Position numbers and translations under genes: made by a program
Origin: Malonomonas rubra DSM 5091
Lineage (GTDB): Bacteria; Desulfobacterota; Desulfuromonadia; Desulfuromonadales; Geopsychrobacteraceae
Length of the DNA stretch: 64,000 nucleotides
Assembly (NCBI RefSeq): GCF_900142125.1
Contig: NZ_FQZT01000001.1
Span: 186,001-250,000, forward strand
Direction: 5' to 3'
In this document: piece by piece, positions 1 to 64,000 of the stretch
Layout of the letters: each line of letters begins with the position of its first letter
Numbering within the stretch: the first letter of the stretch is position 1
The notes under the pieces: model-generated
The model's database searches: none
Seen by the model: the letters and a program-made list of their open reading frames with translations, nothing else
Told to the model about the DNA's origin: nothing

Positions 1-909
1 ATGAGCTTTCCAGGTTTTGGTAATTGGGTGGAAACGCTTCATGGTGAAACCGGATGATATCCGGGTAAAGGAAAGTGGTGCTTTCAAGAATGCTTTGCGG
101 ACATTGCGCCCTTCTTCATCATAATAACCGGCGCGGCCATCGGCATCTTCAAAACGGAAAGCACGGTAAACCTTTTTTTGATTTACGAACTCCGCAGCCA
201 GAACGCGCCCGTAACCGGCGAGCTGACCTTCGCGGTAACGCTTTTCCACCATCGCCTGAAAAGTATCACCGACCCGCAAATCGAGGATGAAGTCGATATC
301 CCAGGCAAAAATATCCGCCAGCGCGATGGCCAGTACCGAATCTTCACCAATCTCGTTAACCGCGTCGAACAAACTGGTTTTGATCACCCCCTGGACCAGC
401 TCGCGTTCGACATCGTAGACGATCGGCACCCGCTTCATCAGGGTTTCATCTTCTTTTTTCCTGATGATCAACTGCTCGTTATCATCAATTTCGTAAACGA
501 AGCTATCGAAATCTCCATCACTGATACAGATTTTATACGGCTGCCCGGCACAGATTTTCGTGAACGGGAAGACTTTTCGACTGCGTTGATTCAGCTCGTG
601 AATTTCTTGAGGAGAAAAATAGTCTCCCAAAAGTGCCGTAATCGTTTCTCCCGACTGGACTTCCCGTTTCAGTTCTTTTAATTCAGGCTGTGGTGGTATG
701 GATTTCGCAACAAGCGGCGGAGCAGCCATTTCAACCGGTGCAGGGCTTGCTTCCAACTCGGGGCTGGAGACATCGTGAAACAATGCAAAGCCGGCTACGG
801 CCAGCAGCATAATTCCGGCAATCAGAGAATATCGTTTTATCGGTTTTCTACGGCGATTGGCAAAAATATTCGACCGCCGGGGAGGTTGATAATCTTTTCT
901 CAGACTCAT
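1..909 (-). CDS. M23 family metallopeptidase (MepM/Csd3-like), N-terminal part only
   Basis: Reading the minus strand from the ATG at 909-907 gives an open frame of 303 codons to the window edge, with no stop. Residues 1-26 are basic, and a membrane anchor follows at about 27-45 (IAGIMLLAVAGFALF). A Pro-rich linker leads to a LysM/OapA-like segment starting at LKREVQSGETITALLGDYF, then the mixed alpha/beta region typical of envelope endopeptidases. The last visible residues, SSGFTMKRFHPITKTWKAH, match the opening of M23 catalytic domains, where this His starts the zinc motif HxGxD; the rest of the domain lies outside the window. The family cuts peptidoglycan cross-links in the periplasm. It is divergent from the M20 peptidase gene. 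The M23 assignment is confident, the exact subfamily less so. Confidence 0.85.
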   Translation of the reverse strand, partial: MSLRKDYQPPRRSNIFANRRRKPIKRYSLIAGIMLLAVAGFALFHDVSSPELEASPAPVEMAAPPLVAKSIPPQPELKELKREVQSGETITALLGDYFSPQEIHELNQRSRKVFPFTKICAGQPYKICISDGDFDSFVYEIDDNEQLIIRKKEDETLMKRVPIVYDVERELVQGVIKTSLFDAVNEIGEDSVLAIALADIFAWDIDFILDLRVGDTFQAMVEKRYREGQLAGYGRVLAAEFVNQKKVYRAFRFEDADGRAGYYDEEGRNVRKAFLKAPLSFTRISSGFTMKRFHPITKTWKAH

Positions 910-983
910 TTCAAAACCACGAAAGCGGCAATCCTTGCCCGCCTTTGAAAAAAAGCGTCAAACAAACAGTGCGAATTAAGAGA

Positions 984-1013
984 CTATAACATTTCAAAAA
1001 GGCCAGTGTCCAG
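984..1013 (-). promoter_or_regulatory. Predicted sigma-70 promoter for the M23 peptidase gene
   Basis: On the minus strand, TGGACA (1013-1008) is followed after 18 nt by TATAGT (989-984). Each hexamer has five of six consensus bases. The start codon lies 75 nt downstream. The rest of 910-1110 holds only a weaker + candidate for the peptidase gene (TTGCCA at 1045, TAACAT at 1069, spacer 18). Confidence 0.45.
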
Positions 1014-1110
1014 AAAACTGACAGTCTCCAACCCCCTAAAATGATTGCCAAGCAGATCAGCTTCCGTCTAACATAAGATGCTCTTGAATCTATCGACGAA
1101 GGGATTTGCA

Positions 1111-2244
1111 ATGATAAACCGGCAAAGAATTATTGACGAGTTTTTTCAACAGGCTGCCATCGACAGCCCGTCCTATAAAGAAGGTAAGATTGCCAGCTAT
1201 CTGGCGGAACGTTTCCGCAAGCTTGGCGCAACGGTAGAGTTCGACGATGTCGGCGATAAAATTGGCAGTGAAAGCGGGAACTTACTCGCCCGCATCGCAG
1301 GAACCAAGGAGGGAGACCCGCTACTGCTCTCCGTCCACATGGACACAGTAACTCCCGCAGACAATGTTGAGCCGGTGCTTAACAACGGCATCATCACCAG
1401 CGCCGGGGAGACCATCCTTGGCGCTGACGACAAGGCCGGTATCGTCGAGGCGATTGAAGCGATCGAAGTGCTGCGGGAAAACAACATTCCTCATGTCCCG
1501 CTGGAAATCGTCGTCACCGTCTGCGAAGAGCAAGGGTTGCTCGGAGCGAAGCAGCTCGACTTTTCGCAACTTAAAGCAAAACAAGGGGTTGCTCTTGACA
1601 CCACTGGTGTCGATATCGTCATCAATCGCGCGCCCTCCTGCAACCGGCTGAAAGTTGATATTTTCGGCCATGAGGCCCACGCTGGCGTCTGCCCCGAGCA
1701 GGGAGTTTCGGCGATCGAAATTGCCGCCAAGGCAATCGCCAGGATGCAGCTCGGCCGTATTGACCATGAAACCACGGCCAATATCGGCACGATTGAGGGC
1801 GGGCTGGCCTCTAACATCGTCGCCCGACAAGTCACCTTGCGTGGCGAAATCCGCAGCCACAGCGCTGAGAAATTGCGCAAACAGACTGAGCAGATCGTCA
1901 ACGCGCTGGAAAAAGAAGTCGACAGCGCAACCATCGTTGTCAACGGTGAGACCAAAGCAGCGTCAATGGCCTTGGAACTGCGTGAAGACTTCCCGCTGAT
2001 GCAGGTCGGAGATGATGCACCTATCCTGCAGATTGTCCGGGAGGCCGGGACCGCTCTTGGCAGGCCACAACAGGTCCAGGCAGCTGGAGGCGGTTCCGAT
2101 GCCAACATCTTCAACGGTAACGGCATCGACATGGTGATACTGGCGACAGGGATGGCGAAAGTTCACACCATTAACGAGCAGGTCAGCGTCAACGACATGG
2201 TCAAGGTCAGTGAATTGCTAGTCGAAATCATTCGTCGGGCCTGA
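1111..2244 (+). CDS. M20 family metallopeptidase, tripeptidase T-like
   Basis: A 377-residue cytosolic dinuclear zinc aminopeptidase of the M20 (PepT/PepV-like) family. Visible metal-site motifs are LLLSVHMDTVTP (HxD), the bridging Asp in LGADDKAGI, and VTVCEEQGLLGAK with the Glu-Glu pair (catalytic base plus ligand). The central dimerisation lid begins at about residue 180 (KVDIFGHEAHAGVCPEQG), and the C-terminal ligand His is probably the one in KVHTINEQVSV. An in-frame ATG exists at 1078, but 1111 is preferred because GAAGGGA sits 7 nt before it and the alignment to the family starts there. The aminotransferase follows after 3 nt, so the two are probably co-transcribed and fit peptide or amino-acid use. 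Substrate specificity cannot be read from sequence. Confidence 0.88.
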   Translation: MINRQRIIDEFFQQAAIDSPSYKEGKIASYLAERFRKLGATVEFDDVGDKIGSESGNLLARIAGTKEGDPLLLSVHMDTVTPADNVEPVLNNGIITSAGETILGADDKAGIVEAIEAIEVLRENNIPHVPLEIVVTVCEEQGLLGAKQLDFSQLKAKQGVALDTTGVDIVINRAPSCNRLKVDIFGHEAHAGVCPEQGVSAIEIAAKAIARMQLGRIDHETTANIGTIEGGLASNIVARQVTLRGEIRSHSAEKLRKQTEQIVNALEKEVDSATIVVNGETKAASMALELREDFPLMQVGDDAPILQIVREAGTALGRPQQVQAAGGGSDANIFNGNGIDMVILATGMAKVHTINEQVSVNDMVKVSELLVEIIRRA

Positions 2245-2247
2245 TCG

Positions 2248-3402
2248 ATGCAGTTTTCGCAGCAGGTCGAGCAGGTTCAGCCGCCGCCAATCACCGAAGT
2301 CAAAAGCTGGCTGAACGGGCGCAAATTTCCGTCCGACAAACCCCTGATCGACCTCTGCCAGGCGATCCCAAACTATTCGCCGCCGTCTGAACTGGTAGAA
2401 CATCTCAAGCAGACGCTGGATGATCCTCTCAGTTTCAAATACAGCCCGGATGAAGGCTTGCCAGAGGTTCGCAAGGAAGTGAGCAGCTGGTATCTGCGAC
2501 GCTACCAGGCTGCTCCGAAAGCGGAACAGATCTGCCTGACAATTGGTGCCAGTCAGGCATTTTGGCTAGCGATCTGCAGCATATGCCAGGCCGGGGATGA
2601 GGTCATTGTTCAGCTGCCAGCCTACTTTGACCACCCCATGGCTTTACAGGCCCTGGGGATTAAACCGGTTTTCGCGCCCTTCGATCCGGCTGACGCCGGT
2701 TTGCCCGACAATCATCAGATTGAGCAGCTGATCACCAAACGCACCCGCGCGATCCTGCTGGTGACTCCAAGTAATCCGACCGGTGCGGTCATTCCACATC
2801 AACAGATAGAGCAGCTGTTCAAAATTGCCCAAAAGCATAATATCGCCCTGATCCTGGATGAAACATACAATGCCTTTATCGATGCCCCGCCCCACAAACT
2901 TTTCGGTCGCAATGACTGGGGTGAAAACTTCATCCACATAGCATCTTTTGGTAAAACATTCGCGCTTACCGGGCTGCGCTGCGGGGCTTTGGTGGCAAGT
3001 AAAAAACTTATCGAGCAGGCTCTGAAAATTCAGGACAGCATGGCGGTCTGCCAACCACGCCCGGCACAACTGGCGCTGGAGTTCGGCTGCAATAAACTCA
3101 ATGACTGGGTAAATGAGAATTGCCGCATGATGCAGAAACGGCACGATCAGTTCCGCAACAGTTTCATTTCTGCAGACCATTCATTTGAATTGGTTGCCAG
3201 CGGGTCTTTCTTTGCCTGGATCAAACATCCATGGCCTCAACTCAACAGTCGACAGGCAGCACGCAAACTTGCCGACGACGCCAACCTGATCTGCCTGCCG
3301 GGCGAAGCGTTTGGACCCGGTTTGTCCACTTACTTACGGCTTGCTTTCGGCAATATTTCTGACCAGCATATAAATTCTGCTGTTGAACGCTTCCGTTTTT
3401 AA
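2248..3402 (+). CDS. Class I/II PLP-dependent aminotransferase
   Basis: A 384-residue fold-type I aminotransferase. Landmarks are the cofactor-phosphate loop GASQAFWLAI, the Asn of TPSNPTGAVI, the pyridine-N Asp and Tyr in LILDETYNAFID, the Schiff-base lysine in SFGKTFALTGLRCG, and the C-terminal substrate-carboxylate Arg in TYLRLAFGN. The start ATG is 3 nt after the upstream peptidase stop; no good Shine-Dalgarno is seen, so translational coupling is likely. The amino donor is not determinable from these motifs; the family includes aspartate-, alanine- and aromatic-type enzymes. No terminator is visible before the next gene. Confidence 0.87.
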   Translation: MQFSQQVEQVQPPPITEVKSWLNGRKFPSDKPLIDLCQAIPNYSPPSELVEHLKQTLDDPLSFKYSPDEGLPEVRKEVSSWYLRRYQAAPKAEQICLTIGASQAFWLAICSICQAGDEVIVQLPAYFDHPMALQALGIKPVFAPFDPADAGLPDNHQIEQLITKRTRAILLVTPSNPTGAVIPHQQIEQLFKIAQKHNIALILDETYNAFIDAPPHKLFGRNDWGENFIHIASFGKTFALTGLRCGALVASKKLIEQALKIQDSMAVCQPRPAQLALEFGCNKLNDWVNENCRMMQKRHDQFRNSFISADHSFELVASGSFFAWIKHPWPQLNSRQAARKLADDANLICLPGEAFGPGLSTYLRLAFGNISDQHINSAVERFRF

Positions 3403-3426
3403 TATTTCGGTAAAAGTAGAAAACTG

Positions 3427-3455
3427 TTGACCAGACTGAAATACTATGGAATCAT
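3427..3455 (+). promoter_or_regulatory. Candidate sigma-70 promoter of the binding protein/TonB/citrate-synthase-like operon
   Basis: TTGACC (3427-3432), a 17-nt spacer and AATCAT (3450-3455) lie 70 nt upstream of the binding-protein gene, in a very AT-rich 120-nt gap. The -35 has five of six consensus bases and the -10 four of six. Confidence 0.4.
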
Positions 3456-3525
3456 TATATTTTAATTAATTTAATTGCTTGTTTTTTAGCAATAGCTCGA
3501 ACTAAATGTAAAGTGAACGGGGACG

Positions 3526-4515
3526 ATGATACCAGCAACGCCAACTTCCCTCATCGCGCTTTTATCGTTTTTTTTCTTCAAATTGCGCTATCTCTGCTAC
3601 AGAGGCAAATGCGTCCTGCTTGCCTTTTGTCTTTTCCTGTACATACCCTGCCCGTCCTATGCAGTAGGCAAAACGTTTGTTCTTTACCCTGAGTTATCCG
3701 GGGCTTACCAGAATATCTTTCAAAGCATCATTGACGGAATCCGCGAAAGCGGGACCAGCGATGTCGAGCTTTACCCGCTAAGCGAAGATTACCAGCTGGA
3801 AAAGGCAAAACAGACACTGTACGACAGCGGCAGCGACGGCATCATCAGCCTGGGGAAAAAAGGGCATCGGGTTGCCAAGCACCTGAATACCGATTTACCA
3901 CTGGTCGCGGGAGCACTTTCCCTCATCCCGAACGGGATCTCCGGTGTCAGCTTAACGGCAGACCCGCATGTCATGTTTGCCAAGCTGAAAATGCTGCACC
4001 CTGAAAGCAAGCGGGTTTTCGTCGTATATTCCGAGCGCCTCAACGGATGGCTGATCCCTTCCGCAAAAGACGCAGCTGAACAAAATGGCCTGCAACTGGT
4101 TACCTACCCTGCGGCTGACCTGCGTGAAGCGATGCATCACTATCGCAATCTTCTGGAAAAAAGTGAAAGTGGCACAGACGCCATCTGGCTGCCTCTTGAC
4201 CGAGTTACGGTTAATGACGATGTCATTCTGCCACTTCTTTTGCAATCGGCCTGGGATAAAAATCTCCTGCTGATGTCGAACAAACCGGGCCATGCCAAAC
4301 GAGGCGTTCTGTTCGCCATGTATCCTGACAACTATGGGCTTGGGCAACAACTGGCCGAGCTACTGGAACAGCAGAAGATTCATCCTGAGAGATCGATTGT
4401 CCTGCCGCTCAGCCAGCTTAATCTGGCAATCAATCTGCGAACAGCCTCTCACTTGGGGCTCACCTTCAACCGGAATCAGCGTGACCAGTTCACACTGACC
4501 TTCCCGTCGCAGTGA
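3526..4515 (+). CDS. ABC_sub_bind-type periplasmic binding protein
   Basis: A 329-residue protein with a long signal region: basic segment KLRYLCYRGK, hydrophobic core VLLAFCLFLYI, likely cleavage near SYA-VGK at about residue 46. The mature part has two alpha/beta lobes as in the ABC_sub_bind (PF04392) class, with the first strand KTFVLYPELSGAYQNI and a cross-over near GVSLTADPHVMFAKLK. It is not beside ABC permease or ATPase genes. Instead the sensor kinase starts 7 nt later, then the TonB receptor. I infer that it delivers ligand information to the kinase rather than serving an importer. The start is ATG after GGGGACG. The ligand is unknown. Confidence 0.7.
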   Translation: MIPATPTSLIALLSFFFFKLRYLCYRGKCVLLAFCLFLYIPCPSYAVGKTFVLYPELSGAYQNIFQSIIDGIRESGTSDVELYPLSEDYQLEKAKQTLYDSGSDGIISLGKKGHRVAKHLNTDLPLVAGALSLIPNGISGVSLTADPHVMFAKLKMLHPESKRVFVVYSERLNGWLIPSAKDAAEQNGLQLVTYPAADLREAMHHYRNLLEKSESGTDAIWLPLDRVTVNDDVILPLLLQSAWDKNLLLMSNKPGHAKRGVLFAMYPDNYGLGQQLAELLEQQKIHPERSIVLPLSQLNLAINLRTASHLGLTFNRNQRDQFTLTFPSQ

Positions 4516-4522
4516 GGGCGCT

Positions 4523-6139
4523 ATGAGTTTGATGAAACGACTTATGCAGCCCTTTTCCAGTTTCCGAGGACGCTTGCTCGGCGTTGTCTCTCTCGGCATT
4601 CTCAGCCTTGCGCTGACGGCATCTATTACTGCAGCCCTGGTGACCGGTCAACGCGCAGCTGAACAGATGATTGCCCAAGGCCTGAAAAACATTGAAACGC
4701 TGGCGTCCCAAAGCATCCTTTCGCTGCTCTATGAAAGTCCGGCCAACGCGGAGAAGCCACTGGAAACAATTCTCAGTTTTCCTGGCATCGAGAAAGCTGG
4801 AATTTTCCACTCCGACTTGTCCCCTTTGATCATAAAGGGGGAAGAAAACATCCTGCTTGAAAACCTGTCGTCCCAGCTCCCTCTGAAGCAGGCGCGCCTT
4901 TTAAAGGAAACCAACCAGGCCTGGCACTTTATCGCCCCAGTGGTGGTTGAATTTTCGGAAGACCTGTTCCCTCTCGACGAACCGGACATCAGCTCTCCGA
5001 CTCAAATCGAACTGCTTGGCTACTGTTATATGGTCATGAACAAAGAAACTCTACGCGACCTGCAGATTACCATGATCCTCAATAACATCTTTATTGCTCT
5101 CTCCTTTGCAATCGTTCTGAGCACCCTGGTCAACCTTGGTATCGACAGGATGATGCAACCGCTCTACAAACTGATCGACATTATGGAAAAGAACGAACAA
5201 GAGCAGACCAGGGTCTACGCCGAACTGACCGGGCCGAAAGAGATCACTCATATTGCCAGCGTTTTCAACCGGATGATGAGCAGCCTTGATGAGCGGGACC
5301 GCAAATTACGCCAGCATGGTGAGCAGCTTGAAACCATGGTGCAACTCCGCACCCGCGAGCTTGTTACAGCTCGCGACGCAGCGCTCACTGCCAACCGCCA
5401 CAAGTCCCAATTTCTTGCCAACATGAGCCACGAGTTACGGACGCCGCTGCAAGCAATCATCGGCTATGCCGACATTGCAAAAGAAGAGTTGGAACTCGAC
5501 GGTTTTCACGAACAGAGCGAAGGACTCGAACGTGTTATTCGTAATGCCACACGGCTACTGACCATGATCAACGGTATCCTCGACATGGCGAAAGCGGAAT
5601 CGGGAAAAATGGATTTGCAGATGGAGCTGGTATTCCTGCCCGACCTCCTGCAGGAGCCAGTAGATTCCGTCATGCCGATTCTTCGCCATAACAACAACAG
5701 GTTCAACTGGCACGACAACTCGAGCACGCATGAACTGGAGATCGACCGGGAGAAACTGTTACAAATAGTGATCAACCTGCTCAGTAACGCCGGCAAATTT
5801 ACCCAGAATGGCACGGTTGATCTTCATTCAAATCTAAGTGGCTCTCAACTGCTGCTCACTGTCACAGACACAGGTATCGGTTTGAGCGAAAGTGATCAGA
5901 AATTCATTTTTGACGAGTTCCGTCAAGTCGATGGCAGTACAACCCGAAACTTTGAAGGGACAGGACTGGGGCTGGCCATCACCAAGCGCTTCGTCGAAGA
6001 GATGGGAGGTTCCATCGAAGTCGACAGTACTCCGGGGCAGGGAGCCAGCTTTTCCCTGCACATCCCGCTACCACTGAAACCAAGCACAATTGCAGTCGAA
6101 ACCGGGATAGAAACAAATGACAATGCACCGCCAATCTAA
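4523..6139 (+). CDS. Membrane-bound sensor histidine kinase
   Basis: A 538-residue kinase. TM1 is about residues 17-40 (LLGVVSLGILSLALTASITA), followed by a periplasmic sensor of about 140 residues. TM2 is about 183-205 (NNIFIALSFAIVLSTLVNLG), then a HAMP-like segment and a coiled coil. HisKA has the phospho-acceptor His in NMSHELRTPLQAIIGYADIA. HATPase_c shows the N box NLLSNAGKFTQNG, the G1 box DTGIGLSE and the G2 box EGTGLGLAITKRF. There is no receiver domain, so the partner regulator is encoded elsewhere; nearby double-receiver proteins on the other strand are candidates. The start ATG follows GAGGG. It is 7 nt after the binding-protein gene, suggesting periplasmic binding protein-dependent sensing. 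Confidence 0.9.
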   Translation: MSLMKRLMQPFSSFRGRLLGVVSLGILSLALTASITAALVTGQRAAEQMIAQGLKNIETLASQSILSLLYESPANAEKPLETILSFPGIEKAGIFHSDLSPLIIKGEENILLENLSSQLPLKQARLLKETNQAWHFIAPVVVEFSEDLFPLDEPDISSPTQIELLGYCYMVMNKETLRDLQITMILNNIFIALSFAIVLSTLVNLGIDRMMQPLYKLIDIMEKNEQEQTRVYAELTGPKEITHIASVFNRMMSSLDERDRKLRQHGEQLETMVQLRTRELVTARDAALTANRHKSQFLANMSHELRTPLQAIIGYADIAKEELELDGFHEQSEGLERVIRNATRLLTMINGILDMAKAESGKMDLQMELVFLPDLLQEPVDSVMPILRHNNNRFNWHDNSSTHELEIDREKLLQIVINLLSNAGKFTQNGTVDLHSNLSGSQLLLTVTDTGIGLSESDQKFIFDEFRQVDGSTTRNFEGTGLGLAITKRFVEEMGGSIEVDSTPGQGASFSLHIPLPLKPSTIAVETGIETNDNAPPI

Positions 6140-6191
6140 TAATCATCTATTGCCACAGGGGGGGGCTTTATCTCATCGAGGGAGTTTCACC

Positions 6192-8297
6192 ATGCCGTAT
6201 AAATCGCTATGCATCTGGCTACTGGTACTGTTATGTATCTGCCAGCCATCGTTTGCCGACGCAGCTGAAGGGCTGGAAGATTTTGAAGAGGTCGGCCTGA
6301 CGGAACTTTATGGCGATGAAGAACTGGTCAGTATCGCCACCGGCAGCAAAAAACCGGTCTACAAAGCCCCGGCGATCGCCAGTGTGATCACCGCGCAACA
6401 AATTGCGGAAATGGGTGCACGCAACATCAACGAAGTGCTGGAAACCGTACCTGGGCTCCACGTCGGACTTTCGGCAATCAACCGACTCGATTCGGTCTAC
6501 TCAATCCGCGGCATCCACACAGGCTTCAACCCGCAGGTTCTACTGTTGCTGAACGGTATCCCTTTCGGCCCGCCCCTGACCGGCAGCCACCCGACCCTGT
6601 TCCGTATGCCCGTGACCTCGATCTCGCGCATCGAGGTCATCCGCGGCCCGGGCTCCGCTATCTACGGGGCGGACGCCTATGCCGGCGTCATCAACATCAT
6701 CACCAAAGACGCCAACGAGCTCGAATCGGAAGTCGGCGCCCGCTACGGATCCTTCGACTCGCAGGATGTCTGGCTGCAGCATAATGGCGACTTGGGTGGC
6801 TGGAAAATTGGCGGTTCTTTCGAGTATCAAACCAGCGATGGCGACAGTGATCGCCGCATATCCAGTGACTATCAAACTGTCCTGCTGGAAGAGGGAAAAA
6901 TTCCAGGCACCAATTATTCATTGGCCCCCGGTTCTTTAAATACCGATTACGAAGTTTACAACGCTATGCTAAACGCTGAAAAAGGCAACTTCAATCTTCG
7001 GCTCTGGAACTGGCATCTGAACAAAGCAGGTGTTGGCGCAGGTGGTTCGCTAGCGCTCGACCCGGTCGGATATCAGGACGAGAGTATCTACCTGATTGAT
7101 GCGACCTACAATAATGATTCTTTCGCCCCTGACTGGAGTTTGAACTTCAGCCTTAACTACCTTTACCAGGAATCAGATATTTACCTGGTACTCAACCCGC
7201 CCGGAACTTATCCCGACATCTCACAACCCGGACTGTTCCCCTTTCCCGACGGCGTCATCGGCAATCCAAGCGGCACCAGCCAACAGACCGGTGTTGAACT
7301 TTCCACCAGCTACACCGGCTTTTCCGGCCATCGTCTCCGCTTAAGTGGTGGCAGCAGGTACTACCACCAGGATACGGATGAAATAAAAAACTTCGGTTAC
7401 GGCACAAATCCCGGCACAATGACCGATGTCAGCGACACAGCTTATGTCTCCGTACCGGACAAGCACCGGGCACTCTTCTACCTGTCGCTGCAGGATGAAT
7501 GGCAACTGGCGCCCGACTGGGAGTTTACCGGCGGTTTGCGCTTCGATAATTATTCCGACTTCGGCAACACTCTGAACCCGCGTCTGGCACTGGTCTGGTC
7601 AACGCGTCACAACCTGACAACCAAACTTCTCTACGGTCGTGCCTTCAGGGCTCCATCCTTCCAGGAACTGTACGCGACACAAAACCCGGTCACCCTCGGC
7701 AACTCGGAACTTGAGCCGGAAACTATCGATACTGCAGAACTGGCCTTCGATTACCGCCCGACCTACTCACTCCAGACCGTTTTGAACCTTTATCTTTATC
7801 GCGCCAACGGTCTGATCGAATACGTTTCCAATGGTGATGGGACAAAAACAGCACAGAATATCCGCGATCAGGAAGGCTACGGCTTTGAACTTGAAGCCAA
7901 CTGGGATGCAACCGACAAACTGCGCCTGAGCGCAAATTATTCCTGGCAGTATTCTGTCGATTGTGACAGCGATAAACGTGTCAGCGATGCTCCGGGCCAG
8001 CAGGTATTTATCAGCAGTAACTGGAACTTCCTCCCGAACTGGCGTCTTTACTCACAGCTGAACTGGATCGCCTCACGTCACCGCAGTGACAGTGACACAC
8101 GTGAAAAAGTTGATGATTATCTGCTTGTTGATCTCTCCCTGCAGCGCACCCAGATATTCAAGCGTCTGACAGTAAAATTGAGCGTCCGCAACCTGTTTGA
8201 TGAAGATGCTTATGAGCCAAGCGACGGCGACAAAATCAGTGACGATTACCCACTGGAAGGCCGCAGCCTCTGGTGTGAACTGAGCTACAGATTTTAG
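6192..8297 (+). CDS. TonB-dependent outer membrane receptor
   Basis: A 701-residue protein. The signal peptide is MPYKSLCIWLLVLLCICQ with cleavage near SFADA-AEG. A short N-terminal region precedes the plug (about 45-165), which has VITAQQIAEMGARNINEVLE and the plug-end motif RIEVIRGPGSAIYGADAYAG. A beta barrel fills the rest and ends with the typical aromatic C-terminus (LSYRF). It carries out TonB/ExbBD-energised uptake of siderophores, cobalamin or other bulky ligands. An in-frame ATG at 6117 inside the kinase gene is rejected, because 6192 has GAGGGAG 7 nt upstream and begins the signal peptide. The citrate-synthase-like gene follows after only 2 nt, a very unusual neighbour. The ligand is not inferable. 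Confidence 0.92.
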   Translation: MPYKSLCIWLLVLLCICQPSFADAAEGLEDFEEVGLTELYGDEELVSIATGSKKPVYKAPAIASVITAQQIAEMGARNINEVLETVPGLHVGLSAINRLDSVYSIRGIHTGFNPQVLLLLNGIPFGPPLTGSHPTLFRMPVTSISRIEVIRGPGSAIYGADAYAGVINIITKDANELESEVGARYGSFDSQDVWLQHNGDLGGWKIGGSFEYQTSDGDSDRRISSDYQTVLLEEGKIPGTNYSLAPGSLNTDYEVYNAMLNAEKGNFNLRLWNWHLNKAGVGAGGSLALDPVGYQDESIYLIDATYNNDSFAPDWSLNFSLNYLYQESDIYLVLNPPGTYPDISQPGLFPFPDGVIGNPSGTSQQTGVELSTSYTGFSGHRLRLSGGSRYYHQDTDEIKNFGYGTNPGTMTDVSDTAYVSVPDKHRALFYLSLQDEWQLAPDWEFTGGLRFDNYSDFGNTLNPRLALVWSTRHNLTTKLLYGRAFRAPSFQELYATQNPVTLGNSELEPETIDTAELAFDYRPTYSLQTVLNLYLYRANGLIEYVSNGDGTKTAQNIRDQEGYGFELEANWDATDKLRLSANYSWQYSVDCDSDKRVSDAPGQQVFISSNWNFLPNWRLYSQLNWIASRHRSDSDTREKVDDYLLVDLSLQRTQIFKRLTVKLSVRNLFDEDAYEPSDGDKISDDYPLEGRSLWCELSYRF

Positions 8298-8299
8298 TT

Positions 8300-9118
8300 A
8301 TGCAAAAAACAGAATCGCGCAACGAAAATTTCAGCAGCAGGCAAAGCAGTAAAATCTGGTTCGAGCAACCAGACAGTGCGAACCCCTACATTGCAGTCGA
8401 TCATTTCTGTCACGGTTACAACCTGATTGAACTGATGGAGAAGCGCAGCTTCGTCGATGTTTTTTTCCTGTTGTTCAACGGGAAGCTTCCCTCATCAGCG
8501 CAGAGCGAACTTCTCCAGCAGCTGATGATTGCATTGATCAACCCCGGCCCTCGGCATCCAGCCACTCGGGCTGGCCTAAACGCAGCAGTCGGCAAAACGG
8601 ATAGCGTTCATATTCTGCCGATCTCACTGGCAGTTATCGGCGGTGCTCATCTCGGCGCAGCCGAAGTAGAAGCCAGCATGCGCTTTATCAAAAAAAACCT
8701 GCGCAAGCCAACTGCAGAGTTGGCTGCGACCCTTGTTTCTCAGGATCATTCTGGCGACGTTGACCATCATCCTGCACCTGGATTCGGCAGCCGTTTTTCC
8801 GCTATCGATATTTTCCAGAATAAAATCGCCAAACACTTCGTGCAGTTGGATGCAGCGGGCAAGCACCTGCAATGGGGCAACAGTCTTGCTGACGCCCTGG
8901 CAAAAAAAGATATGGGTTGGCTGTCAACCGGCCTAGCCGCTGCCACCCTGCTCGATCTCGGGTTCAACGCCAAACAGGGAGCAGGAATTTATCAGCTGCT
9001 CTCGGCTCCAGGTCTGCTGGCACATGGCCAGGAATATTGCAGCAAGCCGATCACAGCGATGCCCTTCGTCAAAGATGAAGACTATTTCATCGAAAGGCCT
9101 GAGGATGAGCAAGCTTGA
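8300..9118 (+). CDS. Citrate synthase/citryl-CoA lyase-fold protein A, degenerate active site
   Basis: A 272-residue protein with the short citryl-CoA lyase-like version of the citrate synthase fold. Early region: GYNLIELMEKRSFVDVFFLL, where citrate synthases have the helical segment after GY.L..L. In the core, GGAHLGAAEVEAS aligns to the catalytic His segment GxxHGGAxE and keeps the His. GFGSRF aligns to GFGHRV, so the second catalytic His is Ser. The segment carrying the catalytic Asp (NVDFYSG in E. coli GltA) reads MGWLSTG, without Asp. It starts 2 nt after the TonB receptor stop without a clear Shine-Dalgarno, so coupling is likely. The next gene overlaps its end and has the same fold. 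A standard citrate synthase reaction is doubtful; function unknown. Confidence 0.72.
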   Translation: MQKTESRNENFSSRQSSKIWFEQPDSANPYIAVDHFCHGYNLIELMEKRSFVDVFFLLFNGKLPSSAQSELLQQLMIALINPGPRHPATRAGLNAAVGKTDSVHILPISLAVIGGAHLGAAEVEASMRFIKKNLRKPTAELAATLVSQDHSGDVDHHPAPGFGSRFSAIDIFQNKIAKHFVQLDAAGKHLQWGNSLADALAKKDMGWLSTGLAAATLLDLGFNAKQGAGIYQLLSAPGLLAHGQEYCSKPITAMPFVKDEDYFIERPEDEQA

Positions 9119-9929
9119 TTTCTGGGATCAGCATCGCGGTATCATCAAAAGCAGCAAGGGTGGCTGGAAAATCGGTCGTGGAATCTTCAACCACGACTAT
9201 GAAATGATGGCAGATCTCGTCGGCTATAAAAGTTATTTTCAGGTGATGGTTCTCAATGCCACCGGAAGAATGATCGAAAAAAAGCAAGCTGACTGGATTG
9301 AGGCTGTTTTCATCTGTCTGAGCTGGCCGGATCCTCGGATCTGGTGCAACCAGATCGGCAGCCTCGGCGGCACGTTACGCAGCTCCGTTGTTGCTTCAAC
9401 CTCGGTTGGCAACATGGCAGGCGATTCTCGTCTTTATGGACAGAAAACCCTGATCGCCGGGGCAGAGTTTATCCAGTCGGCGCTGCAGGAAAAGAAAAAG
9501 GGGCTAACGGCTGCCGAGATCGTCGCCCGCGAAGCGCAGAAGCATCGCGGCAAACCGAATATTGTCGGCTACGCCAGACCAATCGCCAAAGGTGACGAAC
9601 GTGTTGTCGCGCTGGAAAGGTACGCTAAAGAGCTGAAACTGTCAGAGGGGGAGCATCTGCTTCTGGCCCGCGAAATCGATAACGTGCTGCTGCAACAGTA
9701 CGATGAATCGATCAACGTCAACGGTTACTGCTGTGCCATCATGTCCGACTTCGGTTTTTCACCGCAGGAAACCTACCGCATCTCCACCCTGCTGATCGCC
9801 GGCGGCATCCTTGCATGCCACACTGATGCCTGGCAGCGCCCGGCGGAATCCTTTTATCCCCTGCGCTGCACGGACATCGATTACCAGGGGCCGGCTCCAC
9901 GCCCGGTCCCCGGCAAAGAAAACAACTGA
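9105..9929 (+). CDS. Citrate synthase/citryl-CoA lyase-fold protein B, degenerate active site
   Basis: A 274-residue paralogue-like partner of the preceding gene, overlapping it by 14 nt. The start ATG at 9105 has AAGG upstream and begins MSKLDFWDQHRGIIKSSKG; an earlier in-frame ATG at 9024 lies wholly inside gene A and is rejected. The GFGHRVYKNYDPRA region of citrate synthases is recognisable as GYARPIAKGDERVV, with the His lost. NVDFYSG appears as NVNGYCC, Asp to Asn. The first catalytic His segment (GDSRLYGQKTLIAGAEF) lacks His. The helix after it (ISTLLIAGGILACHTDAWQ) matches the family. Genes A and B may form a hetero-oligomer. The gene ends base-to-base against the stop of the convergent ThDP enzyme. 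Fold call reasonable, function unknown. Confidence 0.7.
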   Translation: MSKLDFWDQHRGIIKSSKGGWKIGRGIFNHDYEMMADLVGYKSYFQVMVLNATGRMIEKKQADWIEAVFICLSWPDPRIWCNQIGSLGGTLRSSVVASTSVGNMAGDSRLYGQKTLIAGAEFIQSALQEKKKGLTAAEIVAREAQKHRGKPNIVGYARPIAKGDERVVALERYAKELKLSEGEHLLLAREIDNVLLQQYDESINVNGYCCAIMSDFGFSPQETYRISTLLIAGGILACHTDAWQRPAESFYPLRCTDIDYQGPAPRPVPGKENN

Positions 9930-11711
9930 TCAACCGCGCTCAAGCGTTTTCATGCGTGCCCCTATCGGCGGAACCTCTTCACCATCAATCTGCACTTCGA
10001 TCAATGTCGGACCCGGCCGTTCGCAGATCGAAATCAAATCGAGACTTTCCAGTTCCTCAGGCGTGCGCACAACCTCAGCCTGAGCCCCAAGGGAATGGGC
10101 CAAGCCGACAAAATCGACCGGTGGCAGTTCGTGGGCGATCGATTCGGCACCACCCAGTCGCTGGCCATGCTTGACCATGCCAAGGGCACGGTCGTTCAGC
10201 ACGATAAACACCACCGGCAGTTTTTCCTCGACCGCGACGGTTATCTCCTGCCCGCTCATCAGATAGCTGCCGTCCCCAGTCAAACAGATCGTTGGAACGC
10301 CCTTGCTTGCCACCGCACTGCCGATTGCAGCGCCGATCGCCCAGGTCATACTGCCGAAGCCAATAGCAATACGATACAAACCACCTTTTTGCAGATGCAG
10401 ATAATGAGTTGCCCAGGCCCAGCTATTGCCAGCATCAACAAAAACCCGTGCGTCCTCCGGCAGTCGCAGTGACAGTTCACGCATCACCCGTTGCGGTTTC
10501 AATGGGACAGCGGAAGAATAACAGGAATCTTCGTCATCCAATCTGACTCTAGGTGCTGTATAGATAATTGTTTTGTCCCCCTCGCCCGTCGGTGCAGTAT
10601 GATTGACGGCGACAGGCTGTTTTCTCTCTCTATCTGGCAAACTGTTGAGCAGGGTGGAAAAAATCAGTGGCAAAGCGCCACAGACATGCAAGCGGGCCAT
10701 CGGCGAATGACAAAAATTCTCGAGCACATCATCAATGTGGACCAGCTTGCTATTGAGCCATTTATCTTTTTCTAGGTTGGGATACATCATCTCACTGAAC
10801 CTGGTCCCAACCGCCAGCACCAGGTCATTCCGTTCATCTTTTAAACGATCACTCGCACTTTTGTGCCCGGCAAAACCAAGAACACCATGGTACAAAGGGT
10901 GCCTCTGCGATATCCAACGTTTACCGGATGGTCCGGTGATAATTGGAACTTGCAGACGTTCAGCAAAACGTATGATTTCATCAATGGCACTACCACAACC
11001 ATCCCCCAGCAGCAGTACCATCCGTTTCGCCTGCTGAATCTCCAGGACGAGTTCGGCGACCGCCGCGGCGTCTGTGACTGCAGGTTTTTTCAGCAGGAAA
11101 TCAAGGCTGGCCATCGGTTGATAGCTATTCATTCGCCGAGAATCCGCCATGATATCCATCGGGATACTTAAGTGCGCCGGTCCCGCTGGCGCACCCTGAG
11201 TCGCCGCAATCGCAGCAGCGAGCTTGTTTTCAAGCTGCCCCCGATGCGAAACTAGACTACTGTACCTGGTGCAAGCCTTGAAAATAGCAACCGTATCGAC
11301 AGCACTGCAGGTCGATTCCTGCAATGTCTGCCTGCCAAAAGAATGCAAAACGGTCTGTGCCGTGATAGCGAGAACCGGAACCTGCTCAATGTGCGCAGAA
11401 GCGACACCTGTCAGCAAATTGGTCGCGCCGGGGCCGGTCGTTGAACAACAAACTCCAAGCTTACCTGTTTCGCGTGCGTAGCCATCCGCCATAAATGCGG
11501 CACCAGCTTCGTGGCGGGCGACGACCGGACGTAGACCTCCAGCACGCTGACTCCGGGCCATGGCGTTATACAACGGTTCAATCGATCCACCCGGCACGCC
11601 AAAAATATATTCGACACCCAGTTTTTCCAGTTGTTCAACGATCAGATCAGCCAGGGTGTTTCGTTCTTTTGCCCTGACTTCAACGGTTGGAGAGAAAAGT
11701 TTCATCGACAT
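9930..11711 (-). CDS. Thiamine-diphosphate-dependent enzyme of the acetolactate synthase family
   Basis: A 593-residue protein with the three-domain POX/AHAS architecture: an N-terminal PYR domain (GVEYIFGVPGGSIEPLYNAM), a central domain, and a C-terminal PP domain. The activating Glu is in VVARHEAGAAFMADGYA. The ThDP/Mg motif runs from GDGSYLMSGQ to the Asn of VFIVLNDRALG. The family condenses or decarboxylates 2-oxo acids; acetolactate synthase, glyoxylate carboligase and oxalyl-CoA decarboxylase share this layout, and I cannot separate them here. No small regulatory subunit gene (ilvN) and no ilvC are nearby, which argues against routine branched-chain synthesis. Its stop abuts the stop of citrate-synthase-like protein B. 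The start could be Met1 or Met3. Confidence 0.85.
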   Translation of the reverse strand: MSMKLFSPTVEVRAKERNTLADLIVEQLEKLGVEYIFGVPGGSIEPLYNAMARSQRAGGLRPVVARHEAGAAFMADGYARETGKLGVCCSTTGPGATNLLTGVASAHIEQVPVLAITAQTVLHSFGRQTLQESTCSAVDTVAIFKACTRYSSLVSHRGQLENKLAAAIAATQGAPAGPAHLSIPMDIMADSRRMNSYQPMASLDFLLKKPAVTDAAAVAELVLEIQQAKRMVLLLGDGCGSAIDEIIRFAERLQVPIITGPSGKRWISQRHPLYHGVLGFAGHKSASDRLKDERNDLVLAVGTRFSEMMYPNLEKDKWLNSKLVHIDDVLENFCHSPMARLHVCGALPLIFSTLLNSLPDRERKQPVAVNHTAPTGEGDKTIIYTAPRVRLDDEDSCYSSAVPLKPQRVMRELSLRLPEDARVFVDAGNSWAWATHYLHLQKGGLYRIAIGFGSMTWAIGAAIGSAVASKGVPTICLTGDGSYLMSGQEITVAVEEKLPVVFIVLNDRALGMVKHGQRLGGAESIAHELPPVDFVGLAHSLGAQAEVVRTPEELESLDLISICERPGPTLIEVQIDGEEVPPIGARMKTLERG

Positions 11712-11784
11712 GGCTTCTTCACTGACTCGGTAGTAACTAACAAGGCTGCAGCAAGTAGTTATTCATAAAAAATAGTTTATTTGA

Positions 11785-14295
11785 TTATAACCGCGCACAA
11801 CAATTCTGCTCATCTGTCTGCAAAATTTCTTCAATAGCTATAGGTCTCCCAACAAAATACCCTTGGGCGTAATCGATCCCCAGCTTCGGCAGCATATCGA
11901 AAACTCGTTTCTCTTCAACGTATTCAGCCACAGTCTGTTTACCAAGTGCAGAGGCAACTTGGGTGATGGCACGAACCACTGCCTGATCTTCACGACTGAC
12001 GTCGACTTGCGTGATAAAGCTGCCATCCACTTTAACACTCTGGGCCGGGAACTGTTTCAAGTAACTGAATGTGCTGAAACCGGTGCCGAAATCATCCAGC
12101 GAAAAACTGCAACCAATCTTTTGCAGCTGTTCAATCATCTGCTGCGTGGCGATAACGTTTGACATACTGGCACTCTCTGTCAGCTCGAAGATTATTCGTT
12201 GCGGTTCAACCTGATGCTGCAAAAGCAGCTGTTTTACCAAAGTCACAAGCTTCTCATCGCGAAAGGCTTGTGCGGAAAGGTTGATTGCAACCTGCTGCAG
12301 GCTCGGGTACTGGCGCAATAGCTCGATGCAGCGAGAAATCACCCAATGATCAAGTAAAGGCATATCCCCCGATTCTTCCAGTGCTGGAATAAACGCAGCC
12401 GGAGACACAACTCCGAGATCGGGCAACCGCAAACGAACCAAGGCTTCGTAATAGGCCACGGAACCACTGGCAATATGCATGACCGGTTGAAAAAGCAGAA
12501 AAATCCGGTCTTCCTCAAGCGCTTGACGAAAACGGCTGGCCCAACTGATGCTGGCACGCAGATCAGCGCTTTCCCGGTCTTCTGGATGATAGCAATGCAC
12601 CATATTGCGACCACGACGTTTTGCAACATAGAGAGCCATGTCGGCCTGTTTCATATAATCGTTCGACGTATCAGCCTTACCATCGATCTCACTGATCCCG
12701 ATGCTGCAGCTGGTCGCCACCTGTTGTCCGGCATGGCTGTACCGATAACCATGCACCAGAGCACGCAATAGATCAGCCGTTTTTTTTGCATGCCCGGGCG
12801 CGCACTTGTGGACCAGAACAGCAAACTCATCGCCTCCGATGCGGCAAAGGACATCTGACTTGCGCACTCTGCTTCTCAGCAAGGAGGCGATATCCTGCAG
12901 CACGATATCGCCGTGGTTATGACCAAAAGTATCGTTGACAACCTTGAAATGGTCCAAGTCGATATAGAGCAAAGCATGCGACTCCCTGTCGCGTGCTGCG
13001 GATGCGTTCATCTGTTCGATCACTTTGTCGAAATAGTGGCGATTGTTCACTCCTGTCAGATAATCGTGCATGGCAAGAAATTCAAGTTGTTGCTGGGCCT
13101 GTTTACGCTTGGAGATATCATCCAGATAGCCGAAAAAAGTCAGCCCAGCGTCATCCTCCGAAATCGCATCCAGTTTGCATGCTAGCCAGAGAATATCTTC
13201 ATGACTGGTGCGTAGCGGAATTTCCAGCTCGCACTGATGAAGCTCTCCGGCCAGCAACCGGAATAGCTTTTTCAAGTTATTCGATTGGCGCAGCAAAATG
13301 TCTGGACCCAAATAGCTGGTCAACTTTTGTCCCAACGATGACTCGATGCTGTACCCGGTCAAACGGGTCCATGCCTGGCTGAGAAAAACAATACACCCGG
13401 CAGAATCAAGTTTCAGAATGACCGTACTCAGATTGTCAAGCAAGCGTTGGTGCTCTTCGGACACCTTGCGATATTCTTCCGTACGCTCCTGCAGTTCGTG
13501 TAGTCGTGCAGCAAACTGGGACTGGCTGACAAGATAATCTTCCCTGCAACTGGCCAACTCACAAACCTTGCGTAGCTGTTCTGCGCGAAATGGCTTGCTG
13601 ACAAAATCGACTGCCCCTTTACTGACCATCTCTTGTGCTAATTCCATTGTGCTGTGGGCTGTCATGATAACGACCGGCTGCTTCGGATCAATCCGCAGGA
13701 TAGCTTCCAGAATTTCCGGCCCGGAAATTCCCGGCAGCATAACATCAAGCAACACGAGATCATGCCGTCCTTCAAGCCACGCCGCCAATCCCGTGGTTCC
13801 ATCTGTTGCCAACTCAACTGAAAAACGGTTGCGCAGGATGCGCTTGACCAGCTCTGCGTTATCGATATTGTCTTCAACAACCAGCAACCTTGGCGAAAGA
13901 AGCCCTGTCATCGGCCCGACCAACGAGCTCTCAACCAGTTCAGGCAAGTGTGAAAGGTTGTCTGAACACAGCAGGTGGTTGATGCCGAATTCACGAGCCG
14001 TAATCCTGGTGACGCGCTCGCACCAGTTTTTTGTTACCAGGATAATAGGAACTTTGCTCTCACATCTATAAATCCCGCTGCGGATCAGACGGGTTAATCG
14101 CCAACCATCAATCTCGCCTATGTCTGCATCCATGACCACCAGACGGATCGGAACAGTTTGCAGTACCTGGATCGCTTCAAGTCCAGTTTCAGCTTCAACG
14201 ACCCGGTCCAGAGAAACTCCCAGATTACGGCAGACAGCTTGCCTTGTAGCAACATCTTCATTAACAACTAACACTTCAGAATTTGTTGATTTCAT
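11785..14295 (-). CDS. Receiver-receiver-PAS-GGDEF-EAL signalling protein
   Basis: An 836-residue cytosolic protein. Receiver 1 is about 5-115, with the phospho-acceptor Asp in VVMDADIGEIDGW but no KPF lysine at its end. Receiver 2 is about 138-255, complete: VVEDN, LLDVMLPGISG, MTAHST and SKPF. A PAS domain covers about 285-400. GGDEF (about 410-570) has RIGGDEFAVL intact. EAL (about 580-830) has YYEALVRLR, FELTESA and DDFGTGFSTFSYL intact. It may therefore make and degrade cyclic di-GMP under phosphorylation control. The ATG at 14295 has AGGG upstream; a TTG two codons earlier is less likely. The same odd double receiver occurs in the neighbouring kinase. The ThDP gene starts 73 nt downstream and may be co-transcribed. 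Confidence 0.9.
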   Translation of the reverse strand: MKSTNSEVLVVNEDVATRQAVCRNLGVSLDRVVEAETGLEAIQVLQTVPIRLVVMDADIGEIDGWRLTRLIRSGIYRCESKVPIILVTKNWCERVTRITAREFGINHLLCSDNLSHLPELVESSLVGPMTGLLSPRLLVVEDNIDNAELVKRILRNRFSVELATDGTTGLAAWLEGRHDLVLLDVMLPGISGPEILEAILRIDPKQPVVIMTAHSTMELAQEMVSKGAVDFVSKPFRAEQLRKVCELASCREDYLVSQSQFAARLHELQERTEEYRKVSEEHQRLLDNLSTVILKLDSAGCIVFLSQAWTRLTGYSIESSLGQKLTSYLGPDILLRQSNNLKKLFRLLAGELHQCELEIPLRTSHEDILWLACKLDAISEDDAGLTFFGYLDDISKRKQAQQQLEFLAMHDYLTGVNNRHYFDKVIEQMNASAARDRESHALLYIDLDHFKVVNDTFGHNHGDIVLQDIASLLRSRVRKSDVLCRIGGDEFAVLVHKCAPGHAKKTADLLRALVHGYRYSHAGQQVATSCSIGISEIDGKADTSNDYMKQADMALYVAKRRGRNMVHCYHPEDRESADLRASISWASRFRQALEEDRIFLLFQPVMHIASGSVAYYEALVRLRLPDLGVVSPAAFIPALEESGDMPLLDHWVISRCIELLRQYPSLQQVAINLSAQAFRDEKLVTLVKQLLLQHQVEPQRIIFELTESASMSNVIATQQMIEQLQKIGCSFSLDDFGTGFSTFSYLKQFPAQSVKVDGSFITQVDVSREDQAVVRAITQVASALGKQTVAEYVEEKRVFDMLPKLGIDYAQGYFVGRPIAIEEILQTDEQNCCARL

Positions 14296-14431
14296 ATACA
14301 AGCCCTATGATCGACTATCAATAGTAAATATTGTAATATCAGATAATTATGAGAATAATGTTAAGATGTTATTTATTAACAGAGGATGGAATTATCGTCA
14401 ACAACCAGATAGATTTTAACGAAATACACAC

Positions 14432-14458
14432 AAAAAAAGCTGATGAATTTCTCATCAG
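14432..14458 (-). terminator. Rho-independent terminator after the double-receiver kinase
   Basis: On the minus strand CTGATGA, a 5-nt loop and TCATCAG are followed by CTTTTTTTG. It sits 38 nt past the kinase stop, so the kinase and the GGDEF-EAL gene look like separate transcripts. The rest of 14296-14496 is AT-rich with no gene. Confidence 0.75.
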
Positions 14459-14496
14459 ATTTAAATTTTACCATGACAGGAAGAAGGGAAATGGAG

Positions 14497-16470
14497 TTAT
14501 TGAAACTTTTTCGGCAACTCAAGAATAAACCGGGTCCCGACATTAGGACGGGACTCTACACTCATGCTGCCGCCATGATTTTCTGTGATAATGAAATAGC
14601 AGATCGACATGCCGAGCCCGGTACCGTTGCCGATGCTGCGAATGGTATTAAATGGCTCAAACAACTTCTGTTGCATCACTTCATCCATACCGATCCCGTT
14701 GTCTTCGACTTCGATACGAATTTTTCTCAACTGGTTAGACGTACGCAAAACAAAGCATGGCCGATAATCTGCACCACCGACAGAGCGATGCTGAGTCACC
14801 TTTTTTTCCATCGCATGAGCTCCATTCAGCAGCAGGTTAAAAATGACCTGCTGAATCTGCATGGCATTGCATTCGATCGTTTCAACTGCGGAATCATATT
14901 CTCGAATAATCTCTATCGAGCGAAAATCGAATTTGCGCTTCAAATCGAAATTCCCAGCAGCCAGGTCAACCGATTTATCGATCAACTCCGACACCAAAGC
15001 GTCCGAAAGTGATTCATTATCCTGGCGACTGAAACTGACCATATTATCAATCAGCTCCACAGTCCGTCTTCCCGCATCCATAATGGCATCCAAGCGGGCA
15101 GGAATCTCACGTATCTGCAGATAATCTTCCAGCTCCTCGATTTCAAAACCTGCCTCTTCGGCGGCATCGCGATTCGCTTTCAAGCTTGGCGACAGCCTGT
15201 TCTTCACCACTTGAACGTTCTGCATTACACCGGCTAGGGGATTATTGATCTCATGCGCCATGCCAGCCGCAAGTTGACCCATCGAAGCCATTTTTTCCGT
15301 CTGAATAATCCGTTCTTCCAGCTGTACGCGGCTGCTGACATCGTCAATTCGGATTACCGCCCCGACCACAGTCGCTTCACACAGGGGATAAATCGTAATA
15401 TCACAGAAGCTGTTCTTACCCAGCAGGCACTGCTCAACCCTATCGAGGCTGTACATCTCACCTTGTTGCAAAGCCGCTTCGACTTCCGGGATAAAATTAA
15501 ACTCCGGCCAGATATCCTGTAACAAGCGCCCATGCGCATCATCAGCCATGACGCCACTGACAGTTTCTGCCCGCCGGTTCCAAAGGTTGATTCTGCCAAG
15601 CAGGTCAACACCTATCAGCAACGACGGCATTGAATCGACAATATTCCCAAGCAATCCCTTCAGTTGCTGCAGGTCTTCCAGCCGCTCAATCATTTGCGCA
15701 TTACTGACGAGATAATCTTCCCGCCGAGTCGCCAGTTCACAGACACGCCTCAACTCTTCCACCCGGAACGGTTTGGTGACAAAATCTGCAGCGCCATCCA
15801 GCATCATTTTTTTTGCGACGTCCATCGTTCCATGAGCGGTCACCATGACAACGGGCTGCGATGGATCAATCGCCATAATATTTTTGAGCACATCACCACC
15901 CGACATGAGCGGCAGCATAACGTCGAGCAGCACCAGGTCGTGTCGCCTCGCTTTCCAGGCCGCCAGTCCCTCTTCACCGTTGGCAGTCAACTCGACATCG
16001 AAACGGGAGCTGAGAATTTTTTCGATCAGCTGAGCATTATCCTGATGATCCTCAACAACCAGAATGCGTAATTTTCCCAACACATCAGCTGATTTTGCCA
16101 GGCATCCCTCAACCAGTTCCGGTAGCCGCTTTCTGTCACCAAAAGTCAGCAGCTGGTTGATGCCAAAATCACGGGCAGTGATTTCTGTAATTCGTTCACA
16201 CCAGTCACGGGTAACAATAATGATGGGGATTGATCGGCCGCCACGGCAGATTCCAGAACGGATAAAGCGTGCCAGTTTCCAGCTATCGAACTCGCCAATT
16301 TCAATGGCTGTGACGACGAGGTCAAACTGGTTCCGTTGCAGTTCATCAACTGCTTCAAGACCTGAAGCCGCCTCAACAATCTGCAGACGCAAAGACTCAA
16401 GAACAGCGCGCAGTTCCGCCCGATCATCCTGCACAGCGTTCACGAGCAATAGACGAGGAACCTGTTCCAT
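14497..16470 (-). CDS. Double-receiver PAS histidine kinase (hybrid kinase, receivers at the N-terminus)
   Basis: A 657-residue soluble kinase. Domain 1 (about 5-120) aligns along its length with receiver 1 of the GGDEF-EAL neighbour, but its phospho-acceptor position is Ala (LVVTAIEIGEFDSW), so it is a pseudo-receiver. Receiver 2 (about 137-255) is complete: VVEDHQDN, LLDVMLPLMSG, VTAHGT and TKPF. A PAS domain (about 275-390) follows, then HisKA with MAHEINNPLAGVMQNVQVV and HATPase with LLLNGAHAMEKK, VEDNGIGMD and GNGTGLGMSICYF. No membrane segment is seen. Input probably arrives by phosphotransfer onto receiver 2 plus a cytosolic PAS signal. Output could go to the GGDEF-EAL neighbour. Confidence 0.9.
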   Translation of the reverse strand: MEQVPRLLLVNAVQDDRAELRAVLESLRLQIVEAASGLEAVDELQRNQFDLVVTAIEIGEFDSWKLARFIRSGICRGGRSIPIIIVTRDWCERITEITARDFGINQLLTFGDRKRLPELVEGCLAKSADVLGKLRILVVEDHQDNAQLIEKILSSRFDVELTANGEEGLAAWKARRHDLVLLDVMLPLMSGGDVLKNIMAIDPSQPVVMVTAHGTMDVAKKMMLDGAADFVTKPFRVEELRRVCELATRREDYLVSNAQMIERLEDLQQLKGLLGNIVDSMPSLLIGVDLLGRINLWNRRAETVSGVMADDAHGRLLQDIWPEFNFIPEVEAALQQGEMYSLDRVEQCLLGKNSFCDITIYPLCEATVVGAVIRIDDVSSRVQLEERIIQTEKMASMGQLAAGMAHEINNPLAGVMQNVQVVKNRLSPSLKANRDAAEEAGFEIEELEDYLQIREIPARLDAIMDAGRRTVELIDNMVSFSRQDNESLSDALVSELIDKSVDLAAGNFDLKRKFDFRSIEIIREYDSAVETIECNAMQIQQVIFNLLLNGAHAMEKKVTQHRSVGGADYRPCFVLRTSNQLRKIRIEVEDNGIGMDEVMQQKLFEPFNTIRSIGNGTGLGMSICYFIITENHGGSMSVESRPNVGTRFILELPKKFQ

Positions 16471-16715
16471 ATCCTCAACCGAGATTCAACGGGGTTATTG
16501 GAGAGTTAATGATAATTGAGTACTATTGCCAAAATCGAGCAAGCTTGAATCGTAATTAAATCACTGAAATCGCATAAAAACCAGCATAAAATAAAAGTTA
16601 TCTAATCCATTATACATATTATAATCTTTTGATCTGACTGTAACCTGACTGGGGGCTGTGAAAAACAAACCACTGCTGGCTTAATAAGCAACTCAACTTG
16701 TCCTATGATAGAGCG

Positions 16716-19214
16716 ATGACGACACAAAGCATTCCCGCCATAACCCCTCTTCTGCCTAAAATTGAGCAACAGCTTCGCTGCCACAGGAATCTGGTTTTAC
16801 AAGCCCCTCCAGGCGCGGGGAAAACAACTTGCGTTCCCTTAGCGCTGTTGAATTCGGATGTCCTGAATAAGAAAAAAATCCTGCTGCTTGAACCGAGGAG
16901 ACTGGCGGCAAGCAACGCTGCTCGCTTCATGGCACAGAAACTTGGTGAAACTGTCGGCCAAACGGTTGGCTATAGCATCCGTTATCAACGAAAAGTTTCG
17001 CCGGAAACACGAATCGAAGTCGTTACTGAAGGGATTTTGACACGCAGGCTGCTGAGTGATCCTGAACTTTCTGAAGTCGGCCTGGTGATTTTCGACGAAT
17101 TTCACGAGCGCCACCTGCAATCAGACTTCGCACTCGCCCTTTGCCGCGATATTCAGAACGGATTGCGGGATGACCTGAAACTTCTCATCATGTCGGCGAC
17201 GCTCGATTCGACTCCGCTGGCCGAACAGCTGGGAGCTCCGCTTCTTACCAGCGAAGGTCGCAGTTTCCCGGTAGACATCTGCTACCTGCCGCAGAAGGAC
17301 AATGAATCCCTGGTGGCAGCAACAGTTTCAGGGATACGCCGCGCTTTGCAGGAAACCTCCGGAGACATCCTGGCCTTCCTGCCGGGAGAGGGAGAAATCC
17401 GTCGTTGCACCCAGGATTTGATTGGGCTGGACAACCTGGCAGTCTGCCCGCTCTACGGCAACCTGCCTTTCAGCGAACAGGAACGAGCAATCCAACCGGC
17501 GCAGCAACGCAAGATCGTTCTTGCTACCAACATTGCCGAAACCAGTCTGACAATTGAAGGAATCAGTGTTGTCGTTGATAGCGGCTACAGTCGTCAACCC
17601 CGTTACGACAGCGGCAGTGGATTGACTCGCCTGCACCTCGGTCGTATTTCGCAAGCCAGCAGCACGCAACGTACCGGCCGCGCCGGTCGTCTCGGTCCCG
17701 GCCGTTGCTATCGCCTTTGGAGTGAAGGCCAACAGCAAAGCTTGCTCCCCTTTACACCTCCGGAAATCAGGACTGCCGACCTGGCTCCGCTGGTTCTGGA
17801 CCTCCTTTCCTGGGGGATCAGCGACCCAACCGAACTTTTCTGGCTCGACCCACCAAGCCCGACAGCATGGCAAAACGGCATCGACCTGCTCGAACTGCTC
17901 GGCGCACTGCACAACAAGCAGCAGCTCAACCAGGCCGGTCATAAACTGGCGGAAATACCGACTCACCCCCGCTTAGCAAAGTTGCTGACGGTTGCCAAGG
18001 AAAACAATCTGCTGGGTCTCGGCTGTGAGATTGCTGCCCTGCTGAGTGAGCCTGATCCCTGGTTCAAGAAAACACCCAATCATCACAGTGGCAGTGACAT
18101 TCTTGATCGACTCGAATATTTCCGTAATCATCCTGACGCCCGAGAATTCAGTACCATCTCTCGCAGCCATGGCTACTGGAAGAAGTATTTCAACCTGTCG
18201 GGGAAAACCGATACAGGCACAACAACAAAAGCACAACTGTCGCTACTGCTTTGCGCAGCCTACCCGGACCGCATCGGCAAGGCACGACAAGGCAGCGGAA
18301 AGAAATTCCTGCTCAGTTCCGGGCAGGGTGTACAACTGGGAAATCATTCGGCTGTGCAGGCTAACGACTACCTGGTCGCTGTCGATTTGCGCGAGAATCG
18401 TCGTGGAGAGAGTGAAATCAGGCTGGCCAGCGGTCTGGAAAAATGCGACATCGAACAACTCTTCCCCAAACTGCCCTGGCAATCGAGCTGTGAGTGGGAT
18501 CAGCTGGAAGGACGCATCATCGCCTGCGAGCAGCAGCGTATCGGTAAACTGGTCCTGAACCAGCGGCCGGCCCAGATTGACCGGGAGCAGGCAGACCGGG
18601 CCATCCTCTCCGCCATCCGCAACGAAGGACTGCAATTGCTAAATTTTTCGAAAAATGTTCAACGATTCCGTACCCGGCTGCAGTTCCTGCACAACTGCCA
18701 CGACGCCCGCAAGTGGCCTGATGTGTCTGATGCAAAGCTGCTGGCAACGCTTGAAGATTGGCTACAACCTTTCCTCGGCAATACACGAAACCGGGCAGAC
18801 CTGCAGAAAATTGACATCCAGACCACACTGAACAGTCTTCTCGACTGGCAACAGTTGCAGCAACTTGATACATTAGCCCCAGAAAAAATGCAGGTACCCA
18901 GTGGATCGCGCATCACATTGCACTACTCGGACGATCAGCCGCCCGTTTTGGCGGTCAAGCTGCAAGAGATGTTCGGTCAAACCGAAACGCCACGCATCGC
19001 TGATAACAAAGTAGCTATCGTCATCCACCTGCTATCCCCGGCCGGACGCCCGTTGCAGATCACTCAAGACCTCCGCCACTTCTGGGAACAGAGCTACCCG
19101 GAAGTGCAAAAGGAGATGAAAGGACGCTACCCGAAGCATCCATGGCCGGATGATCCACTGCAAGCTCTGCCGACGGCCAAAACCAAACGCAAACTCGCCC
19201 AACAGGAGAAATGA
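16716..19214 (+). CDS. hrpB: ATP-dependent helicase HrpB
   Basis: An 832-residue DExH-box helicase of the HrpB branch. Motif I is APPGAGKTT, motif II is the HrpB-type variant DEFHERHLQSD, motif III SATLDS, and motif VI RTGRAGRLGPGRCYRLW. Winged-helix/ratchet and HrpB C-terminal regions fill the second half, ending with the GRYPKHPWPDDPL segment common in the family. The family's cellular role is not well defined; it is likely an RNA helicase. The ATG at 16716 is chosen over a TTG at 16698 because similarity starts there, though the Shine-Dalgarno is weak. The 245-nt gap upstream (16471-16715), shared with the divergent kinase, is AT-rich with no gene; I see no convincing promoter. The enoyl-CoA hydratase starts 1 nt after the stop. 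Confidence 0.93.
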   Translation: MTTQSIPAITPLLPKIEQQLRCHRNLVLQAPPGAGKTTCVPLALLNSDVLNKKKILLLEPRRLAASNAARFMAQKLGETVGQTVGYSIRYQRKVSPETRIEVVTEGILTRRLLSDPELSEVGLVIFDEFHERHLQSDFALALCRDIQNGLRDDLKLLIMSATLDSTPLAEQLGAPLLTSEGRSFPVDICYLPQKDNESLVAATVSGIRRALQETSGDILAFLPGEGEIRRCTQDLIGLDNLAVCPLYGNLPFSEQERAIQPAQQRKIVLATNIAETSLTIEGISVVVDSGYSRQPRYDSGSGLTRLHLGRISQASSTQRTGRAGRLGPGRCYRLWSEGQQQSLLPFTPPEIRTADLAPLVLDLLSWGISDPTELFWLDPPSPTAWQNGIDLLELLGALHNKQQLNQAGHKLAEIPTHPRLAKLLTVAKENNLLGLGCEIAALLSEPDPWFKKTPNHHSGSDILDRLEYFRNHPDAREFSTISRSHGYWKKYFNLSGKTDTGTTTKAQLSLLLCAAYPDRIGKARQGSGKKFLLSSGQGVQLGNHSAVQANDYLVAVDLRENRRGESEIRLASGLEKCDIEQLFPKLPWQSSCEWDQLEGRIIACEQQRIGKLVLNQRPAQIDREQADRAILSAIRNEGLQLLNFSKNVQRFRTRLQFLHNCHDARKWPDVSDAKLLATLEDWLQPFLGNTRNRADLQKIDIQTTLNSLLDWQQLQQLDTLAPEKMQVPSGSRITLHYSDDQPPVLAVKLQEMFGQTETPRIADNKVAIVIHLLSPAGRPLQITQDLRHFWEQSYPEVQKEMKGRYPKHPWPDDPLQALPTAKTKRKLAQQEK

Positions 19215-19215
19215 A

Positions 19216-19998
19216 ATGGCTTACGAAAACCTTCGCATCGAGATCGAAAACAATATCACTCTTATCACCATCGACCGACCCAAAGCGCTCAACTCCCTCA
19301 ACATGGTGACCATGGATGCTCTTTCTCAGGCCATTGCTGACCTGCAAGCGAACACCGAGGTAAAGGTCATCATCCTTACCGGTGCGGGGGAAAAAGCCTT
19401 TGTTGCCGGTGGCGATATCTCCGCCATGCAACCTCTCGGCCCGATGGATGCGCGCAAAGTCGCGCAGAAAGCGCAACAGCTTTTCAACGACATCGAGTAC
19501 GGAAAAAAAGTTGTGATCGGTGCCATCAACGGCTACGCTCTCGGCGGTGGCTGCGAACTGGCGATGGCTTGTGATATCCGTATCGCCTCAGACAACGCCA
19601 AATTCGGCCAGCCGGAGATCAAGCTCGGCATCATTCCCGGCTGGGCCGGGACCCAGCGGCTGCCTCGGCTGATCGGCAAAGGCAAAGCGAAAGAGCTGAT
19701 GTTCACCGGCGACATGATCAGTGCTGAAGAAGCTGTACAGCTGGGCCTGGCCAACCAGGTGGTGGCGCAAAGTGCTTTGATCGCAACGGCGAAGCAGATG
19801 GCGGAAAAGATCGCCGCGATGCCCCAGGTTGCCATCAGCCTGATCAAGGAGGCCGTCAACAACGGCATTGAGATGGAAAGCCAGAAAGCCTTCTCCTACG
19901 AAGCGGAACTGTTCGGGCTCTGTTTTGCTACCGAAGACCAGAAAGAAGGCATGGGTGCGTTCCTGGAGAAACGTACTCCCGAATGGAAAGACCGCTAA
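19216..19998 (+). CDS. Enoyl-CoA hydratase (crotonase family)
   Basis: A 260-residue crotonase, the usual length. The oxyanion-hole loops are AFVAGGDISAM and INGYALGGGCELAMACD. Both catalytic glutamates of hydratases are present, in GGGCELAM and FGQPEIKLGI. The reaction is probably hydration of short-chain trans-2-enoyl-CoA, as in crotonyl-CoA metabolism. The start at 19216 has AGGAG 8 nt upstream and begins MAYENLRIEIENN; an upstream in-frame ATG lies inside hrpB and is rejected. No other beta-oxidation genes are adjacent, so the pathway context is not given by this locus. Confidence 0.92.
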   Translation: MAYENLRIEIENNITLITIDRPKALNSLNMVTMDALSQAIADLQANTEVKVIILTGAGEKAFVAGGDISAMQPLGPMDARKVAQKAQQLFNDIEYGKKVVIGAINGYALGGGCELAMACDIRIASDNAKFGQPEIKLGIIPGWAGTQRLPRLIGKGKAKELMFTGDMISAEEAVQLGLANQVVAQSALIATAKQMAEKIAAMPQVAISLIKEAVNNGIEMESQKAFSYEAELFGLCFATEDQKEGMGAFLEKRTPEWKDR

Positions 19999-20010
19999 AG
20001 GAGATTTACG

Positions 20011-20190
20011 ATGGCGCTTGAATACCTGCTTTTGTGGGCCATGTTTGGATTTGCGGCAGGATCACTGGCCAAGGGAAAAAACCGGCGCCAAAATATCTGG
20101 TTTTGCATCGGTTTGTTGCTTGGTCCTTTTGCCGTATTGATCATTGCCATTCTGAAACCGGCACAGGGACCCGAGCAGAAATATAAATAG
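20011..20190 (+). CDS. Small membrane protein, 59 residues, unknown function
   Basis: ATG at 20011 is preceded by AAAGGAG at optimal spacing (7 nt) and follows the hydratase stop by 12 nt. The product MALEYLLLWAMFGFAAGSLA has a first hydrophobic helix (about 3-20). A basic hinge (KGKNRRQ) precedes a second helix (about 28-48, IWFCIGLLLGPFAVLIIAI), and the tail is polar. Both termini are probably on the same side. The strong ribosome site and co-directional spacing argue for a real gene despite its size. It resembles the many small two-helix proteins of unknown role in these bacteria; I do not recognise a family. Confidence 0.65.
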   Translation: MALEYLLLWAMFGFAAGSLAKGKNRRQNIWFCIGLLLGPFAVLIIAILKPAQGPEQKYK

Positions 20191-20191
20191 G

Positions 20192-21067
20192 TCAGACACG
20201 TTCCTGCTGCCGCCGGTGCAACGCCGACTTGATTTCATCAACACAGCTGTAGGGGATTTTCATGCCGCGAAAACCGCTGCCGATTTCGATATTAGAACCC
20301 GGATCGCCGTGAAAGTCAGACCCCCCGGTAATGATCAATCCGTGCTTGCGCGCCAGTTTGATCAACCAGTCGGTGTCTTCCATGTTTGAACCGTTATTGT
20401 AAACCTCGATACCATCGAGACCGAGGCCGACCAGCTCTGCAACCAGTTTTTCCAGCAGTCGTCGTTCACGGGTGATGTAGGGAGGATGGGCCAACACGGC
20501 AATACCCCCACTCTGCTGGATCAACTTGATTGCATCATCGACCGGGAAATAACGCTTCGGTACGTTGCAGGGCACCAGGTAACGATTAAAAGCTTCTTCG
20601 TTATCCTCGACATATCCGCCCTCACGCAACGCCTGCGCGATATGCGGTCGACCGATGGTGCCATCAGCCAGCCTGCGCACCGCATCCGGGTCGATCGGTT
20701 CCCGCCCTTCTTCGGCCAATTTCTGATTGACCCGGTCGATGATCTGCCGGTTGCGCCCAGCACGGAAATCCTGAAATTCGCTCAGCTCACGGTTGAGATA
20801 GGGGCACTCGGGGTCAAAGCCGTAGCCGAGAAGATGCATGTCATAATACTGGTACCACTGAGTCGACAACTCCACCCCAGCAATCACCTCCAGCCCTTTT
20901 TCTGCACCAATTTTCTGCGCCGTCGCAATGGCGTCGACGTTATCGTGGTCAGCAATAGCGATTGCTACCAGATCGGCCTGTAGCGCCTTTTCGACCAGTT
21001 CCTCCGGGGTAAAATAACCGTCGGAGCAAGTAGAGTGAATATGTAAATCGACCAGTTTTGCTTCCAT
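20192..21067 (-). CDS. PHP domain phosphoesterase (TrpH/YciV-like)
   Basis: A 291-residue PHP-superfamily protein. Metal-binding motifs in order: VDLHIHSTCSDG (HxH), the Asp-His of IADHDNVDA, the Glu in AGVELSTQ, the His in VLAHPPYITRE and the final GGSDFHGDPG. Length and motifs match the YciV/TrpH group, whose studied members hydrolyse 3',5'-nucleoside bisphosphates or act as 5'-3' exonucleases on short RNA. It ends 2 nt from the convergent small membrane protein gene. ATG start at 21067, with a weak GGAAAGG-type ribosome site. Confidence 0.88.
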   Translation of the reverse strand: MEAKLVDLHIHSTCSDGYFTPEELVEKALQADLVAIAIADHDNVDAIATAQKIGAEKGLEVIAGVELSTQWYQYYDMHLLGYGFDPECPYLNRELSEFQDFRAGRNRQIIDRVNQKLAEEGREPIDPDAVRRLADGTIGRPHIAQALREGGYVEDNEEAFNRYLVPCNVPKRYFPVDDAIKLIQQSGGIAVLAHPPYITRERRLLEKLVAELVGLGLDGIEVYNNGSNMEDTDWLIKLARKHGLIITGGSDFHGDPGSNIEIGSGFRGMKIPYSCVDEIKSALHRRQQERV

Positions 21068-21141
21068 TTAATGAGCCTTTCCTGCTCATGTATAGCACAT
21101 TTCGCATCCTGCCGGGGAGTGAGCCGGGGAAATAAATCTAA

Positions 21142-23418
21142 CTATTTCTTTACTTTGAAGCCTGACTTGGCAAATGCTGCGGCCAGGTCGTTCATCACGG
21201 CTTTCTCCTGCTGCTTTTTTACCGGCTTCTTGTCCTGTTTCTGCGGACGCTTTTGAGTTTCATCCGATTCGGCTTTCATACTCAGCGAAATCCGTTTGCG
21301 CTGCAGATCAACCTCGAGCACCCTGACCTGGACCTGCTGACCGACCTTGACCACCTGATTCGGATCTTTGACAAAACGATCGGCCAGTTGGCTGATATGC
21401 ACCAGCCCGTCCTGATGGACCCCGATATCGACAAATGCACCGAAGTTGGCGACATTGGTCACCACGCCGTTCAAACGCATACCCGGCTGGAGATCTTTCA
21501 TTTCCATGACATCTTCACGGAAGGCTGCTGTGCTGAAAGTTTCGCGCGGGTCTCGACCCGGTTTTTTCAGCTCGGCGAGAATGTCCTGCAGCGTCGGCAG
21601 CCCGACGTCTTCACTGACGTATCTTTTCAGATCGATTTTTGCCAGCATAGCCGGCTCCGCAATCAACTGTGAAACCGATGCACCGACATCGGTAGCCATC
21701 TTTTCCACCAGTTTGTAACGTTCCGGGTGAACAGCCGTGTTGTCGAGAGGCTGTTGCGCATTGCGGATACGGAGAAAACCAGCAGCCTGCTCAAACGCCT
21801 TCTGACCGAAACGGGGGACATCGAGCAACTGCCTGCGGCCGACGAAGCTGCCCTGCGTGTCACGGTGAAGAACAATCGCCTTCGCCAGTGATTCGCCGAT
21901 GCCGGAAACGAAACTGAGCAGCGCCCAACTGGCAGTATTCAAATCAACACCGACATAGTTAACGCAGGACTCGACCACCTCGTCGAGAGCCTTTTTCAGT
22001 GCCGTCTGACTGACATCATGCTGATACTGACCGACGCCAATACTTTTCGGATCGACTTTCACCAGCTCGGCCAGGGGGTCCTGTAAGCGCCGGGCGATGG
22101 AGATGGCTCCACGAACGGTCAGATCGAGATCGGGGAATTCTTCGCGGGCGATATCGGAGGCGGAATAGACACTTGCGCCCGATTCACTGATCATCGCCAC
22201 CGGAATTTTCAGCCCGGCTTCTTTCACCGCCTGGCGCACGAACTGATCCATCTCCCGACCGGCGGTACCGTTGCCGATGGCCACCATCTCGATATTGTGC
22301 GCCTGCAACAGCCGCAGCAGTTCTTTTTTCGCCGGTTCCACCTTGCCGCTACCGGCATGCGGATAGATGGTGACATGCTCGAGGAATTTTCCGGTGCCGT
22401 CGACGACGGCCAGCTTGGAACCAGTGCGCAAGCCGGGGTCGACACCCAGCACTCGACGACTGCCAGCTGGTGCTGCCAGCAACAGGTTGCGCAGGTTTTC
22501 GGCAAACACGCGAATCGCCTCATCATCAGCTGCTTTCTTTGCCTGCAGCCGCAACTCGACCTCAATCGAAGGCGCCAGCAGACGGCTGTAAGCATCGGCA
22601 ACAACAGCCTGCAACCAATCTCGGCAGCCGCTGTTTTCTGGCACAAGCAGCGTACTGAGACGCTGCAGAATTTCTTCTTCCGGCGCGGCGATTGCCAAGC
22701 GCAACACCTCTTCTTTTTCACCGCGACGCATCGCCAGCATCCGATGAGACGGAACCTGCTTAAGTGGCTCGCTGAAATCGTAATACATCTCGTACTTACT
22801 GACACTGCCCTCTTTGCCGCGCGCCGGTTGCGAACGGAAATCGCCCTGCTGCCAGGTCAGTTCCCGCACAATAGCTCGTGCCTCGGCGTTATCAGCAAAC
22901 TGCTCGGCGAGAATATGCCCCGCACCTGCCAGGGCAGCGCCGCAGTCAGCCAATTCTTTTTCAACATCGACAAATGGCATTGCCAGCGCATCCAGATCAA
23001 CTCTGCCGGTTGCCCCCAGCAGCTGCTTCGCCAAGGGTTCAAGACCACGTTCACGAGCGATGGTCGCCTTGGTGCGCCGTTTTGGTTTGTAGGGCAGATA
23101 GAGATCTTCCAGCTCCGTCTTTTGTCGGCAGCCGTCGATCTTTGCCTTCAGTTCCGGCGTCAACTTGCCCTGCTCGTCAATCGATTTGAGGATGGTTTCG
23201 CGTCGATCGTTCAGTTCTTTATGATATGTCAGCCGTTCCTGCAACTCGCGGATCTGGACCTCGTCCAGCTCACCGGTCGCCTCCTTCCGATAGCGGGCGA
23301 TAAAAGGGACGGTCGCACCCTCTTCCAACAAAGCTACAGTTTGATTGACCTGGTTTATCTGCAGACCGGTCTCTTCTACCAGCAATTGTCTGATTTCGTT
23401 CGATACTATTTGCGTCAT
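21142..23418 (-). CDS. tex: Transcription accessory protein Tex
   Basis: A 758-residue Tex protein: N-terminal helical domain with FIARYRKEATGELDE (typical of Tex), YqgF/RNase H-like domain around 325-450 (VLGVDPGLRTGSKLAVVDG), and a helix-hairpin-helix region (GVDLNTASWALLSFVSGIGE). A C-terminal S1 RNA-binding domain covers about 640-710 (NVANFGAFVDIGVHQDG), followed by a Lys/Gln-rich tail. Tex binds nucleic acid and influences transcription elongation or RNA turnover. The length is normal for the family. The gene is divergent from the peptide-ABC ATPases. Several long open frames on the opposite strand are codon-bias shadows. Confidence 0.95.
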   Translation of the reverse strand: MTQIVSNEIRQLLVEETGLQINQVNQTVALLEEGATVPFIARYRKEATGELDEVQIRELQERLTYHKELNDRRETILKSIDEQGKLTPELKAKIDGCRQKTELEDLYLPYKPKRRTKATIARERGLEPLAKQLLGATGRVDLDALAMPFVDVEKELADCGAALAGAGHILAEQFADNAEARAIVRELTWQQGDFRSQPARGKEGSVSKYEMYYDFSEPLKQVPSHRMLAMRRGEKEEVLRLAIAAPEEEILQRLSTLLVPENSGCRDWLQAVVADAYSRLLAPSIEVELRLQAKKAADDEAIRVFAENLRNLLLAAPAGSRRVLGVDPGLRTGSKLAVVDGTGKFLEHVTIYPHAGSGKVEPAKKELLRLLQAHNIEMVAIGNGTAGREMDQFVRQAVKEAGLKIPVAMISESGASVYSASDIAREEFPDLDLTVRGAISIARRLQDPLAELVKVDPKSIGVGQYQHDVSQTALKKALDEVVESCVNYVGVDLNTASWALLSFVSGIGESLAKAIVLHRDTQGSFVGRRQLLDVPRFGQKAFEQAAGFLRIRNAQQPLDNTAVHPERYKLVEKMATDVGASVSQLIAEPAMLAKIDLKRYVSEDVGLPTLQDILAELKKPGRDPRETFSTAAFREDVMEMKDLQPGMRLNGVVTNVANFGAFVDIGVHQDGLVHISQLADRFVKDPNQVVKVGQQVQVRVLEVDLQRKRISLSMKAESDETQKRPQKQDKKPVKKQQEKAVMNDLAAAFAKSGFKVKK

Positions 23419-23553
23419 ATTTAAAGAATCCCTATGGCTTAAAAAAGGTGCGCGATGTTACCACGCAAGCACGGGTTTGCAAAGGTGGATACTTGACCAT
23501 TGCTGCGCCAGCGTGTACACAATGAGAATCATCCCAACTGCTACAGGAATCCG

Positions 23554-24510
23554 ATGTCTACGCTTCTCGAAGTCAAAAATCTCAAGAGTTATTTTTTCAC
23601 CCGTGCCGGGCTGGTAAAAGCAGTCGATGACGTCAGCTTTGCCATCGCTAAAGGGGAAACCCTGGCGCTGGTCGGCGAGTCGGGTTGCGGCAAATCGATG
23701 ACCGCGTTGTCACTGTTGCGGCTATTGCCGGAACCAGGCAAAGTCGTCAATGGAGAAATACAACTGCTGGGACGCGACATGCTGCGCCTTCCCGACCTGG
23801 AAATGCGTCGTATTCGCGGCAACGAGATTTCGATGATTTTTCAGGAGCCGATGACGTCGCTCAATCCGGTACTTAAAATCGGCGAACAGATTGCCGAGGT
23901 GCTGCGCCTGCATGAAGGGCTGAGCGAGCAGAATGCTCTCGACAAATCGGCCGAGCTGCTCAGGCTGGTCGGCATTTCCGACCCGCAGCGGCGCCTGCGC
24001 GATTATCCACATCAGCTCTCCGGTGGCCAGCGCCAGCGCATCATGATCGCCATGGCACTGGCCTGTGATCCGCAGCTGCTGATCGCCGACGAACCGACCA
24101 CTGCCCTCGACGTGACCATCCAGGCGCAGATCATGGACCTGCTGCAGCGCCTGAAGCAGGAAAGACAGATGGCAACCTTGCTGATCAGCCACGATCTCGG
24201 CGTTGTTGCGGGCAACGCCGATCGGCTGGCCATCATGTATGCCGGCAAAATTGTCGAGAGCGGTCCGGTCCCAATGCTGTTCGAAAATCCGCTACATCCT
24301 TACACACAGGGGCTGCTCAACTGCATTCCGCGGCCTGGGCAGAAAAGTGCCTTGCCGACCATTCCGGGACAACTGCCGAATGTCGGCGAAAACCAGGAAG
24401 GCTGCCTCTTCCTCGACCGTTGCGACAGGCCCTGCGGCCCGTGCGGTCACCAGACACCGGAGCTACAGGAAATTGAACCGGATCACTGGGTCCGCTGCTG
24501 GAGATATTGA
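23554..24510 (+). CDS. dppD: Di/oligopeptide ABC transporter ATP-binding protein (DppD/OppD type)
   Basis: A 318-residue ABC ATPase. Walker A is GESGCGKSM, the Q-loop is [12 protein letters not shown], the signature [15 protein letters not shown], and Walker B plus D-loop [13 protein letters not shown]. The C-terminal oligo_HPY extension has the Cys cluster [17 protein letters not shown], typical of peptide and nickel importers and in some homologues a [4Fe-4S] ligand set. The start is at 23554 after AGGAAT; an in-frame ATG at 23500 has no ribosome site. A weak promoter (TTGACC at 23493) lies upstream. The second ATPase overlaps by 1 nt. No permease or binding-protein gene is adjacent, so the membrane part must be encoded elsewhere. 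Confidence 0.9.
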
Positions 24511-25496
24511 TGTCTTTGCTCGACGTACGCAATTTGCGCAAAAGCTTCCGCACGACTGATGCATTCGGCCGCTCGAAAGGCAGGCTGGTCGCGGTTGATG
24601 ATGTCTCTTTCACCCTGCAGGCGGGTGAAACGCTCGGTCTGGTCGGCGAATCGGGCTGTGGCAAATCGACCACCGGCAAACTTGTCATGCAGTTGCTGCA
24701 GGCGGAACAAGGAGAGGTTTTGTTTGAAGGGACCGACCTGCGCAAACTCACCCCGCGACAGATGCGCCCTTACCGCCGCCAGATACAGATGATCTTCCAA
24801 GATCCCTTCTCTTCGCTCAACCCGCGCATGACTGTGACCGACATCCTCAGTGAACCCTTTATCATTCATAAGCTGGCACCCAAACGGGAGATCCGTGATC
24901 GGGTGATCCAACTGTTGGAGAAGGTTGGTCTGAAAGCGGAACATGAACTCCGCTACGCCCACGAATTCTCCGGCGGACAGCGGCAGCGGATTGGTATCGC
25001 CCGGGCTTTGGCGGTACAGCCAAAATTGATTATCGCCGATGAACCGGTCTCCGCTCTCGATCTCTCGGTCCAGGCACAGATTCTTAACCTGCTCCGCGAA
25101 ATTCAGCAGGAAAACAATCTCAGTTACCTGTTCATCGCCCACGATCTATCGGTGATCGAGCACGTCAGCAATCGCATCGCGGTCATGTATCTTGGCAGAA
25201 TCGTTGAAACAGCCGGTGCAGAAGATCTTTACAGGTCTCCACAGCATCCCTACACCGAAGCGCTGCTCAACGCGGTTCCACTTCCCGACCCCGGACATCC
25301 ACGGCCGATACCACTGACCGGCGAAATTCCTTCGCCGATCGATCCTCCCAGTGGCTGCCATTTCCATCCACGCTGCCCCTATGCCGACGAAAAATGTCGT
25401 TCAGAAGCACCGATCTTGACTGCCTCAGTAGGCAACCGTCAAGTCGCTTGCCACCATTTCGATCAGGTTGGACGCTACCTGCGTCACAGATCCTAA
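24510..25496 (+). CDS. dppF: Di/oligopeptide ABC transporter ATP-binding protein (DppF/OppF type)
   Basis: A 328-residue partner of the preceding ATPase, with the ATG overlapping the upstream stop (TGATG). Walker [13 protein letters not shown]-loop [12 protein letters not shown], signature [15 protein letters not shown], Walker [13 protein letters not shown] and the oligo_HPY tail [16 protein letters not shown] are all intact. Together the two form the usual hetero-dimeric nucleotide-binding pair of Dpp/Opp importers. The stop is 2 nt before the -35 of the next promoter; no terminator hairpin is seen, so read-through into the hydrogenase-like regulator is possible. Confidence 0.9.
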
Positions 25497-25498
25497 AC

Positions 25499-25527
25499 TT
25501 GACATATTGTGCCACCACTGGCACAAT
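25499..25527 (+). promoter_or_regulatory. Sigma-70 promoter with a perfect 22-bp inverted-repeat operator in its spacer
   Basis: TTGACA (25499-25504), exactly 17 nt, then CACAAT (25522-25527). The palindrome ATTGTGCCA-CCAC-TGGCACAAT (25506-25527) has perfect 9-bp arms and fills the spacer and -10. The position is that of a repressor site. The same half-site TGTGCCA/TGGCACA recurs three times downstream of the regulator gene (27862-27987), so the bound protein is most simply the regulator encoded immediately downstream, repressing itself. Confidence 0.7.
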
Positions 25528-25559
25528 CCTGGCCCACCCGCAGACAAAGGATAGGGTCT

Positions 25560-27857
25560 ATGCAAAATCCAAAATGGTCAGGACCGATTGCAACCATTCG
25601 CGAACGCTGTCGCAAATGCTACGCCTGTGTACGCAACTGCCCGACCAAAGCGATCGGGGTTTTCCAGGATGCCGCTGAAGTTATCCACCACCGCTGTATC
25701 GGCTGTGGCAAATGCCTGCAAGTGTGTTCACAAAATGCGAAGGTGATTGCTGACGCGATCAAGGAAACTGAAAAGATTCTGCAGGGAAAGCAACCGGTTG
25801 TCGCGGTCCTCGGCTGTTCTTTTCCGGCATTCTTCTACGATGTCGACCCGGCTCAGATGGTGACGGCACTTCGCAGGATCGGCTTTGACGAAGTACTTGA
25901 AGGGACTGCCGGAGTTGAAATGATCGCTCCGGAATACCGTGAGCTGATCAACAAAAAGAATGACTTCCCACTGATATCCAGTCATTGTCCGACAGTCGTT
26001 GACCTCATCGAACGACACCATCCAAGCTTGTTGAAAAACCTGGTTCCGGTTGTATCACCGATGGTAGCCATCGGCCGATTTATCAAGGCTCATCGCGGCA
26101 AAGAAGCCAAAGTTGTTTACATCAGCTCCTGCATCGGCGGGAAGTTCGAGGTCACGTCCGAGTCAGTTCAGGGCGCCATCGACAGCGTCCTGACCTACAG
26201 CGAACTGAACCGGATGCTGAAAGAGCGCAACATCGATCCACACCGGCTGGCAAAGACTCCCTTTTCAGGCTTGCCGACCAGCACAGGGCGCACGTTTTCT
26301 ATCTTTGGTGGCCCTTTCAACAACTTTGGCATCGTCAATAACGGGCTCGACCCGAATTTTGTCGCCACTGTCGGCGAAGAAGCCAGTCTCGAAGTCATTC
26401 ACGACCTTGCTGCCGGACGGATTTCGCCGCAGTATGTCGATGTCCGCTTCTGTAACGGGGGATGCATCGGCGGCCCCGGACGAACCAACCGGCTGACATC
26501 TTTTTCTAAACGCAACCTGATCATCAACTACCGCAAGCAATCGATTCCTTACAAGCCGTCGCCACATTACCTTAAAGCCCCTGAAGACCTGAAACTCGAC
26601 CGCACTTTCAATAATCGCCAGCACCAGTTGGAACGACCGAGCGGCGATGCGATCCGGCGCATTCTGAACGAAACGGAAAAATTTAACGAGCAGGATGAAC
26701 TGAACTGCGGCAGCTGCGGCTACGCGACCTGCCGCGAGCATGCCGTAGCGGTCTACCAGGGCTTGGCAGACACGCGCATGTGCCTGCCATTTTCGATGAA
26801 CCAGCTGGAAGAAGACCGCACCAGCCTGGAACAGAAATACGATCTTGCAAAACGCGCACTTGACCAGGAATATGCCGGCACCACGATAATCGGCAACGAC
26901 ACCCGCACACAGGGGGTTTTGCACATGATCAAGCAGGTCGGTCCGACACCGACCTCGGTTCTGATTCGCGGGGAAAGCGGCACAGGTAAAGAGCTGACCG
27001 CCAGAGCCATCCACGAAGCTAGTTTGCGTGCCGAAAAACCACTGGTCACCGTCAACTGTACCACTTTGACCGACAGCCTCCTGGAGAGTGAACTGTTCGG
27101 CCATAAAAAAGGTTCTTTTACCGGCGCGGTCAAAGACAAGAAAGGCCTTTTCGAAGCAGCTGCTGGTGGCACCATCTTCCTTGACGAAATAGGCGACATT
27201 ACCCCAAAACTGCAAGCAGAGCTGCTACGCGTGCTCGACAGCGGCGAGATCAAGCCGGTCGGCAGCAACAAAACGATAAATGTTGATGTCCGCATTATAG
27301 CTGCAACCAACAAGGCGCTGGAAGAAGGGATCGCCCAAGGCTGGTTCCGTGAAGACCTTTTCTACCGCATCAACGTTTTCACCATCACCCTGCCGCCATT
27401 GCGCAGCCGCTTGAATTCTCTGCAGCAGCTGGTTGACCATTTCCTTAACCTGGCCGCGCGCAGGCTGAATAAAACCATTCACAAGATAGATGACAACGCC
27501 CGCCAGGCGCTGACGTGCTACCACTGGCCCGGTAATATTCGTGAGCTGCAGAACATTATCGAACGCGCTGTTGTCCTTTCTCCCGACCAGGTCATCAGGT
27601 TGGAACAGTTGCCGGTCGTTTTTGGCGAGCTGTTGCGAAAGAACCAGGGAGCCACCAGCGCAAGAGATACTGGCCTACGCCAGCAACGCGACCTGCAGGC
27701 CGGTAAAATTGAAGCCGACTTGCTAATTCATTTCTTGCGTGAATCAGCAGGCAATGTCTCTGCGGCTGCAAGGCTGGCCAACATTCCCCGGCGAACTTTT
27801 TACCGGATGCTTGAACGACAGAAAATTGATAGTAAGGCCTACCGTGACAAAAAATAA
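25560..27857 (+). CDS. [FeFe]-hydrogenase-like sensor fused to a sigma-54 activator (AAA+ and Fis-type HTH)
   Basis: A 765-residue protein. Ferredoxin-like domain: Cys17/20/23/27 and Cys46/49/52/56. The [FeFe]-hydrogenase large domain (about 78-370) keeps the four H-cluster cubane ligands: Cys143 in SSHCP, Cys191 in SSCIGGKFE, Cys298 and Cys302 in FCNGGCIGG. The proton-relay Cys of TSCCP is His142. A Fes-type [4Fe-4S] domain (CGSCGYATC, about 400-435) follows. Then comes an AAA+ sigma-54 domain (about 455-690): GESGTGKE, the sigma-54-contact loop GSFTGA, FLDEIGD. The C-terminal HTH_8 (NVSAAARLANIPRRTFYRML) binds DNA. ATG at 25560 after AAAGGATAGGG. Catalysis is unlikely; sensing H2 or redox state is inferred. 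It probably binds the TGTGCCA repeats at both ends of its gene. Confidence 0.9.
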   Translation: MQNPKWSGPIATIRERCRKCYACVRNCPTKAIGVFQDAAEVIHHRCIGCGKCLQVCSQNAKVIADAIKETEKILQGKQPVVAVLGCSFPAFFYDVDPAQMVTALRRIGFDEVLEGTAGVEMIAPEYRELINKKNDFPLISSHCPTVVDLIERHHPSLLKNLVPVVSPMVAIGRFIKAHRGKEAKVVYISSCIGGKFEVTSESVQGAIDSVLTYSELNRMLKERNIDPHRLAKTPFSGLPTSTGRTFSIFGGPFNNFGIVNNGLDPNFVATVGEEASLEVIHDLAAGRISPQYVDVRFCNGGCIGGPGRTNRLTSFSKRNLIINYRKQSIPYKPSPHYLKAPEDLKLDRTFNNRQHQLERPSGDAIRRILNETEKFNEQDELNCGSCGYATCREHAVAVYQGLADTRMCLPFSMNQLEEDRTSLEQKYDLAKRALDQEYAGTTIIGNDTRTQGVLHMIKQVGPTPTSVLIRGESGTGKELTARAIHEASLRAEKPLVTVNCTTLTDSLLESELFGHKKGSFTGAVKDKKGLFEAAAGGTIFLDEIGDITPKLQAELLRVLDSGEIKPVGSNKTINVDVRIIAATNKALEEGIAQGWFREDLFYRINVFTITLPPLRSRLNSLQQLVDHFLNLAARRLNKTIHKIDDNARQALTCYHWPGNIRELQNIIERAVVLSPDQVIRLEQLPVVFGELLRKNQGATSARDTGLRQQRDLQAGKIEADLLIHFLRESAGNVSAAARLANIPRRTFYRMLERQKIDSKAYRDKK

Positions 27858-27861
27858 ACAC

Positions 27862-27879
27862 TGTGCCAAATAATGCACA
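27862..27879. promoter_or_regulatory. Upstream activator-type site 1 (TGTGCCA-N4-ATGCACA)
   Basis: An imperfect copy of the operator in the regulator's promoter, starting 4 nt after the regulator stop codon. The left arm is exact and the right arm matches TGGCACA at five of seven positions. Centred about 217 nt before the predicted small-RNA start, within the usual range for enhancer sites. Confidence 0.5.
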
Positions 27880-27892
27880 ATCCTTAGACAGA

Positions 27893-27910
27893 TGTGCCAA
27901 ACATGACACA
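27893..27910. promoter_or_regulatory. Upstream activator-type site 2 (TGTGCCA-N4-TGACACA)
   Basis: Second copy, with an exact left arm and six of seven in the right arm. Its centre is 31 bp from that of site 1, close to three helical turns, so both could bind on one DNA face. Confidence 0.6.
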
Positions 27911-27969
27911 TGGCTATTTTGCCAGTCGGGGTGGTCATAACACCAAGTCGAATTAAAATCACGCCAAAT

Positions 27970-27987
27970 CGTGCCACAAGTGGCACA
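27970..27987. promoter_or_regulatory. Upstream activator-type site 3 (CGTGCCA-N4-TGGCACA)
   Basis: Third copy, with an exact right arm and six of seven in the left arm. Its centre is about 109 nt upstream of the predicted start of the small RNA, the commonest distance for a sigma-54 enhancer. No open frame of note lies between 27858 and 28264 on either strand; these sites, the promoter and the RNA account for most of this 407-nt gap. Confidence 0.65.
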
Positions 27988-28060
27988 CCTCTTCCCTTTT
28001 GACAAAGTTGCATACCGCAGAAATCCGCCTTTTCTCGCTCTAATGTTCTAAACAAGAAAG

Positions 28061-28077
28061 CTGGCATGCCGATTGCT
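28061..28077 (+). promoter_or_regulatory. Sigma-54 (-24/-12) promoter of the small RNA
   Basis: CTGGCATGCCGATTGCT matches the YTGGCACG-N4-TTGCW consensus with one change (C to T). GG (28063-64) and GC (28075-76) are separated by exactly 10 nt, the spacing sigma-54 requires. The predicted start of transcription is about 28088. Confidence 0.8.
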
Positions 28078-28087
28078 TATATTACGA

Positions 28088-28187
28088 GCAAATGCATAGG
28101 GATTCATCCCGTTCCCGCCCGAACGGAAACAAGAAACATCCCTTTTCGCCGTCAAGGACCTCTCTCCCCTTGACGGCGTTTTTTTTT
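28088..28187 (+). ncRNA. Predicted sigma-54-dependent small RNA, about 100 nt
   Basis: The interval runs from the predicted start after the -24/-12 promoter to the end of a strong terminator. By eye it folds into hairpin 1 (GGGA-TTCA-TCCC, 28099-28110) and hairpin 2 (CGTTC-CCGCCC-GAACG, 28110-28125, sharing one base). An A-rich single strand (28126-28146) precedes the terminator hairpin. The only ATG-led frame (28093) runs straight through the terminator and has no ribosome site, so it is probably not coding. Two C-rich loops (CCGCCC and CTCTCC) could pair with Shine-Dalgarno sequences. Three GGA triplets (AGGGA, ACGGA, AAGGA) alternatively suggest CsrA binding. It could also be a terminated leader of ptsP, 78 nt further on. 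Confidence 0.65.
28147..28187 (+). terminator. Strong Rho-independent terminator of the small RNA
   Basis: CGCCGTCAAGG and CCTTGACGGCG form a perfect 11-bp stem around a 10-nt C/U-rich loop, followed by nine Ts (28179-28187). It separates the small RNA from ptsP. Confidence 0.93.
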
Positions 28188-28264
28188 GTTTGGCAATATC
28201 CAAATCATGACAATTAGGCTAAACTCTAGAAGTTTGATTTCTTTCTCCGCTTCATGGCTGGTTC

Positions 28265-30595
28265 ATGACCCCAAAAGTTCACAAAAAATCTGACAACAGT
28301 CTTGGCTTGAGCACCCTGCAAGATATCAGCGCGCTCATCCTGCAGTCGCACGATCTCGACGAAACCCTGAACAACATCGTCAAGCTTGTTTCTGATCGGG
28401 CGCACTCCGAGGTCTGCTCGATTTATTTACTTGATGATGACGCTGTCACCCTGCGCCTGCGCGCCAGCCAGGGCCTCGACCCGGCTTCGATCGGCTCCGT
28501 CAGTCTGAAAATCGGCGAAGGTCTGACCGGCCAGGTTGCCAAAGAGCAACGCTTGATCGCGCTGGAAGAACCACAGAACCATCCTCACTACCGCTATTTT
28601 GCCGAGACAAAAGAAGAGCAGTTCCATACCTTCGTTGGTATCCCCCTTTTCGACCGGACTCTGACGATTGGCGTTCTGGTCATCCAGAACCGTGATCTCT
28701 ACCACTACAGTGAAGAAGAATTATCAACGCTGACAACGATCGCCTTTCAAGTTGCTTCAATTGTTGTCAATGCCCGCTTGCTTGACACCATCGATAACCA
28801 GCAATTTCTTGAGCTTGAAACGATCGGAGCAGAGGAAACACAATCCCGCGAACTGGACACTGAAGAATATGTGGTCCTGCGTGGTCAGATCGCCTACCCC
28901 GGCGTCGTCAGTGGACAGGCCAACATTATTGATCAACAGCTCGGTTTTGCCGACATCTTCGACGAACAGGATGTCAACATCGAGGCCGAACTGAAAAAGC
29001 TGGATGAAGCACTGCGCAAGACCAGAATCCAGACCCTCTACCTGGAAAAACGGGTTGCCGACAAGTTAAGCCAGGAAGACGCGGCGATCTTCCATACCCA
29101 CCTGATGATCCTGGAAGACCGCGGTTTCATAGAACGTCTGCACGATCGCATCGAAGAGGGGCACAGCGCACCCTACGCACTGAAAAAGGTTATTGGCGGC
29201 TACCTGAAGGCCTTTGGCAAGATGGAAGACGCCTACCTGCGAGAACGCGCCGCAGACATGGAGGATATCGGCCGTCGCCTGCTGGCGAACCTGGTTGGCC
29301 AGGTCACAGAGGGCCTGCAACTCCAGCATGAAGGCATCCTGGTTGCCAAGCGCCTGCTGCCGTCCGACATGGCGATTCTTGATCACGAGTTGATTCGCGG
29401 CATGATCATCGAGTCGAATGAAGCCAATTCCCACTCGGTCATCATGGCCAAAGCCCTTGGCATTCCCGCTGTTATCGGTGTTAAAGGCGCCCTCTCGCAG
29501 ATCGAGCCGGATGCCGAACTGATCCTTGATGCCAATGCCGGGGCGATCTACCTGAACCCAAGCGATTCGATTCTCGATGAATACTTCCGCCTCGAACATG
29601 ATCGCCTGCAGGAGAAGGAACGTCTCGACAAGTTACGTGAGGTTCCGGCGACAACCCGCGACAATCAGCGGGTCATGCTGCGCGCCAACATTGGCCTGAT
29701 CAGCGACATCAACATCGCGCGAAAAAATGGCGCTGAAGGGGTCGGCCTCTACCGAACCGAATTCCCCTACATGGCACGAAGCAGTTTCCCCGACCGGGAA
29801 GACCAGTACCAGCTCTACAAACGCGTTATTGAAGACTTCAAGGGCGAACCGGTCACTATCCGCACCCTCGATATCGGTGGCGACAAAGCCCTGCCCTACT
29901 TCACTCCGCCGCAGGAAGACAATCCCTTTATGGGCTGGCGTTCGGTCCGTGTCAGCCTGGACAACCGGGAAATTTTCCAGACCCAGATCGAAGCGATCCT
30001 GATGGCGGCCGTGCATGGTCCGATCCGCCTCTTGTTCCCGATGATTTCCAATTTCGAGGAGATCCGCAGCTGCAAAGAGATTGTCCACGAAGCCAAGCAG
30101 AACCTGAAACGGCTCGGCATTCCCTATGAAGAAAATATTCCACTGGGGGCGATGATCGAAGTCCCGGCTGCAGTGCGCATTTCGCCACACCTGGCCAAAG
30201 AGGTCGATTTCTTTTCCCTCGGTACCAACGATCTGGTGCAATACCTGCTCGCGGCAGACCGTGGCAACAACCTGGTCGAACGTTACTACGACCCATTGCA
30301 CCCTGCCGTGCTGCTGTCGATCGAATATCTGGCACAGGTGGCAAAGCAACACGACACCGACATTTGCCTGTGTGGCGAGATGGCTACTGACCCTGCCTGC
30401 CTGCTGGCGCTGATCGGCCTCGGCATACGCCAGTTTTCGATCTCGGCACCCTACATTCCGCGGCTGAAAGAATTTATCAACTCGATCGACAGTACAGAAG
30501 CGACAAAGCTGGCAGCAGAAATACTAACCCTGCCAGAAAGCAAAGCGATTCGCGCAAGACTGCTGGAAAAGATCGATAATTTCTCAGCTAACTAG
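28265..30595 (+). CDS. ptsP: Phosphoenolpyruvate-protein phosphotransferase PtsP (enzyme I Ntr)
   Basis: A 776-residue protein. An N-terminal GAF domain (about 15-165, DISALILQSHDLDETLNNIV) precedes the enzyme I body. The phospho-His lies in SNEANSHSVIMAKALGIPAV. The PEP-binding elements are VGLYRTEFPYM, TLDIGGDKALPYF, SLGTNDLVQYLLAADRGN and the catalytic Cys in CLCGEMATDP. It transfers phosphate from PEP to NPr in the nitrogen PTS, a regulatory relay often tied to sigma-54 genes and ion transport. The ATG at 28265 has no good ribosome site; no closer alternative fits the family start better. It shares a bidirectional terminator with the convergent phosphohexomutase. Confidence 0.93.
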   Translation: MTPKVHKKSDNSLGLSTLQDISALILQSHDLDETLNNIVKLVSDRAHSEVCSIYLLDDDAVTLRLRASQGLDPASIGSVSLKIGEGLTGQVAKEQRLIALEEPQNHPHYRYFAETKEEQFHTFVGIPLFDRTLTIGVLVIQNRDLYHYSEEELSTLTTIAFQVASIVVNARLLDTIDNQQFLELETIGAEETQSRELDTEEYVVLRGQIAYPGVVSGQANIIDQQLGFADIFDEQDVNIEAELKKLDEALRKTRIQTLYLEKRVADKLSQEDAAIFHTHLMILEDRGFIERLHDRIEEGHSAPYALKKVIGGYLKAFGKMEDAYLRERAADMEDIGRRLLANLVGQVTEGLQLQHEGILVAKRLLPSDMAILDHELIRGMIIESNEANSHSVIMAKALGIPAVIGVKGALSQIEPDAELILDANAGAIYLNPSDSILDEYFRLEHDRLQEKERLDKLREVPATTRDNQRVMLRANIGLISDINIARKNGAEGVGLYRTEFPYMARSSFPDREDQYQLYKRVIEDFKGEPVTIRTLDIGGDKALPYFTPPQEDNPFMGWRSVRVSLDNREIFQTQIEAILMAAVHGPIRLLFPMISNFEEIRSCKEIVHEAKQNLKRLGIPYEENIPLGAMIEVPAAVRISPHLAKEVDFFSLGTNDLVQYLLAADRGNNLVERYYDPLHPAVLLSIEYLAQVAKQHDTDICLCGEMATDPACLLALIGLGIRQFSISAPYIPRLKEFINSIDSTEATKLAAEILTLPESKAIRARLLEKIDNFSAN

Positions 30596-30610
30596 ATATT
30601 TTCCACACAC

Positions 30611-30648
30611 GAAAAAGCCCGAACACTTTGCAATGCTCGGGCTTTTTC
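30611..30648. terminator. Bidirectional terminator between ptsP and the phosphohexomutase
   Basis: GAAAAAGCCCGA and TCGGGCTTTTTC form a perfect 12-bp stem with A and T runs on the two sides, so it can end transcripts from both strands. It lies 16 nt after ptsP and 18 nt after the hexomutase stop. Confidence 0.9.
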
Positions 30649-30665
30649 AGGTCAAACTAAAACTT

Positions 30666-32090
30666 TTACTCACCAAGAATAAACGCCTGCCCCTGCGCCA
30701 TCACTTCGGCTAGGCGCTCGGCAGTACCCGCCTCGCCGTACAGCCGCACAACCGGCTCGGTTCCCGATTTGCGGAACAGCATCCAGCTGCCGTCATCGAA
30801 AAGGAACTTGTTGCCATCGATCTTGATGACCTGCTCGATTGTATTACCACCGATCTCATGAGGTGGATTCTGCAATTTCGCCGGCAATGAAGCTTCCAGT
30901 TGCGGAGAAAGACGAATATTGATCCGCTTGGTATAGATTTCACCGACACGAGAGTAGAGATCGGCCAGCAATTCGCGCAGGCTCTTTTTCTCTACCGCAA
31001 CCATCTCCGCCACCAGCAGACAGGCCAGGATGCCGTCCTTCTCCGGCACATGGCCGCAGATGCTCAGTCCTGCGCTTTCTTCTCCTCCAATAAGGATTTT
31101 ATCTTCACTGATATATTCGCCGATGTACTTGAACCCGACCGGAGTCTCCAGCACTTCGACGCCGTGGTACTTGGCAACCGCATCGATCAGATGCGAGGTC
31201 GCCACGCTGCGGGCGGCGTTACCCTTCATTTTTTTCGTCCGGATCATGTAATCAAACAGCAGCGCCAGGATGTAGTTCGGCTCGATGTAGCTGCCGTCAC
31301 CATCGACGATACCGAAACGATCCGCGTCACCGTCGGTGGCAATCCCCAAAGCGATCGAGTCATCATTTTTAATCAGCTCGATAAAATCAGGAATGTGTGC
31401 CTCGGCAGGTTCCGGTGGCTCACCGCCGAAGTAGGGGTCGAGGTGATCGTTGACCTTTACCACCGGCACACCGGCCTCTTCCAGAATGGTATCGAGATAA
31501 TCGCGTCCCGAACCGTAAAGCGGATTGACCGCCAGTTTCATTCCCGATGCAGCAATAGCATCGAAATCGATCAGTTTGCGCAGAGTCTTGAAATACTCCT
31601 CACGCGGATTGATCTCCTCGAACAGGCCTTTCTCTTTTGCCTGCGTCAGGGTGATCTCTTTATAGACAATTTCATCCAGCATTTCGTTGGCACGCTTTTC
31701 GATATCACCTGTGGTTTCAGGCAGCGCCGGTCCACCCCAGGCCGGTGAAAACTTGATCCCGTTATAATCGTAAGGATTGTGGCTGGCGGTAAAGTTGATC
31801 GCGCCGGACGCTTTACGCCGCAACAATTCGTGAGCAATAACCGGCGTCGGAGTATCGCGTATACAGAAAAAGCTCTTGATCCCGGCCCCCGCCAGTACAC
31901 GTGCTGTCTCGCGGGCAAAGTCAGCGCCCATAAAGCGAGCATCGTAGCCGATCACAAGTCCCGCATCGGCGAGGCCTTCGGCCTGCAGGTGATCAGCAAT
32001 GGCTTGAGTGACAACGCGCACGTTGTTCAGGGTAAAATCCTCACACAAAATTCCACGCCACCCGGAGGTGCCGAATTTGATCTGCGACAT
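30666..32090 (-). CDS. Phosphoglucomutase/phosphomannomutase (alpha-D-phosphohexomutase)
   Basis: A 474-residue four-domain enzyme. The phospho-Ser loop is INFTASHNPYDYNG, the Mg site ATDGDADRFGIVDG, the sugar-specificity loop GGEESAGLSI and the phosphate-binding loop FRKSGTEPVVRLYG. The Gly-Glu-Glu-Ser loop fits enzymes that act on glucose- or mannose-phosphates. It interconverts 1- and 6-phosphates to feed glycogen, LPS or cell-wall precursors. ATG at 32090 with AAGGAG upstream. An extended -10 (TGCTATATT, 32157-32149) is a possible promoter. Confidence 0.92.
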   Translation of the reverse strand: MSQIKFGTSGWRGILCEDFTLNNVRVVTQAIADHLQAEGLADAGLVIGYDARFMGADFARETARVLAGAGIKSFFCIRDTPTPVIAHELLRRKASGAINFTASHNPYDYNGIKFSPAWGGPALPETTGDIEKRANEMLDEIVYKEITLTQAKEKGLFEEINPREEYFKTLRKLIDFDAIAASGMKLAVNPLYGSGRDYLDTILEEAGVPVVKVNDHLDPYFGGEPPEPAEAHIPDFIELIKNDDSIALGIATDGDADRFGIVDGDGSYIEPNYILALLFDYMIRTKKMKGNAARSVATSHLIDAVAKYHGVEVLETPVGFKYIGEYISEDKILIGGEESAGLSICGHVPEKDGILACLLVAEMVAVEKKSLRELLADLYSRVGEIYTKRINIRLSPQLEASLPAKLQNPPHEIGGNTIEQVIKIDGNKFLFDDGSWMLFRKSGTEPVVRLYGEAGTAERLAEVMAQGQAFILGE

Positions 32091-32148
32091 CAGTCGATCT
32101 CCTTGAGAGTTAAATTTATCTTTTTCAGTGTCATTCGCTACAGAAATA

Positions 32149-32157
32149 AATATAGCA
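32149..32157 (-). promoter_or_regulatory. Extended -10 promoter candidate for the phosphohexomutase
   Basis: TG-C-TATATT on the minus strand, with TATATT matching five of six -10 bases plus the TGn extension. It is 59 nt before the start codon. No matched -35 at 16-18 nt is seen. Confidence 0.35.
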
Positions 32158-32224
32158 CAGGAATCCCCACCTGACGGGCAAGCGTAACTGATAATTATTC
32201 AGGTTATATTGATGGAACGGAAAA

Positions 32225-32527
32225 TTAATCGTCCTGCAGTTTCGGCGCAGGGTAATCTTCGATTTCAGCGACGTAAGGACAATCGGGGGGCAATATTCCA
32301 GCAGCGACCAGTTCGGGGGTCAGTTGGGCACATTCTGGGTGCAATTCGGAGCGCTGATGATAGATACGGCACAGGTTGGTTGCTGTATCCAAATGGGGAC
32401 AGGGTGTCTTCGTATAGTAGATTCGGCCGCGATAATCGAGTTTTTCATAACAACAGCGACCGCAATGCTGACAAATCGCTTCCCATTCCGCGCTGCCGGG
32501 CTGCGGTTTTCTATTCTGTTTTTTCAT
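32225..32527 (-). CDS. YkgJ family cysteine-cluster protein
   Basis: A 100-residue protein whose eight or so Cys follow the YkgJ/UPF0153 pattern: ICQHCGRCCYEKLDY near the N-terminus (CxxCxxCC), then KTPCPHLD, LCRIYHQRS and HPECAQL. The family is thought to bind zinc or an Fe-S cluster; no biochemical role is established. There are no signal or membrane segments. It is flanked by genes on both sides without overlap and lies convergent to nothing, so it is probably its own unit. ATG start with weak ribosome site. Confidence 0.8.
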   Translation of the reverse strand: MKKQNRKPQPGSAEWEAICQHCGRCCYEKLDYRGRIYYTKTPCPHLDTATNLCRIYHQRSELHPECAQLTPELVAAGILPPDCPYVAEIEDYPAPKLQDD

Positions 32528-32597
32528 GACGCAAGATTAGCGGCTTGTGCAGGCAAAGGTCAATCTGCAAAAACAGGGAAAAAGCGCCGAAAAATCG

Positions 32598-32626
32598 TTG
32601 ACTCGAAAAGTGAAATTCGCTATTAG
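32598..32626 (+). promoter_or_regulatory. Sigma-70 promoter of the PxxKW protein gene
   Basis: TTGACT (32598-32603), 17-nt spacer and TATTAG (32621-32626), 51 nt upstream of the start codon. It is followed by an excellent ribosome site (AGGAGGAAT), so strong expression is likely. Confidence 0.6.
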
Positions 32627-32677
32627 TAGGCGTTCTGAATCTGAACCAAAGCATAAAAAGCTAGGAGGAATAGAAAC

Positions 32678-32965
32678 ATGCAGTGCCAAACTGTTCTCGC
32701 AGGTACCGAGTGTACTTTCTGGAAAAAAGCCGGTTGCGTTGCCGAAAACGGCAGCTGCCAGGTTATTGTTGAAGAGTGTCAGGGTTGTGATCGTATCGTC
32801 AAAGGGTCCATCGGCGATGTCTGCAGCTCTTACCCGAACCCTGCAGCCAAATGGGCCAGCGGCCTGTGCAACTTCGCGACTCACAAGAAGGTCGACCTCA
32901 AGACCGATGACGTTCGCGTCAACCCGCTCAAAGCTGCCAAGCGTGCAGCTGCCGGTCGCAAGTAA
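32678..32965 (+). CDS. PxxKW family small cysteine-rich protein
   Basis: A 95-residue protein with the family signature PNPAAKW and conserved Cys at MQCQTV, GTECTFWKKAGC, GSCQVI, EECQGC, GDVCSS and GLCNF. A basic C-terminal tail follows (KAAKRAAAGRK). This group is restricted mainly to sulfur- and metal-reducing Desulfobacterota and has no known function; metal or Fe-S binding is the natural guess. It is monocistronic, with its own sigma-70 promoter, AGGAGG ribosome site and terminator, which suggests an abundant product. Confidence 0.88.
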   Translation: MQCQTVLAGTECTFWKKAGCVAENGSCQVIVEECQGCDRIVKGSIGDVCSSYPNPAAKWASGLCNFATHKKVDLKTDDVRVNPLKAAKRAAAGRK

Positions 32966-32987
32966 ATCCGACAGAGCGAAAAACATT

Positions 32988-33022
32988 AAAAAAGGCCATC
33001 GCATTTGCGGTGGCCTTTTTTT
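32988..33022 (+). terminator. Terminator after the PxxKW protein gene
   Basis: AAAAAAGGCCATCGC and GCGGTGGCC pair through a 9-bp GC-rich stem (one G-T wobble) with an ATTT loop, followed by seven Ts. The A-run on the other side also allows it to serve the convergent antiporter gene. Confidence 0.88.
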
Positions 33023-33044
33023 CGTTGCATGTCGTCACAACGTA

Positions 33045-34997
33045 TCAGTTAAACCCCTGCAGCGCTTCCTGCTGTGCCTGGCTGCCGATAATCGCGATCA
33101 GGTCGTCGACCTTAAAAACAAAATCCGCCGGGGGGTTTGAGGTGAACTGACCATCGCGCAGGACGCCGACAATCGATACGCCGAGGGTTTGACGAATTTC
33201 CAGGTCGCGCAGGCTGCGCCCGACCATCAGACTCTGTTCACCCAACCTCTCCCAGCTAAGCTCGAGCAGTTCACGGGCATTTTTCAAAAGACGGATTTCC
33301 TGGTTACCATCCTGATTCTGCATATCCGGGTGATAATGATCAAGTCGCACGGCGTCAGTATAACGCTGAATGATCGGAATCGGAATTTTCAGGTTCAAAA
33401 GTGTCTGGCGGGCAATCTCAAGCCCCGCTTCCAATTCCGGCATAATCACCATGTAAACACCATCCGCATAAAGCGCTTCCATTTGTTCAACACCTTCAGC
33501 ACGCACAACGATATTCAGATCAGGGTGATGGCGGTGCACGTAGCGGACTATGGTTTCTGTCGGTGTGATATGCGGAATCGTGATCAGCAGTTGCTGCGCC
33601 TCGGCAAGGTTCGCAACTTCAAGAATCATTTCCTGGCTGGCATCTCCGTAAATGGCAGGATAACCGCACTCTTTACATTTATCGATCAGACGATGACTCA
33701 TCTCGATGATAACAAAAGGCACCTCCAGCTGTTGCAGCACCTGGGCGACATGCTGACCTACCCGGCCACCGCCAGCGATGACGATGTGTTCATGCAAGCC
33801 TTCTTTCGGCAGGTTGACGGTTTCCAGTGTTTCTGTTTTCAACAGGCGACGTTTTAAACCGTACAGTGGCGCAGTCAATCCGGAAGCGAACGGAGTGATC
33901 ACCATGCTGAAAATTGCCGCGGAGAGAATATAGGAATACTGCTCTTGGTTCAGGAACCCTCCGCCAAAACCGACCTGTCCGAGTACGAAGGAGAATTCAC
34001 CAATTTGAAACATGCCCAAGGCGACTGCCAGCGGCACCACGTTACCGTAGCCGAAACCACGTGCAATGCCCGCCATCATGATCCCTTTTCCAAGAGCAAT
34101 CAGCAGGACAAGCTGCGCCACACCAGCCCAGTTTTTCAGCAGAAAGTTCGGATCCAGCAACATGCCGACCGAGGTAAAAAAGAGCAGCCCGAACAGGTCA
34201 CGTAGCGGAATGATATCACTAAGCGCCTGATGACCGTAGTCAGATTCACTCAGCACCATACCGGCGACGAAGGCACCAAAAGCAAACGAAAGACCGACTA
34301 GGTAAGTGGCGTAGCCAATGCCAAGACCGATGGCCGTGATCGTCAGCAAAAAAAGTTCGCGCGAGTTCCAGCGGGCGACAATAGCCAGCAACCAGGGCAA
34401 TGCACGGGTACCAATGAAAAACATCACCAGCAGGAACGCTACTGATTTCACAGCTGCAACACCAAGGATCGGCAGACCGCTGGCCGGATCGGAGAGTTGC
34501 GGCAACATGATCATCAGCGGCACCACCGCCAGATCCTGGACAATCAGGATACCGATCATTACCCGGCTGGAAAGGGTTCCCATCATGCCTTGGTTCATGA
34601 GGGTTTTCAGGATGACCATGGTGCTGGAGAGCGAAGCGATGCCACCTAACCACAGCGAGGGCACGGTCTCCCAACCGAGCCATTGACCGACCAGATAACC
34701 GTAACCAACAGTCAACAGAATCTGAATCGGCCCACCGATCAGGGCGATGTTGCGCACCGGGCGCAGCTCTTTTAGCGAGAATTCAAGCCCCAGTGCAAAC
34801 AGCAGCAGCGCGACACCGATCTCGGCCAGCTTTTCAATTTCGTGTGCGTCCGATACCGTCACCCCTCCGGTAAACGGGCCAATCACCACGCCAGCCAATA
34901 TATAACCGAGTATCAGCGGTTGGCGCAGCTTCTGCGCAATCAGTCCGCCCAGCAGCGCAGCAACGACAATAACAACAATATCAGCAGCAATTCCCAT
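33045..34997 (-). CDS. Kef-type CPA2 cation:proton antiporter with TrkA-N and TrkA-C domains
   Basis: A 650-residue protein. About 12 membrane helices occupy residues 5-385, starting with [21 protein letters not shown] and including the CPA2 motif [19 protein letters not shown]/TrkA-N domain follows ([18 protein letters not shown]), then TrkA-C (about 570-645). It probably exports K+ (or Na+) in exchange for H+, gated by NAD(H) or a ligand at TrkA-N. It starts 3 nt after lrgB in an operon that begins with glyoxalase I. In E. coli, KefB/C is activated by glutathione adducts during methylglyoxal detoxification, so the gloA link is meaningful, though glutathione use here is unproven. Confidence 0.9.
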
Positions 34998-35000
34998 GTC

Positions 35001-35696
35001 TTACCATCCGAACAGAAACCAAAGCAAAGGCACCAGCAGTGCTGTTGCCAAACCATTCAAGCCGATCGCCAATCCGGCGATTGCGCCGGAAAAGCGATCC
35101 TCCCCCAATAATCTTGCCGTGCCGATGCCGTGTGATGCGGTTCCAACAGCCAGGCCAATGGCGGCTTTTGAACGTATACCGACCAGGCGACAGAATTCCG
35201 GGCCACAGATCGCACCGAGGCAACCGGTCAGAACAACAAGCGCAGCCGTCAGCGGCACAATACCGCCGATCTTTTCCGTAATACCGATGGCAATCGGCGT
35301 GGTTACGGATTTCGGCACCAGTGACAGCACCACCTCTTCACTGCCTCCAAGAAGCCAACTGATTCCCGCTGCAGAAATAATCGATGACAACGCACCGGCG
35401 ACTATGCCAATTAAAATCGGTAGCTTGCGCCGCAAAATTTCTTGTCTCCGCTGATAAAGCGGCAGCGCCAACGCAACGACCGAGGGGCCAAGCAGAAAAA
35501 GAATCATCCGGCCGCCATTGTTATAATCCTGATAGGGAATGTTACAGAGCTTCAGCAACAGAATGATGCTGACAATCGACACAGCCACCGGGTTAAAAAG
35601 GATAAACCGGCTGCGCTGGTAAAGCAGTTCGGCCAAGCGATAAACCAGCAGGGTCAGGCAGATGCCGAAAAGCGGCGAAGCCAGCAGCTCTTTCAT
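35001..35696 (-). CDS. lrgB: LrgB/CidB family membrane protein
   Basis: A 231-residue protein with about 6-7 hydrophobic helices and family motifs GGRMILFLLGPSVVALALPL and ASHGIGTARLLGEDRFSGA. LrgB works with LrgA; the pair is linked to murein hydrolase control, and in several bacteria to pyruvate or glycolate movement. Its ATG overlaps the lrgA stop by 4 nt (ATGA), and the antiporter gene starts 3 nt after its stop. Confidence 0.9.
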   Translation of the reverse strand: MKELLASPLFGICLTLLVYRLAELLYQRSRFILFNPVAVSIVSIILLLKLCNIPYQDYNNGGRMILFLLGPSVVALALPLYQRRQEILRRKLPILIGIVAGALSSIISAAGISWLLGGSEEVVLSLVPKSVTTPIAIGITEKIGGIVPLTAALVVLTGCLGAICGPEFCRLVGIRSKAAIGLAVGTASHGIGTARLLGEDRFSGAIAGLAIGLNGLATALLVPLLWFLFGW

Positions 35697-36043
35697 GACT
35701 GCGACTCCTCCTGTTTATCAAGCAGCTTTTCGCACCAGCCGGTGACAGCCAATACGACGAACGTGCTGATGACGGTTCCGGCAACGATTGGCAACCACTC
35801 CCGAGCAATCAGGTCAAAATAAAGCATTACGCCGACACCGGCAGGAACAAAAAAAAGCGCCATGTACGACAACAGCAGATCTGCCGCCTGCTCCAGCCAC
35901 TTTACCTTGACCCAGCCTTGCACCAACGCCAGCAGCATCAGCGCCATACCGATAACGTTACCGGGAATGGGCAAACCAAGAAGACGAGACAGCCCCTCAC
36001 CAACAAACTGGAACAACAGAAGCAGGACCATTCCCTGCAGCAT
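35693..36043 (-). CDS. lrgA: LrgA/CidA family holin-like protein
   Basis: A 116-residue protein with four predicted helices. The family core is LLFQFVGEGLSRLLGLPIPGN, followed by a short loop and GMALMLLALVQ. It is holin-like and the usual partner of LrgB. ATG at 36043 with GGAGGG upstream. It sits 23 nt after the TPR gene in the same operon. No LytTR regulator is adjacent, unlike Gram-positive lrgAB loci. Confidence 0.9.
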   Translation of the reverse strand: MLQGMVLLLLFQFVGEGLSRLLGLPIPGNVIGMALMLLALVQGWVKVKWLEQAADLLLSYMALFFVPAGVGVMLYFDLIAREWLPIVAGTVISTFVVLAVTGWCEKLLDKQEESQS

Positions 36044-36066
36044 AACAGCCCTCCGGGAAACGAAAA

Positions 36067-36837
36067 CTATTTCAAACCTTCAATAACTGCTTTAACTTCG
36101 TCACGCACCTGCTTGGCAGATAGGTCTTTTTCCAGCTTGAGAAATTGCTGAAAATTCTCGATCGACTCTTTGGCTTTCTCTTGATCCATGTAGATGTAAC
36201 CAAGAGTCAGGTAGCCGAGGGGCAACCCGGCATCAAGTTGCAGAGCTTTGTTGCATGCAGCCTCAGCCTGCTCCAACTCTTCTGTATCGTAGTAATGATC
36301 AGCCAGATTCAAAAACGTCTGCGGCTCTTCAGGGTCGAGCTCTGCCGCTTTCAGGTAACATTCCAGAGCCTCCTGCGGTTTCCCGGCAGTGGTGCAGATA
36401 TCGCCCAGCGCATTAAGTGCCAGCACCGACTCTGGATCGACCTGCAAAGCTTCACGGCATGTCTGCTCGGCCACATCCAGCTTTTCTTCGTCCATCTGCA
36501 ACAGGGCAATGTTGACCCGAGCATCGATCTGCTGTGGATCAACATCAATAATTTTGCGGTAAACCTCGATAGCTGGGTTTATCCGTTCGTCTTCCAGGCA
36601 GATATCGGCCGACAGATAGAGCAGATCGATATTACCTTCATCAAGCTTCAGCCCTTCCGTCACGCTCTTTTTCGCCTGCGACGTCTGGTTTTCATCCAGC
36701 TGTGCTTCCGCCAGTAACAACCAGGCATCGGCTGTCTGTTGGAGCTTGATCGCCTTCTTCAGCAATTCGAGCGCTTTACGACTATCATCCTGTTCCAGCG
36801 CCTTCTGCCCCTCATCGAGCAAGTCTTCAAATTCCAT
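36067..36837 (-). CDS. Tetratricopeptide repeat protein
   Basis: A 256-residue acidic protein made of about seven TPR-like helical pairs across its whole length, for example AWLLLAEAQLDENQTSQAKKS and VLALNALGDICTTAGKPQEA. There is no signal peptide or membrane segment, so it is a cytosolic scaffold. The partner is unknown. AGGAG ribosome site 6 nt before the ATG; 14 nt after gloA and 23 nt before lrgA. Confidence 0.85.
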   Translation of the reverse strand: MEFEDLLDEGQKALEQDDSRKALELLKKAIKLQQTADAWLLLAEAQLDENQTSQAKKSVTEGLKLDEGNIDLLYLSADICLEDERINPAIEVYRKIIDVDPQQIDARVNIALLQMDEEKLDVAEQTCREALQVDPESVLALNALGDICTTAGKPQEALECYLKAAELDPEEPQTFLNLADHYYDTEELEQAEAACNKALQLDAGLPLGYLTLGYIYMDQEKAKESIENFQQFLKLEKDLSAKQVRDEVKAVIEGLK

Positions 36838-36851
36838 TATTTTCTCCTGAA

Positions 36852-37241
36852 CTACAAACTGTTCCGCCGCACAACCTCAACCCGGAAACCATCCGGGTCA
36901 GTAACAAAGTAAAAGCGCGGATTTCCGGCTTCAAGGCCTTTTAACGGTGTGACCTGCAGTCCCATTTCGCTGTGCCGCTTGTGAGAAGCTTCCAGATCGG
37001 TCACGCCGACCGCCAGGTGAGAATAGCCGTCACCGATAACGTATGGTTCCTTCTGATCGTAATTGTAGGTCAACTCCAACTCGAACGGCAGCTCAGCCGA
37101 GGTCATGTAACTGAGAGTGAAACGTCCTTCCGGGTAGTCTTTCTTTCGCGAAACTTCAAAACCGAATGCCTTGCGGTAAAATTCCTCGCTCGCGTCCAAG
37201 TCCATCACCCGGTAACAGATATGAATCATCGGATATTCCAT
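36852..37241 (-). CDS. gloA: Lactoylglutathione lyase (glyoxalase I)
   Basis: A 129-residue VOC-fold enzyme. The four metal ligands are at positions equivalent to the E. coli enzyme: His7, Glu56, His75 and Glu122. It isomerises the hemithioacetal of methylglyoxal and a thiol to S-lactoylthiol. The start has GAGG 6 nt upstream. It is the first gene of the operon gloA-TPR-lrgA-lrgB-antiporter. The lpxH promoter lies divergently upstream. No glyoxalase II gene is seen in the window. Confidence 0.88.
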   Translation of the reverse strand: MEYPMIHICYRVMDLDASEEFYRKAFGFEVSRKKDYPEGRFTLSYMTSAELPFELELTYNYDQKEPYVIGDGYSHLAVGVTDLEASHKRHSEMGLQVTPLKGLEAGNPRFYFVTDPDGFRVEVVRRNSL

Positions 37242-37273
37242 AGAACCTCACTTTCAGCACTTAATTGTGGTAA

Positions 37274-37302
37274 TTGACATGATCCTGTCGCCTCTTTATA
37301 GT
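37274..37302 (+). promoter_or_regulatory. Near-consensus sigma-70 promoter of lpxH
   Basis: TTGACA (37274-37279), 17-nt spacer and TATAGT (37297-37302). The lpxH ATG begins 9 nt after the -10, so transcription would start at or within 3 nt of the start codon. There is no Shine-Dalgarno, which fits a leaderless mRNA. Confidence 0.8.
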
Positions 37303-37310
37303 GACCGACC

Positions 37311-38018
37311 ATGAAAGCTATCTTTATTGCCGATGCCCACCTGCGCTATGCAAAGGACGAAAACTACCGCAAGCTGCTCGATTTTCTCGATCAGCAGCAG
37401 GACCTCGATGCGCTCTTCCTACTGGGCGATATCTTCGAGTTCTGGTTAGGTTACCGTCACCTGGTATTTTCCGCCTACGTTCCCATCCTGGAAAAACTTC
37501 GGCATTTTGCAGAAAACGGCACCAAACTCTATTTTGTCGAAGGCAACCACGATTTCAACATCGGCCCCTACTTCACAGAAACCCTCGGGTGCAAAGTCAT
37601 CACGGATCAGGATCTGATCGAGTGGGACGGCAAAAAACTATTCCTCAGTCACGGCGACCTGCTCAACCCGAGCAAAGGCTATCAAGCTCTGCGTTCCTTC
37701 TGGCGCTGCGCTCCAATTCGACTGCTGAGTAAAGTTCTTCACCCCGATCCAGTCTGGGCTTTCGGAATCTGGCTGAGCGACATAAGCAGCCGGAAAAAAC
37801 GTGGCAAAAGCAGTTGGGACCCGTCTCCACTGATTCACCCTTTGATCAGTACCGAGCTTGGCAAAAAAGCTGATGTGATCCTTTGCGGCCACTTTCATCA
37901 ACCGCTGCAGAGCGAAGTTATGGGGAAACAGGTTGTCGCTGTCGGAGACTGGATAAAGCAGTTCTCCTACGCCGAAATGATCAACGGTGAAATTTCCCTG
38001 AAAACCTATTCCGACTGA
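37311..38018 (+). CDS. lpxH: UDP-2,3-diacylglucosamine diphosphatase-like metallophosphoesterase
   Basis: A 235-residue calcineurin-like phosphoesterase. Metal motifs are IADAHLR (D-x-H), LLGDIFEFWLG (GDxxE), VEGNHDFNIG (GNHD), LSHGDLLN and CGHFHQP. The DIFEFW segment is typical of LpxH, which removes UMP from UDP-2,3-diacylglucosamine in lipid A synthesis, supporting an LPS-bearing outer membrane. The start appears leaderless. The last 13 nt overlap the 3' end of the convergent YihY gene. Confidence 0.85.
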   Translation: MKAIFIADAHLRYAKDENYRKLLDFLDQQQDLDALFLLGDIFEFWLGYRHLVFSAYVPILEKLRHFAENGTKLYFVEGNHDFNIGPYFTETLGCKVITDQDLIEWDGKKLFLSHGDLLNPSKGYQALRSFWRCAPIRLLSKVLHPDPVWAFGIWLSDISSRKKRGKSSWDPSPLIHPLISTELGKKADVILCGHFHQPLQSEVMGKQVVAVGDWIKQFSYAEMINGEISLKTYSD

Positions 38019-39403
38019 TCCTCATCGCTGTCGTCGACCGTTGCCGTCTCAACCCCCTGTTGCGCCTTCCCCTGACACTGCGCAACCATATCGCTCAGGC
38101 TCATTCCCGCCAAGCCCTTTTCGACCAGATCTTCAAGTTTTTCACAGGCCTCCAGGGCGACCAGCGTCTGCGCGTGCGGGTGCAGGTGAAGTGCCTCCTC
38201 TCCCTTGTCACGCAACAGCTTGAAAATCTGCGCCAACGCCAGATGTTCTGCCGAGCGACCGAGCTGGTAGCTGCGTCGACCGAGTCTGCTGCAAAGCTCG
38301 GAAACCAGGCCGATTTCAGTCATCGCCTGCAGAATGTTGCGGCACAGGCGGTTAGGAATAAACAGAAGTTTGGCCAACTGCTGCGGAGTTAATGCTTTTT
38401 CACCGCGAGAGAAACGATCGGCCAGCGTCACCAGCAGCACCAGTGCGACCTGTTCATAACTGCTGCGACTGACCTCGGTATCGCGCAGGTCTCGTCCGCT
38501 CGTGCGCAGGTTCTGTTTGGCGTAAGCCACACCAAGTCCGAAAAGAACAATCACCCAGGAGAGATAAACCCAAATCATAAAGATCGGCAGCGCAGCCATC
38601 GTTCCGTAGATAGCGTTATACTTGGCAACGCCGACCTGAAAATTCACGTAGCCCCACTGTGCCATCTGCCAGAGGGTTCCGCCAGCAATCCCCCCCATAA
38701 AAGCCGCCCGCCATTCAACGCGGATATTGCTCATAAAAACATAGAGCACAGTGAATGCCAGCCACATGAAAACAAAAGGCGTCACCTTGAACAGAAGCAG
38801 GATCAGGCTGCCCACCATCTCCATTTCGATCAACTTTTGCACGAGGTTGTTGCTGGCAAGACTGGAGGTCATTGAAATAGCGGAGATAATCAACACCGGG
38901 CCAACCAGAATCACCGACAAATAATCGGCAAAACGACGCATCAGCGGACGGACTTCCCGCACCCCCCAGACATGGTTGAACGCTTTTTCCACGTTGGTCA
39001 GCAAAGAGACGACTGCATAAAGAAGGAAAATCAGGCCGATGGCACCCATGCTGCCGACTTGGGTGTTGTTGATGTAGCCGAGGATTGCCTGAACCGCCTG
39101 CCCGTCGCCAACTTTCAGCTTCTCCATGATCAGCGGTTCCAGCAGATTCTGCACACCGAAAGCTTTGAGCAGGGCGAAGGTGAGCGCCAGCAACGGCACG
39201 ATCGACAACATGGTGTAGTAGGTCAACGCCGATGCGCGCAGCATGCTCTGGTTAATGCCGAAATCCCGCACCACCAGGACCGCTGTCTGGATCTGCCGCA
39301 GAAGCATACGATGCAGAACGTTCAGTTCATTCGGATTCTGCTCCCAGAGCAGATACTTGATCCTGGCTTGCAGTGTTTTCTGCAAACGCTCAGTTCCCGC
39401 CAT
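38006..39403 (-). CDS. YihY/RNase BN-like family inner membrane protein
   Basis: A 465-residue protein. Six helices lie at about 40-300, with the family segment LRASALTYYTMLSIVPLLAL near the first and AFNHVWGVREVRPL in a cytosolic loop. A C-terminal soluble extension (about 310-465) resembles a winged helix (LTPQQLAKLLFIPNRLCRNI). The old name ribonuclease BN is not supported for this family. Proteobacterial members lacking the extension are about 290 residues, so the tail is the distinctive part; its function is unknown. Confidence 0.85.
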   Translation of the reverse strand: MAGTERLQKTLQARIKYLLWEQNPNELNVLHRMLLRQIQTAVLVVRDFGINQSMLRASALTYYTMLSIVPLLALTFALLKAFGVQNLLEPLIMEKLKVGDGQAVQAILGYINNTQVGSMGAIGLIFLLYAVVSLLTNVEKAFNHVWGVREVRPLMRRFADYLSVILVGPVLIISAISMTSSLASNNLVQKLIEMEMVGSLILLLFKVTPFVFMWLAFTVLYVFMSNIRVEWRAAFMGGIAGGTLWQMAQWGYVNFQVGVAKYNAIYGTMAALPIFMIWVYLSWVIVLFGLGVAYAKQNLRTSGRDLRDTEVSRSSYEQVALVLLVTLADRFSRGEKALTPQQLAKLLFIPNRLCRNILQAMTEIGLVSELCSRLGRRSYQLGRSAEHLALAQIFKLLRDKGEEALHLHPHAQTLVALEACEKLEDLVEKGLAGMSLSDMVAQCQGKAQQGVETATVDDSDEDQSE

Positions 39404-39441
39404 CGATTCCCCCGCAGGTCAAAGTGAAGCAGTAAACTTCA

Positions 39442-40851
39442 TTATAGCTTGATCTGCTTAATCGGCAGGTTTAAATCTTCCAGATCATTGATAAAAATAC
39501 GGCTATCGCCAACCAGGACGATCTGCAACTTTTCCGGCTGCAGGTATTTACGGGCAACCCGCTGAACATCTTCAACACTGACGGCAGCAACTTTTTCTCG
39601 GTAAGTCTCCAGATACCCATCCGGATAATCGAAGTATTCAAGGCGCATTTTTCGGCTGACCACGGAATGGATATCGTCGAAAGCAAAAACAAAAGAATTG
39701 ATCAAACTCTGCTTTGCAAGGTCCAGTTCCGCCTCAGAAACGGGTTGATCACGCAACTGGCTCATAAGATCACGCATCAGTTCAACAACCTCGATTGTCG
39801 ATGCGCTTTTAGTTTCGCTGGCGGCAATAAACAACTCTGGCAAGCGACGCCCGACGCGAAAATAGGAATAGACTGAGTAGGCAAGTCCACGGTTGGAACG
39901 GATTTCTCTCATCATCCGCGAATTGAAGCCCCCTCCGCCGAGAATATAGTTGGCAACACGCAGAGCGAATAGATCTGGATTATCCTTGCTGATACCGGGA
40001 TGGCCTAGCTTGATACTGGTCTGCGGCACATCTTTATCCGCCAGCAAAATCTGCCCACCCGGCGCCGGAGGAAGCGAAGGAGCAGATCTCTCGATTTTGG
40101 CACCGGGGCTCCAGTCGCCGAACTGCTGTTCCAGCAGGGCAACCAATGGTTCTCGGTCAACAGCGCCGGAGACGGCGATCCAAACATTCTGCGGTTGCAG
40201 ATACTCTCGCTGCAGCTGCTGCAGGTCACCCCGGCTGAAGGTTTTCACAACATCGACCTGCGGAGTGATGCCGAAAGGATGGCCGGGGAACATGGCTTCT
40301 TCCAGCAGGCGCGAAGCGACTTCGCCTGGATCGTCATTCTTGCGGCGAATCGCTTCCTGCAGCTGCTGCTTCGCCAGCTCCAGTCGTTGCTGTTCAAAGC
40401 GGGGGCGACGCAGAATATCAGCAAGAATTTCTACCCCGCGTTGCAGGTCACGCAGATGCAAAGAAAGATCGACACTGTAATCGTAGCTTGAACTGGACAC
40501 AGCCAACTTGGCCGCCATCGCTTCCAGTTCAGCTTCCAATTCACTTGCCGTCAACTCACCGGCCCCACCAGTCCCCAGAACAGTTGCAAACACAGCAGAC
40601 AAACCGTTTTTTTCGGGCGGGTCATAAATGCTGCCGCCTTCGATCATCAGCGTCATCTCGACCAGCGGCAGCTCGTGGTCCGGCATGAAATAGAGCCGCA
40701 TACCGTTACTCAACTGAGCGATTTCGACATCCGGGAAGCTAAACTCAAGCTCGGGGAACTCAAGCTGATCCGGACGAATCTGCTTTGCCTTCGTACTCGG
40801 TTGGACGCAGGCTACCAGCAGGAGAAACAGCACAAAAAGGAAATAACGCAT
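39442..40851 (-). CDS. M16 peptidase-like lipoprotein, non-catalytic partner
   Basis: A 469-residue protein with lipoprotein signal MRYFLFVLFLLLVACVQPS (lipobox LLVAC). The M16 fold is clear, but the HxxEH zinc motif position reads GLSAVFATVLGTGG with no His or Glu. It is thus the inactive half of a two-subunit M16 protease, as in many bacterial pairs where it keeps the Arg/Tyr C-domain motif (SNRGLAYSVYSYF). Its ATG overlaps the upstream stop by 1 nt (TAATG). It acts in the periplasm, anchored to the membrane. Confidence 0.9.
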   Translation of the reverse strand: MRYFLFVLFLLLVACVQPSTKAKQIRPDQLEFPELEFSFPDVEIAQLSNGMRLYFMPDHELPLVEMTLMIEGGSIYDPPEKNGLSAVFATVLGTGGAGELTASELEAELEAMAAKLAVSSSSYDYSVDLSLHLRDLQRGVEILADILRRPRFEQQRLELAKQQLQEAIRRKNDDPGEVASRLLEEAMFPGHPFGITPQVDVVKTFSRGDLQQLQREYLQPQNVWIAVSGAVDREPLVALLEQQFGDWSPGAKIERSAPSLPPAPGGQILLADKDVPQTSIKLGHPGISKDNPDLFALRVANYILGGGGFNSRMMREIRSNRGLAYSVYSYFRVGRRLPELFIAASETKSASTIEVVELMRDLMSQLRDQPVSEAELDLAKQSLINSFVFAFDDIHSVVSRKMRLEYFDYPDGYLETYREKVAAVSVEDVQRVARKYLQPEKLQIVLVGDSRIFINDLEDLNLPIKQIKL

Positions 40852-42329
40852 TATTCAAAATCCTCCCGGCCGACACCGACGACTGTACGGTTGTTTGCCT
40901 GAAGATAGTTTTTTGCCACCTGCATCACCTCTTCAGCAGTCACCGAATTCAGCTTTTCTTCGTAATCGACCAAATATTCCCAGCCGCCGAGGATTTCATA
41001 GGCAGAGAGCATCCTCGCCAAGCCACTGTTCCCTTTTAGACCGCGCAGGATTGAAGTCAGAATCTGCCGGCGCGCTTTCTGTAACTCAGCGGCGCTGATC
41101 GGCTGATCCTGCAACTTTTTCAGTTCGGCATAAACTGCGGCTTCGACATCAACAGTTGTACTGGTCGCACGTGGCGTCAACATGATAGTCATCAAGTTGG
41201 CATAGCGAGAACCGGGGGAGCTAAAGACAGAAACGTCGGTGGCAACCTGCTGATCGACCACCAAGGATTTATACAGGCGTGATGTCCGCCCTTCCCCCAG
41301 CACCTGCATCAGGATATCGAAAACATAATCCTCACGCGCTGGCATGGTCGGCTTATGGTAAGCAATCATCAATTGCGGCTCTGCATCAAAGGTCACACGC
41401 GCCCGGCGCTCACCTGTTTGTGGTGGTTCCACCTCAACCACTGGTGGCACTGGGATTCCCGGCTCAAGGGACCCGAAGTAGCGCTCGACCAAGGCTTTAG
41501 CCTCTTGACTGTCAAAATCGCCAACCAGGGTAATCACCATATTGACCGGTGAATAGTAGTTGTGCAGAAATTCCCGGGTTTCCTCAAGGGTGAGATTCTT
41601 GATATCGGAATCCCAACCGATAATCGGATCACGGTAGGGATGCACCTTGTATGCGGTCGCCAAAAGGGTTTCATAGAGCATGCCGCCGGGGCTGCTTTCG
41701 TATGAGCGACGACGTTCTTCCCTGATGACTTCGCGCTCGGTATAAAATTCGCGTAGCACGGCGTTTTTCAACCGGTCTGATTCGATCACTGCCCACAACT
41801 CCAGCTTGTTTGCCGGCAGGTTGATCAGGTAAGTGGTTTGATCTTTACTGGTAAAAGCGTTGTAGCCAACACCACCGTTCTCGGCGTAAATCTTCGAAAA
41901 CTCGTCTTTCACCACTAAGTCGCGGTGCTGCTGCTGCAACTCGGCTAGTTGTTCGCGCAGGCCCTGCAATTCCTGCTCATCACGGTCGGGAAGATTTTTC
42001 AATGCATCGATCTGCGCACCCAACTGCGCTATTTTCTCCAACTGAGGAGCCTCAACAGAAAAATCCTTGGTGCCGAGAGTTTTAGTCCCCTTGAACAACA
42101 TATGCTCAAGCAGGTGAGCCACACCACGATGACTGCTGTCCTCATCAACGGCTCCGACGCGGAAACTGATATAGGCCGAAACTGTTGGCGAGCTATGACG
42201 CTCGACCATCAACAGCGTTAAACCGTTATCTAGCTTATGTTCCTGAACCTTTTCTGCCAGAGTCTGAGCAGAAAGCGAAAACGGCTGCAACAATGCCAGG
42301 AAAAAGAATGACATGAATATTTTAAGCAT
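40851..42329 (-). CDS. M16 family zinc peptidase, catalytic subunit
   Basis: A 492-residue protein with a Sec signal (MLKIFMSFFFLALLQPFSLSA). The inverted zinc motif is HLLEH in GVAHLLEHMLFKGT, with the distal Glu in EREVIREERR. An unusually long charged coiled coil, about 105-140 (LGAQIDALKNLPDRDEQELQ), is inserted after the zinc motif. It is a periplasmic protease, probably for small or unfolded peptides, working with the downstream inactive subunit. A consensus promoter (42395-42367) precedes it. Confidence 0.92.
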   Translation of the reverse strand: MLKIFMSFFFLALLQPFSLSAQTLAEKVQEHKLDNGLTLLMVERHSSPTVSAYISFRVGAVDEDSSHRGVAHLLEHMLFKGTKTLGTKDFSVEAPQLEKIAQLGAQIDALKNLPDRDEQELQGLREQLAELQQQHRDLVVKDEFSKIYAENGGVGYNAFTSKDQTTYLINLPANKLELWAVIESDRLKNAVLREFYTEREVIREERRRSYESSPGGMLYETLLATAYKVHPYRDPIIGWDSDIKNLTLEETREFLHNYYSPVNMVITLVGDFDSQEAKALVERYFGSLEPGIPVPPVVEVEPPQTGERRARVTFDAEPQLMIAYHKPTMPAREDYVFDILMQVLGEGRTSRLYKSLVVDQQVATDVSVFSSPGSRYANLMTIMLTPRATSTTVDVEAAVYAELKKLQDQPISAAELQKARRQILTSILRGLKGNSGLARMLSAYEILGGWEYLVDYEEKLNSVTAEEVMQVAKNYLQANNRTVVGVGREDFE

Positions 42330-42366
42330 GATAAACCCCTGTCAGATCAAAGACTGATTTCTGACT

Positions 42367-42395
42367 ATTATAGTAACCCATCAATTTCGGGACAA
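42367..42395 (-). promoter_or_regulatory. Sigma-70 promoter of the M16 protease operon
   Basis: On the minus strand TTGTCC (42395-42390), 17 nt, and a perfect TATAAT (42372-42367), 37 nt before the ATG. Confidence 0.65.
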
Positions 42396-42437
42396 CTCCC
42401 GGCGCAGTGATTTTTTATCACCACAAAAGGGAATAGA

Positions 42438-44756
42438 TTATCTTGGCAGGAGGATCTTCTCGACAACCTGATCGACCGACTCGACCAGTTCAACATCAAT
42501 CCCTTCCAGGATATTTTCTTCCAACTCAGCCAGATGTTCTTTGTTGCGGGCAGGAAGCAGAACTGTTTTAACCCCGGCCCGTCGTGCTGCCAGCACCTTC
42601 TCCTTCACCCCGCCGATTGGAAGAATCCGACCTGACAGCGTCAGTTCACCAGTCATGGCAATATCGCGCCGTGCCGGTCGGCCACTGAGCAACGAGATGA
42701 TCGCAGTGGCGATCGTTACACCAGCAGAAGGACCATCTTTCGGGATTGCACCGGAGGGAACGTGGATGTGCAGGTCGTGATGCTCAAAGAAATCGGCATC
42801 GATACCGAAGTCTTCAGTCCGGCCACGAACATAGGTCAGCGCCGCCTTGGCCGACTCCTGCATGATGTCACCAAGGCTGCCGGTCAGGGTCAGGCCTTTG
42901 TTGCCCGGCATCTTTGCCGCTTCAACGAAAAGAATATCGCCGCCTGATGCGGTCCAGGCAAGGCCGGTAACCACGCCGACACGGTCTTCTTCACTGGCCA
43001 CGTCGGCAAAATAGGTACAGGGGCCGAGCAGCGCTTCAACATCGCTCGCATCGATCCGTTGGCGTGCCTCTCCCCCCTGGGTGATTTCTTTCGCCACTTT
43101 GCGGCAGATAGCGGCAATCTTCCGCTCAAGGCTACGGACCCCGGCCTCGCGGGTGTAGTCCTGAGTTATTTTGGCGATAGCAGCTTCACTGAATTCAAGA
43201 GGAAACTCCGCCAGACCGTTCTCTTCAATCTGTTTCGGAATCAGGTATTTGAAACAGATCTGCCGCTTGTCTTCATCACTGTAGCCGCTCAGCCGGATCA
43301 CTTCCATCCGGTCTTTGAGGGCATGTGGAATGGGATCAAGCAGGTTGGCGGTGGTAATAAACATCACCTTCGACAGGTCGAAGGGGACATCCATGTAATG
43401 GTCTTTAAAGCTGTCATTCTGCTCCGGGTCGAGGACCTCGAGCAGTGCCGATGAAGGGTCGCCACGGAAGTCTTGGCCGATCTTGTCGACCTCATCAAGC
43501 ATAAATACGGGATTATTCGACTCGGCCCGACAGAGCTCCTGGATCACGCGCCCCGGCAGGGCCCCGATATAGGTCCGGCGGTGTCCGCGAATTTCCGCCT
43601 CATCTTTCATCCCTCCAAGCGAGAAGCGGATGAACTTACGTCCCATGGCACGAGCGATGGAGCGGCCAAGAGAGGTTTTACCGACTCCGGGCGGGCCGAC
43701 AAAGCAGAGGATCGGCCCCTTGGTGGTATCGCGTAACGAACGCACCGCCAAATATTCGAGAATGCGTTGCTTTACCTCTTTAAGGCTGTAGTGGTCTTCA
43801 TCGAGCACTGCTTCCGCCTTGCTGACATCGAGGTTGTCCTCGGTTCCTTTTTCCCAGGGAGCGGCGCAAAGATAATCGAGGTAGCCACGCGATACCGTGT
43901 ATTCGGGCGATGCAGGGTTGATCTGCTCCAGCCGCCGCAACTCCTTTTCCGCCACCATCAGCACCTCATCCGGCATATTCGCCTGGCGGATGCGGGTCCG
44001 CAATTCGTTCACCTCGGCTTGCCGCGGGTCTTGCTCACCGAGTTCCTGCTGAATCTGTTTCATCTGCTCACGCAGAATATTTTCTTTCTGATTCTTGCCG
44101 AGCCGCTTGGTCACTTCGGTCTGGATCTCACCCTTCACCTGCATCTTCTGCACTTCGTTGGTCAGGTGGATAAAAACCGATTTCAGGCGCTCGATCGGAT
44201 CGAGGATGGTCAACAGCTGCTGCTGCACATCGAGAGGAATCCCGATGTAAACCGCGACCATGTCCGCCAGTCGCCCGGGGTGCTCGATCCGGTCGATCAT
44301 CTTCATGACATCTTCAGGCAGCGGCTGCCCGTAAGCCAAGGCGATTTTCAACAGCGCGTTGACGCTTTGCACCAACGCCTCCGACACCACCCCTTGCGAA
44401 TCCTGCTCGGGAATGACACGGATGGATGACGTCAGGCAGGGATCGTTGCTGACAGGAGAATTCAACGCAAATCGACTGATACCTTCGAAAGTTGCCTTGC
44501 CACCACCACTGGGGAACTTGATCAGCTGATTGATTTTACAGACCGTGCCGATACGCGGGTGGTCATCGAACGAACAGACGTTTTTACTGCCGGGGCAATA
44601 AACCACGCCAAGCAACTGGTCGTTCCGCATCGCTTCTTCGATGATAGGCGCTGTTTCAGTGGTAAAAAACACCGGCAGCACCATGTACGGGAAAACAATC
44701 TGTTCCTTGATCGGGTAAATTGGCAGGACATTCGGTATCGGTACATTGTTCGACAT
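42438..44756 (-). CDS. lon: ATP-dependent protease Lon
   Basis: A 772-residue Lon. An N-terminal substrate domain ([20 protein letters not shown]) leads to AAA+ with Walker [11 protein letters not shown] and Walker [12 protein letters not shown]. The protease domain has catalytic Ser in [12 protein letters not shown] and Lys in [14 protein letters not shown]. The start is set at 44756 because GAGGGG lies 7 nt upstream; an earlier in-frame ATG at 44816 has no ribosome site. An imperfect palindrome ATAACA-TCT-TGTTAT (44810-44824) lies in the leader. It carries out quality-control and regulatory proteolysis in the cytosol. Confidence 0.96.
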
Positions 44757-44885
44757 TTTGTTACCCCTCGGAACAAACACGCAACAGATCGGATCGAAAC
44801 AAACTCCTAATAACATCTTGTTATATCAAAGACTTACTCAGGCTGCACAGTTTTTATTCGAATCCAGCAGAGGGAAAGATATTTT

Positions 44886-44914
44886 TTGACAAACCAGTTT
44901 GCCGCTGGTTTACT
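44886..44914 (+). promoter_or_regulatory. pfkA promoter with a 21-bp inverted repeat in its spacer
   Basis: TTGACA (44886-44891), 17-nt spacer and TTTACT (44909-44914). The palindrome AAACCAG-N7-CTGGTTT (44891-44911) has perfect 7-bp arms and spans the spacer, touching both hexamers. That geometry suggests a repressor operator. Confidence 0.6.
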
Positions 44915-44983
44915 TTCTGCAGTTCACTTCTTAATTTTCACACTCGACATAATTCAAGTCATTTCCCATAGATGGAGCATTTG

Positions 44984-45946
44984 ATGAAACGTATCGCAGT
45001 TTTGACCAGTGGCGGGGATTGTTCCGGAATGAATGCTGCCGTACGCGCGGTTGTTCGTGCCGGTTTGGCAATGCAGGTTGACGTTATCGGTATTTACAAA
45101 GGCTACCAGGGATTGATCGATCGCCTCTATGAAAATATGACAACGAAATCGGTCAGCAACGTCCTTCAGCGCGGCGGCACATTCCTGCAGAGCGCCCGCT
45201 GCCTAGAAATGAAAACCGAAGCAGGATTACGGCTGGCAACCGACAACCTGAAAGGAATGGGCGTCGAAGGATTGATCGTCATTGGCGGCGACGGCTCACT
45301 TAACGGTGGGTACGCCATCCACCAACAGGGCGTACCAGTGATCGGCATCCCCGCATCGATCGATAACGACATCCCTTTCACCGACATGTCACTCGGCGTT
45401 GACACGGCGCTTAACAACATCGTTGCCGCCGTCGACAATCTGAAAGACACCGCATCATCTCACGATCGCGCTTTCGTCGTTGAAACCATGGGCCGCGGCT
45501 GCGGCTACCTGGCGGTTGTGGCAACGATTGCTTCGGGTGCTGAATTCAGTCTGATTCCGGAAGAACCTTACGATCTGGAACAGATCTGCGAAGACCTGCG
45601 CCGCCGCTACCGCGAGGGACGCAGCAATTCAATTATCCTGGTCGCCGAGGGTGCCGGCAAAGCGCAGGACATTGCCGATCAGATCAAAGACAAAATCGGA
45701 TTCGAAACGCGTGTTATTGTCCTCGGCCACTATCAACGCGGTGGTTCGCCGACTGTTTTCGACCGCCTGCTTGCCGCCCGCTTCGGACAGGCCGCCGTGG
45801 AGAACCTGCTCAAGGGCAATCACGGGAAAATGGTCGGCCTGCAGAGTGCGGACATCAAACTGACCGACCTGGAAAAAGTGGTCAACGCGGAAAGTCGCCC
45901 GATAGACCCGATGTTGCCACAACTGGCAAATCGGTTATCGGTCTAA
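44984..45946 (+). CDS. pfkA: ATP-dependent 6-phosphofructokinase
   Basis: A 320-residue enzyme, the standard bacterial length. The ATP-binding N-terminus is TSGGDCSGMNA. VIGGDGSLNGG has Gly where PPi-dependent enzymes carry Asp, and PASIDNDIPFTD lacks the PPi-type Lys, so ATP is the donor. The catalytic Asp is in SIDND, and the substrate Arg in VLGHYQRGGSPT. The start is at 44984 with GGAG 7 nt upstream, rather than the ATG at 44972. It faces fbp, the enzyme of the reverse step. Confidence 0.94.
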   Translation: MKRIAVLTSGGDCSGMNAAVRAVVRAGLAMQVDVIGIYKGYQGLIDRLYENMTTKSVSNVLQRGGTFLQSARCLEMKTEAGLRLATDNLKGMGVEGLIVIGGDGSLNGGYAIHQQGVPVIGIPASIDNDIPFTDMSLGVDTALNNIVAAVDNLKDTASSHDRAFVVETMGRGCGYLAVVATIASGAEFSLIPEEPYDLEQICEDLRRRYREGRSNSIILVAEGAGKAQDIADQIKDKIGFETRVIVLGHYQRGGSPTVFDRLLAARFGQAAVENLLKGNHGKMVGLQSADIKLTDLEKVVNAESRPIDPMLPQLANRLSV

Positions 45947-45997
45947 ACTGAAAATGGACACCGCCTTAAAGCTAAAACGAGCGAGTACTGAAGGCAA

Positions 45998-47011
45998 TTA
46001 GCTGCCTTCGAACTCTTTCATAAATTGATGTGCCGTATCCATCATTTCTGGTGATCCCGTAAAGAAGGGAACACGTTGATGGAGCTCAGTTGGCTTTATA
46101 TCGAGAATAGGGCTGAAACCATCGGTCGCCAGCGCACCGGCTTGCTCGGCCAAAAAGGCAATGGGGTTGCATTCATACAGCAAGCGTAATTTTCCCGATG
46201 GAGCCTGTGCTGTTTGGGGGTAAATATAGATGCCCCCTTTCAGCAGGTTACGGTGAAAGTCGGCGATCAGGGAACCGATGTAGCGCGAAGTATAGGGGCG
46301 GTTTGTCGATTCATCTTCTTCCTGACAGTATTTCAAATACTTTTTCACCCCGAGCGGGAACTTGACGTAGTTTCCTTCGTTGATTGAATAAATCCTGCCG
46401 GATTTCGGGATTGTCAGGGACTCGTGGGAAAGGCAGAAAACGCCAATCGACGGGTCATAGGTAAAACCGTGAACGCCATTGCCGGTCGTGTAGACAAGCA
46501 TGGTCGATGAGCCATAAATGACATAGCCTGCTGCGACCTGCTTTCGGCCCACCTGCAAAAAGTCCTCTATCCCGACAGGACCATTCGTCGGTGAAACGCG
46601 GCGGTAGATCGAGAAAATCGTCCCAACAGAAACATTCACATCAATATTTGATGAGCCATCCAAGGGATCCATCAGAACAACATAGTTACCGCTACGGCTG
46701 TTTTTGTTGTCGAAAAAAACATAATTGTCCTCTTCTTCTGAAGCGATACCACAGATTTCACCGCGAGCAATAAGCGCGTTTTTGAAGATTTCATTCGCGT
46801 ACATATCAAGCTTTTGCTGCTGCTCACCCTGAACGTTTTCTACACCTGTTGCACCGGTGATATCAACCAGGCCAGCCTTGTTGATTTCGCGGTTAACAAT
46901 TTTTGCAGCCAGCTTGATTGCACTTAACAAGGCACTTAACTCGCCCTTTGCATGGGGAAAGTCAGCTTGTTTTTCTATGATGAATTCACCGAGCGTTTTG
47001 TGTATCGACAT
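45998..47011 (-). CDS. fbp: Class 1 fructose-1,6-bisphosphatase
   Basis: A 337-residue class 1 FBPase. The metal/phosphate motif is [20 protein letters not shown], the upstream catalytic Glu pair is in [10 protein letters not shown], and the sugar-binding region is [20 protein letters not shown]-like with Ala at the last position. It converts fructose-1,6-bisphosphate to fructose-6-phosphate in gluconeogenesis. It is convergent with pfkA across 51 nt; a hairpin GAAGGCA-N6-TGCCTTC (45990-46009) overlaps its stop codon, without a T-run. The adjacency puts both opposing enzymes at one locus. Confidence 0.95.
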
Positions 47012-47156
47012 TCTGATTCCTTATCCGTATCCGTTATTCCCCAGGGTTTCCGTTATATTACGCCAGCCGTAATTTTCTCTTGTTTCAGCATAAAGCCTGA
47101 CCAGTATCCGGAAGTGTCACCACTTTGTCAAACATCGCGAAACTGGCAGAAAACCA

Positions 47157-47753
47157 TTACCCAATCTTGCGCCAAACCAACAGCCGATTATTAGATGGCA
47201 TTTCGTGATCGTTGAGCAGTTCCAGTCCATTCTGCTCAGCGAACCGGTTCAGCTGTTCGAAATCACGGATTCCACGCTCGGGATCTTTTTCTTTCAGCCC
47301 ACGATCAAACCTTGCGTTGCTCTCACTGGTGAATTTTCCGTTGTAGTTGAACGGCCCATAAACACAAAGCTTTCCACCAGGCAAAAGCACCTGTCCGACT
47401 CCGGCAAAAAAATCCGCAACCGCTTCAATCGGCATAATATGCAGCGTGTTCGCACTGAAAATTGCCGCGAACGATTCGACTGCCCAAGGCAAACGCGTCA
47501 CATCCAGTTCGGCAGCGGGAACAACATTTTCAGCAGCTTGCCGCAGATTGCCACGCAAATCGTCGATCAGCTTAGGCCGTTCACTCGGCTGCCATTGTAA
47601 ATGAGGCAATTCCACGCTTAAAAACAACGCATGCTGACCTGAACCACTGCCGATTTCCAGAACATCTGTCGTCTCTGCCAACTCTTGCCGTAGAACGTCA
47701 AGGATAGGTTCCCTGTTTCGTTCGCAGGACTCACTGTAATTCTTCATCTGCAA
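47157..47753 (-). CDS. DUF938 family SAM-dependent methyltransferase-like protein
   Basis: A 198-residue Rossmann-fold protein. The SAM motif is TTDVLEIGSGSGQHALFLS, followed by WQPSERP and SANTLHIMPIEAVADFF, all characteristic of the DUF938 group. The substrate is unknown. No neighbour suggests a pathway. ATG start three codons into the MQMKNYSES region is also possible. The gap to fbp (47012-47156) shows no gene. Confidence 0.82.
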   Translation of the reverse strand: MQMKNYSESCERNREPILDVLRQELAETTDVLEIGSGSGQHALFLSVELPHLQWQPSERPKLIDDLRGNLRQAAENVVPAAELDVTRLPWAVESFAAIFSANTLHIMPIEAVADFFAGVGQVLLPGGKLCVYGPFNYNGKFTSESNARFDRGLKEKDPERGIRDFEQLNRFAEQNGLELLNDHEMPSNNRLLVWRKIG

Positions 47754-47783
47754 ACCTGTAATTTTCTGGGGTATGATACCCTG

Positions 47784-48497
47784 ATGACAACAGCATTCCT
47801 GATCACAGCCGCTTTTTTCTCATCAACCTTGACCGCCGTGCTCGGTGTTGGCGGTGGCATGCTATTGATCTCCGTTATGGCCGTTGCCTTGCCGCCTGCG
47901 GCGATCGTGCCGGTGCACGGCGTCGCTCAACTGGCCAGCAACGCCAGCCGTGGCATCTTTGCTTTAAAGGAGATCAGCTGGCAGATCGTCTGGCCATTTC
48001 TGTGCGGCTGCGTGCTCGGCTCGCTGCTCGGCTCCGACCTTTTCATCCGTTTCCCCAGCGAGTTCCTGCCGGTCCCGCTTGGAACTTTCATCCTGATCAT
48101 GACCTGGTGGCCGCAATGGAAGCAGAAATTCAGGCTACCAGGGCGGTTTTTCGGTCTTGGCTTTGTGCAGGCAGTACTGACCCTGTTTGTTGGCGCGACC
48201 GGGCCGCTGAACATGCCCATCCTGCTGCGTGAAGGGCTTTCGAAAGACCAGATCGTAGTCACCGCCTCGGCACTGATGACGATCGTTCACCTGGCCAAAA
48301 TCATCACCTTCGGCTTTATCGGTTTTGCCTTCAGCAGCTACCTACCGTTGATGGCCGGCATGGTTGTCGCAGTCATCGCAGGATCTTTCGCTGGCACCAA
48401 ACTGCGTGCGAAAGTTCCTGAAGAACGATTCAAAAAGCTCTTCAAACTGTTGATCACAGTTCTGGCGCTGCGGATGATTATTCGTGCCCTGCTCTAG
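47784..48497 (+). CDS. TauE/SafE family (sulfite exporter-like) permease
   Basis: A 237-residue protein with about seven to eight hydrophobic helices and the family motif TAVLGVGGGMLLISVMAVAL near the N-terminus, plus FVGATGPLNMPILL. Members export sulfite, sulfoacetate or related anions; the substrate here is unknown. It is divergent from the methyltransferase. Its last 20 nt overlap the 3' end of hypF on the other strand. Confidence 0.85.
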   Translation: MTTAFLITAAFFSSTLTAVLGVGGGMLLISVMAVALPPAAIVPVHGVAQLASNASRGIFALKEISWQIVWPFLCGCVLGSLLGSDLFIRFPSEFLPVPLGTFILIMTWWPQWKQKFRLPGRFFGLGFVQAVLTLFVGATGPLNMPILLREGLSKDQIVVTASALMTIVHLAKIITFGFIGFAFSSYLPLMAGMVVAVIAGSFAGTKLRAKVPEERFKKLFKLLITVLALRMIIRALL

Positions 48498-50757
48498 CAC
48501 CTGCAATCACAGCCTGCCCCAGGGCCAGTCCTCCGTCGTTCGGTGGCACTTGCCGGTGCAGCAGCACGTCAAAACCAGCTTCGCGCAGCAGTTTTGCCGA
48601 TCGTTCCGTCAGATAGCGGTTCTGGAAAACGCCGCCTGAAAGCGCGACCGGTAAAACGCCTCGCTCGCCTCTAATTTGTCGGCAGACATCGACAATCGTC
48701 TGCGCGAGACCATTATGAAAGCGGGCACTCACAACGGCAGGCTCGATACCGGCACGTAAATCTGCCACTAACGCTTTTATCATCGGCACAGCGTCGATCT
48801 GCAGAAGGCCGGCAGCAGCAACGACATCGAACCGATATGGAGCTTCTGCTTCACCGCTCGCAGCAATCAGCATTTCCAGTTCGAACGCAGCCTGTCCTTC
48901 ATAGCTGACCCTGTTGCGCAAACCGACCAGTGCAGCGACGGCATCGAACAGTCGGCCGACGCTACTGGTCAACGGCGAATTGAGCTGTTTTTCAATCATC
49001 TGCAGCAACAGATTCAGACCGGAAGACTCAACGTCCTGCAAGAAAGGAAGATCGGGCAGCTTGTTACCATAAACCGCTTGCAAGTAGCTAACCGCCATCC
49101 GCCAGGGTTCTTTGGTCGCGGCATCTCCACCCGGCATCGGGCGATAAGCAAACTGTCCCACCCGTTCGAAATCATACAAATCGCCGACAAGAAACTCTCC
49201 GCCCCAGATATGACCGTCATTACCGTAGCCGATACCATCGAAGATCACGCCGATCGCTGCTTCATTTCGGCCATTATCGGTCAGGCAACTGGCCAAGTGT
49301 GCATGGTGATGCTGCACGGCAACCAAGTTAGACTCCCCGGCCAACTCTTCGGCGACATGGGTTGAAAGATAATCAGGGTGCAGATCATGGGCGATAATCG
49401 TGGGCTGCACTTCCAACAGACCCTGAAAGTGATCGATCGCCTGTTTCATCGAATCGACCACAGTTTGATTTTTCAGGTCCCCGATGTGATGACTGAGAAA
49501 AGCCCGGTCGCCACGTGTCAGGCAGATGGTGTTTTTCAATTCGGCGCCAACGGCCAGTACCGGTTTCTGTTCACCTGACAGCTTAACACCGCGCGGAACA
49601 TAACCACGTGATCGGCGATAGAGTACCGGTTCTCCGTCGAGCAGCCGAGCGATGGAATCATCTGTGCGAATATGGATGCGACGGTTGTGTTGCAGGTAGC
49701 AATCGGCAATCCCTTCGAGACGGTTCTGTGCATCCGAATTTTCGAAGGCGATCGGCTCGTCGCCCTGGTTGCCACTGGTCATTACTATTGCGTGAAACTG
49801 TTCAAGTAAAAGATAATGAAGTGGCGTATAAGGTATCATAGTACCGAAGAATTTATTCTTCGGAGCAACCTCTAATGAAAGACCATGGTCCTTGCGCTGA
49901 CGGAGTAAAACGATCGGCCGTTCAACGCTCGTCAACAATCGTTCCTCGCCCGGAGAGACATGCGAAAAACGACAAATTTGTTCCAAGTTATAAGCCATTA
50001 CGGCGAACGGTTTTTCATCCCGATGCTTGCGCTGCCGAAGTCTTTTCACCGCTTCATCGTTGGTCGCATCGACTGCCAGATGATAGCCACCGAGCCCCTT
50101 GACGGCAACGATCTGCCCCGCCCGTAATCTTTCGATCGCTTCGACCAACGGCTCTGCTGCAGCGATCAGCTGTCCATTTTCATCGGCAAAAGTAAGCTGC
50201 GGGCCACAGTCCGCACAAGCGTTCGGCTGAGCATGAAATCGGCGAGAGACAGGATCCTCATATTCCGCCTGACAGGCTGGACACATGGGGAAATCGACCA
50301 TGGTGGTCAACGGCCGATCGTAAGGGATATCGGTGACAATACTGTAACGTGGACCGCAGTTGGTGCAGTTGATGAAGGGATAGCGGTAGCGCCTGTCGTT
50401 CGGATCGAACAGTTCGCGCAGACAGTCGGGGCAGACGTATGAATCGGGAGCTATCTGTGCGACCCTCCGTTGCGCACTTTGGCTTTCGACAATGACAAAA
50501 CCGCTCTGCCCGGTCGGAACGGAATCAACAACCTGAAAACCGGATATGGATGCCAGTGGCGGCAATTCCGTTTCGATGGCAGCAAGAAATGACTCTATCC
50601 CTCGCCGTTCACCTTCTATTTCAATCAACACGCCTTGGCTGTCATTAAGGACAGTTCCGGCCAATTGACGCTCGCGTGCCAAACGATAGATGAAGGGGCG
50701 AAAACCGACCCCCTGAACAATTCCCTCAATTCTGACCCGTCTCGCTACAACCGCCAC
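48478..50757 (-). CDS. hypF: Carbamoyltransferase HypF
   Basis: A 759-residue protein. An acylphosphatase domain (GIVQGVGFRPFIYRLA) leads to two zinc-ribbon pairs (CPDCLREL, NCTNCGPRY, CPACQAEY, CADCGPQL). A YrdC-like domain (about 200-385, KGLGGYHLAVDAT) and a Kae1-like domain (HHHAHLASCLTDNG, ALSGGVFQNRYL) follow. It makes the cyanide ligands of [NiFe] hydrogenases from carbamoyl phosphate with HypE. The GTG start at 50757 is chosen because AGAGGAGG lies 5 nt upstream; an ATG at 50790 has none. No other hyp or hydrogenase structural gene is in the window. Confidence 0.93.
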   Translation of the reverse strand: MAVVARRVRIEGIVQGVGFRPFIYRLARERQLAGTVLNDSQGVLIEIEGERRGIESFLAAIETELPPLASISGFQVVDSVPTGQSGFVIVESQSAQRRVAQIAPDSYVCPDCLRELFDPNDRRYRYPFINCTNCGPRYSIVTDIPYDRPLTTMVDFPMCPACQAEYEDPVSRRFHAQPNACADCGPQLTFADENGQLIAAAEPLVEAIERLRAGQIVAVKGLGGYHLAVDATNDEAVKRLRQRKHRDEKPFAVMAYNLEQICRFSHVSPGEERLLTSVERPIVLLRQRKDHGLSLEVAPKNKFFGTMIPYTPLHYLLLEQFHAIVMTSGNQGDEPIAFENSDAQNRLEGIADCYLQHNRRIHIRTDDSIARLLDGEPVLYRRSRGYVPRGVKLSGEQKPVLAVGAELKNTICLTRGDRAFLSHHIGDLKNQTVVDSMKQAIDHFQGLLEVQPTIIAHDLHPDYLSTHVAEELAGESNLVAVQHHHAHLASCLTDNGRNEAAIGVIFDGIGYGNDGHIWGGEFLVGDLYDFERVGQFAYRPMPGGDAATKEPWRMAVSYLQAVYGNKLPDLPFLQDVESSGLNLLLQMIEKQLNSPLTSSVGRLFDAVAALVGLRNRVSYEGQAAFELEMLIAASGEAEAPYRFDVVAAAGLLQIDAVPMIKALVADLRAGIEPAVVSARFHNGLAQTIVDVCRQIRGERGVLPVALSGGVFQNRYLTERSAKLLREAGFDVLLHRQVPPNDGGLALGQAVIAGARAGHE

Positions 50758-50905
50758 GCAACCTCCTCTATTGCGGCAGCATTGTGACATTTTCGTGCAC
50801 GCACAGCAACGACGTATACAACATCAGGTTTTACTTTCTTTCGTTCTGCTCTCCGGCTAAGATCGCTCTTTCACTTAGCTCACCTTTTCCTGCTGGATAA
50901 ACACT

Positions 50906-52997
<2,092 letters not shown>

Positions 52998-53011
52998 TTT
53001 TCAATCAAACT

Positions 53012-53053
53012 AGGACAAAAAAAGGATCGCGCTTGCGATCCTTTTTTTGTCCT
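53012..53053. terminator. Bidirectional terminator between purB and mltB
   Basis: AGGACAAAAAAAGGATCGC, GCTT loop, and its exact complement: a 19-bp perfect stem with A and T runs. It serves purB on + and the lytic transglycosylase on -, whose stop is 6 nt away. Confidence 0.95.
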
Positions 53054-53058
53054 CCTCT

Positions 53059-54024
53059 TTAACGCCCAATTTCATCCGCCAGTAGCCCAACTGCAATAGC
53101 AAAGCTGTGTGCTCGGTTCCATTTCATCAGTGTGCGGTAGTTGTCGTAAACCAGGAACGCTCGGTCTTGACCCTCCGGACGGATCAGAGATGCGTCCATC
53201 GCAAACCGCGGCAAGGCGCGCCCATCAAGCCGCCGGATACCCAGCTGTTGCCATCTGGCCAATGGCAAACGCTGCTCCAAACCATAAAACTGGCTGTCAA
53301 AGTTTTCTGGTAAGCGGACTTCCCGGCCCCAAGTGCGCCGTTTTTGCCAACCACTTGCAGCGAGGTAATTCGCCGCAGAAGAAAGATAATCTTCCGGTGT
53401 GTCCCACAAGTCAATCCGGCCATCACCGTTACCATCAACTGCAAACCTGAGAAACGATGAAGGCATAAACTGAACCTGGCCCATGGCCCCTGCCCAGGAA
53501 CCTTTCATTTTTTCAGGACGAATGTGCCCGGCATCGATAATCCGCAGAGCATTGAAAAGCTCCTGTCGAAAATAGGCACTCCGCCGGCCATCAAACGCCA
53601 ACGTCACCAAGGCATCGATAATCGGCACTTTTCCGGTGTGCTTTCCGTAGTAGGTTTCAATTCCCCAGAGCGCGACGATAAACCGTGGATGAACCTGATA
53701 TTTCCCTGCGATACGATTGAGCAAGCGGCGGTTTTTAACCAGCATCTGCCGGCCCTGATCGATCCGCTTCTGGCTTAATGCTCCATCCAGGTACTCCTGC
53801 AGAGTTTTTTTAAATTCCGGCTGGTTGCGGTCGGCTTCAATCACCCAATCGAGCAATTCCGGTTGTTTTAACGTGGCCTCAACCGTGGCCTGCTCGATCC
53901 CCTTGCTCAAAGCTTCTTGGCGAAGTTCTGTCAACCAGTCATCGTAAGAAGCTGCCTGCGCTTTCGACAGTAGAGTGAATGCCAGTAAAAGCAGGCAGAA
54001 ACTGAATCCTCTCATCGTCATCAC
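53059..54024 (-). CDS. mltB: Lytic murein transglycosylase B
   Basis: A 321-residue soluble-periplasmic MltB with Sec signal (GFSFCLLLLAFTLLSKAQA-AS). The catalytic Glu is in IVALWGIETYYGKHTG, followed by the family segments PIIDALVTLAFDGRRS, GSWAGAMGQVQFMPSSF and NGDGRIDLWDTPEDYLSS. There is no lipobox, unlike E. coli MltB. It cleaves the MurNAc-GlcNAc bond with anhydro-product formation. The start may be Met1 or Met2. The gap to 54203 holds two hairpins belonging to the next gene upstream. Confidence 0.92.
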   Translation of the reverse strand: MMTMRGFSFCLLLLAFTLLSKAQAASYDDWLTELRQEALSKGIEQATVEATLKQPELLDWVIEADRNQPEFKKTLQEYLDGALSQKRIDQGRQMLVKNRRLLNRIAGKYQVHPRFIVALWGIETYYGKHTGKVPIIDALVTLAFDGRRSAYFRQELFNALRIIDAGHIRPEKMKGSWAGAMGQVQFMPSSFLRFAVDGNGDGRIDLWDTPEDYLSSAANYLAASGWQKRRTWGREVRLPENFDSQFYGLEQRLPLARWQQLGIRRLDGRALPRFAMDASLIRPEGQDRAFLVYDNYRTLMKWNRAHSFAIAVGLLADEIGR

Positions 54025-54091
54025 ATCCCCCCTTCAAAGATTTAGATTAAAAATAAGATAACAAATCTGTATTCAGTTGCGGTGAGAACAT

Positions 54092-54131
54092 AAAAAAAAT
54101 CCCTGCTACGGAAGAGAAGTCGCAGCAGGGG
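54092..54131 (-). terminator. Terminator after the DASS transporter gene
   Basis: On the minus strand CCCCTGCTGC and GTAGCAGGGA pair around a purine/pyrimidine loop, followed by eight Ts (54099-54092). Confidence 0.75.
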
Positions 54132-54162
54132 AATGTCCAATGGACGAATAGAGAGAAGGTCA

Positions 54163-54193
54163 CGGCAGATGGCTCAACCCGAACCATCTGCCG
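54163..54193 (-). other. 3' hairpin next to the DASS transporter stop codon
   Basis: CGGCAGATGG and CCATCTGCCG form a perfect 10-bp stem with an 11-nt loop starting 10 nt after the stop codon. No T-run follows on the minus strand. It is more likely a message-stabilising hairpin ahead of the true terminator at 54092-54131. Confidence 0.5.
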
Positions 54194-54202
54194 CGTGTTG
54201 TT

Positions 54203-55948
54203 TTATTTAGGAAGAACCTGAGTCCATGTTGGCAGCTCGCCGATGACCACATCGAATACCGGGATCACCAGCACATAAGTGGCAACTACGGCAAGCGCAA
54301 TACCGATGAAATTAAGGCCAAGTCCGCTACGTGCCATCTGCGGAATGGAGACATAACCAGAACCGAAAACGATCGCGTTCGGCGGAGTCGCAACCGGCAG
54401 CATGAAGGCGCAGGAGGCGGCAATCGCTGCTGGAACCACCAGCAACAGCGGATTCTGGCCCAAGCCGATAGCGACTGCGGAGAGAATCGGCATAACCATC
54501 GCAGAAGTCGCAGTATTCGAGGTTAATTCTGTGAGGAAAATAATCAGTGTCGCGACGGCCAGAACCAGGACCACGATCGGTGCGTTTTCCAGCAGGCCAA
54601 CCTGCTTACCGATCCACTCTGCCAGCCCGGTCGCTTTAAAACCTGCGGCCATCGCCAAGCCCCCACCGAACAGAATCAGCACTCCCCAGGGCATCTTACT
54701 GGCCCAGTGCCAATCCATGACGAACTTGTTCTTTTTCATGTTGATCGGGATCAGAAACAGTGCCAGTGCACCAACCATGGCGATAGCCGCATCAGTCACC
54801 ATTTTCGGGTCAGGAAAAATGAAAGCCAGTTGCTTACGGAAAATCCAGCCGAGTGCGGTCAGACCGAAAACGAGTGCGGTCCAGCGCTCGCCGGTATTCA
54901 TCGGTCCCATTTCTTTCAACTCTTGGTTGATGAGATCACGACCACCCGGAACTTTTTTCAGTTTCATCGGATTGGCAACGCGGGTCAACCAGAGCCAGCA
55001 GACTGGTAGCATGACAGCAACCAGAGGAACACCTACTTTCATCCAATCGACGAAAGTGATTTCGTAACCGTAGGTTTTCTGTAGATAGCCGGCAAGAACC
55101 GTGTTCGGCGGGGTACCGATCAGGGTTGCGACACCACCAATGGAAGCTGCGTAAGCAATACCGAGCATCAAATTAAGGCCGAAGTTAAACTTACCTTGAG
55201 AAAAATCGATCTCTTTGTCGAGGCCCTCTTTCTTACCTTCTTCAATAACGTGAGAGATTATTGCCAGACCGATCGGCATCATCATAACCGTTGTCGCTGT
55301 GTTAGAAACAAAGGCTGAAAGGACTGCTGTTGCCGCCATGAAGCCAAAAATCAAACGGCTTGGCGAAAATCCGACAGCCTTAACGATATTCATCGCAATC
55401 CGCCGGTGCAACTCCCAACGCTGCATCGACAGCGCAATGATAAAACCACCCATGAACAGAAAGATCAGGTGGCTGGCATAAGGCGCGGTTGCGGCTTGTG
55501 TTTTCATGATTCCCATAATCGGGAACAAGGCAATCGGCAGAAGACTGGTTGCCGGGATCGGAATCGACTCGCACATCCACCAGGTTGCCATCAGGAAAGC
55601 AACAGCTGCCATCTTTTGCGCGGAATCACTCATACCTGCCGGAGTCGGTGCCAGCAGCATCAAGAGAAACAGAACCGGACCGAGAGCCAAGCCGATCTTC
55701 TGGCGTTTGGTATACTCTTTCGGATCACCTTCGTCGATACCACCGGGTGAACTCTGCAGCCGGTTGTTGTGTTCCGCTGGAGCTTCGTCGATCTCATCAG
55801 CCAGGTCAACGTCATGCTCAGTCCGACGCTCAACAACCTGAATTCCTTTTTTGCCGAGCAGCTTTTTCATTGCTTTCGGAGTGAAAGCAAAAGTTTCCTT
55901 AGTTTCATAGTGCATCGTCCAGAGACGATCCCACAACGCTGTTAGCAT
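54203..55948 (-). CDS. DASS (SLC13) family sodium/anion symporter, probably dicarboxylate
   Basis: A 581-residue protein. Both SNT signatures that bind substrate carboxylate and sodium in VcINDY-type carriers are intact: VSNTATTVMMMP and TSNTATSAMVMP, each followed by Pro. About 11-12 helices start near residue 90. Residues 1-85 are a charged cytosolic extension (NEHDVDLADEIDEAPAE-type) not needed for transport. A strong GGAGGAG ribosome site precedes the ATG. The -24/-12 promoter upstream and the neighbouring sigma-54 response regulator and kinase indicate induced C4-dicarboxylate (or similar anion) uptake. Exact substrate unproven. Confidence 0.9.
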   Translation of the reverse strand: MLTALWDRLWTMHYETKETFAFTPKAMKKLLGKKGIQVVERRTEHDVDLADEIDEAPAEHNNRLQSSPGGIDEGDPKEYTKRQKIGLALGPVLFLLMLLAPTPAGMSDSAQKMAAVAFLMATWWMCESIPIPATSLLPIALFPIMGIMKTQAATAPYASHLIFLFMGGFIIALSMQRWELHRRIAMNIVKAVGFSPSRLIFGFMAATAVLSAFVSNTATTVMMMPIGLAIISHVIEEGKKEGLDKEIDFSQGKFNFGLNLMLGIAYAASIGGVATLIGTPPNTVLAGYLQKTYGYEITFVDWMKVGVPLVAVMLPVCWLWLTRVANPMKLKKVPGGRDLINQELKEMGPMNTGERWTALVFGLTALGWIFRKQLAFIFPDPKMVTDAAIAMVGALALFLIPINMKKNKFVMDWHWASKMPWGVLILFGGGLAMAAGFKATGLAEWIGKQVGLLENAPIVVLVLAVATLIIFLTELTSNTATSAMVMPILSAVAIGLGQNPLLLVVPAAIAASCAFMLPVATPPNAIVFGSGYVSIPQMARSGLGLNFIGIALAVVATYVLVIPVFDVVIGELPTWTQVLPK

Positions 55949-56042
55949 CCTGCTCCTCCCATTTCGTTATCTTGTTAGCCAAGCCGACCAAATTGATCAG
56001 CTCGAACGGAAATTTTCAAACGACTTTCGAGTTTTGGAACAG

Positions 56043-56059
56043 AGCAACGCAGGTGCCAA
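56043..56059 (-). promoter_or_regulatory. Sigma-54 promoter of the DASS transporter
   Basis: On the minus strand TTGGCACCTGCGTTGCT matches the -24/-12 consensus, with GG and GC exactly 10 nt apart. The predicted start at about 56032 gives an 84-nt leader. A gapped repeat ATCANAT-N12-ATNTGAT (56131-56156) about 110 nt upstream could be an enhancer site. The AT-rich gap 55949-56171 holds no gene. Confidence 0.78.
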
Positions 56060-56130
56060 AAACAGAAAACTGTATACAACAAATTATATTTTCTTTTGAT
56101 TTCAGCAGGTTAAAGATTTTGAAAACGGCC

Positions 56131-56156
56131 ATCAGATTAATACATGGGGATGTGAT
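56131..56156. promoter_or_regulatory. Candidate enhancer repeat upstream of the transporter promoter
   Basis: ATCAGAT and ATGTGAT form imperfect inverted arms (one mismatch) 12 nt apart. The position relative to the -24/-12 promoter suits the neighbouring response regulator; there is no other copy to support it. Confidence 0.3.
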
Positions 56157-56171
56157 AAGGCGAAAAACAAC

Positions 56172-56218
56172 AAAAAGCCGATCCTATAGGCCAATTTCGG
56201 CCATTCAGGATCGGCTTT
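56172..56218 (-). terminator. Terminator after the sigma-54 response regulator
   Basis: AAAGCCGATCCT and AGGATCGGCTTTTT on the minus strand enclose a second small stem (GGCC-N6-GGCC). The stop codon is 25 nt upstream. It insulates the regulator operon from the transporter's own promoter. Confidence 0.88.
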
Positions 56219-56242
56219 CCTTTATACTACTGTAATCCTGTT

Positions 56243-57610
56243 CTATTCGTTACCGAGATGGTATTTTTCCAACTTGTAGCGCAGGGTTCCGCGCGGCACA
56301 TTGAGAATACGGGCTGTCTTTGCCACATTGCCGCCGGTAATTTGAAAAGCCTTCGAAACAAGGTCTTTTTCCACCTGTCCAACAACATCATCCAGCACGA
56401 TGCCTTCAGGCGGAATTTCAAAAGTGAAGGGAACTTCGCTCTGTGGCGCTTCGCCAAAAATCTCGCGCGGCAAGTGTTCAGCGCGGATATGATCGACATT
56501 GTGCATAATGCAAATGCGTTCGACTACATTGCGCAGCTCACGCACGTTGCCTGGCCAATGATAACGCATCATCAGGTCAAGTGATTCACGGGCAAAGCCC
56601 TTCATCATCTTGTGAAATTCCTTGCTGAAACGTTGCAGAAAATGCTCCAGAAGAACAGGAATATCTTCACGTCGGTCACGCAATGGCGGTATATGAATAG
56701 GAAAAACATTCAACCGGTAATAGAGGTCTTCGCGGAATTCTTTACGTTCTATGGCGTCTTTAAAGTCGGCGTTGGTCGCGGCGATTATTCGCACGTTGAT
56801 GTCGATATTGCGGTTGCCACCAAGACGACGGATTTTTCGGTCTTCCAGCACCCGCAGCAATTTCACCTGCAGGTTCATATCCATTTCACCGATTTCATCG
56901 AGAAAAATCGAGCCCCCATCAGACTCTTCGAACAGGCCGATCTTGCGGTTCTTCGCATCGGTAAAGGCACCCCGCTCGTGGCCGAAAAGCTCCGATTCAA
57001 GCAGGTTGTATGGCAGAGAGCCACAGTTTATTTCGATAAATGGTCGCTCTTTGCGTGGCGACAGGTTGTGAATAGCCGCCGCCACCAGTTCCTTGCCGGT
57101 ACCACTCTCACCGGTGATCAACACGGTGGCGGTCTCATGCTTAGCGACCTCGCGGATCTGGCGGAAAATCTGCAGCAACGCCGGGCTGTTGCCGACCATA
57201 TTGATCCCGCTTTCCTCTTTTGAAAGCCGCTTCATCTGTCGGCGCAGGCTCTGTGTTTCCAGCGCCAGCTTGACGATCAAATGGATAGCATCAGCCTTGA
57301 ATGGTTTCTTGATGTAGTCATAAGCGCCGATCTTCAGTGCCTCCACGGCACTTTCAACCGTTCCGTAGCCGGTGATGATAATAACCAGAATGTCCGGATC
57401 GACCTCTTTCATCGCCCGCAGCACATCAAGCCCGCTGTGGCTGCCGAGGTTCAGGTCGAGTAGCACCAGGCTGATTTCCTCTTCAGCGACGATACGTACG
57501 GCGTCATCTGGGGATTCAGTTGAAATCGAACGATAACCGTCTTCAGCGAGAATCCTCTCTAGGTTTTCGCGGATAAAAGCTTCATCGTCGACAATCAATA
57601 TTTTCTGCAT
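56243..57610 (-). CDS. Sigma-54-dependent response regulator (DctD/NtrC type)
   Basis: A 455-residue regulator. Receiver about 1-120: ILIVDDEAFIREN, LVLLDLNLGSHSG, IIITGYGTVESA and IKKPFKAD. AAA+ about 140-375: Walker A GESGTGKELV, sigma-54 loop GAFTDA (GAFTGA with Gly to Asp), Walker B FLDEIGEMD. A Fis-type HTH covers about 415-450 (GNVAKTARILNVPRGTLRYK). The start at 57610 begins the receiver; a 59-codon upstream extension in the same frame has no ribosome site. It lies 170 nt after the kinase gene and upstream of the transporter, as in dctBD loci. It probably activates the transporter promoter at 56043-56059. Confidence 0.93.
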   Translation of the reverse strand: MQKILIVDDEAFIRENLERILAEDGYRSISTESPDDAVRIVAEEEISLVLLDLNLGSHSGLDVLRAMKEVDPDILVIIITGYGTVESAVEALKIGAYDYIKKPFKADAIHLIVKLALETQSLRRQMKRLSKEESGINMVGNSPALLQIFRQIREVAKHETATVLITGESGTGKELVAAAIHNLSPRKERPFIEINCGSLPYNLLESELFGHERGAFTDAKNRKIGLFEESDGGSIFLDEIGEMDMNLQVKLLRVLEDRKIRRLGGNRNIDINVRIIAATNADFKDAIERKEFREDLYYRLNVFPIHIPPLRDRREDIPVLLEHFLQRFSKEFHKMMKGFARESLDLMMRYHWPGNVRELRNVVERICIMHNVDHIRAEHLPREIFGEAPQSEVPFTFEIPPEGIVLDDVVGQVEKDLVSKAFQITGGNVAKTARILNVPRGTLRYKLEKYHLGNE

Positions 57611-57686
57611 AAACGCTCTCTTTCTTTGCCGTATACGGATGGATCGTCCAAATATAGCCAGAGAGAAAATAAAAGACAAGCGTAAA

Positions 57687-57704
57687 TGGCTATTTTTAGC
57701 CATC
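57687..57704. promoter_or_regulatory. Inverted repeat ATGGCTA-TTTT-TAGCCAT between kinase and regulator genes
   Basis: Perfect 7-bp arms with a 4-nt spacer, in the 170-nt kinase-regulator gap. Only a poor T-run follows, so it does not look like a terminator. A second, related copy lies 51 bp away. Confidence 0.5.
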
Positions 57705-57739
57705 AATACAAAGGAAGGAGATCGGAGGGCGAAGTAAAA

Positions 57740-57753
57740 GGCTATTTTCAGCC
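57740..57753. promoter_or_regulatory. Second copy of the GGCTA-TTTT-(T/C)AGCC repeat
   Basis: GGCT-ATTTTC-AGCC, with the same core and spacer as the repeat at 57687-57704. The pair suggests a regulatory site or RNA hairpins controlling the regulator gene. Confidence 0.4.
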
Positions 57754-57780
57754 GGAACATGATAGAGCAATGTGCTCCGC

Positions 57781-60282
57781 TCAACACAAAGGAAGGGAAA
57801 AACGAAAAACCGTTTCTTCGCCAGGAACGCTTTCAACCGAGATCTCACCGCCATGATCGGTGATGATGTTGTAGCTGATGGACAGGCCGAGGCCGGTCCC
57901 CTGCCCCTTGCTGGTATAAAAAGGCTCGAACAGTAAAGGAATCTTCTCAGCCGGGATGCCGGGACCATTGTCGGTCACCGAGACTTCGATGCCATTTTCG
58001 TCCTGCCTGGCCGCTACCCGCAGTAGACCGCCATCCGGCATGGCATCAAGGGCGTTATTATAGAGATTCAGCAACACCTGCTTGAGACGATCGGCATCCA
58101 GCATCACGGTCGGTAACCCTTCGCCAATATCTTCCACCAACTGGACTTTCTGCCGTTCGCACTGTTTGCGGATCAGGAAAAGAGAATCCTGTATCACGGC
58201 CTCAACCTGACCATGAACCAGCTGTGGAGCTGGCATGGTGGCAAATCGAAGCATTTCGCTGACCAGCATCTCAAGCCGCTCAATCTCCCCGAGAGCACGT
58301 CGGATCAGCTGCTGGTCCATTTCTTTACCGAGCAGGCGATCATGCAATTCATCGAGTAACAAGCTGACACCGGTGAGTGGATTACGAACTTCATGGGCAA
58401 TCCCGGCCGACATCCGCCCAAGCGATGCAAGTCGATCCATCCGCGCCATCTGTTCACGCATATTGACCCGCTCAGTTAAATCTTCAACAGTCACAAGCCA
58501 GCCCGCCTGTTGGCGAAAGTTCAAGGGGAACATCGCCAGACGATAAGTCATCGTACGTCCTTGGCGATCAAGAGTAATATAACGTTGATCTGGCTGTTGG
58601 TTTGCAGATGTCCCCAAAGCAAACCAATCACTGACAACCTCGCCTAATTCAGGCCACTCAGACAACAACAGGTTCCAGTCGCTGTCCTGCTGCAGACGCC
58701 CAACCTGCAGAATTTCGCATGCAGGTCCGTTCATCGAGGTAATCTGCTGCTTCTGGTTCACAGTCAAAATGCCTGTTTCAACGTTTTCAAAAACCGTGTC
58801 CTTGAAGTTGCGTTCCTCAATTATTTCCTGTCGCGAACGCCTTAACGCCTGCAAAGTCTTCAGCAAACGCCGCCGCCGGTTGTTCAACTCGTCGACCATC
58901 GTGTTGAACGATTCTGCCAACACGCCGACCTCATCATATGTACCTACCTGGACCTGCGTCGACAGGTTGCCGCGAATCATTTCGCGCGTCCCCTCAGTCA
59001 GTGACAACAGAGGGCGAACAATACTGTTTGACAGGGTATAAGCAGCAAAGACAACAATGAGGACAGTGACAGAGATCACCATCCAGGATTCACTTAAGTA
59101 ATTGGTAATCTGCCGGCGAATAATTTTCGACGTGGCAACAGCAGGTTGATGGAAGTGATCGACCTCTGAACCGATCGTAATGCCGCCGAAAATGCCACTT
59201 TGCTTGTAAGCTCCCTGACTGTAAAAAATCGGAGCATACGCCATAATTTTTTTCGAGCCACCAATATTTGTGGTGTCGACAACACCGGTCTCACCCTGTC
59301 GTACTGCGTTCGCCGCTTTCGGATAATTCGGATGAATAAAAGCCGCCTGCAGCAGGTTAAACGGTAATCGTCCCTGCCGTTTTTCTTCTCCTGTTGTCTC
59401 TTCACTGTAGGCCGGAACTAACGTCCCATCAGGGTCATAGCCACGGATATCCCAATATTTGGGATGGGCGATGGTCCAGCCCAGATCATCAAACATAAAT
59501 GCGTAGTTACCGCTATCGTACGAGGGGAAAACAACATAGCGCTCGTCGGTTGGAGAGATGTGCTGGGTAAACTCCATCAGGTGCCGATGATCAAGAGAAA
59601 GCACCACTACCCCCTGCAGTTCCCCACCCCGCCGCACCGGGGCAGCGAAACGGATCACCCCACGATAAGGGGCCTCCTGTACAGCCTCCATCGGGATATC
59701 GCCGTCGCTAAGCTCCTCGGCCCGGTTGACGTACCAACCATGAAGTCGGGAAACCCAGGCCTCGCCAGCGGGCAACTCTGTCGCCCGCCGGAAATACTGT
59801 TCAATGCCGTATGTCGTTTGTTGCGGATCAGAGACATTTCTCAATTCGGACGAGACATTGCCATCGACAATCCGGATCAATTCCTGCCCCGTTGCGTCGA
59901 CATAGGCCAGTTCGGTGTATAAAAGAACCTGCTCACGGATTTCCTGCGGCGCCATATCGCTGCCACGGCGATACCAGAGTTCTCGTAGGTGCCGCTTGCT
60001 GAAATCGAGGTAATGCTGCGTATCGGCGGGTAAGAGGACCAGGTCATGCAGATCGCCCTCAACTTCGCGAAGAAAAGTACTGACCTGTCGCGCCACCATT
60101 TCCGCTCGCAACTCAAGCGCTTTTGCCGCCTGGGTATCAAGCGCTTCAGTGGTGCGCTGACGCAGCAAGTCTTCCACGATCCGAAGGCTGTGATGCGAGT
60201 TGATCAGCAACAGCACCAAAGGAACCAACGAAAGCAGGAGAAAGGCTCCCAGCACCTTTTTATGCAGATTGACGCGAAACAT
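57781..60282 (-). CDS. Membrane sensor histidine kinase with large periplasmic sensor (DctB-like)
   Basis: An 833-residue kinase. TM1 is about 9-30 ([20 protein letters not shown]). A periplasmic Cache-like sensor covers about 35-415. TM2 is about 420-440 ([19 protein letters not shown]). HAMP and a PAS-like domain lead to HisKA ([19 protein letters not shown]) and HATPase ([39 protein letters not shown]). The ATG at 60282 is preferred: a longer frame to 60393 would translate the end hairpin of the adjacent IS element. A TATACT at 60294-60289 ends 6 nt before this ATG, so the message may be leaderless. It is the partner of the downstream sigma-54 regulator. Confidence 0.92.
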
Positions 60283-60288
60283 GAGCCG

Positions 60289-60294
60289 AGTATA
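60289..60294 (-). promoter_or_regulatory. -10 element directly before the DctB-like kinase ATG
   Basis: TATACT (five of six consensus bases) with the A of the ATG at +7 relative to its end. The -35 region (TTTTCC) is poor. There is no Shine-Dalgarno before this ATG. Confidence 0.35.
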
Positions 60295-60374
60295 AAAGGA
60301 AAAAGTGAAAGGGAAAAGGAGAAAGGCGAATAGATACCCCCGGGTAAACCCGGGGTCCTGATGTGATGCTTCGC

Positions 60375-60400
60375 AAACTGATTGCTTTTGCAATCAGTTT
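60375..60400. repeat. Perfect 11-bp hairpin AAACTGATTGC-TTTT-GCAATCAGTTT
   Basis: Lies between the IS end hairpin and the transposase stop. On the minus strand it follows the transposase gene, and may be its terminator or a structural part of the IS end. Confidence 0.8.
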
Positions 60401-60407
60401 AAAGTCA

Positions 60408-60425
60408 CAGCACCTCACGGTGCTG
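60408..60425. repeat. Perfect 7-bp hairpin CAGCACC-TCAC-GGTGCTG
   Basis: A second small hairpin 19 nt past the transposase stop, inside the same IS-end region. Confidence 0.75.
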
Positions 60426-60443
60426 ACCTGAATCCTGCCGCCC

Positions 60444-60833
60444 TTAGTACTCTACGTATTTCTTTACGGTCTGCTCATCCACACCGACACTACTCACAAA
60501 GTAGCCCGGCGACCACACGATATTATCGGACCAATAGACCTTGGACAGCCACTCAAACTTTTTACGCATTCGGGACGACGATTGGCTCTTCAATCTTCCC
60601 ATCACCTCAGAAATTGAATACTTCGGTGGGATGGTCATCACCATATGGAGGTGATCACCATCATAGCCAATCGTCTCGATTTCTACGCCGGGCATCTGCC
60701 GCAATAGGCCGGAGAGTACCTTTCCAAGGTACTCACGGACACCAGACTTCAGGATCCTACGGCGGTATTTGCATACCCGGACGACATGGTATTGCAAGCA
60801 ATAGGCTGAATGTGCCGAAACTCGAACGTCCAT
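60444..60833 (-). CDS. tnpA: IS200-family Y1 (HUH) transposase
   Basis: A 129-residue TnpA of near full length. The N-terminal strand AYCLQYHVVRVCKYRRRIL is typical of the family. The HUH motif is HLH in GYDGDHLHMVMTIPP. The catalytic Tyr is in EQTVKKYVEY near the C-terminus. All catalytic residues seen are intact, so it may be active. Such enzymes move single-stranded DNA by 5'-phosphotyrosine chemistry. No TnpB gene is present. The frame has no disruption. Confidence 0.9.
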   Translation of the reverse strand: MDVRVSAHSAYCLQYHVVRVCKYRRRILKSGVREYLGKVLSGLLRQMPGVEIETIGYDGDHLHMVMTIPPKYSISEVMGRLKSQSSSRMRKKFEWLSKVYWSDNIVWSPGYFVSSVGVDEQTVKKYVEY

Positions 60834-60903
60834 CCACCTACAATACCACCTCCGGTCTCATTCATCCACGGCTAAAGCCGTGGCCTTCTGTCTTCGACCG
60901 AAT

Positions 60904-60934
60904 AAAAGAGATCCCCGCCTAACGAGGATCTTTT
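60904..60934 (-). terminator. Terminator after the FimT-like pseudopilin gene
   Basis: On the minus strand AAAAGATCCTCG and a GGGATCTCTTTT arm pair around the AGG-rich loop (one bulged base) and end in four Ts, 31 nt past the pseudopilin stop. Confidence 0.6.
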
Positions 60935-60964
60935 ACCACCAACAATTATCTGCTAGCGAGATAT

Positions 60965-61486
60965 TTAATAGTCGATGATAATCGCCCGACCAGTAATAGA
61001 TGAAGGCACGCCAGTTCGGTATGCCGTACCACCGGTTTCGTCCTGAACACAAATATAACGAGAATTGGCAGAACCGCTCGACCCACAAGTTCCATTCGGA
61101 TTAAACTGTATACTGTTATCAGCGGTTGTAAAATCACCGTCTCCAACAGTGTGGTTACACTCCTTCTTAGTCGCCATACCCAGCCCAGATGAAAATGCCC
61201 CAAGTTCTTTTACAAAGTTCCATTCGGTACTGTCTTTACTCAGATTTCCCCGCTCCAGCCAGAAGCTGCGACTATCGAGGTCAAAAGCAACCTGGTATTC
61301 CAGATTGTGAGTAATCGCTTGGCTGCGGGCCAGGCGAAGAGCAGCCAGCACATTTCTAGCAGCTTCCTTTTCCGCAGCACTGTCCCAAAGAGTGCGTATT
61401 TGCGGCAACGCCAGTCCCAGCATGATCGACACAACCGCAAGACATACGACGACCTCCAACAAAGTAAATCCACGAGCCCCCCTCAT
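60965..61486 (-). CDS. GspH/FimT family minor pseudopilin
   Basis: A 173-residue type IV pilin-like protein. The short leader MRGARG is cut before FTLLEVVVCLAVVSIMLGLA, with Glu5 of the mature protein conserved. A GspH-like domain follows (AARNVLAALRLARSQAITHN), with four Cys in the distal half that could form disulfides. The ATG at 61486 has a GGGGGGATGAAG stretch upstream; a longer frame to 61591 crosses the terminator and is rejected. It probably primes or caps pilus assembly at the inner membrane. Confidence 0.88.
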   Translation of the reverse strand: MRGARGFTLLEVVVCLAVVSIMLGLALPQIRTLWDSAAEKEAARNVLAALRLARSQAITHNLEYQVAFDLDSRSFWLERGNLSKDSTEWNFVKELGAFSSGLGMATKKECNHTVGDGDFTTADNSIQFNPNGTCGSSGSANSRYICVQDETGGTAYRTGVPSSITGRAIIIDY

Positions 61487-61561
61487 TACTTCATCCCCCC
61501 TATAAAATATATTTTTAAAAGATAATAGGAGAACTCGACATGTTAATGAAAGACAAAACTC

Positions 61562-61593
61562 AAAAAAAATGCCTGGATGAAATCCAAGCATTT
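61562..61593 (-). terminator. Terminator between the two pseudopilin genes
   Basis: On the minus strand AAATGCTTGGAT, a TTC loop and ATCCAGGCATTT (one mismatch) run into eight Ts. It lies 25 nt past the upstream pseudopilin stop, so the last pseudopilin gene needs its own promoter or read-through. Confidence 0.8.
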
Positions 61594-61617
61594 AAAACCA
61601 TGTATTCCTGAAGCAAC

Positions 61618-62067
61618 CTAAGGTAAACGTGACAAACCAGTTGCCGTAGAGCCTATCGACACAACCAGATCGTCATCTTCATTTACCCTGATGTAAAATT
61701 CATTTGAGCATGAGCCGTTGGCCAAAAAAGTTGTTGAGCGTTTATTCGTGTCGCCCCCGTTCGCTGTCGACCAAGCGGCAGCCGTGTCGACACGCGTTTC
61801 CAGCGTGACTCTTTCCGATAAAGTTTTCGCAACGGTATCGTAGAACATCTGATGATTATCTATATCTACCTCGACAAAAACTGTCTGATTTTCCGTTACC
61901 GCTGTCGTGCGGGCATCTCGCAAACCAGTCAAAATATCACGAGCGACCTGCTGGTACTCAGCATTTTCCCGCCACGACACGTATGAAGGTATGGCAGCCG
62001 CAGCCAGTGAGGCCAAAATTAGTACAGCAACAACAACTTCTAGCAGAGTCATTCCTCGACTATTCAT
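61618..62067 (-). CDS. Type IV pilin-like minor pseudopilin (GspH/FimT type)
   Basis: A 149-residue protein. The leader MNSRG is cleaved before MTLLEVVVAVLILASLAAAA, with Glu5 conserved and Met in place of the usual Phe1. The helix continues as AEYQQVARDILTGLRDARTTAV. The variable C-terminal part has one Cys. The ATG overlaps the stop of the Ig-like gene by 1 nt (TAATG), so the two are coupled. Confidence 0.86.
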   Translation of the reverse strand: MNSRGMTLLEVVVAVLILASLAAAAIPSYVSWRENAEYQQVARDILTGLRDARTTAVTENQTVFVEVDIDNHQMFYDTVAKTLSERVTLETRVDTAAAWSTANGGDTNKRSTTFLANGSCSNEFYIRVNEDDDLVVSIGSTATGLSRLP

Positions 62068-62708
62068 TATTCCATCGCCCCCTTGGAAACATGGGCCAGA
62101 TTTAACTCAAACGCTTGTTCTGCTCGTCCCCCGAAACCATCATCAACCACAATCAACACATTAAAAACACCGATCGGCATCTCATCGAAAGACCAACGCA
62201 CCAATCCACTTTCAGTGTCAATTGTCATTGCCGCAAGGTCGCTCTCCAAGCTGTAACTCAACTGATCACCATCCAAATCAGAAGCTTCTACCTGATAGTT
62301 GAACGTATTTTCGGTAAAAGTGGTCGGAGGCGTCGAGCTGATAACAGGTGAAGCGTTCCCAGCGGTCAGGGGGAACCCCAGCAAAGGCTGCATAGCAACG
62401 CCATCTACATTTATCGGTGTCACCTCAACAGCAACTTCATCACCACGGCTAAACCTCTCACCAGGCAGACGAGCCCCCTCGTCTTGCAGCAACTCTTCAC
62501 CATTTAGAAACCAGCGATAGGAAAAGCTATAGCCAGTAGCCCCGTCAACCAGAACGGGTTCAACGGTCAGTCCAGAAGCAACAGTGAATTGCATCGGTAT
62601 CGCCTGGATAGCTTTGATGACGGCCACCTGCTTTTCCGCAAAAGAATTCGCGCAAAAAAGCAGGCAACTCAATAAGAGGCAAATCATCAAACGCATATTG
62701 ACTACCAT
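62067..62708 (-). CDS. Exported Ig/cadherin-like domain protein of the pilus operon
   Basis: A 213-residue protein with signal peptide MRLMICLLLSCLLFCANSFA-EK after a possible four-residue extension. The mature part is all beta. An N-terminal domain (GYSFSYRWFLNGEELLQDEG) resembles PKD/Ig repeats, and a C-terminal cadherin-like or putative Ig domain is recognised by ASDLDGDQLSYSLES and GLVRWSFDEMPIG. It overlaps the end of pilY1 by 7 nt and the next pseudopilin by 1 nt, so it is made with the pilus tip proteins. I infer a surface or adhesin-associated role; no specific function is known. Confidence 0.75.
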   Translation of the reverse strand: MVVNMRLMICLLLSCLLFCANSFAEKQVAVIKAIQAIPMQFTVASGLTVEPVLVDGATGYSFSYRWFLNGEELLQDEGARLPGERFSRGDEVAVEVTPINVDGVAMQPLLGFPLTAGNASPVISSTPPTTFTENTFNYQVEASDLDGDQLSYSLESDLAAMTIDTESGLVRWSFDEMPIGVFNVLIVVDDGFGGRAEQAFELNLAHVSKGAME

Positions 62709-64000
62709 TTCATCCAGTACAGTGGAAACACCGGGTCAACTTCACCAACTGCTCCCGTATTAAAGAAACCGCCGCCACGGCCAACCATGACGGACACAGC
62801 CCCTTTGCTGTTAACCATAATTAACGGCTCAGATGCGATACCATCACCAACATTCAATGCACGATCCTGACGTGCAAGCACTGGCGTTGTTTCACCCGTT
62901 TCGTCATCGACAGTATCATTCCCTTCATAGAAATTATACACCGCTTCTGCAGTATCTGCTGTCACTGCATAAAGCAATGAAGGGCCAAGCTGTCCGGCAC
63001 AGGGGTCATCAGCATCACTCGGAGTTATTGGTGTATAGGTTGTGAAATAGAGGACGTTATTGAAAACCTTAGGAACAGAAAGGACTTTCTCCCCGTACTT
63101 CGCTTGGATTTCATCACCGTTATCGTCAATTTCCGGGTTAACCAGCTTAATGTACCAGCCATAGTAAGTATCGCTGTTACTCGTATCATTATCCGGATTA
63201 TCAGTATAATCCGGGTAGCTCAGCTTATCCCTGAGGGTTTCTTTTACCGTCCCAGAAACACTGGAGTCCTGTAGCTGGTCTTCCGTTAGATCAACCAGTT
63301 TACTCTCTGTCAAAGGTCCATCAACTGCATAATCCCAGACATGATCGCTAGCCGAAGGAGACGGCTTCTGCCTGTCGCGGACAACATAGAACCTGTCGGC
63401 CACTGCAGTATTCAGCGGGTGTTCTCGATCGCCGGTACCAAAGTAGAGGAAGGTATCGTATCCCATGATAGTAGCCGTCGGTTTAAAGAAAATCTTCCTG
63501 CCATTATCACTACTCGTGCTGACATTCGCAGTAAAAATACGAGTTCCGGTCCAGTTAGTAGTATCGGAACCGTTAATATTGAAACGCCACAACTGACCAC
63601 CAGTATCACCAACGTAGACATGATCAGTGTAACCATCGGAATCACGATCGATCACCAACGGGTCGCTGGGAATCGAATAGGTCATATTTGAATCATCATC
63701 ATATGTGTAAGACCAGACCAGATCACCGCTGTTGGTGAAATCAGGAGAACCATCGGTTGATGAAAGAGACGCAAGCTCAATCATAAATATGCCGCGGCCA
63801 CTAGGCAGATAAGGATCTGACGTGCCGGCACTGGTCACACCTTCTGCCCCCTGGCTGGCAAGAGAGGTAATAGTATTGGCATCAGTGCTTGGATATTGCT
63901 GATTTTGACCATAACGCAAGTCTTCGTTTGTATCGTAGCCAGCACCGACAACAACAACAACTTTACTGGCACTGCCATCACGGACCTTGGTTAACCGTGG
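62702..64000 (-). CDS. pilY1: PilY1-like type IV pilus tip protein, C-terminal part
   Basis: 433 codons are open from the stop at 62702 to the window edge; the N-terminal half is missing. The frame remains open through 64000 with family-type sequence (KVVVVVGAGYDTNED), so a TTG at 63919 is not the real start. The modified beta-propeller of PilY1 is visible. A calcium-site-like loop is DRDSDGYTDHVYVGD, followed by GGQLWRFNINGSD and FLYFGTGDREHP. PilY1 proteins sit at the pilus tip and control retraction, adhesion and surface sensing. It heads, in this window, the operon with the Ig-like protein and a pseudopilin. Confidence 0.88.
   Translation of the reverse strand, partial: PRLTKVRDGSASKVVVVVGAGYDTNEDLRYGQNQQYPSTDANTITSLASQGAEGVTSAGTSDPYLPSGRGIFMIELASLSSTDGSPDFTNSGDLVWSYTYDDDSNMTYSIPSDPLVIDRDSDGYTDHVYVGDTGGQLWRFNINGSDTTNWTGTRIFTANVSTSSDNGRKIFFKPTATIMGYDTFLYFGTGDREHPLNTAVADRFYVVRDRQKPSPSASDHVWDYAVDGPLTESKLVDLTEDQLQDSSVSGTVKETLRDKLSYPDYTDNPDNDTSNSDTYYGWYIKLVNPEIDDNGDEIQAKYGEKVLSVPKVFNNVLYFTTYTPITPSDADDPCAGQLGPSLLYAVTADTAEAVYNFYEGNDTVDDETGETTPVLARQDRALNVGDGIASEPLIMVNSKGAVSVMVGRGGGFFNTGAVGEVDPVFPLYWMKW

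Follow-up and report, generated by a model that had tools for sequence, protein, structure and literature searches.

The window analysed here, a 64,000-nt stretch of the Malonomonas rubra DSM 5091 genome, harbors a gene of a one-component sigma54 activator (25560–27857), identified by its Pfam domains, by cysteines conserved in 35 orthologues and by alignment, and a ptsP-like gene (28265–30595; GAF and EI-Ntr domains according to Pfam), with a putative non-coding RNA of about 100 nt (28088–28187) adjoining the latter from the 5' side; these and the promoters, operators and RNA elements described below are on the plus strand. A sigma70-type promoter of the regulator was read from the sequence at 25499–25527 (TTGACA at 25499–25504, a 17-nt spacer and CACAAT at 25522–25527), and its spacer includes a perfect operator, TGTGCCACCACTGGCACA (25508–25525), a predicted site of autorepression. 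Three further operators follow the regulator gene at positions 27862–27879 (two mismatches), 27893–27910 and 27970–27987 (one mismatch each), and after them comes a -24/-12 sigma54 promoter, TGGCATGCCGATTGCT, with GG-N10-GC spacing (28062–28077) and a predicted transcription start at approximately 28088. The elements described in the earlier note on this DNA, i.e., the repeats, the -24/-12 element, the terminator, the adjacent activator and the perfect repeat in its promoter, were all recovered in place. Genes of dipeptide/oligopeptide ABC transporter ATPases are located directly upstream of the regulator (23500–25496), an arrangement recurring in related loci.

Scoring of the operator consensus TGTGCCA-N4-TGGCACA over the window gave 7 sites with up to three mismatches against 3.15 expected, a number reached by 2 out of 100 shuffles, and the -24/-12 pattern with up to one mismatch was not more frequent in the window than by chance. 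Since the motifs taken from the window alone were modest in the case of the repeat and at chance level in the case of the promoter, the analysis relied on comparison across genomes, and it is conservation that raises the motifs of this locus far above chance. Orthologues of the regulator were searched initially in 60 relatives and then in 136 genomes of the order, and 34 members of the RNA family were used to build a covariance model, which was scanned against the same 136 genomes.

The RNA and its possible mode of action

The RNA gene is conserved across the order of Desulfuromonas-type anaerobes: matches to the RNA model at E ≤ 0.01 were present in 98 of the 136 genomes scanned, about 88 of them strong and normally with a single strong copy per genome, and the window RNA itself scored 93.1 bits. 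When 395 genomes sampled from the phylum were scanned, no convincing match was found outside the order. The weak matches outside the order (G358, G171), as well as minor ones in G035 and G025, turned out to be unrelated terminators or coding ends lacking a promoter. Rfam release 15 produced no matches at the gathering score in the window and in 20 loci, including to the GlmY/GlmZ and Qrr families; the matches visible at the E-value level (LhrC, anti-hemB, ErsA and others) were all far below the cut-off and were rejected.

The members of the RNA family are approximately 86–121 nt long, and the window RNA gave a better fold than shuffled versions of it (z = -4.56). Its 5' stem-loop (28098–28143) consists of an outer helix (28098–28103/28138–28143) and an inner hairpin (28109–28114/28121–28126) with the C-rich loop CCGCCC; among the members a 5' stem-loop is seen repeatedly, its outer helix being of the GGG/CCC type, with weaker support outside the window's own family (mean z = -1.28). 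The terminator (28147–28187) is formed by a perfect 11-bp stem (28147–28157/28168–28178) followed by nine T residues (28179–28187). In the alignment 97% of the terminator stem cells were paired and 7 of the 11 pairs showed changes on both sides, with 49 such cells observed against 14.8 in shuffled alignments. The terminator loop, ACCTCTCTCC in the window (28158–28167), is nearly invariant among the aligned members as CUCUCUCC and is a predicted pairing seed. The combination of a -24/-12 promoter, upstream activator sites, a discrete terminator and no coding sequence points to a sigma54-dependent small RNA.

Genes for Hfq occur in 58 of the 60 genomes, including that of the window, which together with the T9 tail of the RNA agrees with the sequence features of Hfq-dependent small RNAs. 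G/A-rich ribosome-binding regions are suggested as pairing partners by the near invariance of the C/U-rich loop. The target pattern GGGAGAGAG-N-ATG gave 58 matches in 11 genomes compared to 9 for the reversed pattern, an excess of the kind explained by the Shine-Dalgarno bias. The sole recurrent target candidate, a gene of a radical-SAM protein, was rejected, as its site is not kept in the relatives, and a ranking of the window genes by duplex energy was uninformative because it ignores internal structure. This limited search in 11 genomes did not reveal a conserved mRNA target, which would also fit an RNA acting as a sponge for a protein, such as an RNA-binding regulator or Hfq, instead of a base-pairing regulator, all the more so as the nearly invariant C/U-rich loop is displayed on a hairpin in the way a protein site would be. 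However, the motif is present in a single copy per RNA and the GGA motifs that CsrA sponges typically contain show no conservation, so that we regard a sponge as possible but unlikely.

The sigma54 transcript might also represent the 5' leader of ptsP, with the hairpin serving as an attenuator and the activator controlling ptsP in cis, as might be expected from the position of ptsP directly downstream in most loci. Against this speak the strength and perfection of the terminator, the near invariance of its loop with no alternative pairing seen, the locus L177, where the next gene is not ptsP, and a -10-like element that ptsP possesses on its own shortly behind the terminator in most loci; the latter makes a transcript of its own the best reading for the RNA, and the leader is a quite improbable explanation. 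In two loci (L019 and L021) ptsP was unrecognisable directly downstream of the RNA terminator, its start looking degraded or rearranged.

Probable control of the RNA by the adjacent regulator

A covariance search beside homologous regulators, suggested in the earlier note, demonstrated a tight linkage: in 80 of the 81 orthologues whose identity was 59% or higher the RNA was found downstream of the regulator on the same strand at a distance of 187–678 nt, and the remaining orthologue stops at a contig border with its RNA located on another contig. All 34 regulator-bearing loci had at least one operator upstream of the RNA and 32 had at least two, on average 2.6 per locus against 0.025 expected. 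The operators clustered at three fixed registers, approximately -225, -194 and -115 from the RNA start, which correspond to the three operators of the window in their order, and the -24/-12 element was present at the equivalent place in the 34 aligned loci.

The same association was followed in genomes where parts of the system had been lost. Seven genomes retained the RNA without the regulator; the operator was absent in five of them and a single one was left in two, and at least five of the seven loci still had a recognisable -24/-12 element. Diverged regulator copies of family f4 were only 40–44% identical, and in the two that were read, L052 (G039) and L182 (G120), the GAFTGA sigma54-contact loop was lost, ptsP followed directly behind and the RNA model gave no match. 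This pattern of joint losses, of operators with the regulator and of the RNA with the GAFTGA loop, is the strongest indirect evidence for binding of the regulator to the repeats and for sigma54-driven synthesis of the RNA. Persistence of the RNA in the seven regulator-less genomes implies either a different activator capable of driving it or decay of the RNA there. In these loci (L173, L174, L175, L176, L177, L178 and L184) the RNA has peptide ABC transporter genes on one side and in most cases ptsP on the other. An operator-like site with one mismatch is still present upstream in L052 and L182, and in another locus, L027 (G022:C157), the regulator frame contains an in-frame TAA, and the RNA remains together with one or more operators.

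The regulator also has the properties of an enhancer-binding protein: a sigma54 AAA+ domain (PF00158, 228 bits), a Fis-type HTH (PF02954) and, in the window protein, the loop GSFTGA, which is listed among the functional variants of the GAFTGA-type loop (PMC4641369); the FTGA part was invariant among 18 aligned orthologues. Altogether, the 80 linked pairs and the strong excess of operators lend firm comparative support to the proposal that this is a sigma54-dependent small RNA gene under an adjacent [FeFe]-hydrogenase-like activator, and judging from these genomic patterns the regulator almost certainly switches the RNA on through sigma54.

The operator upstream of the regulator itself was present in 30 of 33 orthologous upstream regions, and a -35-like element just upstream of this operator in 27 of the 33 loci. 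From this anatomy the regulator appears to repress itself via an operator placed inside its own sigma70-type promoter. A wider regulon was rejected on the basis of the operator search: the other sites with up to two mismatches read in this genome were located within ORFs or were terminator-like, none of them near a sigma54 promoter. Since no other operator-bearing sigma54 promoter was found in this genome, the circuit looks dedicated, and the RNA appears to be the only output of the regulator besides itself.

The hydrogenase-like input domain

According to Pfam, the regulator consists of Fer4 (two [4Fe-4S] sites), Fe_hyd_lg_C, a C-terminal FeS domain, the sigma54 AAA+ domain and HTH_8. Three sets of cysteines were invariant in 35 orthologues: 17/20/23/27 and 46/49/52/56 in the ferredoxin domain, 143/191/298/302 in the H-domain and 383/386/391/408 at the C-terminal side, the latter with the spacing C-x2-C-x4-C-x16-C. 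In the alignment, C299 was absent, being replaced by an invariant His, and Ser took the place of M353. Such a C-terminal motif, lack of C299 and Ser for M353 are marks of the sensory [FeFe]-hydrogenases of groups C and D, specifically of group D (PMC8163306). With its H-cluster cysteines, two N-terminal [4Fe-4S] sites, C-terminal motif and C299/M353 changes, the regulator would belong to group C/D by sequence. The putative sensory hydrogenase TamHydS of group D (M2e) has the same two N-terminal [4Fe-4S] motifs, H-domain cysteines, C-terminal C-x2-C-x4-C-x16-C, lack of C299 and Ser at M353 (PMC8163306); in contrast to TamHydS, the regulator is fused directly to the sigma54 AAA+ and HTH domains and, in view of the maturase distribution described below, probably has no H-cluster. 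An AlphaFold model of the sensor half was of moderate confidence (mean pLDDT 68), and the best 50 matches of a fold search were all to the AAA+ half.

In the sample of 60 genomes, none of those carrying both a regulator orthologue and the RNA had the maturases HydF or HydG. These exceeded the cut-off in two of the 60 (G039 and G059), which had either a diverged regulator copy or no copy, and neither of which had the RNA. The capacity for H-cluster assembly, judged by HydF and HydG, was consequently lacking, so that a canonical H-cluster is not to be expected, H2 sensing is unlikely and redox sensing by [4Fe-4S] clusters is the better guess. An H-domain with a complete H-cluster, by which H2 (or CO) would govern the RNA synthesis, might still be argued for from the retention of all H-cluster cysteines and the group C/D sensory signature, but it would need an unknown maturation route besides being at odds with the maturase distribution, and we consider it very unlikely. 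Of the earlier proposition that H2 or redox state is converted into RNA synthesis, the H2 part is not borne out and the redox part is the reading that we prefer. From the cysteines and the missing maturases, the regulator is more likely an Fe-S redox sensor with [4Fe-4S] clusters and without the [2Fe] subcluster, and, as a derivative of a hydrogenase, it has probably lost the ability to handle hydrogen. A precedent for such a protein is provided by the eukaryotic hydrogenase-like Fe-S assembly proteins Nar1/IOP1/NARFL, which have no H-cluster. They resemble the proposed regulator in combining the hydrogenase fold and [4Fe-4S] sites with the lack of the [2Fe] subcluster and, unlike it, are not transcription factors.

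The sister order, known systems and the proposed circuit

Other families of the class, for example in the Geobacter-type sister order, also possess the regulator, which was present there at 55–59% identity in well over 100 genomes (one of the records being Geobacteraceae bacterium GWC2_53_11); 20 such loci were read. An operator was located downstream of the regulator in 19 of these 20 loci, and a TGGCAC-type promoter with GG-N10-GC spacing in about 13. The RNA model did not match in any of the 20; instead, the transcript is predicted to encode in 17 of them a conserved ribbon-helix-helix protein of about 61 aa (MGRMRENPRYNVISMRISDEERE...), assigned by Pfam to RHH_1 or DUF6290. The protein gene in place of the RNA, with operators and promoter position unchanged, was noted in L058 and L275–L294. 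The RNA-bearing order yielded no close homologue of the protein (best 26–43% identity, 21–39 bits). Although its position in the sister order might hint at a short peptide encoded by the RNA as well, such a small-protein gene is extremely improbable, because the reading frame is shifted even among congeneric species, neither an ORF nor a peptide is common to the RNA members and many of them do not possess any ORF of at least 15 aa, which upholds the earlier statement that the transcript has no coding sequence.

With the same regulator, operators and sigma54 promoter in both orders, the switch seems to have a protein as its output in the sister order and an RNA in the order of the window. This leads to a broader proposition, for and against which we see even odds, that a cofactor-less hydrogenase acts throughout the class as an Fe-S redox switch and has essentially a single output in each genome, which was swapped between the 61-aa ribbon-helix-helix protein and the RNA, the operators and the sigma54 promoter remaining unmoved.

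Small RNAs driven by sigma54 are known from the enterobacterial GlmY/GlmZ and the Vibrio Qrr systems. Like the RNA described here, these are discrete small RNAs with a -24/-12 promoter and activation by an enhancer-binding protein, but their activator is a phosphorylated response regulator, in place of the one-component Fe-S/hydrogenase-like protein at this locus; furthermore, the activator here, unlike theirs, seems to be dedicated to its RNA, and there is no Rfam match between them. Four sigma54-dependent ncRNAs, DVU0653, DVU0679, DVU1419 and DVU2359, have been described in Desulfovibrio vulgaris, and three of those (DVU0653, DVU0679 and DVU2359) are encoded beside a gene of an enhancer-binding protein, as in our case (PMC4641369). 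The D. vulgaris sensors are two-component receivers or PAS/GAF proteins by the domain tally of that work, whose text does not mention a hydrogenase (PMC4641369). The 395 genomes of the phylum gave no strong RNA-model match outside the order. Efforts to delete rpoN in Geobacter sulfurreducens are reported to have failed (PMC4641369). In the literature, with few subscription journals covered, neither this RNA nor any sigma54-hydrogenase fusion having an RNA as its output was found described before, in line with the earlier note, which knew of no sigma54-dependent small RNA wired to a hydrogenase-like sensor. Sigma54 small RNA circuits as such are already known, and what appears to be new, as none was found, is a hydrogenase-derived sensor as the driver and an RNA outside the Rfam families.

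Our main reading, with a probability of roughly 0.85, is a dedicated one-component circuit, in which a degenerate group-D-type hydrogenase activator would act through sigma54 to produce the ~100-nt RNA and would, in addition, repress itself. The input half would be a degenerate [FeFe]-hydrogenase of the group D type with two ferredoxin-type [4Fe-4S] sites, an H-domain with four [4Fe-4S] cysteines and the C-terminal C-x2-C-x4-C-x16-C motif, carrying [4Fe-4S] clusters only and reading the cytoplasmic redox or Fe-S status. The regulator would occupy the operator within its own sigma70-type promoter, resulting in self-repression, and, given the right signal, would activate the sigma54 RNA polymerase from the three operators behind its gene. 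The predicted product, for which the comparative evidence is strong, is the single RNA ending in the terminator with the nearly invariant CUCUCUCC loop. This RNA would probably act in trans together with Hfq, through base pairing between one or more of its C/U-rich loops and G/A-rich ribosome-binding regions.

Conservation across the Desulfuromonas-type order makes the RNA a good candidate for post-transcriptional control of electron flow. The regulator may be a naturally occurring example of a hydrogenase fold that has been retained for sensing where the genome lacks the tested maturases HydF and HydG, and the RNA level would offer a direct output for asking what the group-D-type hydrogenase domains sense. 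With a protein in the sister order and an RNA here under what appears to be one switch, the swap of effectors is directly testable; if true, it would mean that RNA and protein regulators are interchangeable effectors of a single sensor.

Follow-up and report, generated by a model that had tools for sequence, protein, structure and literature searches.

A putative sigma-54-driven small RNA of Malonomonas rubra and its relatives with a loop complementary to Shine-Dalgarno sites of citrate-cycle genes

The activator gene, the palindromes and the RNA unit

The window, a stretch of 64,000 nucleotides from Malonomonas rubra DSM 5091, contains a sigma-54 activator gene that is followed by a candidate small RNA gene and then by ptsP (Table 1). 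A Pfam search assigned ferredoxin, [FeFe]-hydrogenase-like, FeS, AAA+ sigma-54 activator and Fis-type HTH domains to the activator; its ATG start is our choice, and the open frame opens earlier at GTG 25509. Three hydrogenase-type cysteine motifs, searched as simple patterns, are present in 52, 49 and 49 of the activators from 55 relatives. The first cysteine motif of the domain reads HCP, its His occupying the slot of the first of two cysteines in active enzymes. The activator is regarded here as a putative H2 or redox sensor that drives the small RNA.

Table 1. Positions of the annotated features in the window
Feature	Start	End	Strand	Basis or remark
Perfect palindrome TGTGCCACCACTGGCACA, just 5' of the activator gene	25508	25525	.	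0 mismatches; putative activator site
Sigma-54 activator gene	25569	27857	+	Pfam PF02906, PF04060, PF00158, PF02954
Putative upstream activator site 1, TGTGCCAAATAATGCACA	27862	27879	.	palindrome search
Putative upstream activator site 2, TGTGCCAAACATGACACA	27893	27910	.	palindrome search
Putative upstream activator site 3, CGTGCCACAAGTGGCACA	27970	27987	.	palindrome search
Sigma-54 promoter TGGCATGCCGATTGCT, -24 GG and -12 GC	28062	28077	+	sequence
Small RNA, predicted start to end of T run	28088	28187	+	start inferred, 12 nt past the -12 C
5' hairpin, base AGGGAU/AUCCCU, with inner hairpin (loop CCGCCC, 28115-28120)	28098	28143	+	predicted fold
Terminator hairpin, covarying 11-pair stem	28147	28178	+	28147-28157 pairs with 28168-28178
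Seed UCUCUCC in the terminator loop, complement of GGAGAGA	28161	28167	+	conservation and folds
ptsP (GAF and PEP-protein phosphotransferase)	28265	30595	+	Pfam; downstream neighbour, outside the RNA unit

A protein search for the activator yielded 80 loci, and the RNA could be placed in 56 of them, which together with the window form the set of 57 loci used throughout. L025 was omitted, as its activator match ends at residue 725, where the contig ends; L091 comes from the same isolate. Loci L080-L090 and L092-L100 were excluded because they match the activator only in part. Two loci, L021 and L077, were placed manually, and the promoter of L037 was corrected. Loci L066-L068 contain no such RNA and stand outside the 57.

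The gap of 204 nt between the activator gene and the RNA holds three palindromes near TGTGCCA-N4-TGGCACA. Palindromes of this kind were found in all 57 gaps, 133 in total, compared with 0.7 per shuffled set. The perfect copy in front of the activator gene points to putative autoregulation, and 50 of the 53 loci examined have a palindrome with at most two mismatches close to where the activator gene starts. In 56 of 57 loci a -24/-12 element with a score of 13 or higher out of 15 precedes the terminator, compared with 4 of 1140 shuffled regions; L021 has GT rather than GC at the -12 position. In sequence, the locus therefore has both marks of sigma-54-dependent RNA genes, namely a -24/-12 promoter and upstream activator sites, and the RNA would be transcribed from that promoter.

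The gene ptsP begins 78 nt 3' of the T run and is also the next gene in 41 of the 55 relatives whose downstream sequence extends for 400 nt or more, as would fit a leader or attenuator whose terminator governs read-through into ptsP. However, the RNA is intact in the other 14 relatives, where ptsP does not follow. Among the 12 of these that were inspected, several have a yebC-like gene downstream and others only opposite-strand or unclear frames. A role as ptsP leader is accordingly considered highly improbable.

Predicted fold, loop conservation and GGA triplets

The RNA of 100 nt folds at -34.9 kcal/mol (z -4.97), and none of 200 dinucleotide shuffles folded as well. Its minimum-energy fold consists of two main hairpins. 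The features singled out in an earlier note, which are the CCGCCC loop, the terminator loop ACCTCTCTCC (28158-28167) and three GGA triplets (28100, 28125 and 28156), all lie where it had placed them, and each triplet is indeed preceded by an A two bases upstream. The terminator stem is well supported by covariation: 7 of its 11 pairs show changes on both sides, the stem is 95.5% paired across 51 distinct rows, and 54 double-change cells were counted compared with a mean of 15.5 in shuffled and 1-5 in slid controls. The core UCUCUCC of the loop is kept in 56 of 57 loci, with L036 as the sole exception, and 369 of 392 seed bases are unpaired in the predicted folds.

The earlier note had proposed that both C-rich loops could act as antisense loops. 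This proposal is supported for the terminator loop, with its near-constant UCUCUCC and the conserved complementary sites at citrate-cycle genes described below, but not for the CCGCCC hairpin, as its sequence GUUCCCGCCCGAAC was found in only 16 of 57 loci; CCGCCC was rejected as a second general seed on the same count. Within these 16 loci the inner hairpin around GUUCCCGCCCGAAC (28109-28126) is unchanged despite variable flanks, and it may represent a second, lineage-specific contact.

The note had also likened the GGA triplets to CsrA sites, which would make this a titrating RNA that binds CsrA and frees the mRNA targets of that protein. The genome of M. rubra encodes CsrA, and GGA is enriched, with 2.40 triplets per RNA compared with 0.75 in mononucleotide shuffles (1.56 compared with 0.14 for A-N-GGA). 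In addition, 53 of 57 loci have a 5' GGGA, but the folds predict it to be paired. In titrating RNAs of the CsrB/RsmZ type many GGA triplets are displayed in loops, whereas the RNAs studied here carry from 1 to 4 each, and the folds predicted for the 57 loci place 353 of 411 GGA bases in pairs; in the minimum-energy fold of the window RNA all three triplets have their GG in stems. Stems that pair with UCC themselves generate GGA. Conservation across homologues, which the note had suggested as a check, separates the terminator loop from both the CCGCCC loop and the loop-side GGA: the latter (28156) is present in 43 loci and absent from 14, in 13 of which UCUCUCC is intact. The triplet at 28125 is part of the lineage-specific inner hairpin. 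The case for CsrA sites is thus weak, and we consider CsrA titration very unlikely.

Putative citrate-cycle target sites and the RNAs that accompany them

In the M. rubra genome the 8-base complement GGAGAGAG occurs 0-12 nt before an ATG in 39 places, compared with 7 for the reversed pattern. All 39 were read; two pairs proved to be the same place, and 17 precede genes that we judged plausible. Five of these 17 are the genes for citrate synthase (gltA), aconitase B (acnB) and malate dehydrogenase (mdh), the monomeric isocitrate dehydrogenase gene icd (identified by Pfam), and an acetyl-CoA hydrolase/CoA-transferase-like gene known from reading its sequence alone. The 7-base pattern GGAGAGA is noisier, with 131 places compared with 67 for its reverse, and among the matches listed (100 of 131) inspection of those with loci and of 20 further ATG places gave no firm target. 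The same listed matches include GGAGAGA before [NiFe]-hydrogenase large subunit-like and formate dehydrogenase-like genes (L378 and L375), which could be chance occurrences.

A terminator covariance model, R1, was run against 136 genomes of the order and matched 99 of them at E <= 0.01, of which 88 fell below 1e-5; some of the 11 weaker matches are other terminators. The M. rubra genome has one match. Among the 22 genomes in which R1 gave no strong match, 20 also lack the activator at E <= 1e-100.

Orthologues of gltA, mdh and acnB were taken from 31-33 chosen genomes, and GGAGAGA was scored as a target site when located at most 20 nt upstream of the start. Rows were dropped for gltA in G020 and G042 (no match at threshold), in the second G015 copy and in the G136 fragment (no locus); for mdh in four genomes without a match and in the G136 fragment; and for acnB in G010 and G043 (no match) and in four loci without a start. 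Among R1-bearing genomes, GGAGAGA overlaps the Shine-Dalgarno site of gltA in 21 of 22 cases, of mdh in 17 of 19 and of acnB in 16 of 20, which gives 54 of 61 cases in total and leaves 7 without it. The background frequency was 4 of 275 ORFs of at least 250 aa from the activator loci, a set that includes many mutual orthologues and was scored more permissively, with a start anywhere within the first 60 codons being counted. Duplexes between the loop and its targets range from -15.2 to -17.2 kcal/mol. For gltA itself the value is -15.6, compared with a mean of -6.8 and a best value of -16.3 among 500 shuffles of the gltA region; the best shuffle thus exceeds the real duplex, and a 7-base seed that overlaps a Shine-Dalgarno site is easily found.

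The expectation that target sites vanish whenever the R1 RNA is lost had to be rejected, as G012, G014, G016, G019 and G031 keep them. Since sites were kept in these R1-negative genomes, a second RNA model (R2) was built, on three sequences. The second RNA, which was reached through weak R1 matches, has two hairpins with CU-rich loops. At E < 1e-12 it was found in ten genomes, none of which has an R1 match below 1e-5, and eight of the ten carry the exact UCUCUCC. In six of the ten it lies directly 3' of a lactate-oxidation-type Fe-S protein-like gene, while one small gene stands between them in G025. GGAGAGA is present in 11 of 11 cases from the four R1-negative genomes that R2 matches strongly (G012, G014, G016 and G031) and in 2 of 2 from G019, where the R2 match is weak (E 0.003). 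The second RNA thus explains the retention of sites in four of the five R1-negative genomes tested, the R2 match of the fifth, G019, being weak.

Genomes that match neither model provide the opposite case. G010 and G042 have GGAGAGA in 0 of 4 cases and use GGAGG-type sites instead. This control pair is a small sample, and G042 may not lack such an RNA, because a terminator-like hairpin with a UCUCUCC loop (L317; G042:C114, about 11815-11840, + strand) was seen in that genome, which has neither target sites nor a match to either RNA model. In Geobacter-type genomes GGAGAGA is found in 0 of 6 cases, with gltA keeping GGAGAG (6 of 7 bases) and with GGAGG-type sites at mdh and acnB.

These distributions bear on a simpler explanation, in which the target match is merely a favoured strong Shine-Dalgarno site and the loop is kept for terminator efficiency or protein binding. 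GGAG is the ribosome-pairing core, the sites persist in genomes without the R1 RNA, and the Geobacter-type gltA retains GGAGAG, all of which would be expected if that were so. On the other hand, only those 4 of the 275 background ORFs have GGAGAGA near a start, G010, G042 and the Geobacter-type mdh and acnB genes use GGAGG-type sites, and a differently built RNA bears the same kind of loop. We therefore consider the simpler explanation unlikely.

The reading that we favour, with a probability of roughly 0.78 on comparative sequence evidence, is a sigma-54-driven, trans-acting anti-Shine-Dalgarno small RNA that represses the citrate cycle. The activator with its [FeFe]-hydrogenase-like domain would bind the TGTGCCA-N4-TGGCACA palindromes and turn on the -24/-12 promoter. 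The resulting RNA of about 100 nt would end in the terminator hairpin and display UCUCUCC in its loop, which would pair with GGAGAGA at the Shine-Dalgarno site of the gltA, acnB and mdh mRNAs and block ribosome entry; in M. rubra the loop would also pair with icd and the CoA-transferase-like gene. Because the near-invariant loop fits the ribosome sites of several citrate-cycle genes, the RNA probably slows the cycle. The genome encodes Hfq, which may take part. Two genomes count against this reading: G039 and G119 (L229 and L230) keep an activator 43% identical to that of the window as well as ptsP, and their gap is short and holds no such RNA.

Moderate R2 matches were also observed in R1-bearing genomes. 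For instance, the M. rubra genome has one with UCUCUCC after a lactate-oxidation-type Fe-S gene (L334; C25:237793-237862, - strand, E 1.8e-9). Further R2-type RNAs with UCUCUCC-like and CCUCC-like loops were noted at L322-L332, L335, L337, L338, L340, L342 and L347, and the strongest of the R2 matches come from genomes that R1 does not match strongly. The weak R2 matches are numerous; most are general terminators, and some are the R1 RNA itself. One such weak match in the window (54094-54166, - strand, E 2.7e-4) is probably an ordinary terminator.

Comparison with the Geobacter locus and with known small RNAs

At the Geobacteraceae loci L066-L068, the activator gene is followed by one or two palindromes of the same kind, a -24/-12-like element and, in place of the RNA, a gene for a protein of 59-61 aa; the L067 protein shows weak similarity to ribbon-helix-helix proteins, below the cut-off. 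According to published work, GSU3364 (HgtR) of Geobacter sulfurreducens is a repressor of citrate synthase (PMC7894505, PMC7726332) that is induced by hydrogen (PMC7894505), and an activator gene precedes GSU3364, whose promoter is predicted to be of the RpoN type (PMC2725144). HgtR was not detected in the proteomes of PMC7894505. Judging from its position, the protein of L066-L068 is probably HgtR.

The window locus resembles that of HgtR both in its slot, behind an activator gene and a predicted RpoN promoter, and in its predicted job of lowering citrate synthase with H2 as donor. In contrast, HgtR is a protein repressor and the window locus specifies an RNA. If the Geobacter locus is a guide, hydrogen or a reduced state would act as the signal, and acetate oxidation would be slowed while another donor supplies electrons. 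The same slot behind the same sensor may be filled by a protein repressor in one case and by an RNA in the other.

A broader proposal, to which we give somewhat better than even odds, is that a single regulatory locus keeps its sensor, promoter type and palindrome code while its output can be exchanged. In Geobacteraceae this output would be a small repressor protein, probably HgtR, and in Desulfuromonadales it would be a small RNA acting on the same pathway at the level of translation. In genomes without the locus, the second RNA, often 3' of a lactate-oxidation-type gene, would provide the same kind of loop while the target sites stay. Given this shared loop and the retained sites, the seed would act as a common code with several inputs. 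The proposed circuit is testable, and through it environmental metal- and sulfur-reducers could stop oxidizing acetate in response to hydrogen or redox state.

The closest functional parallel is found in Neisseria meningitidis. PMC5362039 reports that the small RNAs NmsRA and NmsRB repress citrate-cycle enzymes, including that encoded by gltA, through UC-rich anti-Shine-Dalgarno motifs, one of which lies in a hairpin loop, and that these two siblings have three stem-loops and are under stringent-response control, an acnB fusion being unaffected. The window RNA shares the single-stranded UC-rich motif complementary to citrate-cycle Shine-Dalgarno sites. Unlike the NmsR pair, it has two hairpins and is represented by a single R1 copy, its seed lies inside the terminator loop itself, and it stands behind a sigma-54 promoter beside a hydrogenase-like activator. 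It was not filed as an NmsR RNA because promoter, structure and copy number differ.

Short RNAs with CU-rich or C-rich loops also include LhrC and anti-hemB. A search of the window against Rfam gave no match at the gathering score and sub-threshold matches only. Homology was rejected for both LhrC (RF00616; 22.3 bits, gathering score 110) and anti-hemB (RF02837; 20.3 bits, gathering score 49.5), and there is no evidence of descent from either. Small RNAs have been reported in Geobacter, and none like the window RNA appears among them in the accessible part of PMC6013743. Searches of open-licence literature, a body that leaves most subscription journals outside, gave no report of such a circuit.

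UCUCUCC was also searched as a pattern close to T runs; it gave 8 places in the M. rubra genome compared with 14 for the reversed control, and its matches elsewhere are mostly chance. In G035, which lacks the activator, a terminator with the loop AACUCUCUCC immediately follows a porin-like gene (L261; G035:C47:10155-10201, - strand). Finally, a third RNA with a CUCUCUCC loop lies directly after a multihaem cytochrome-like gene in G099 and G101 (L336 and L341).
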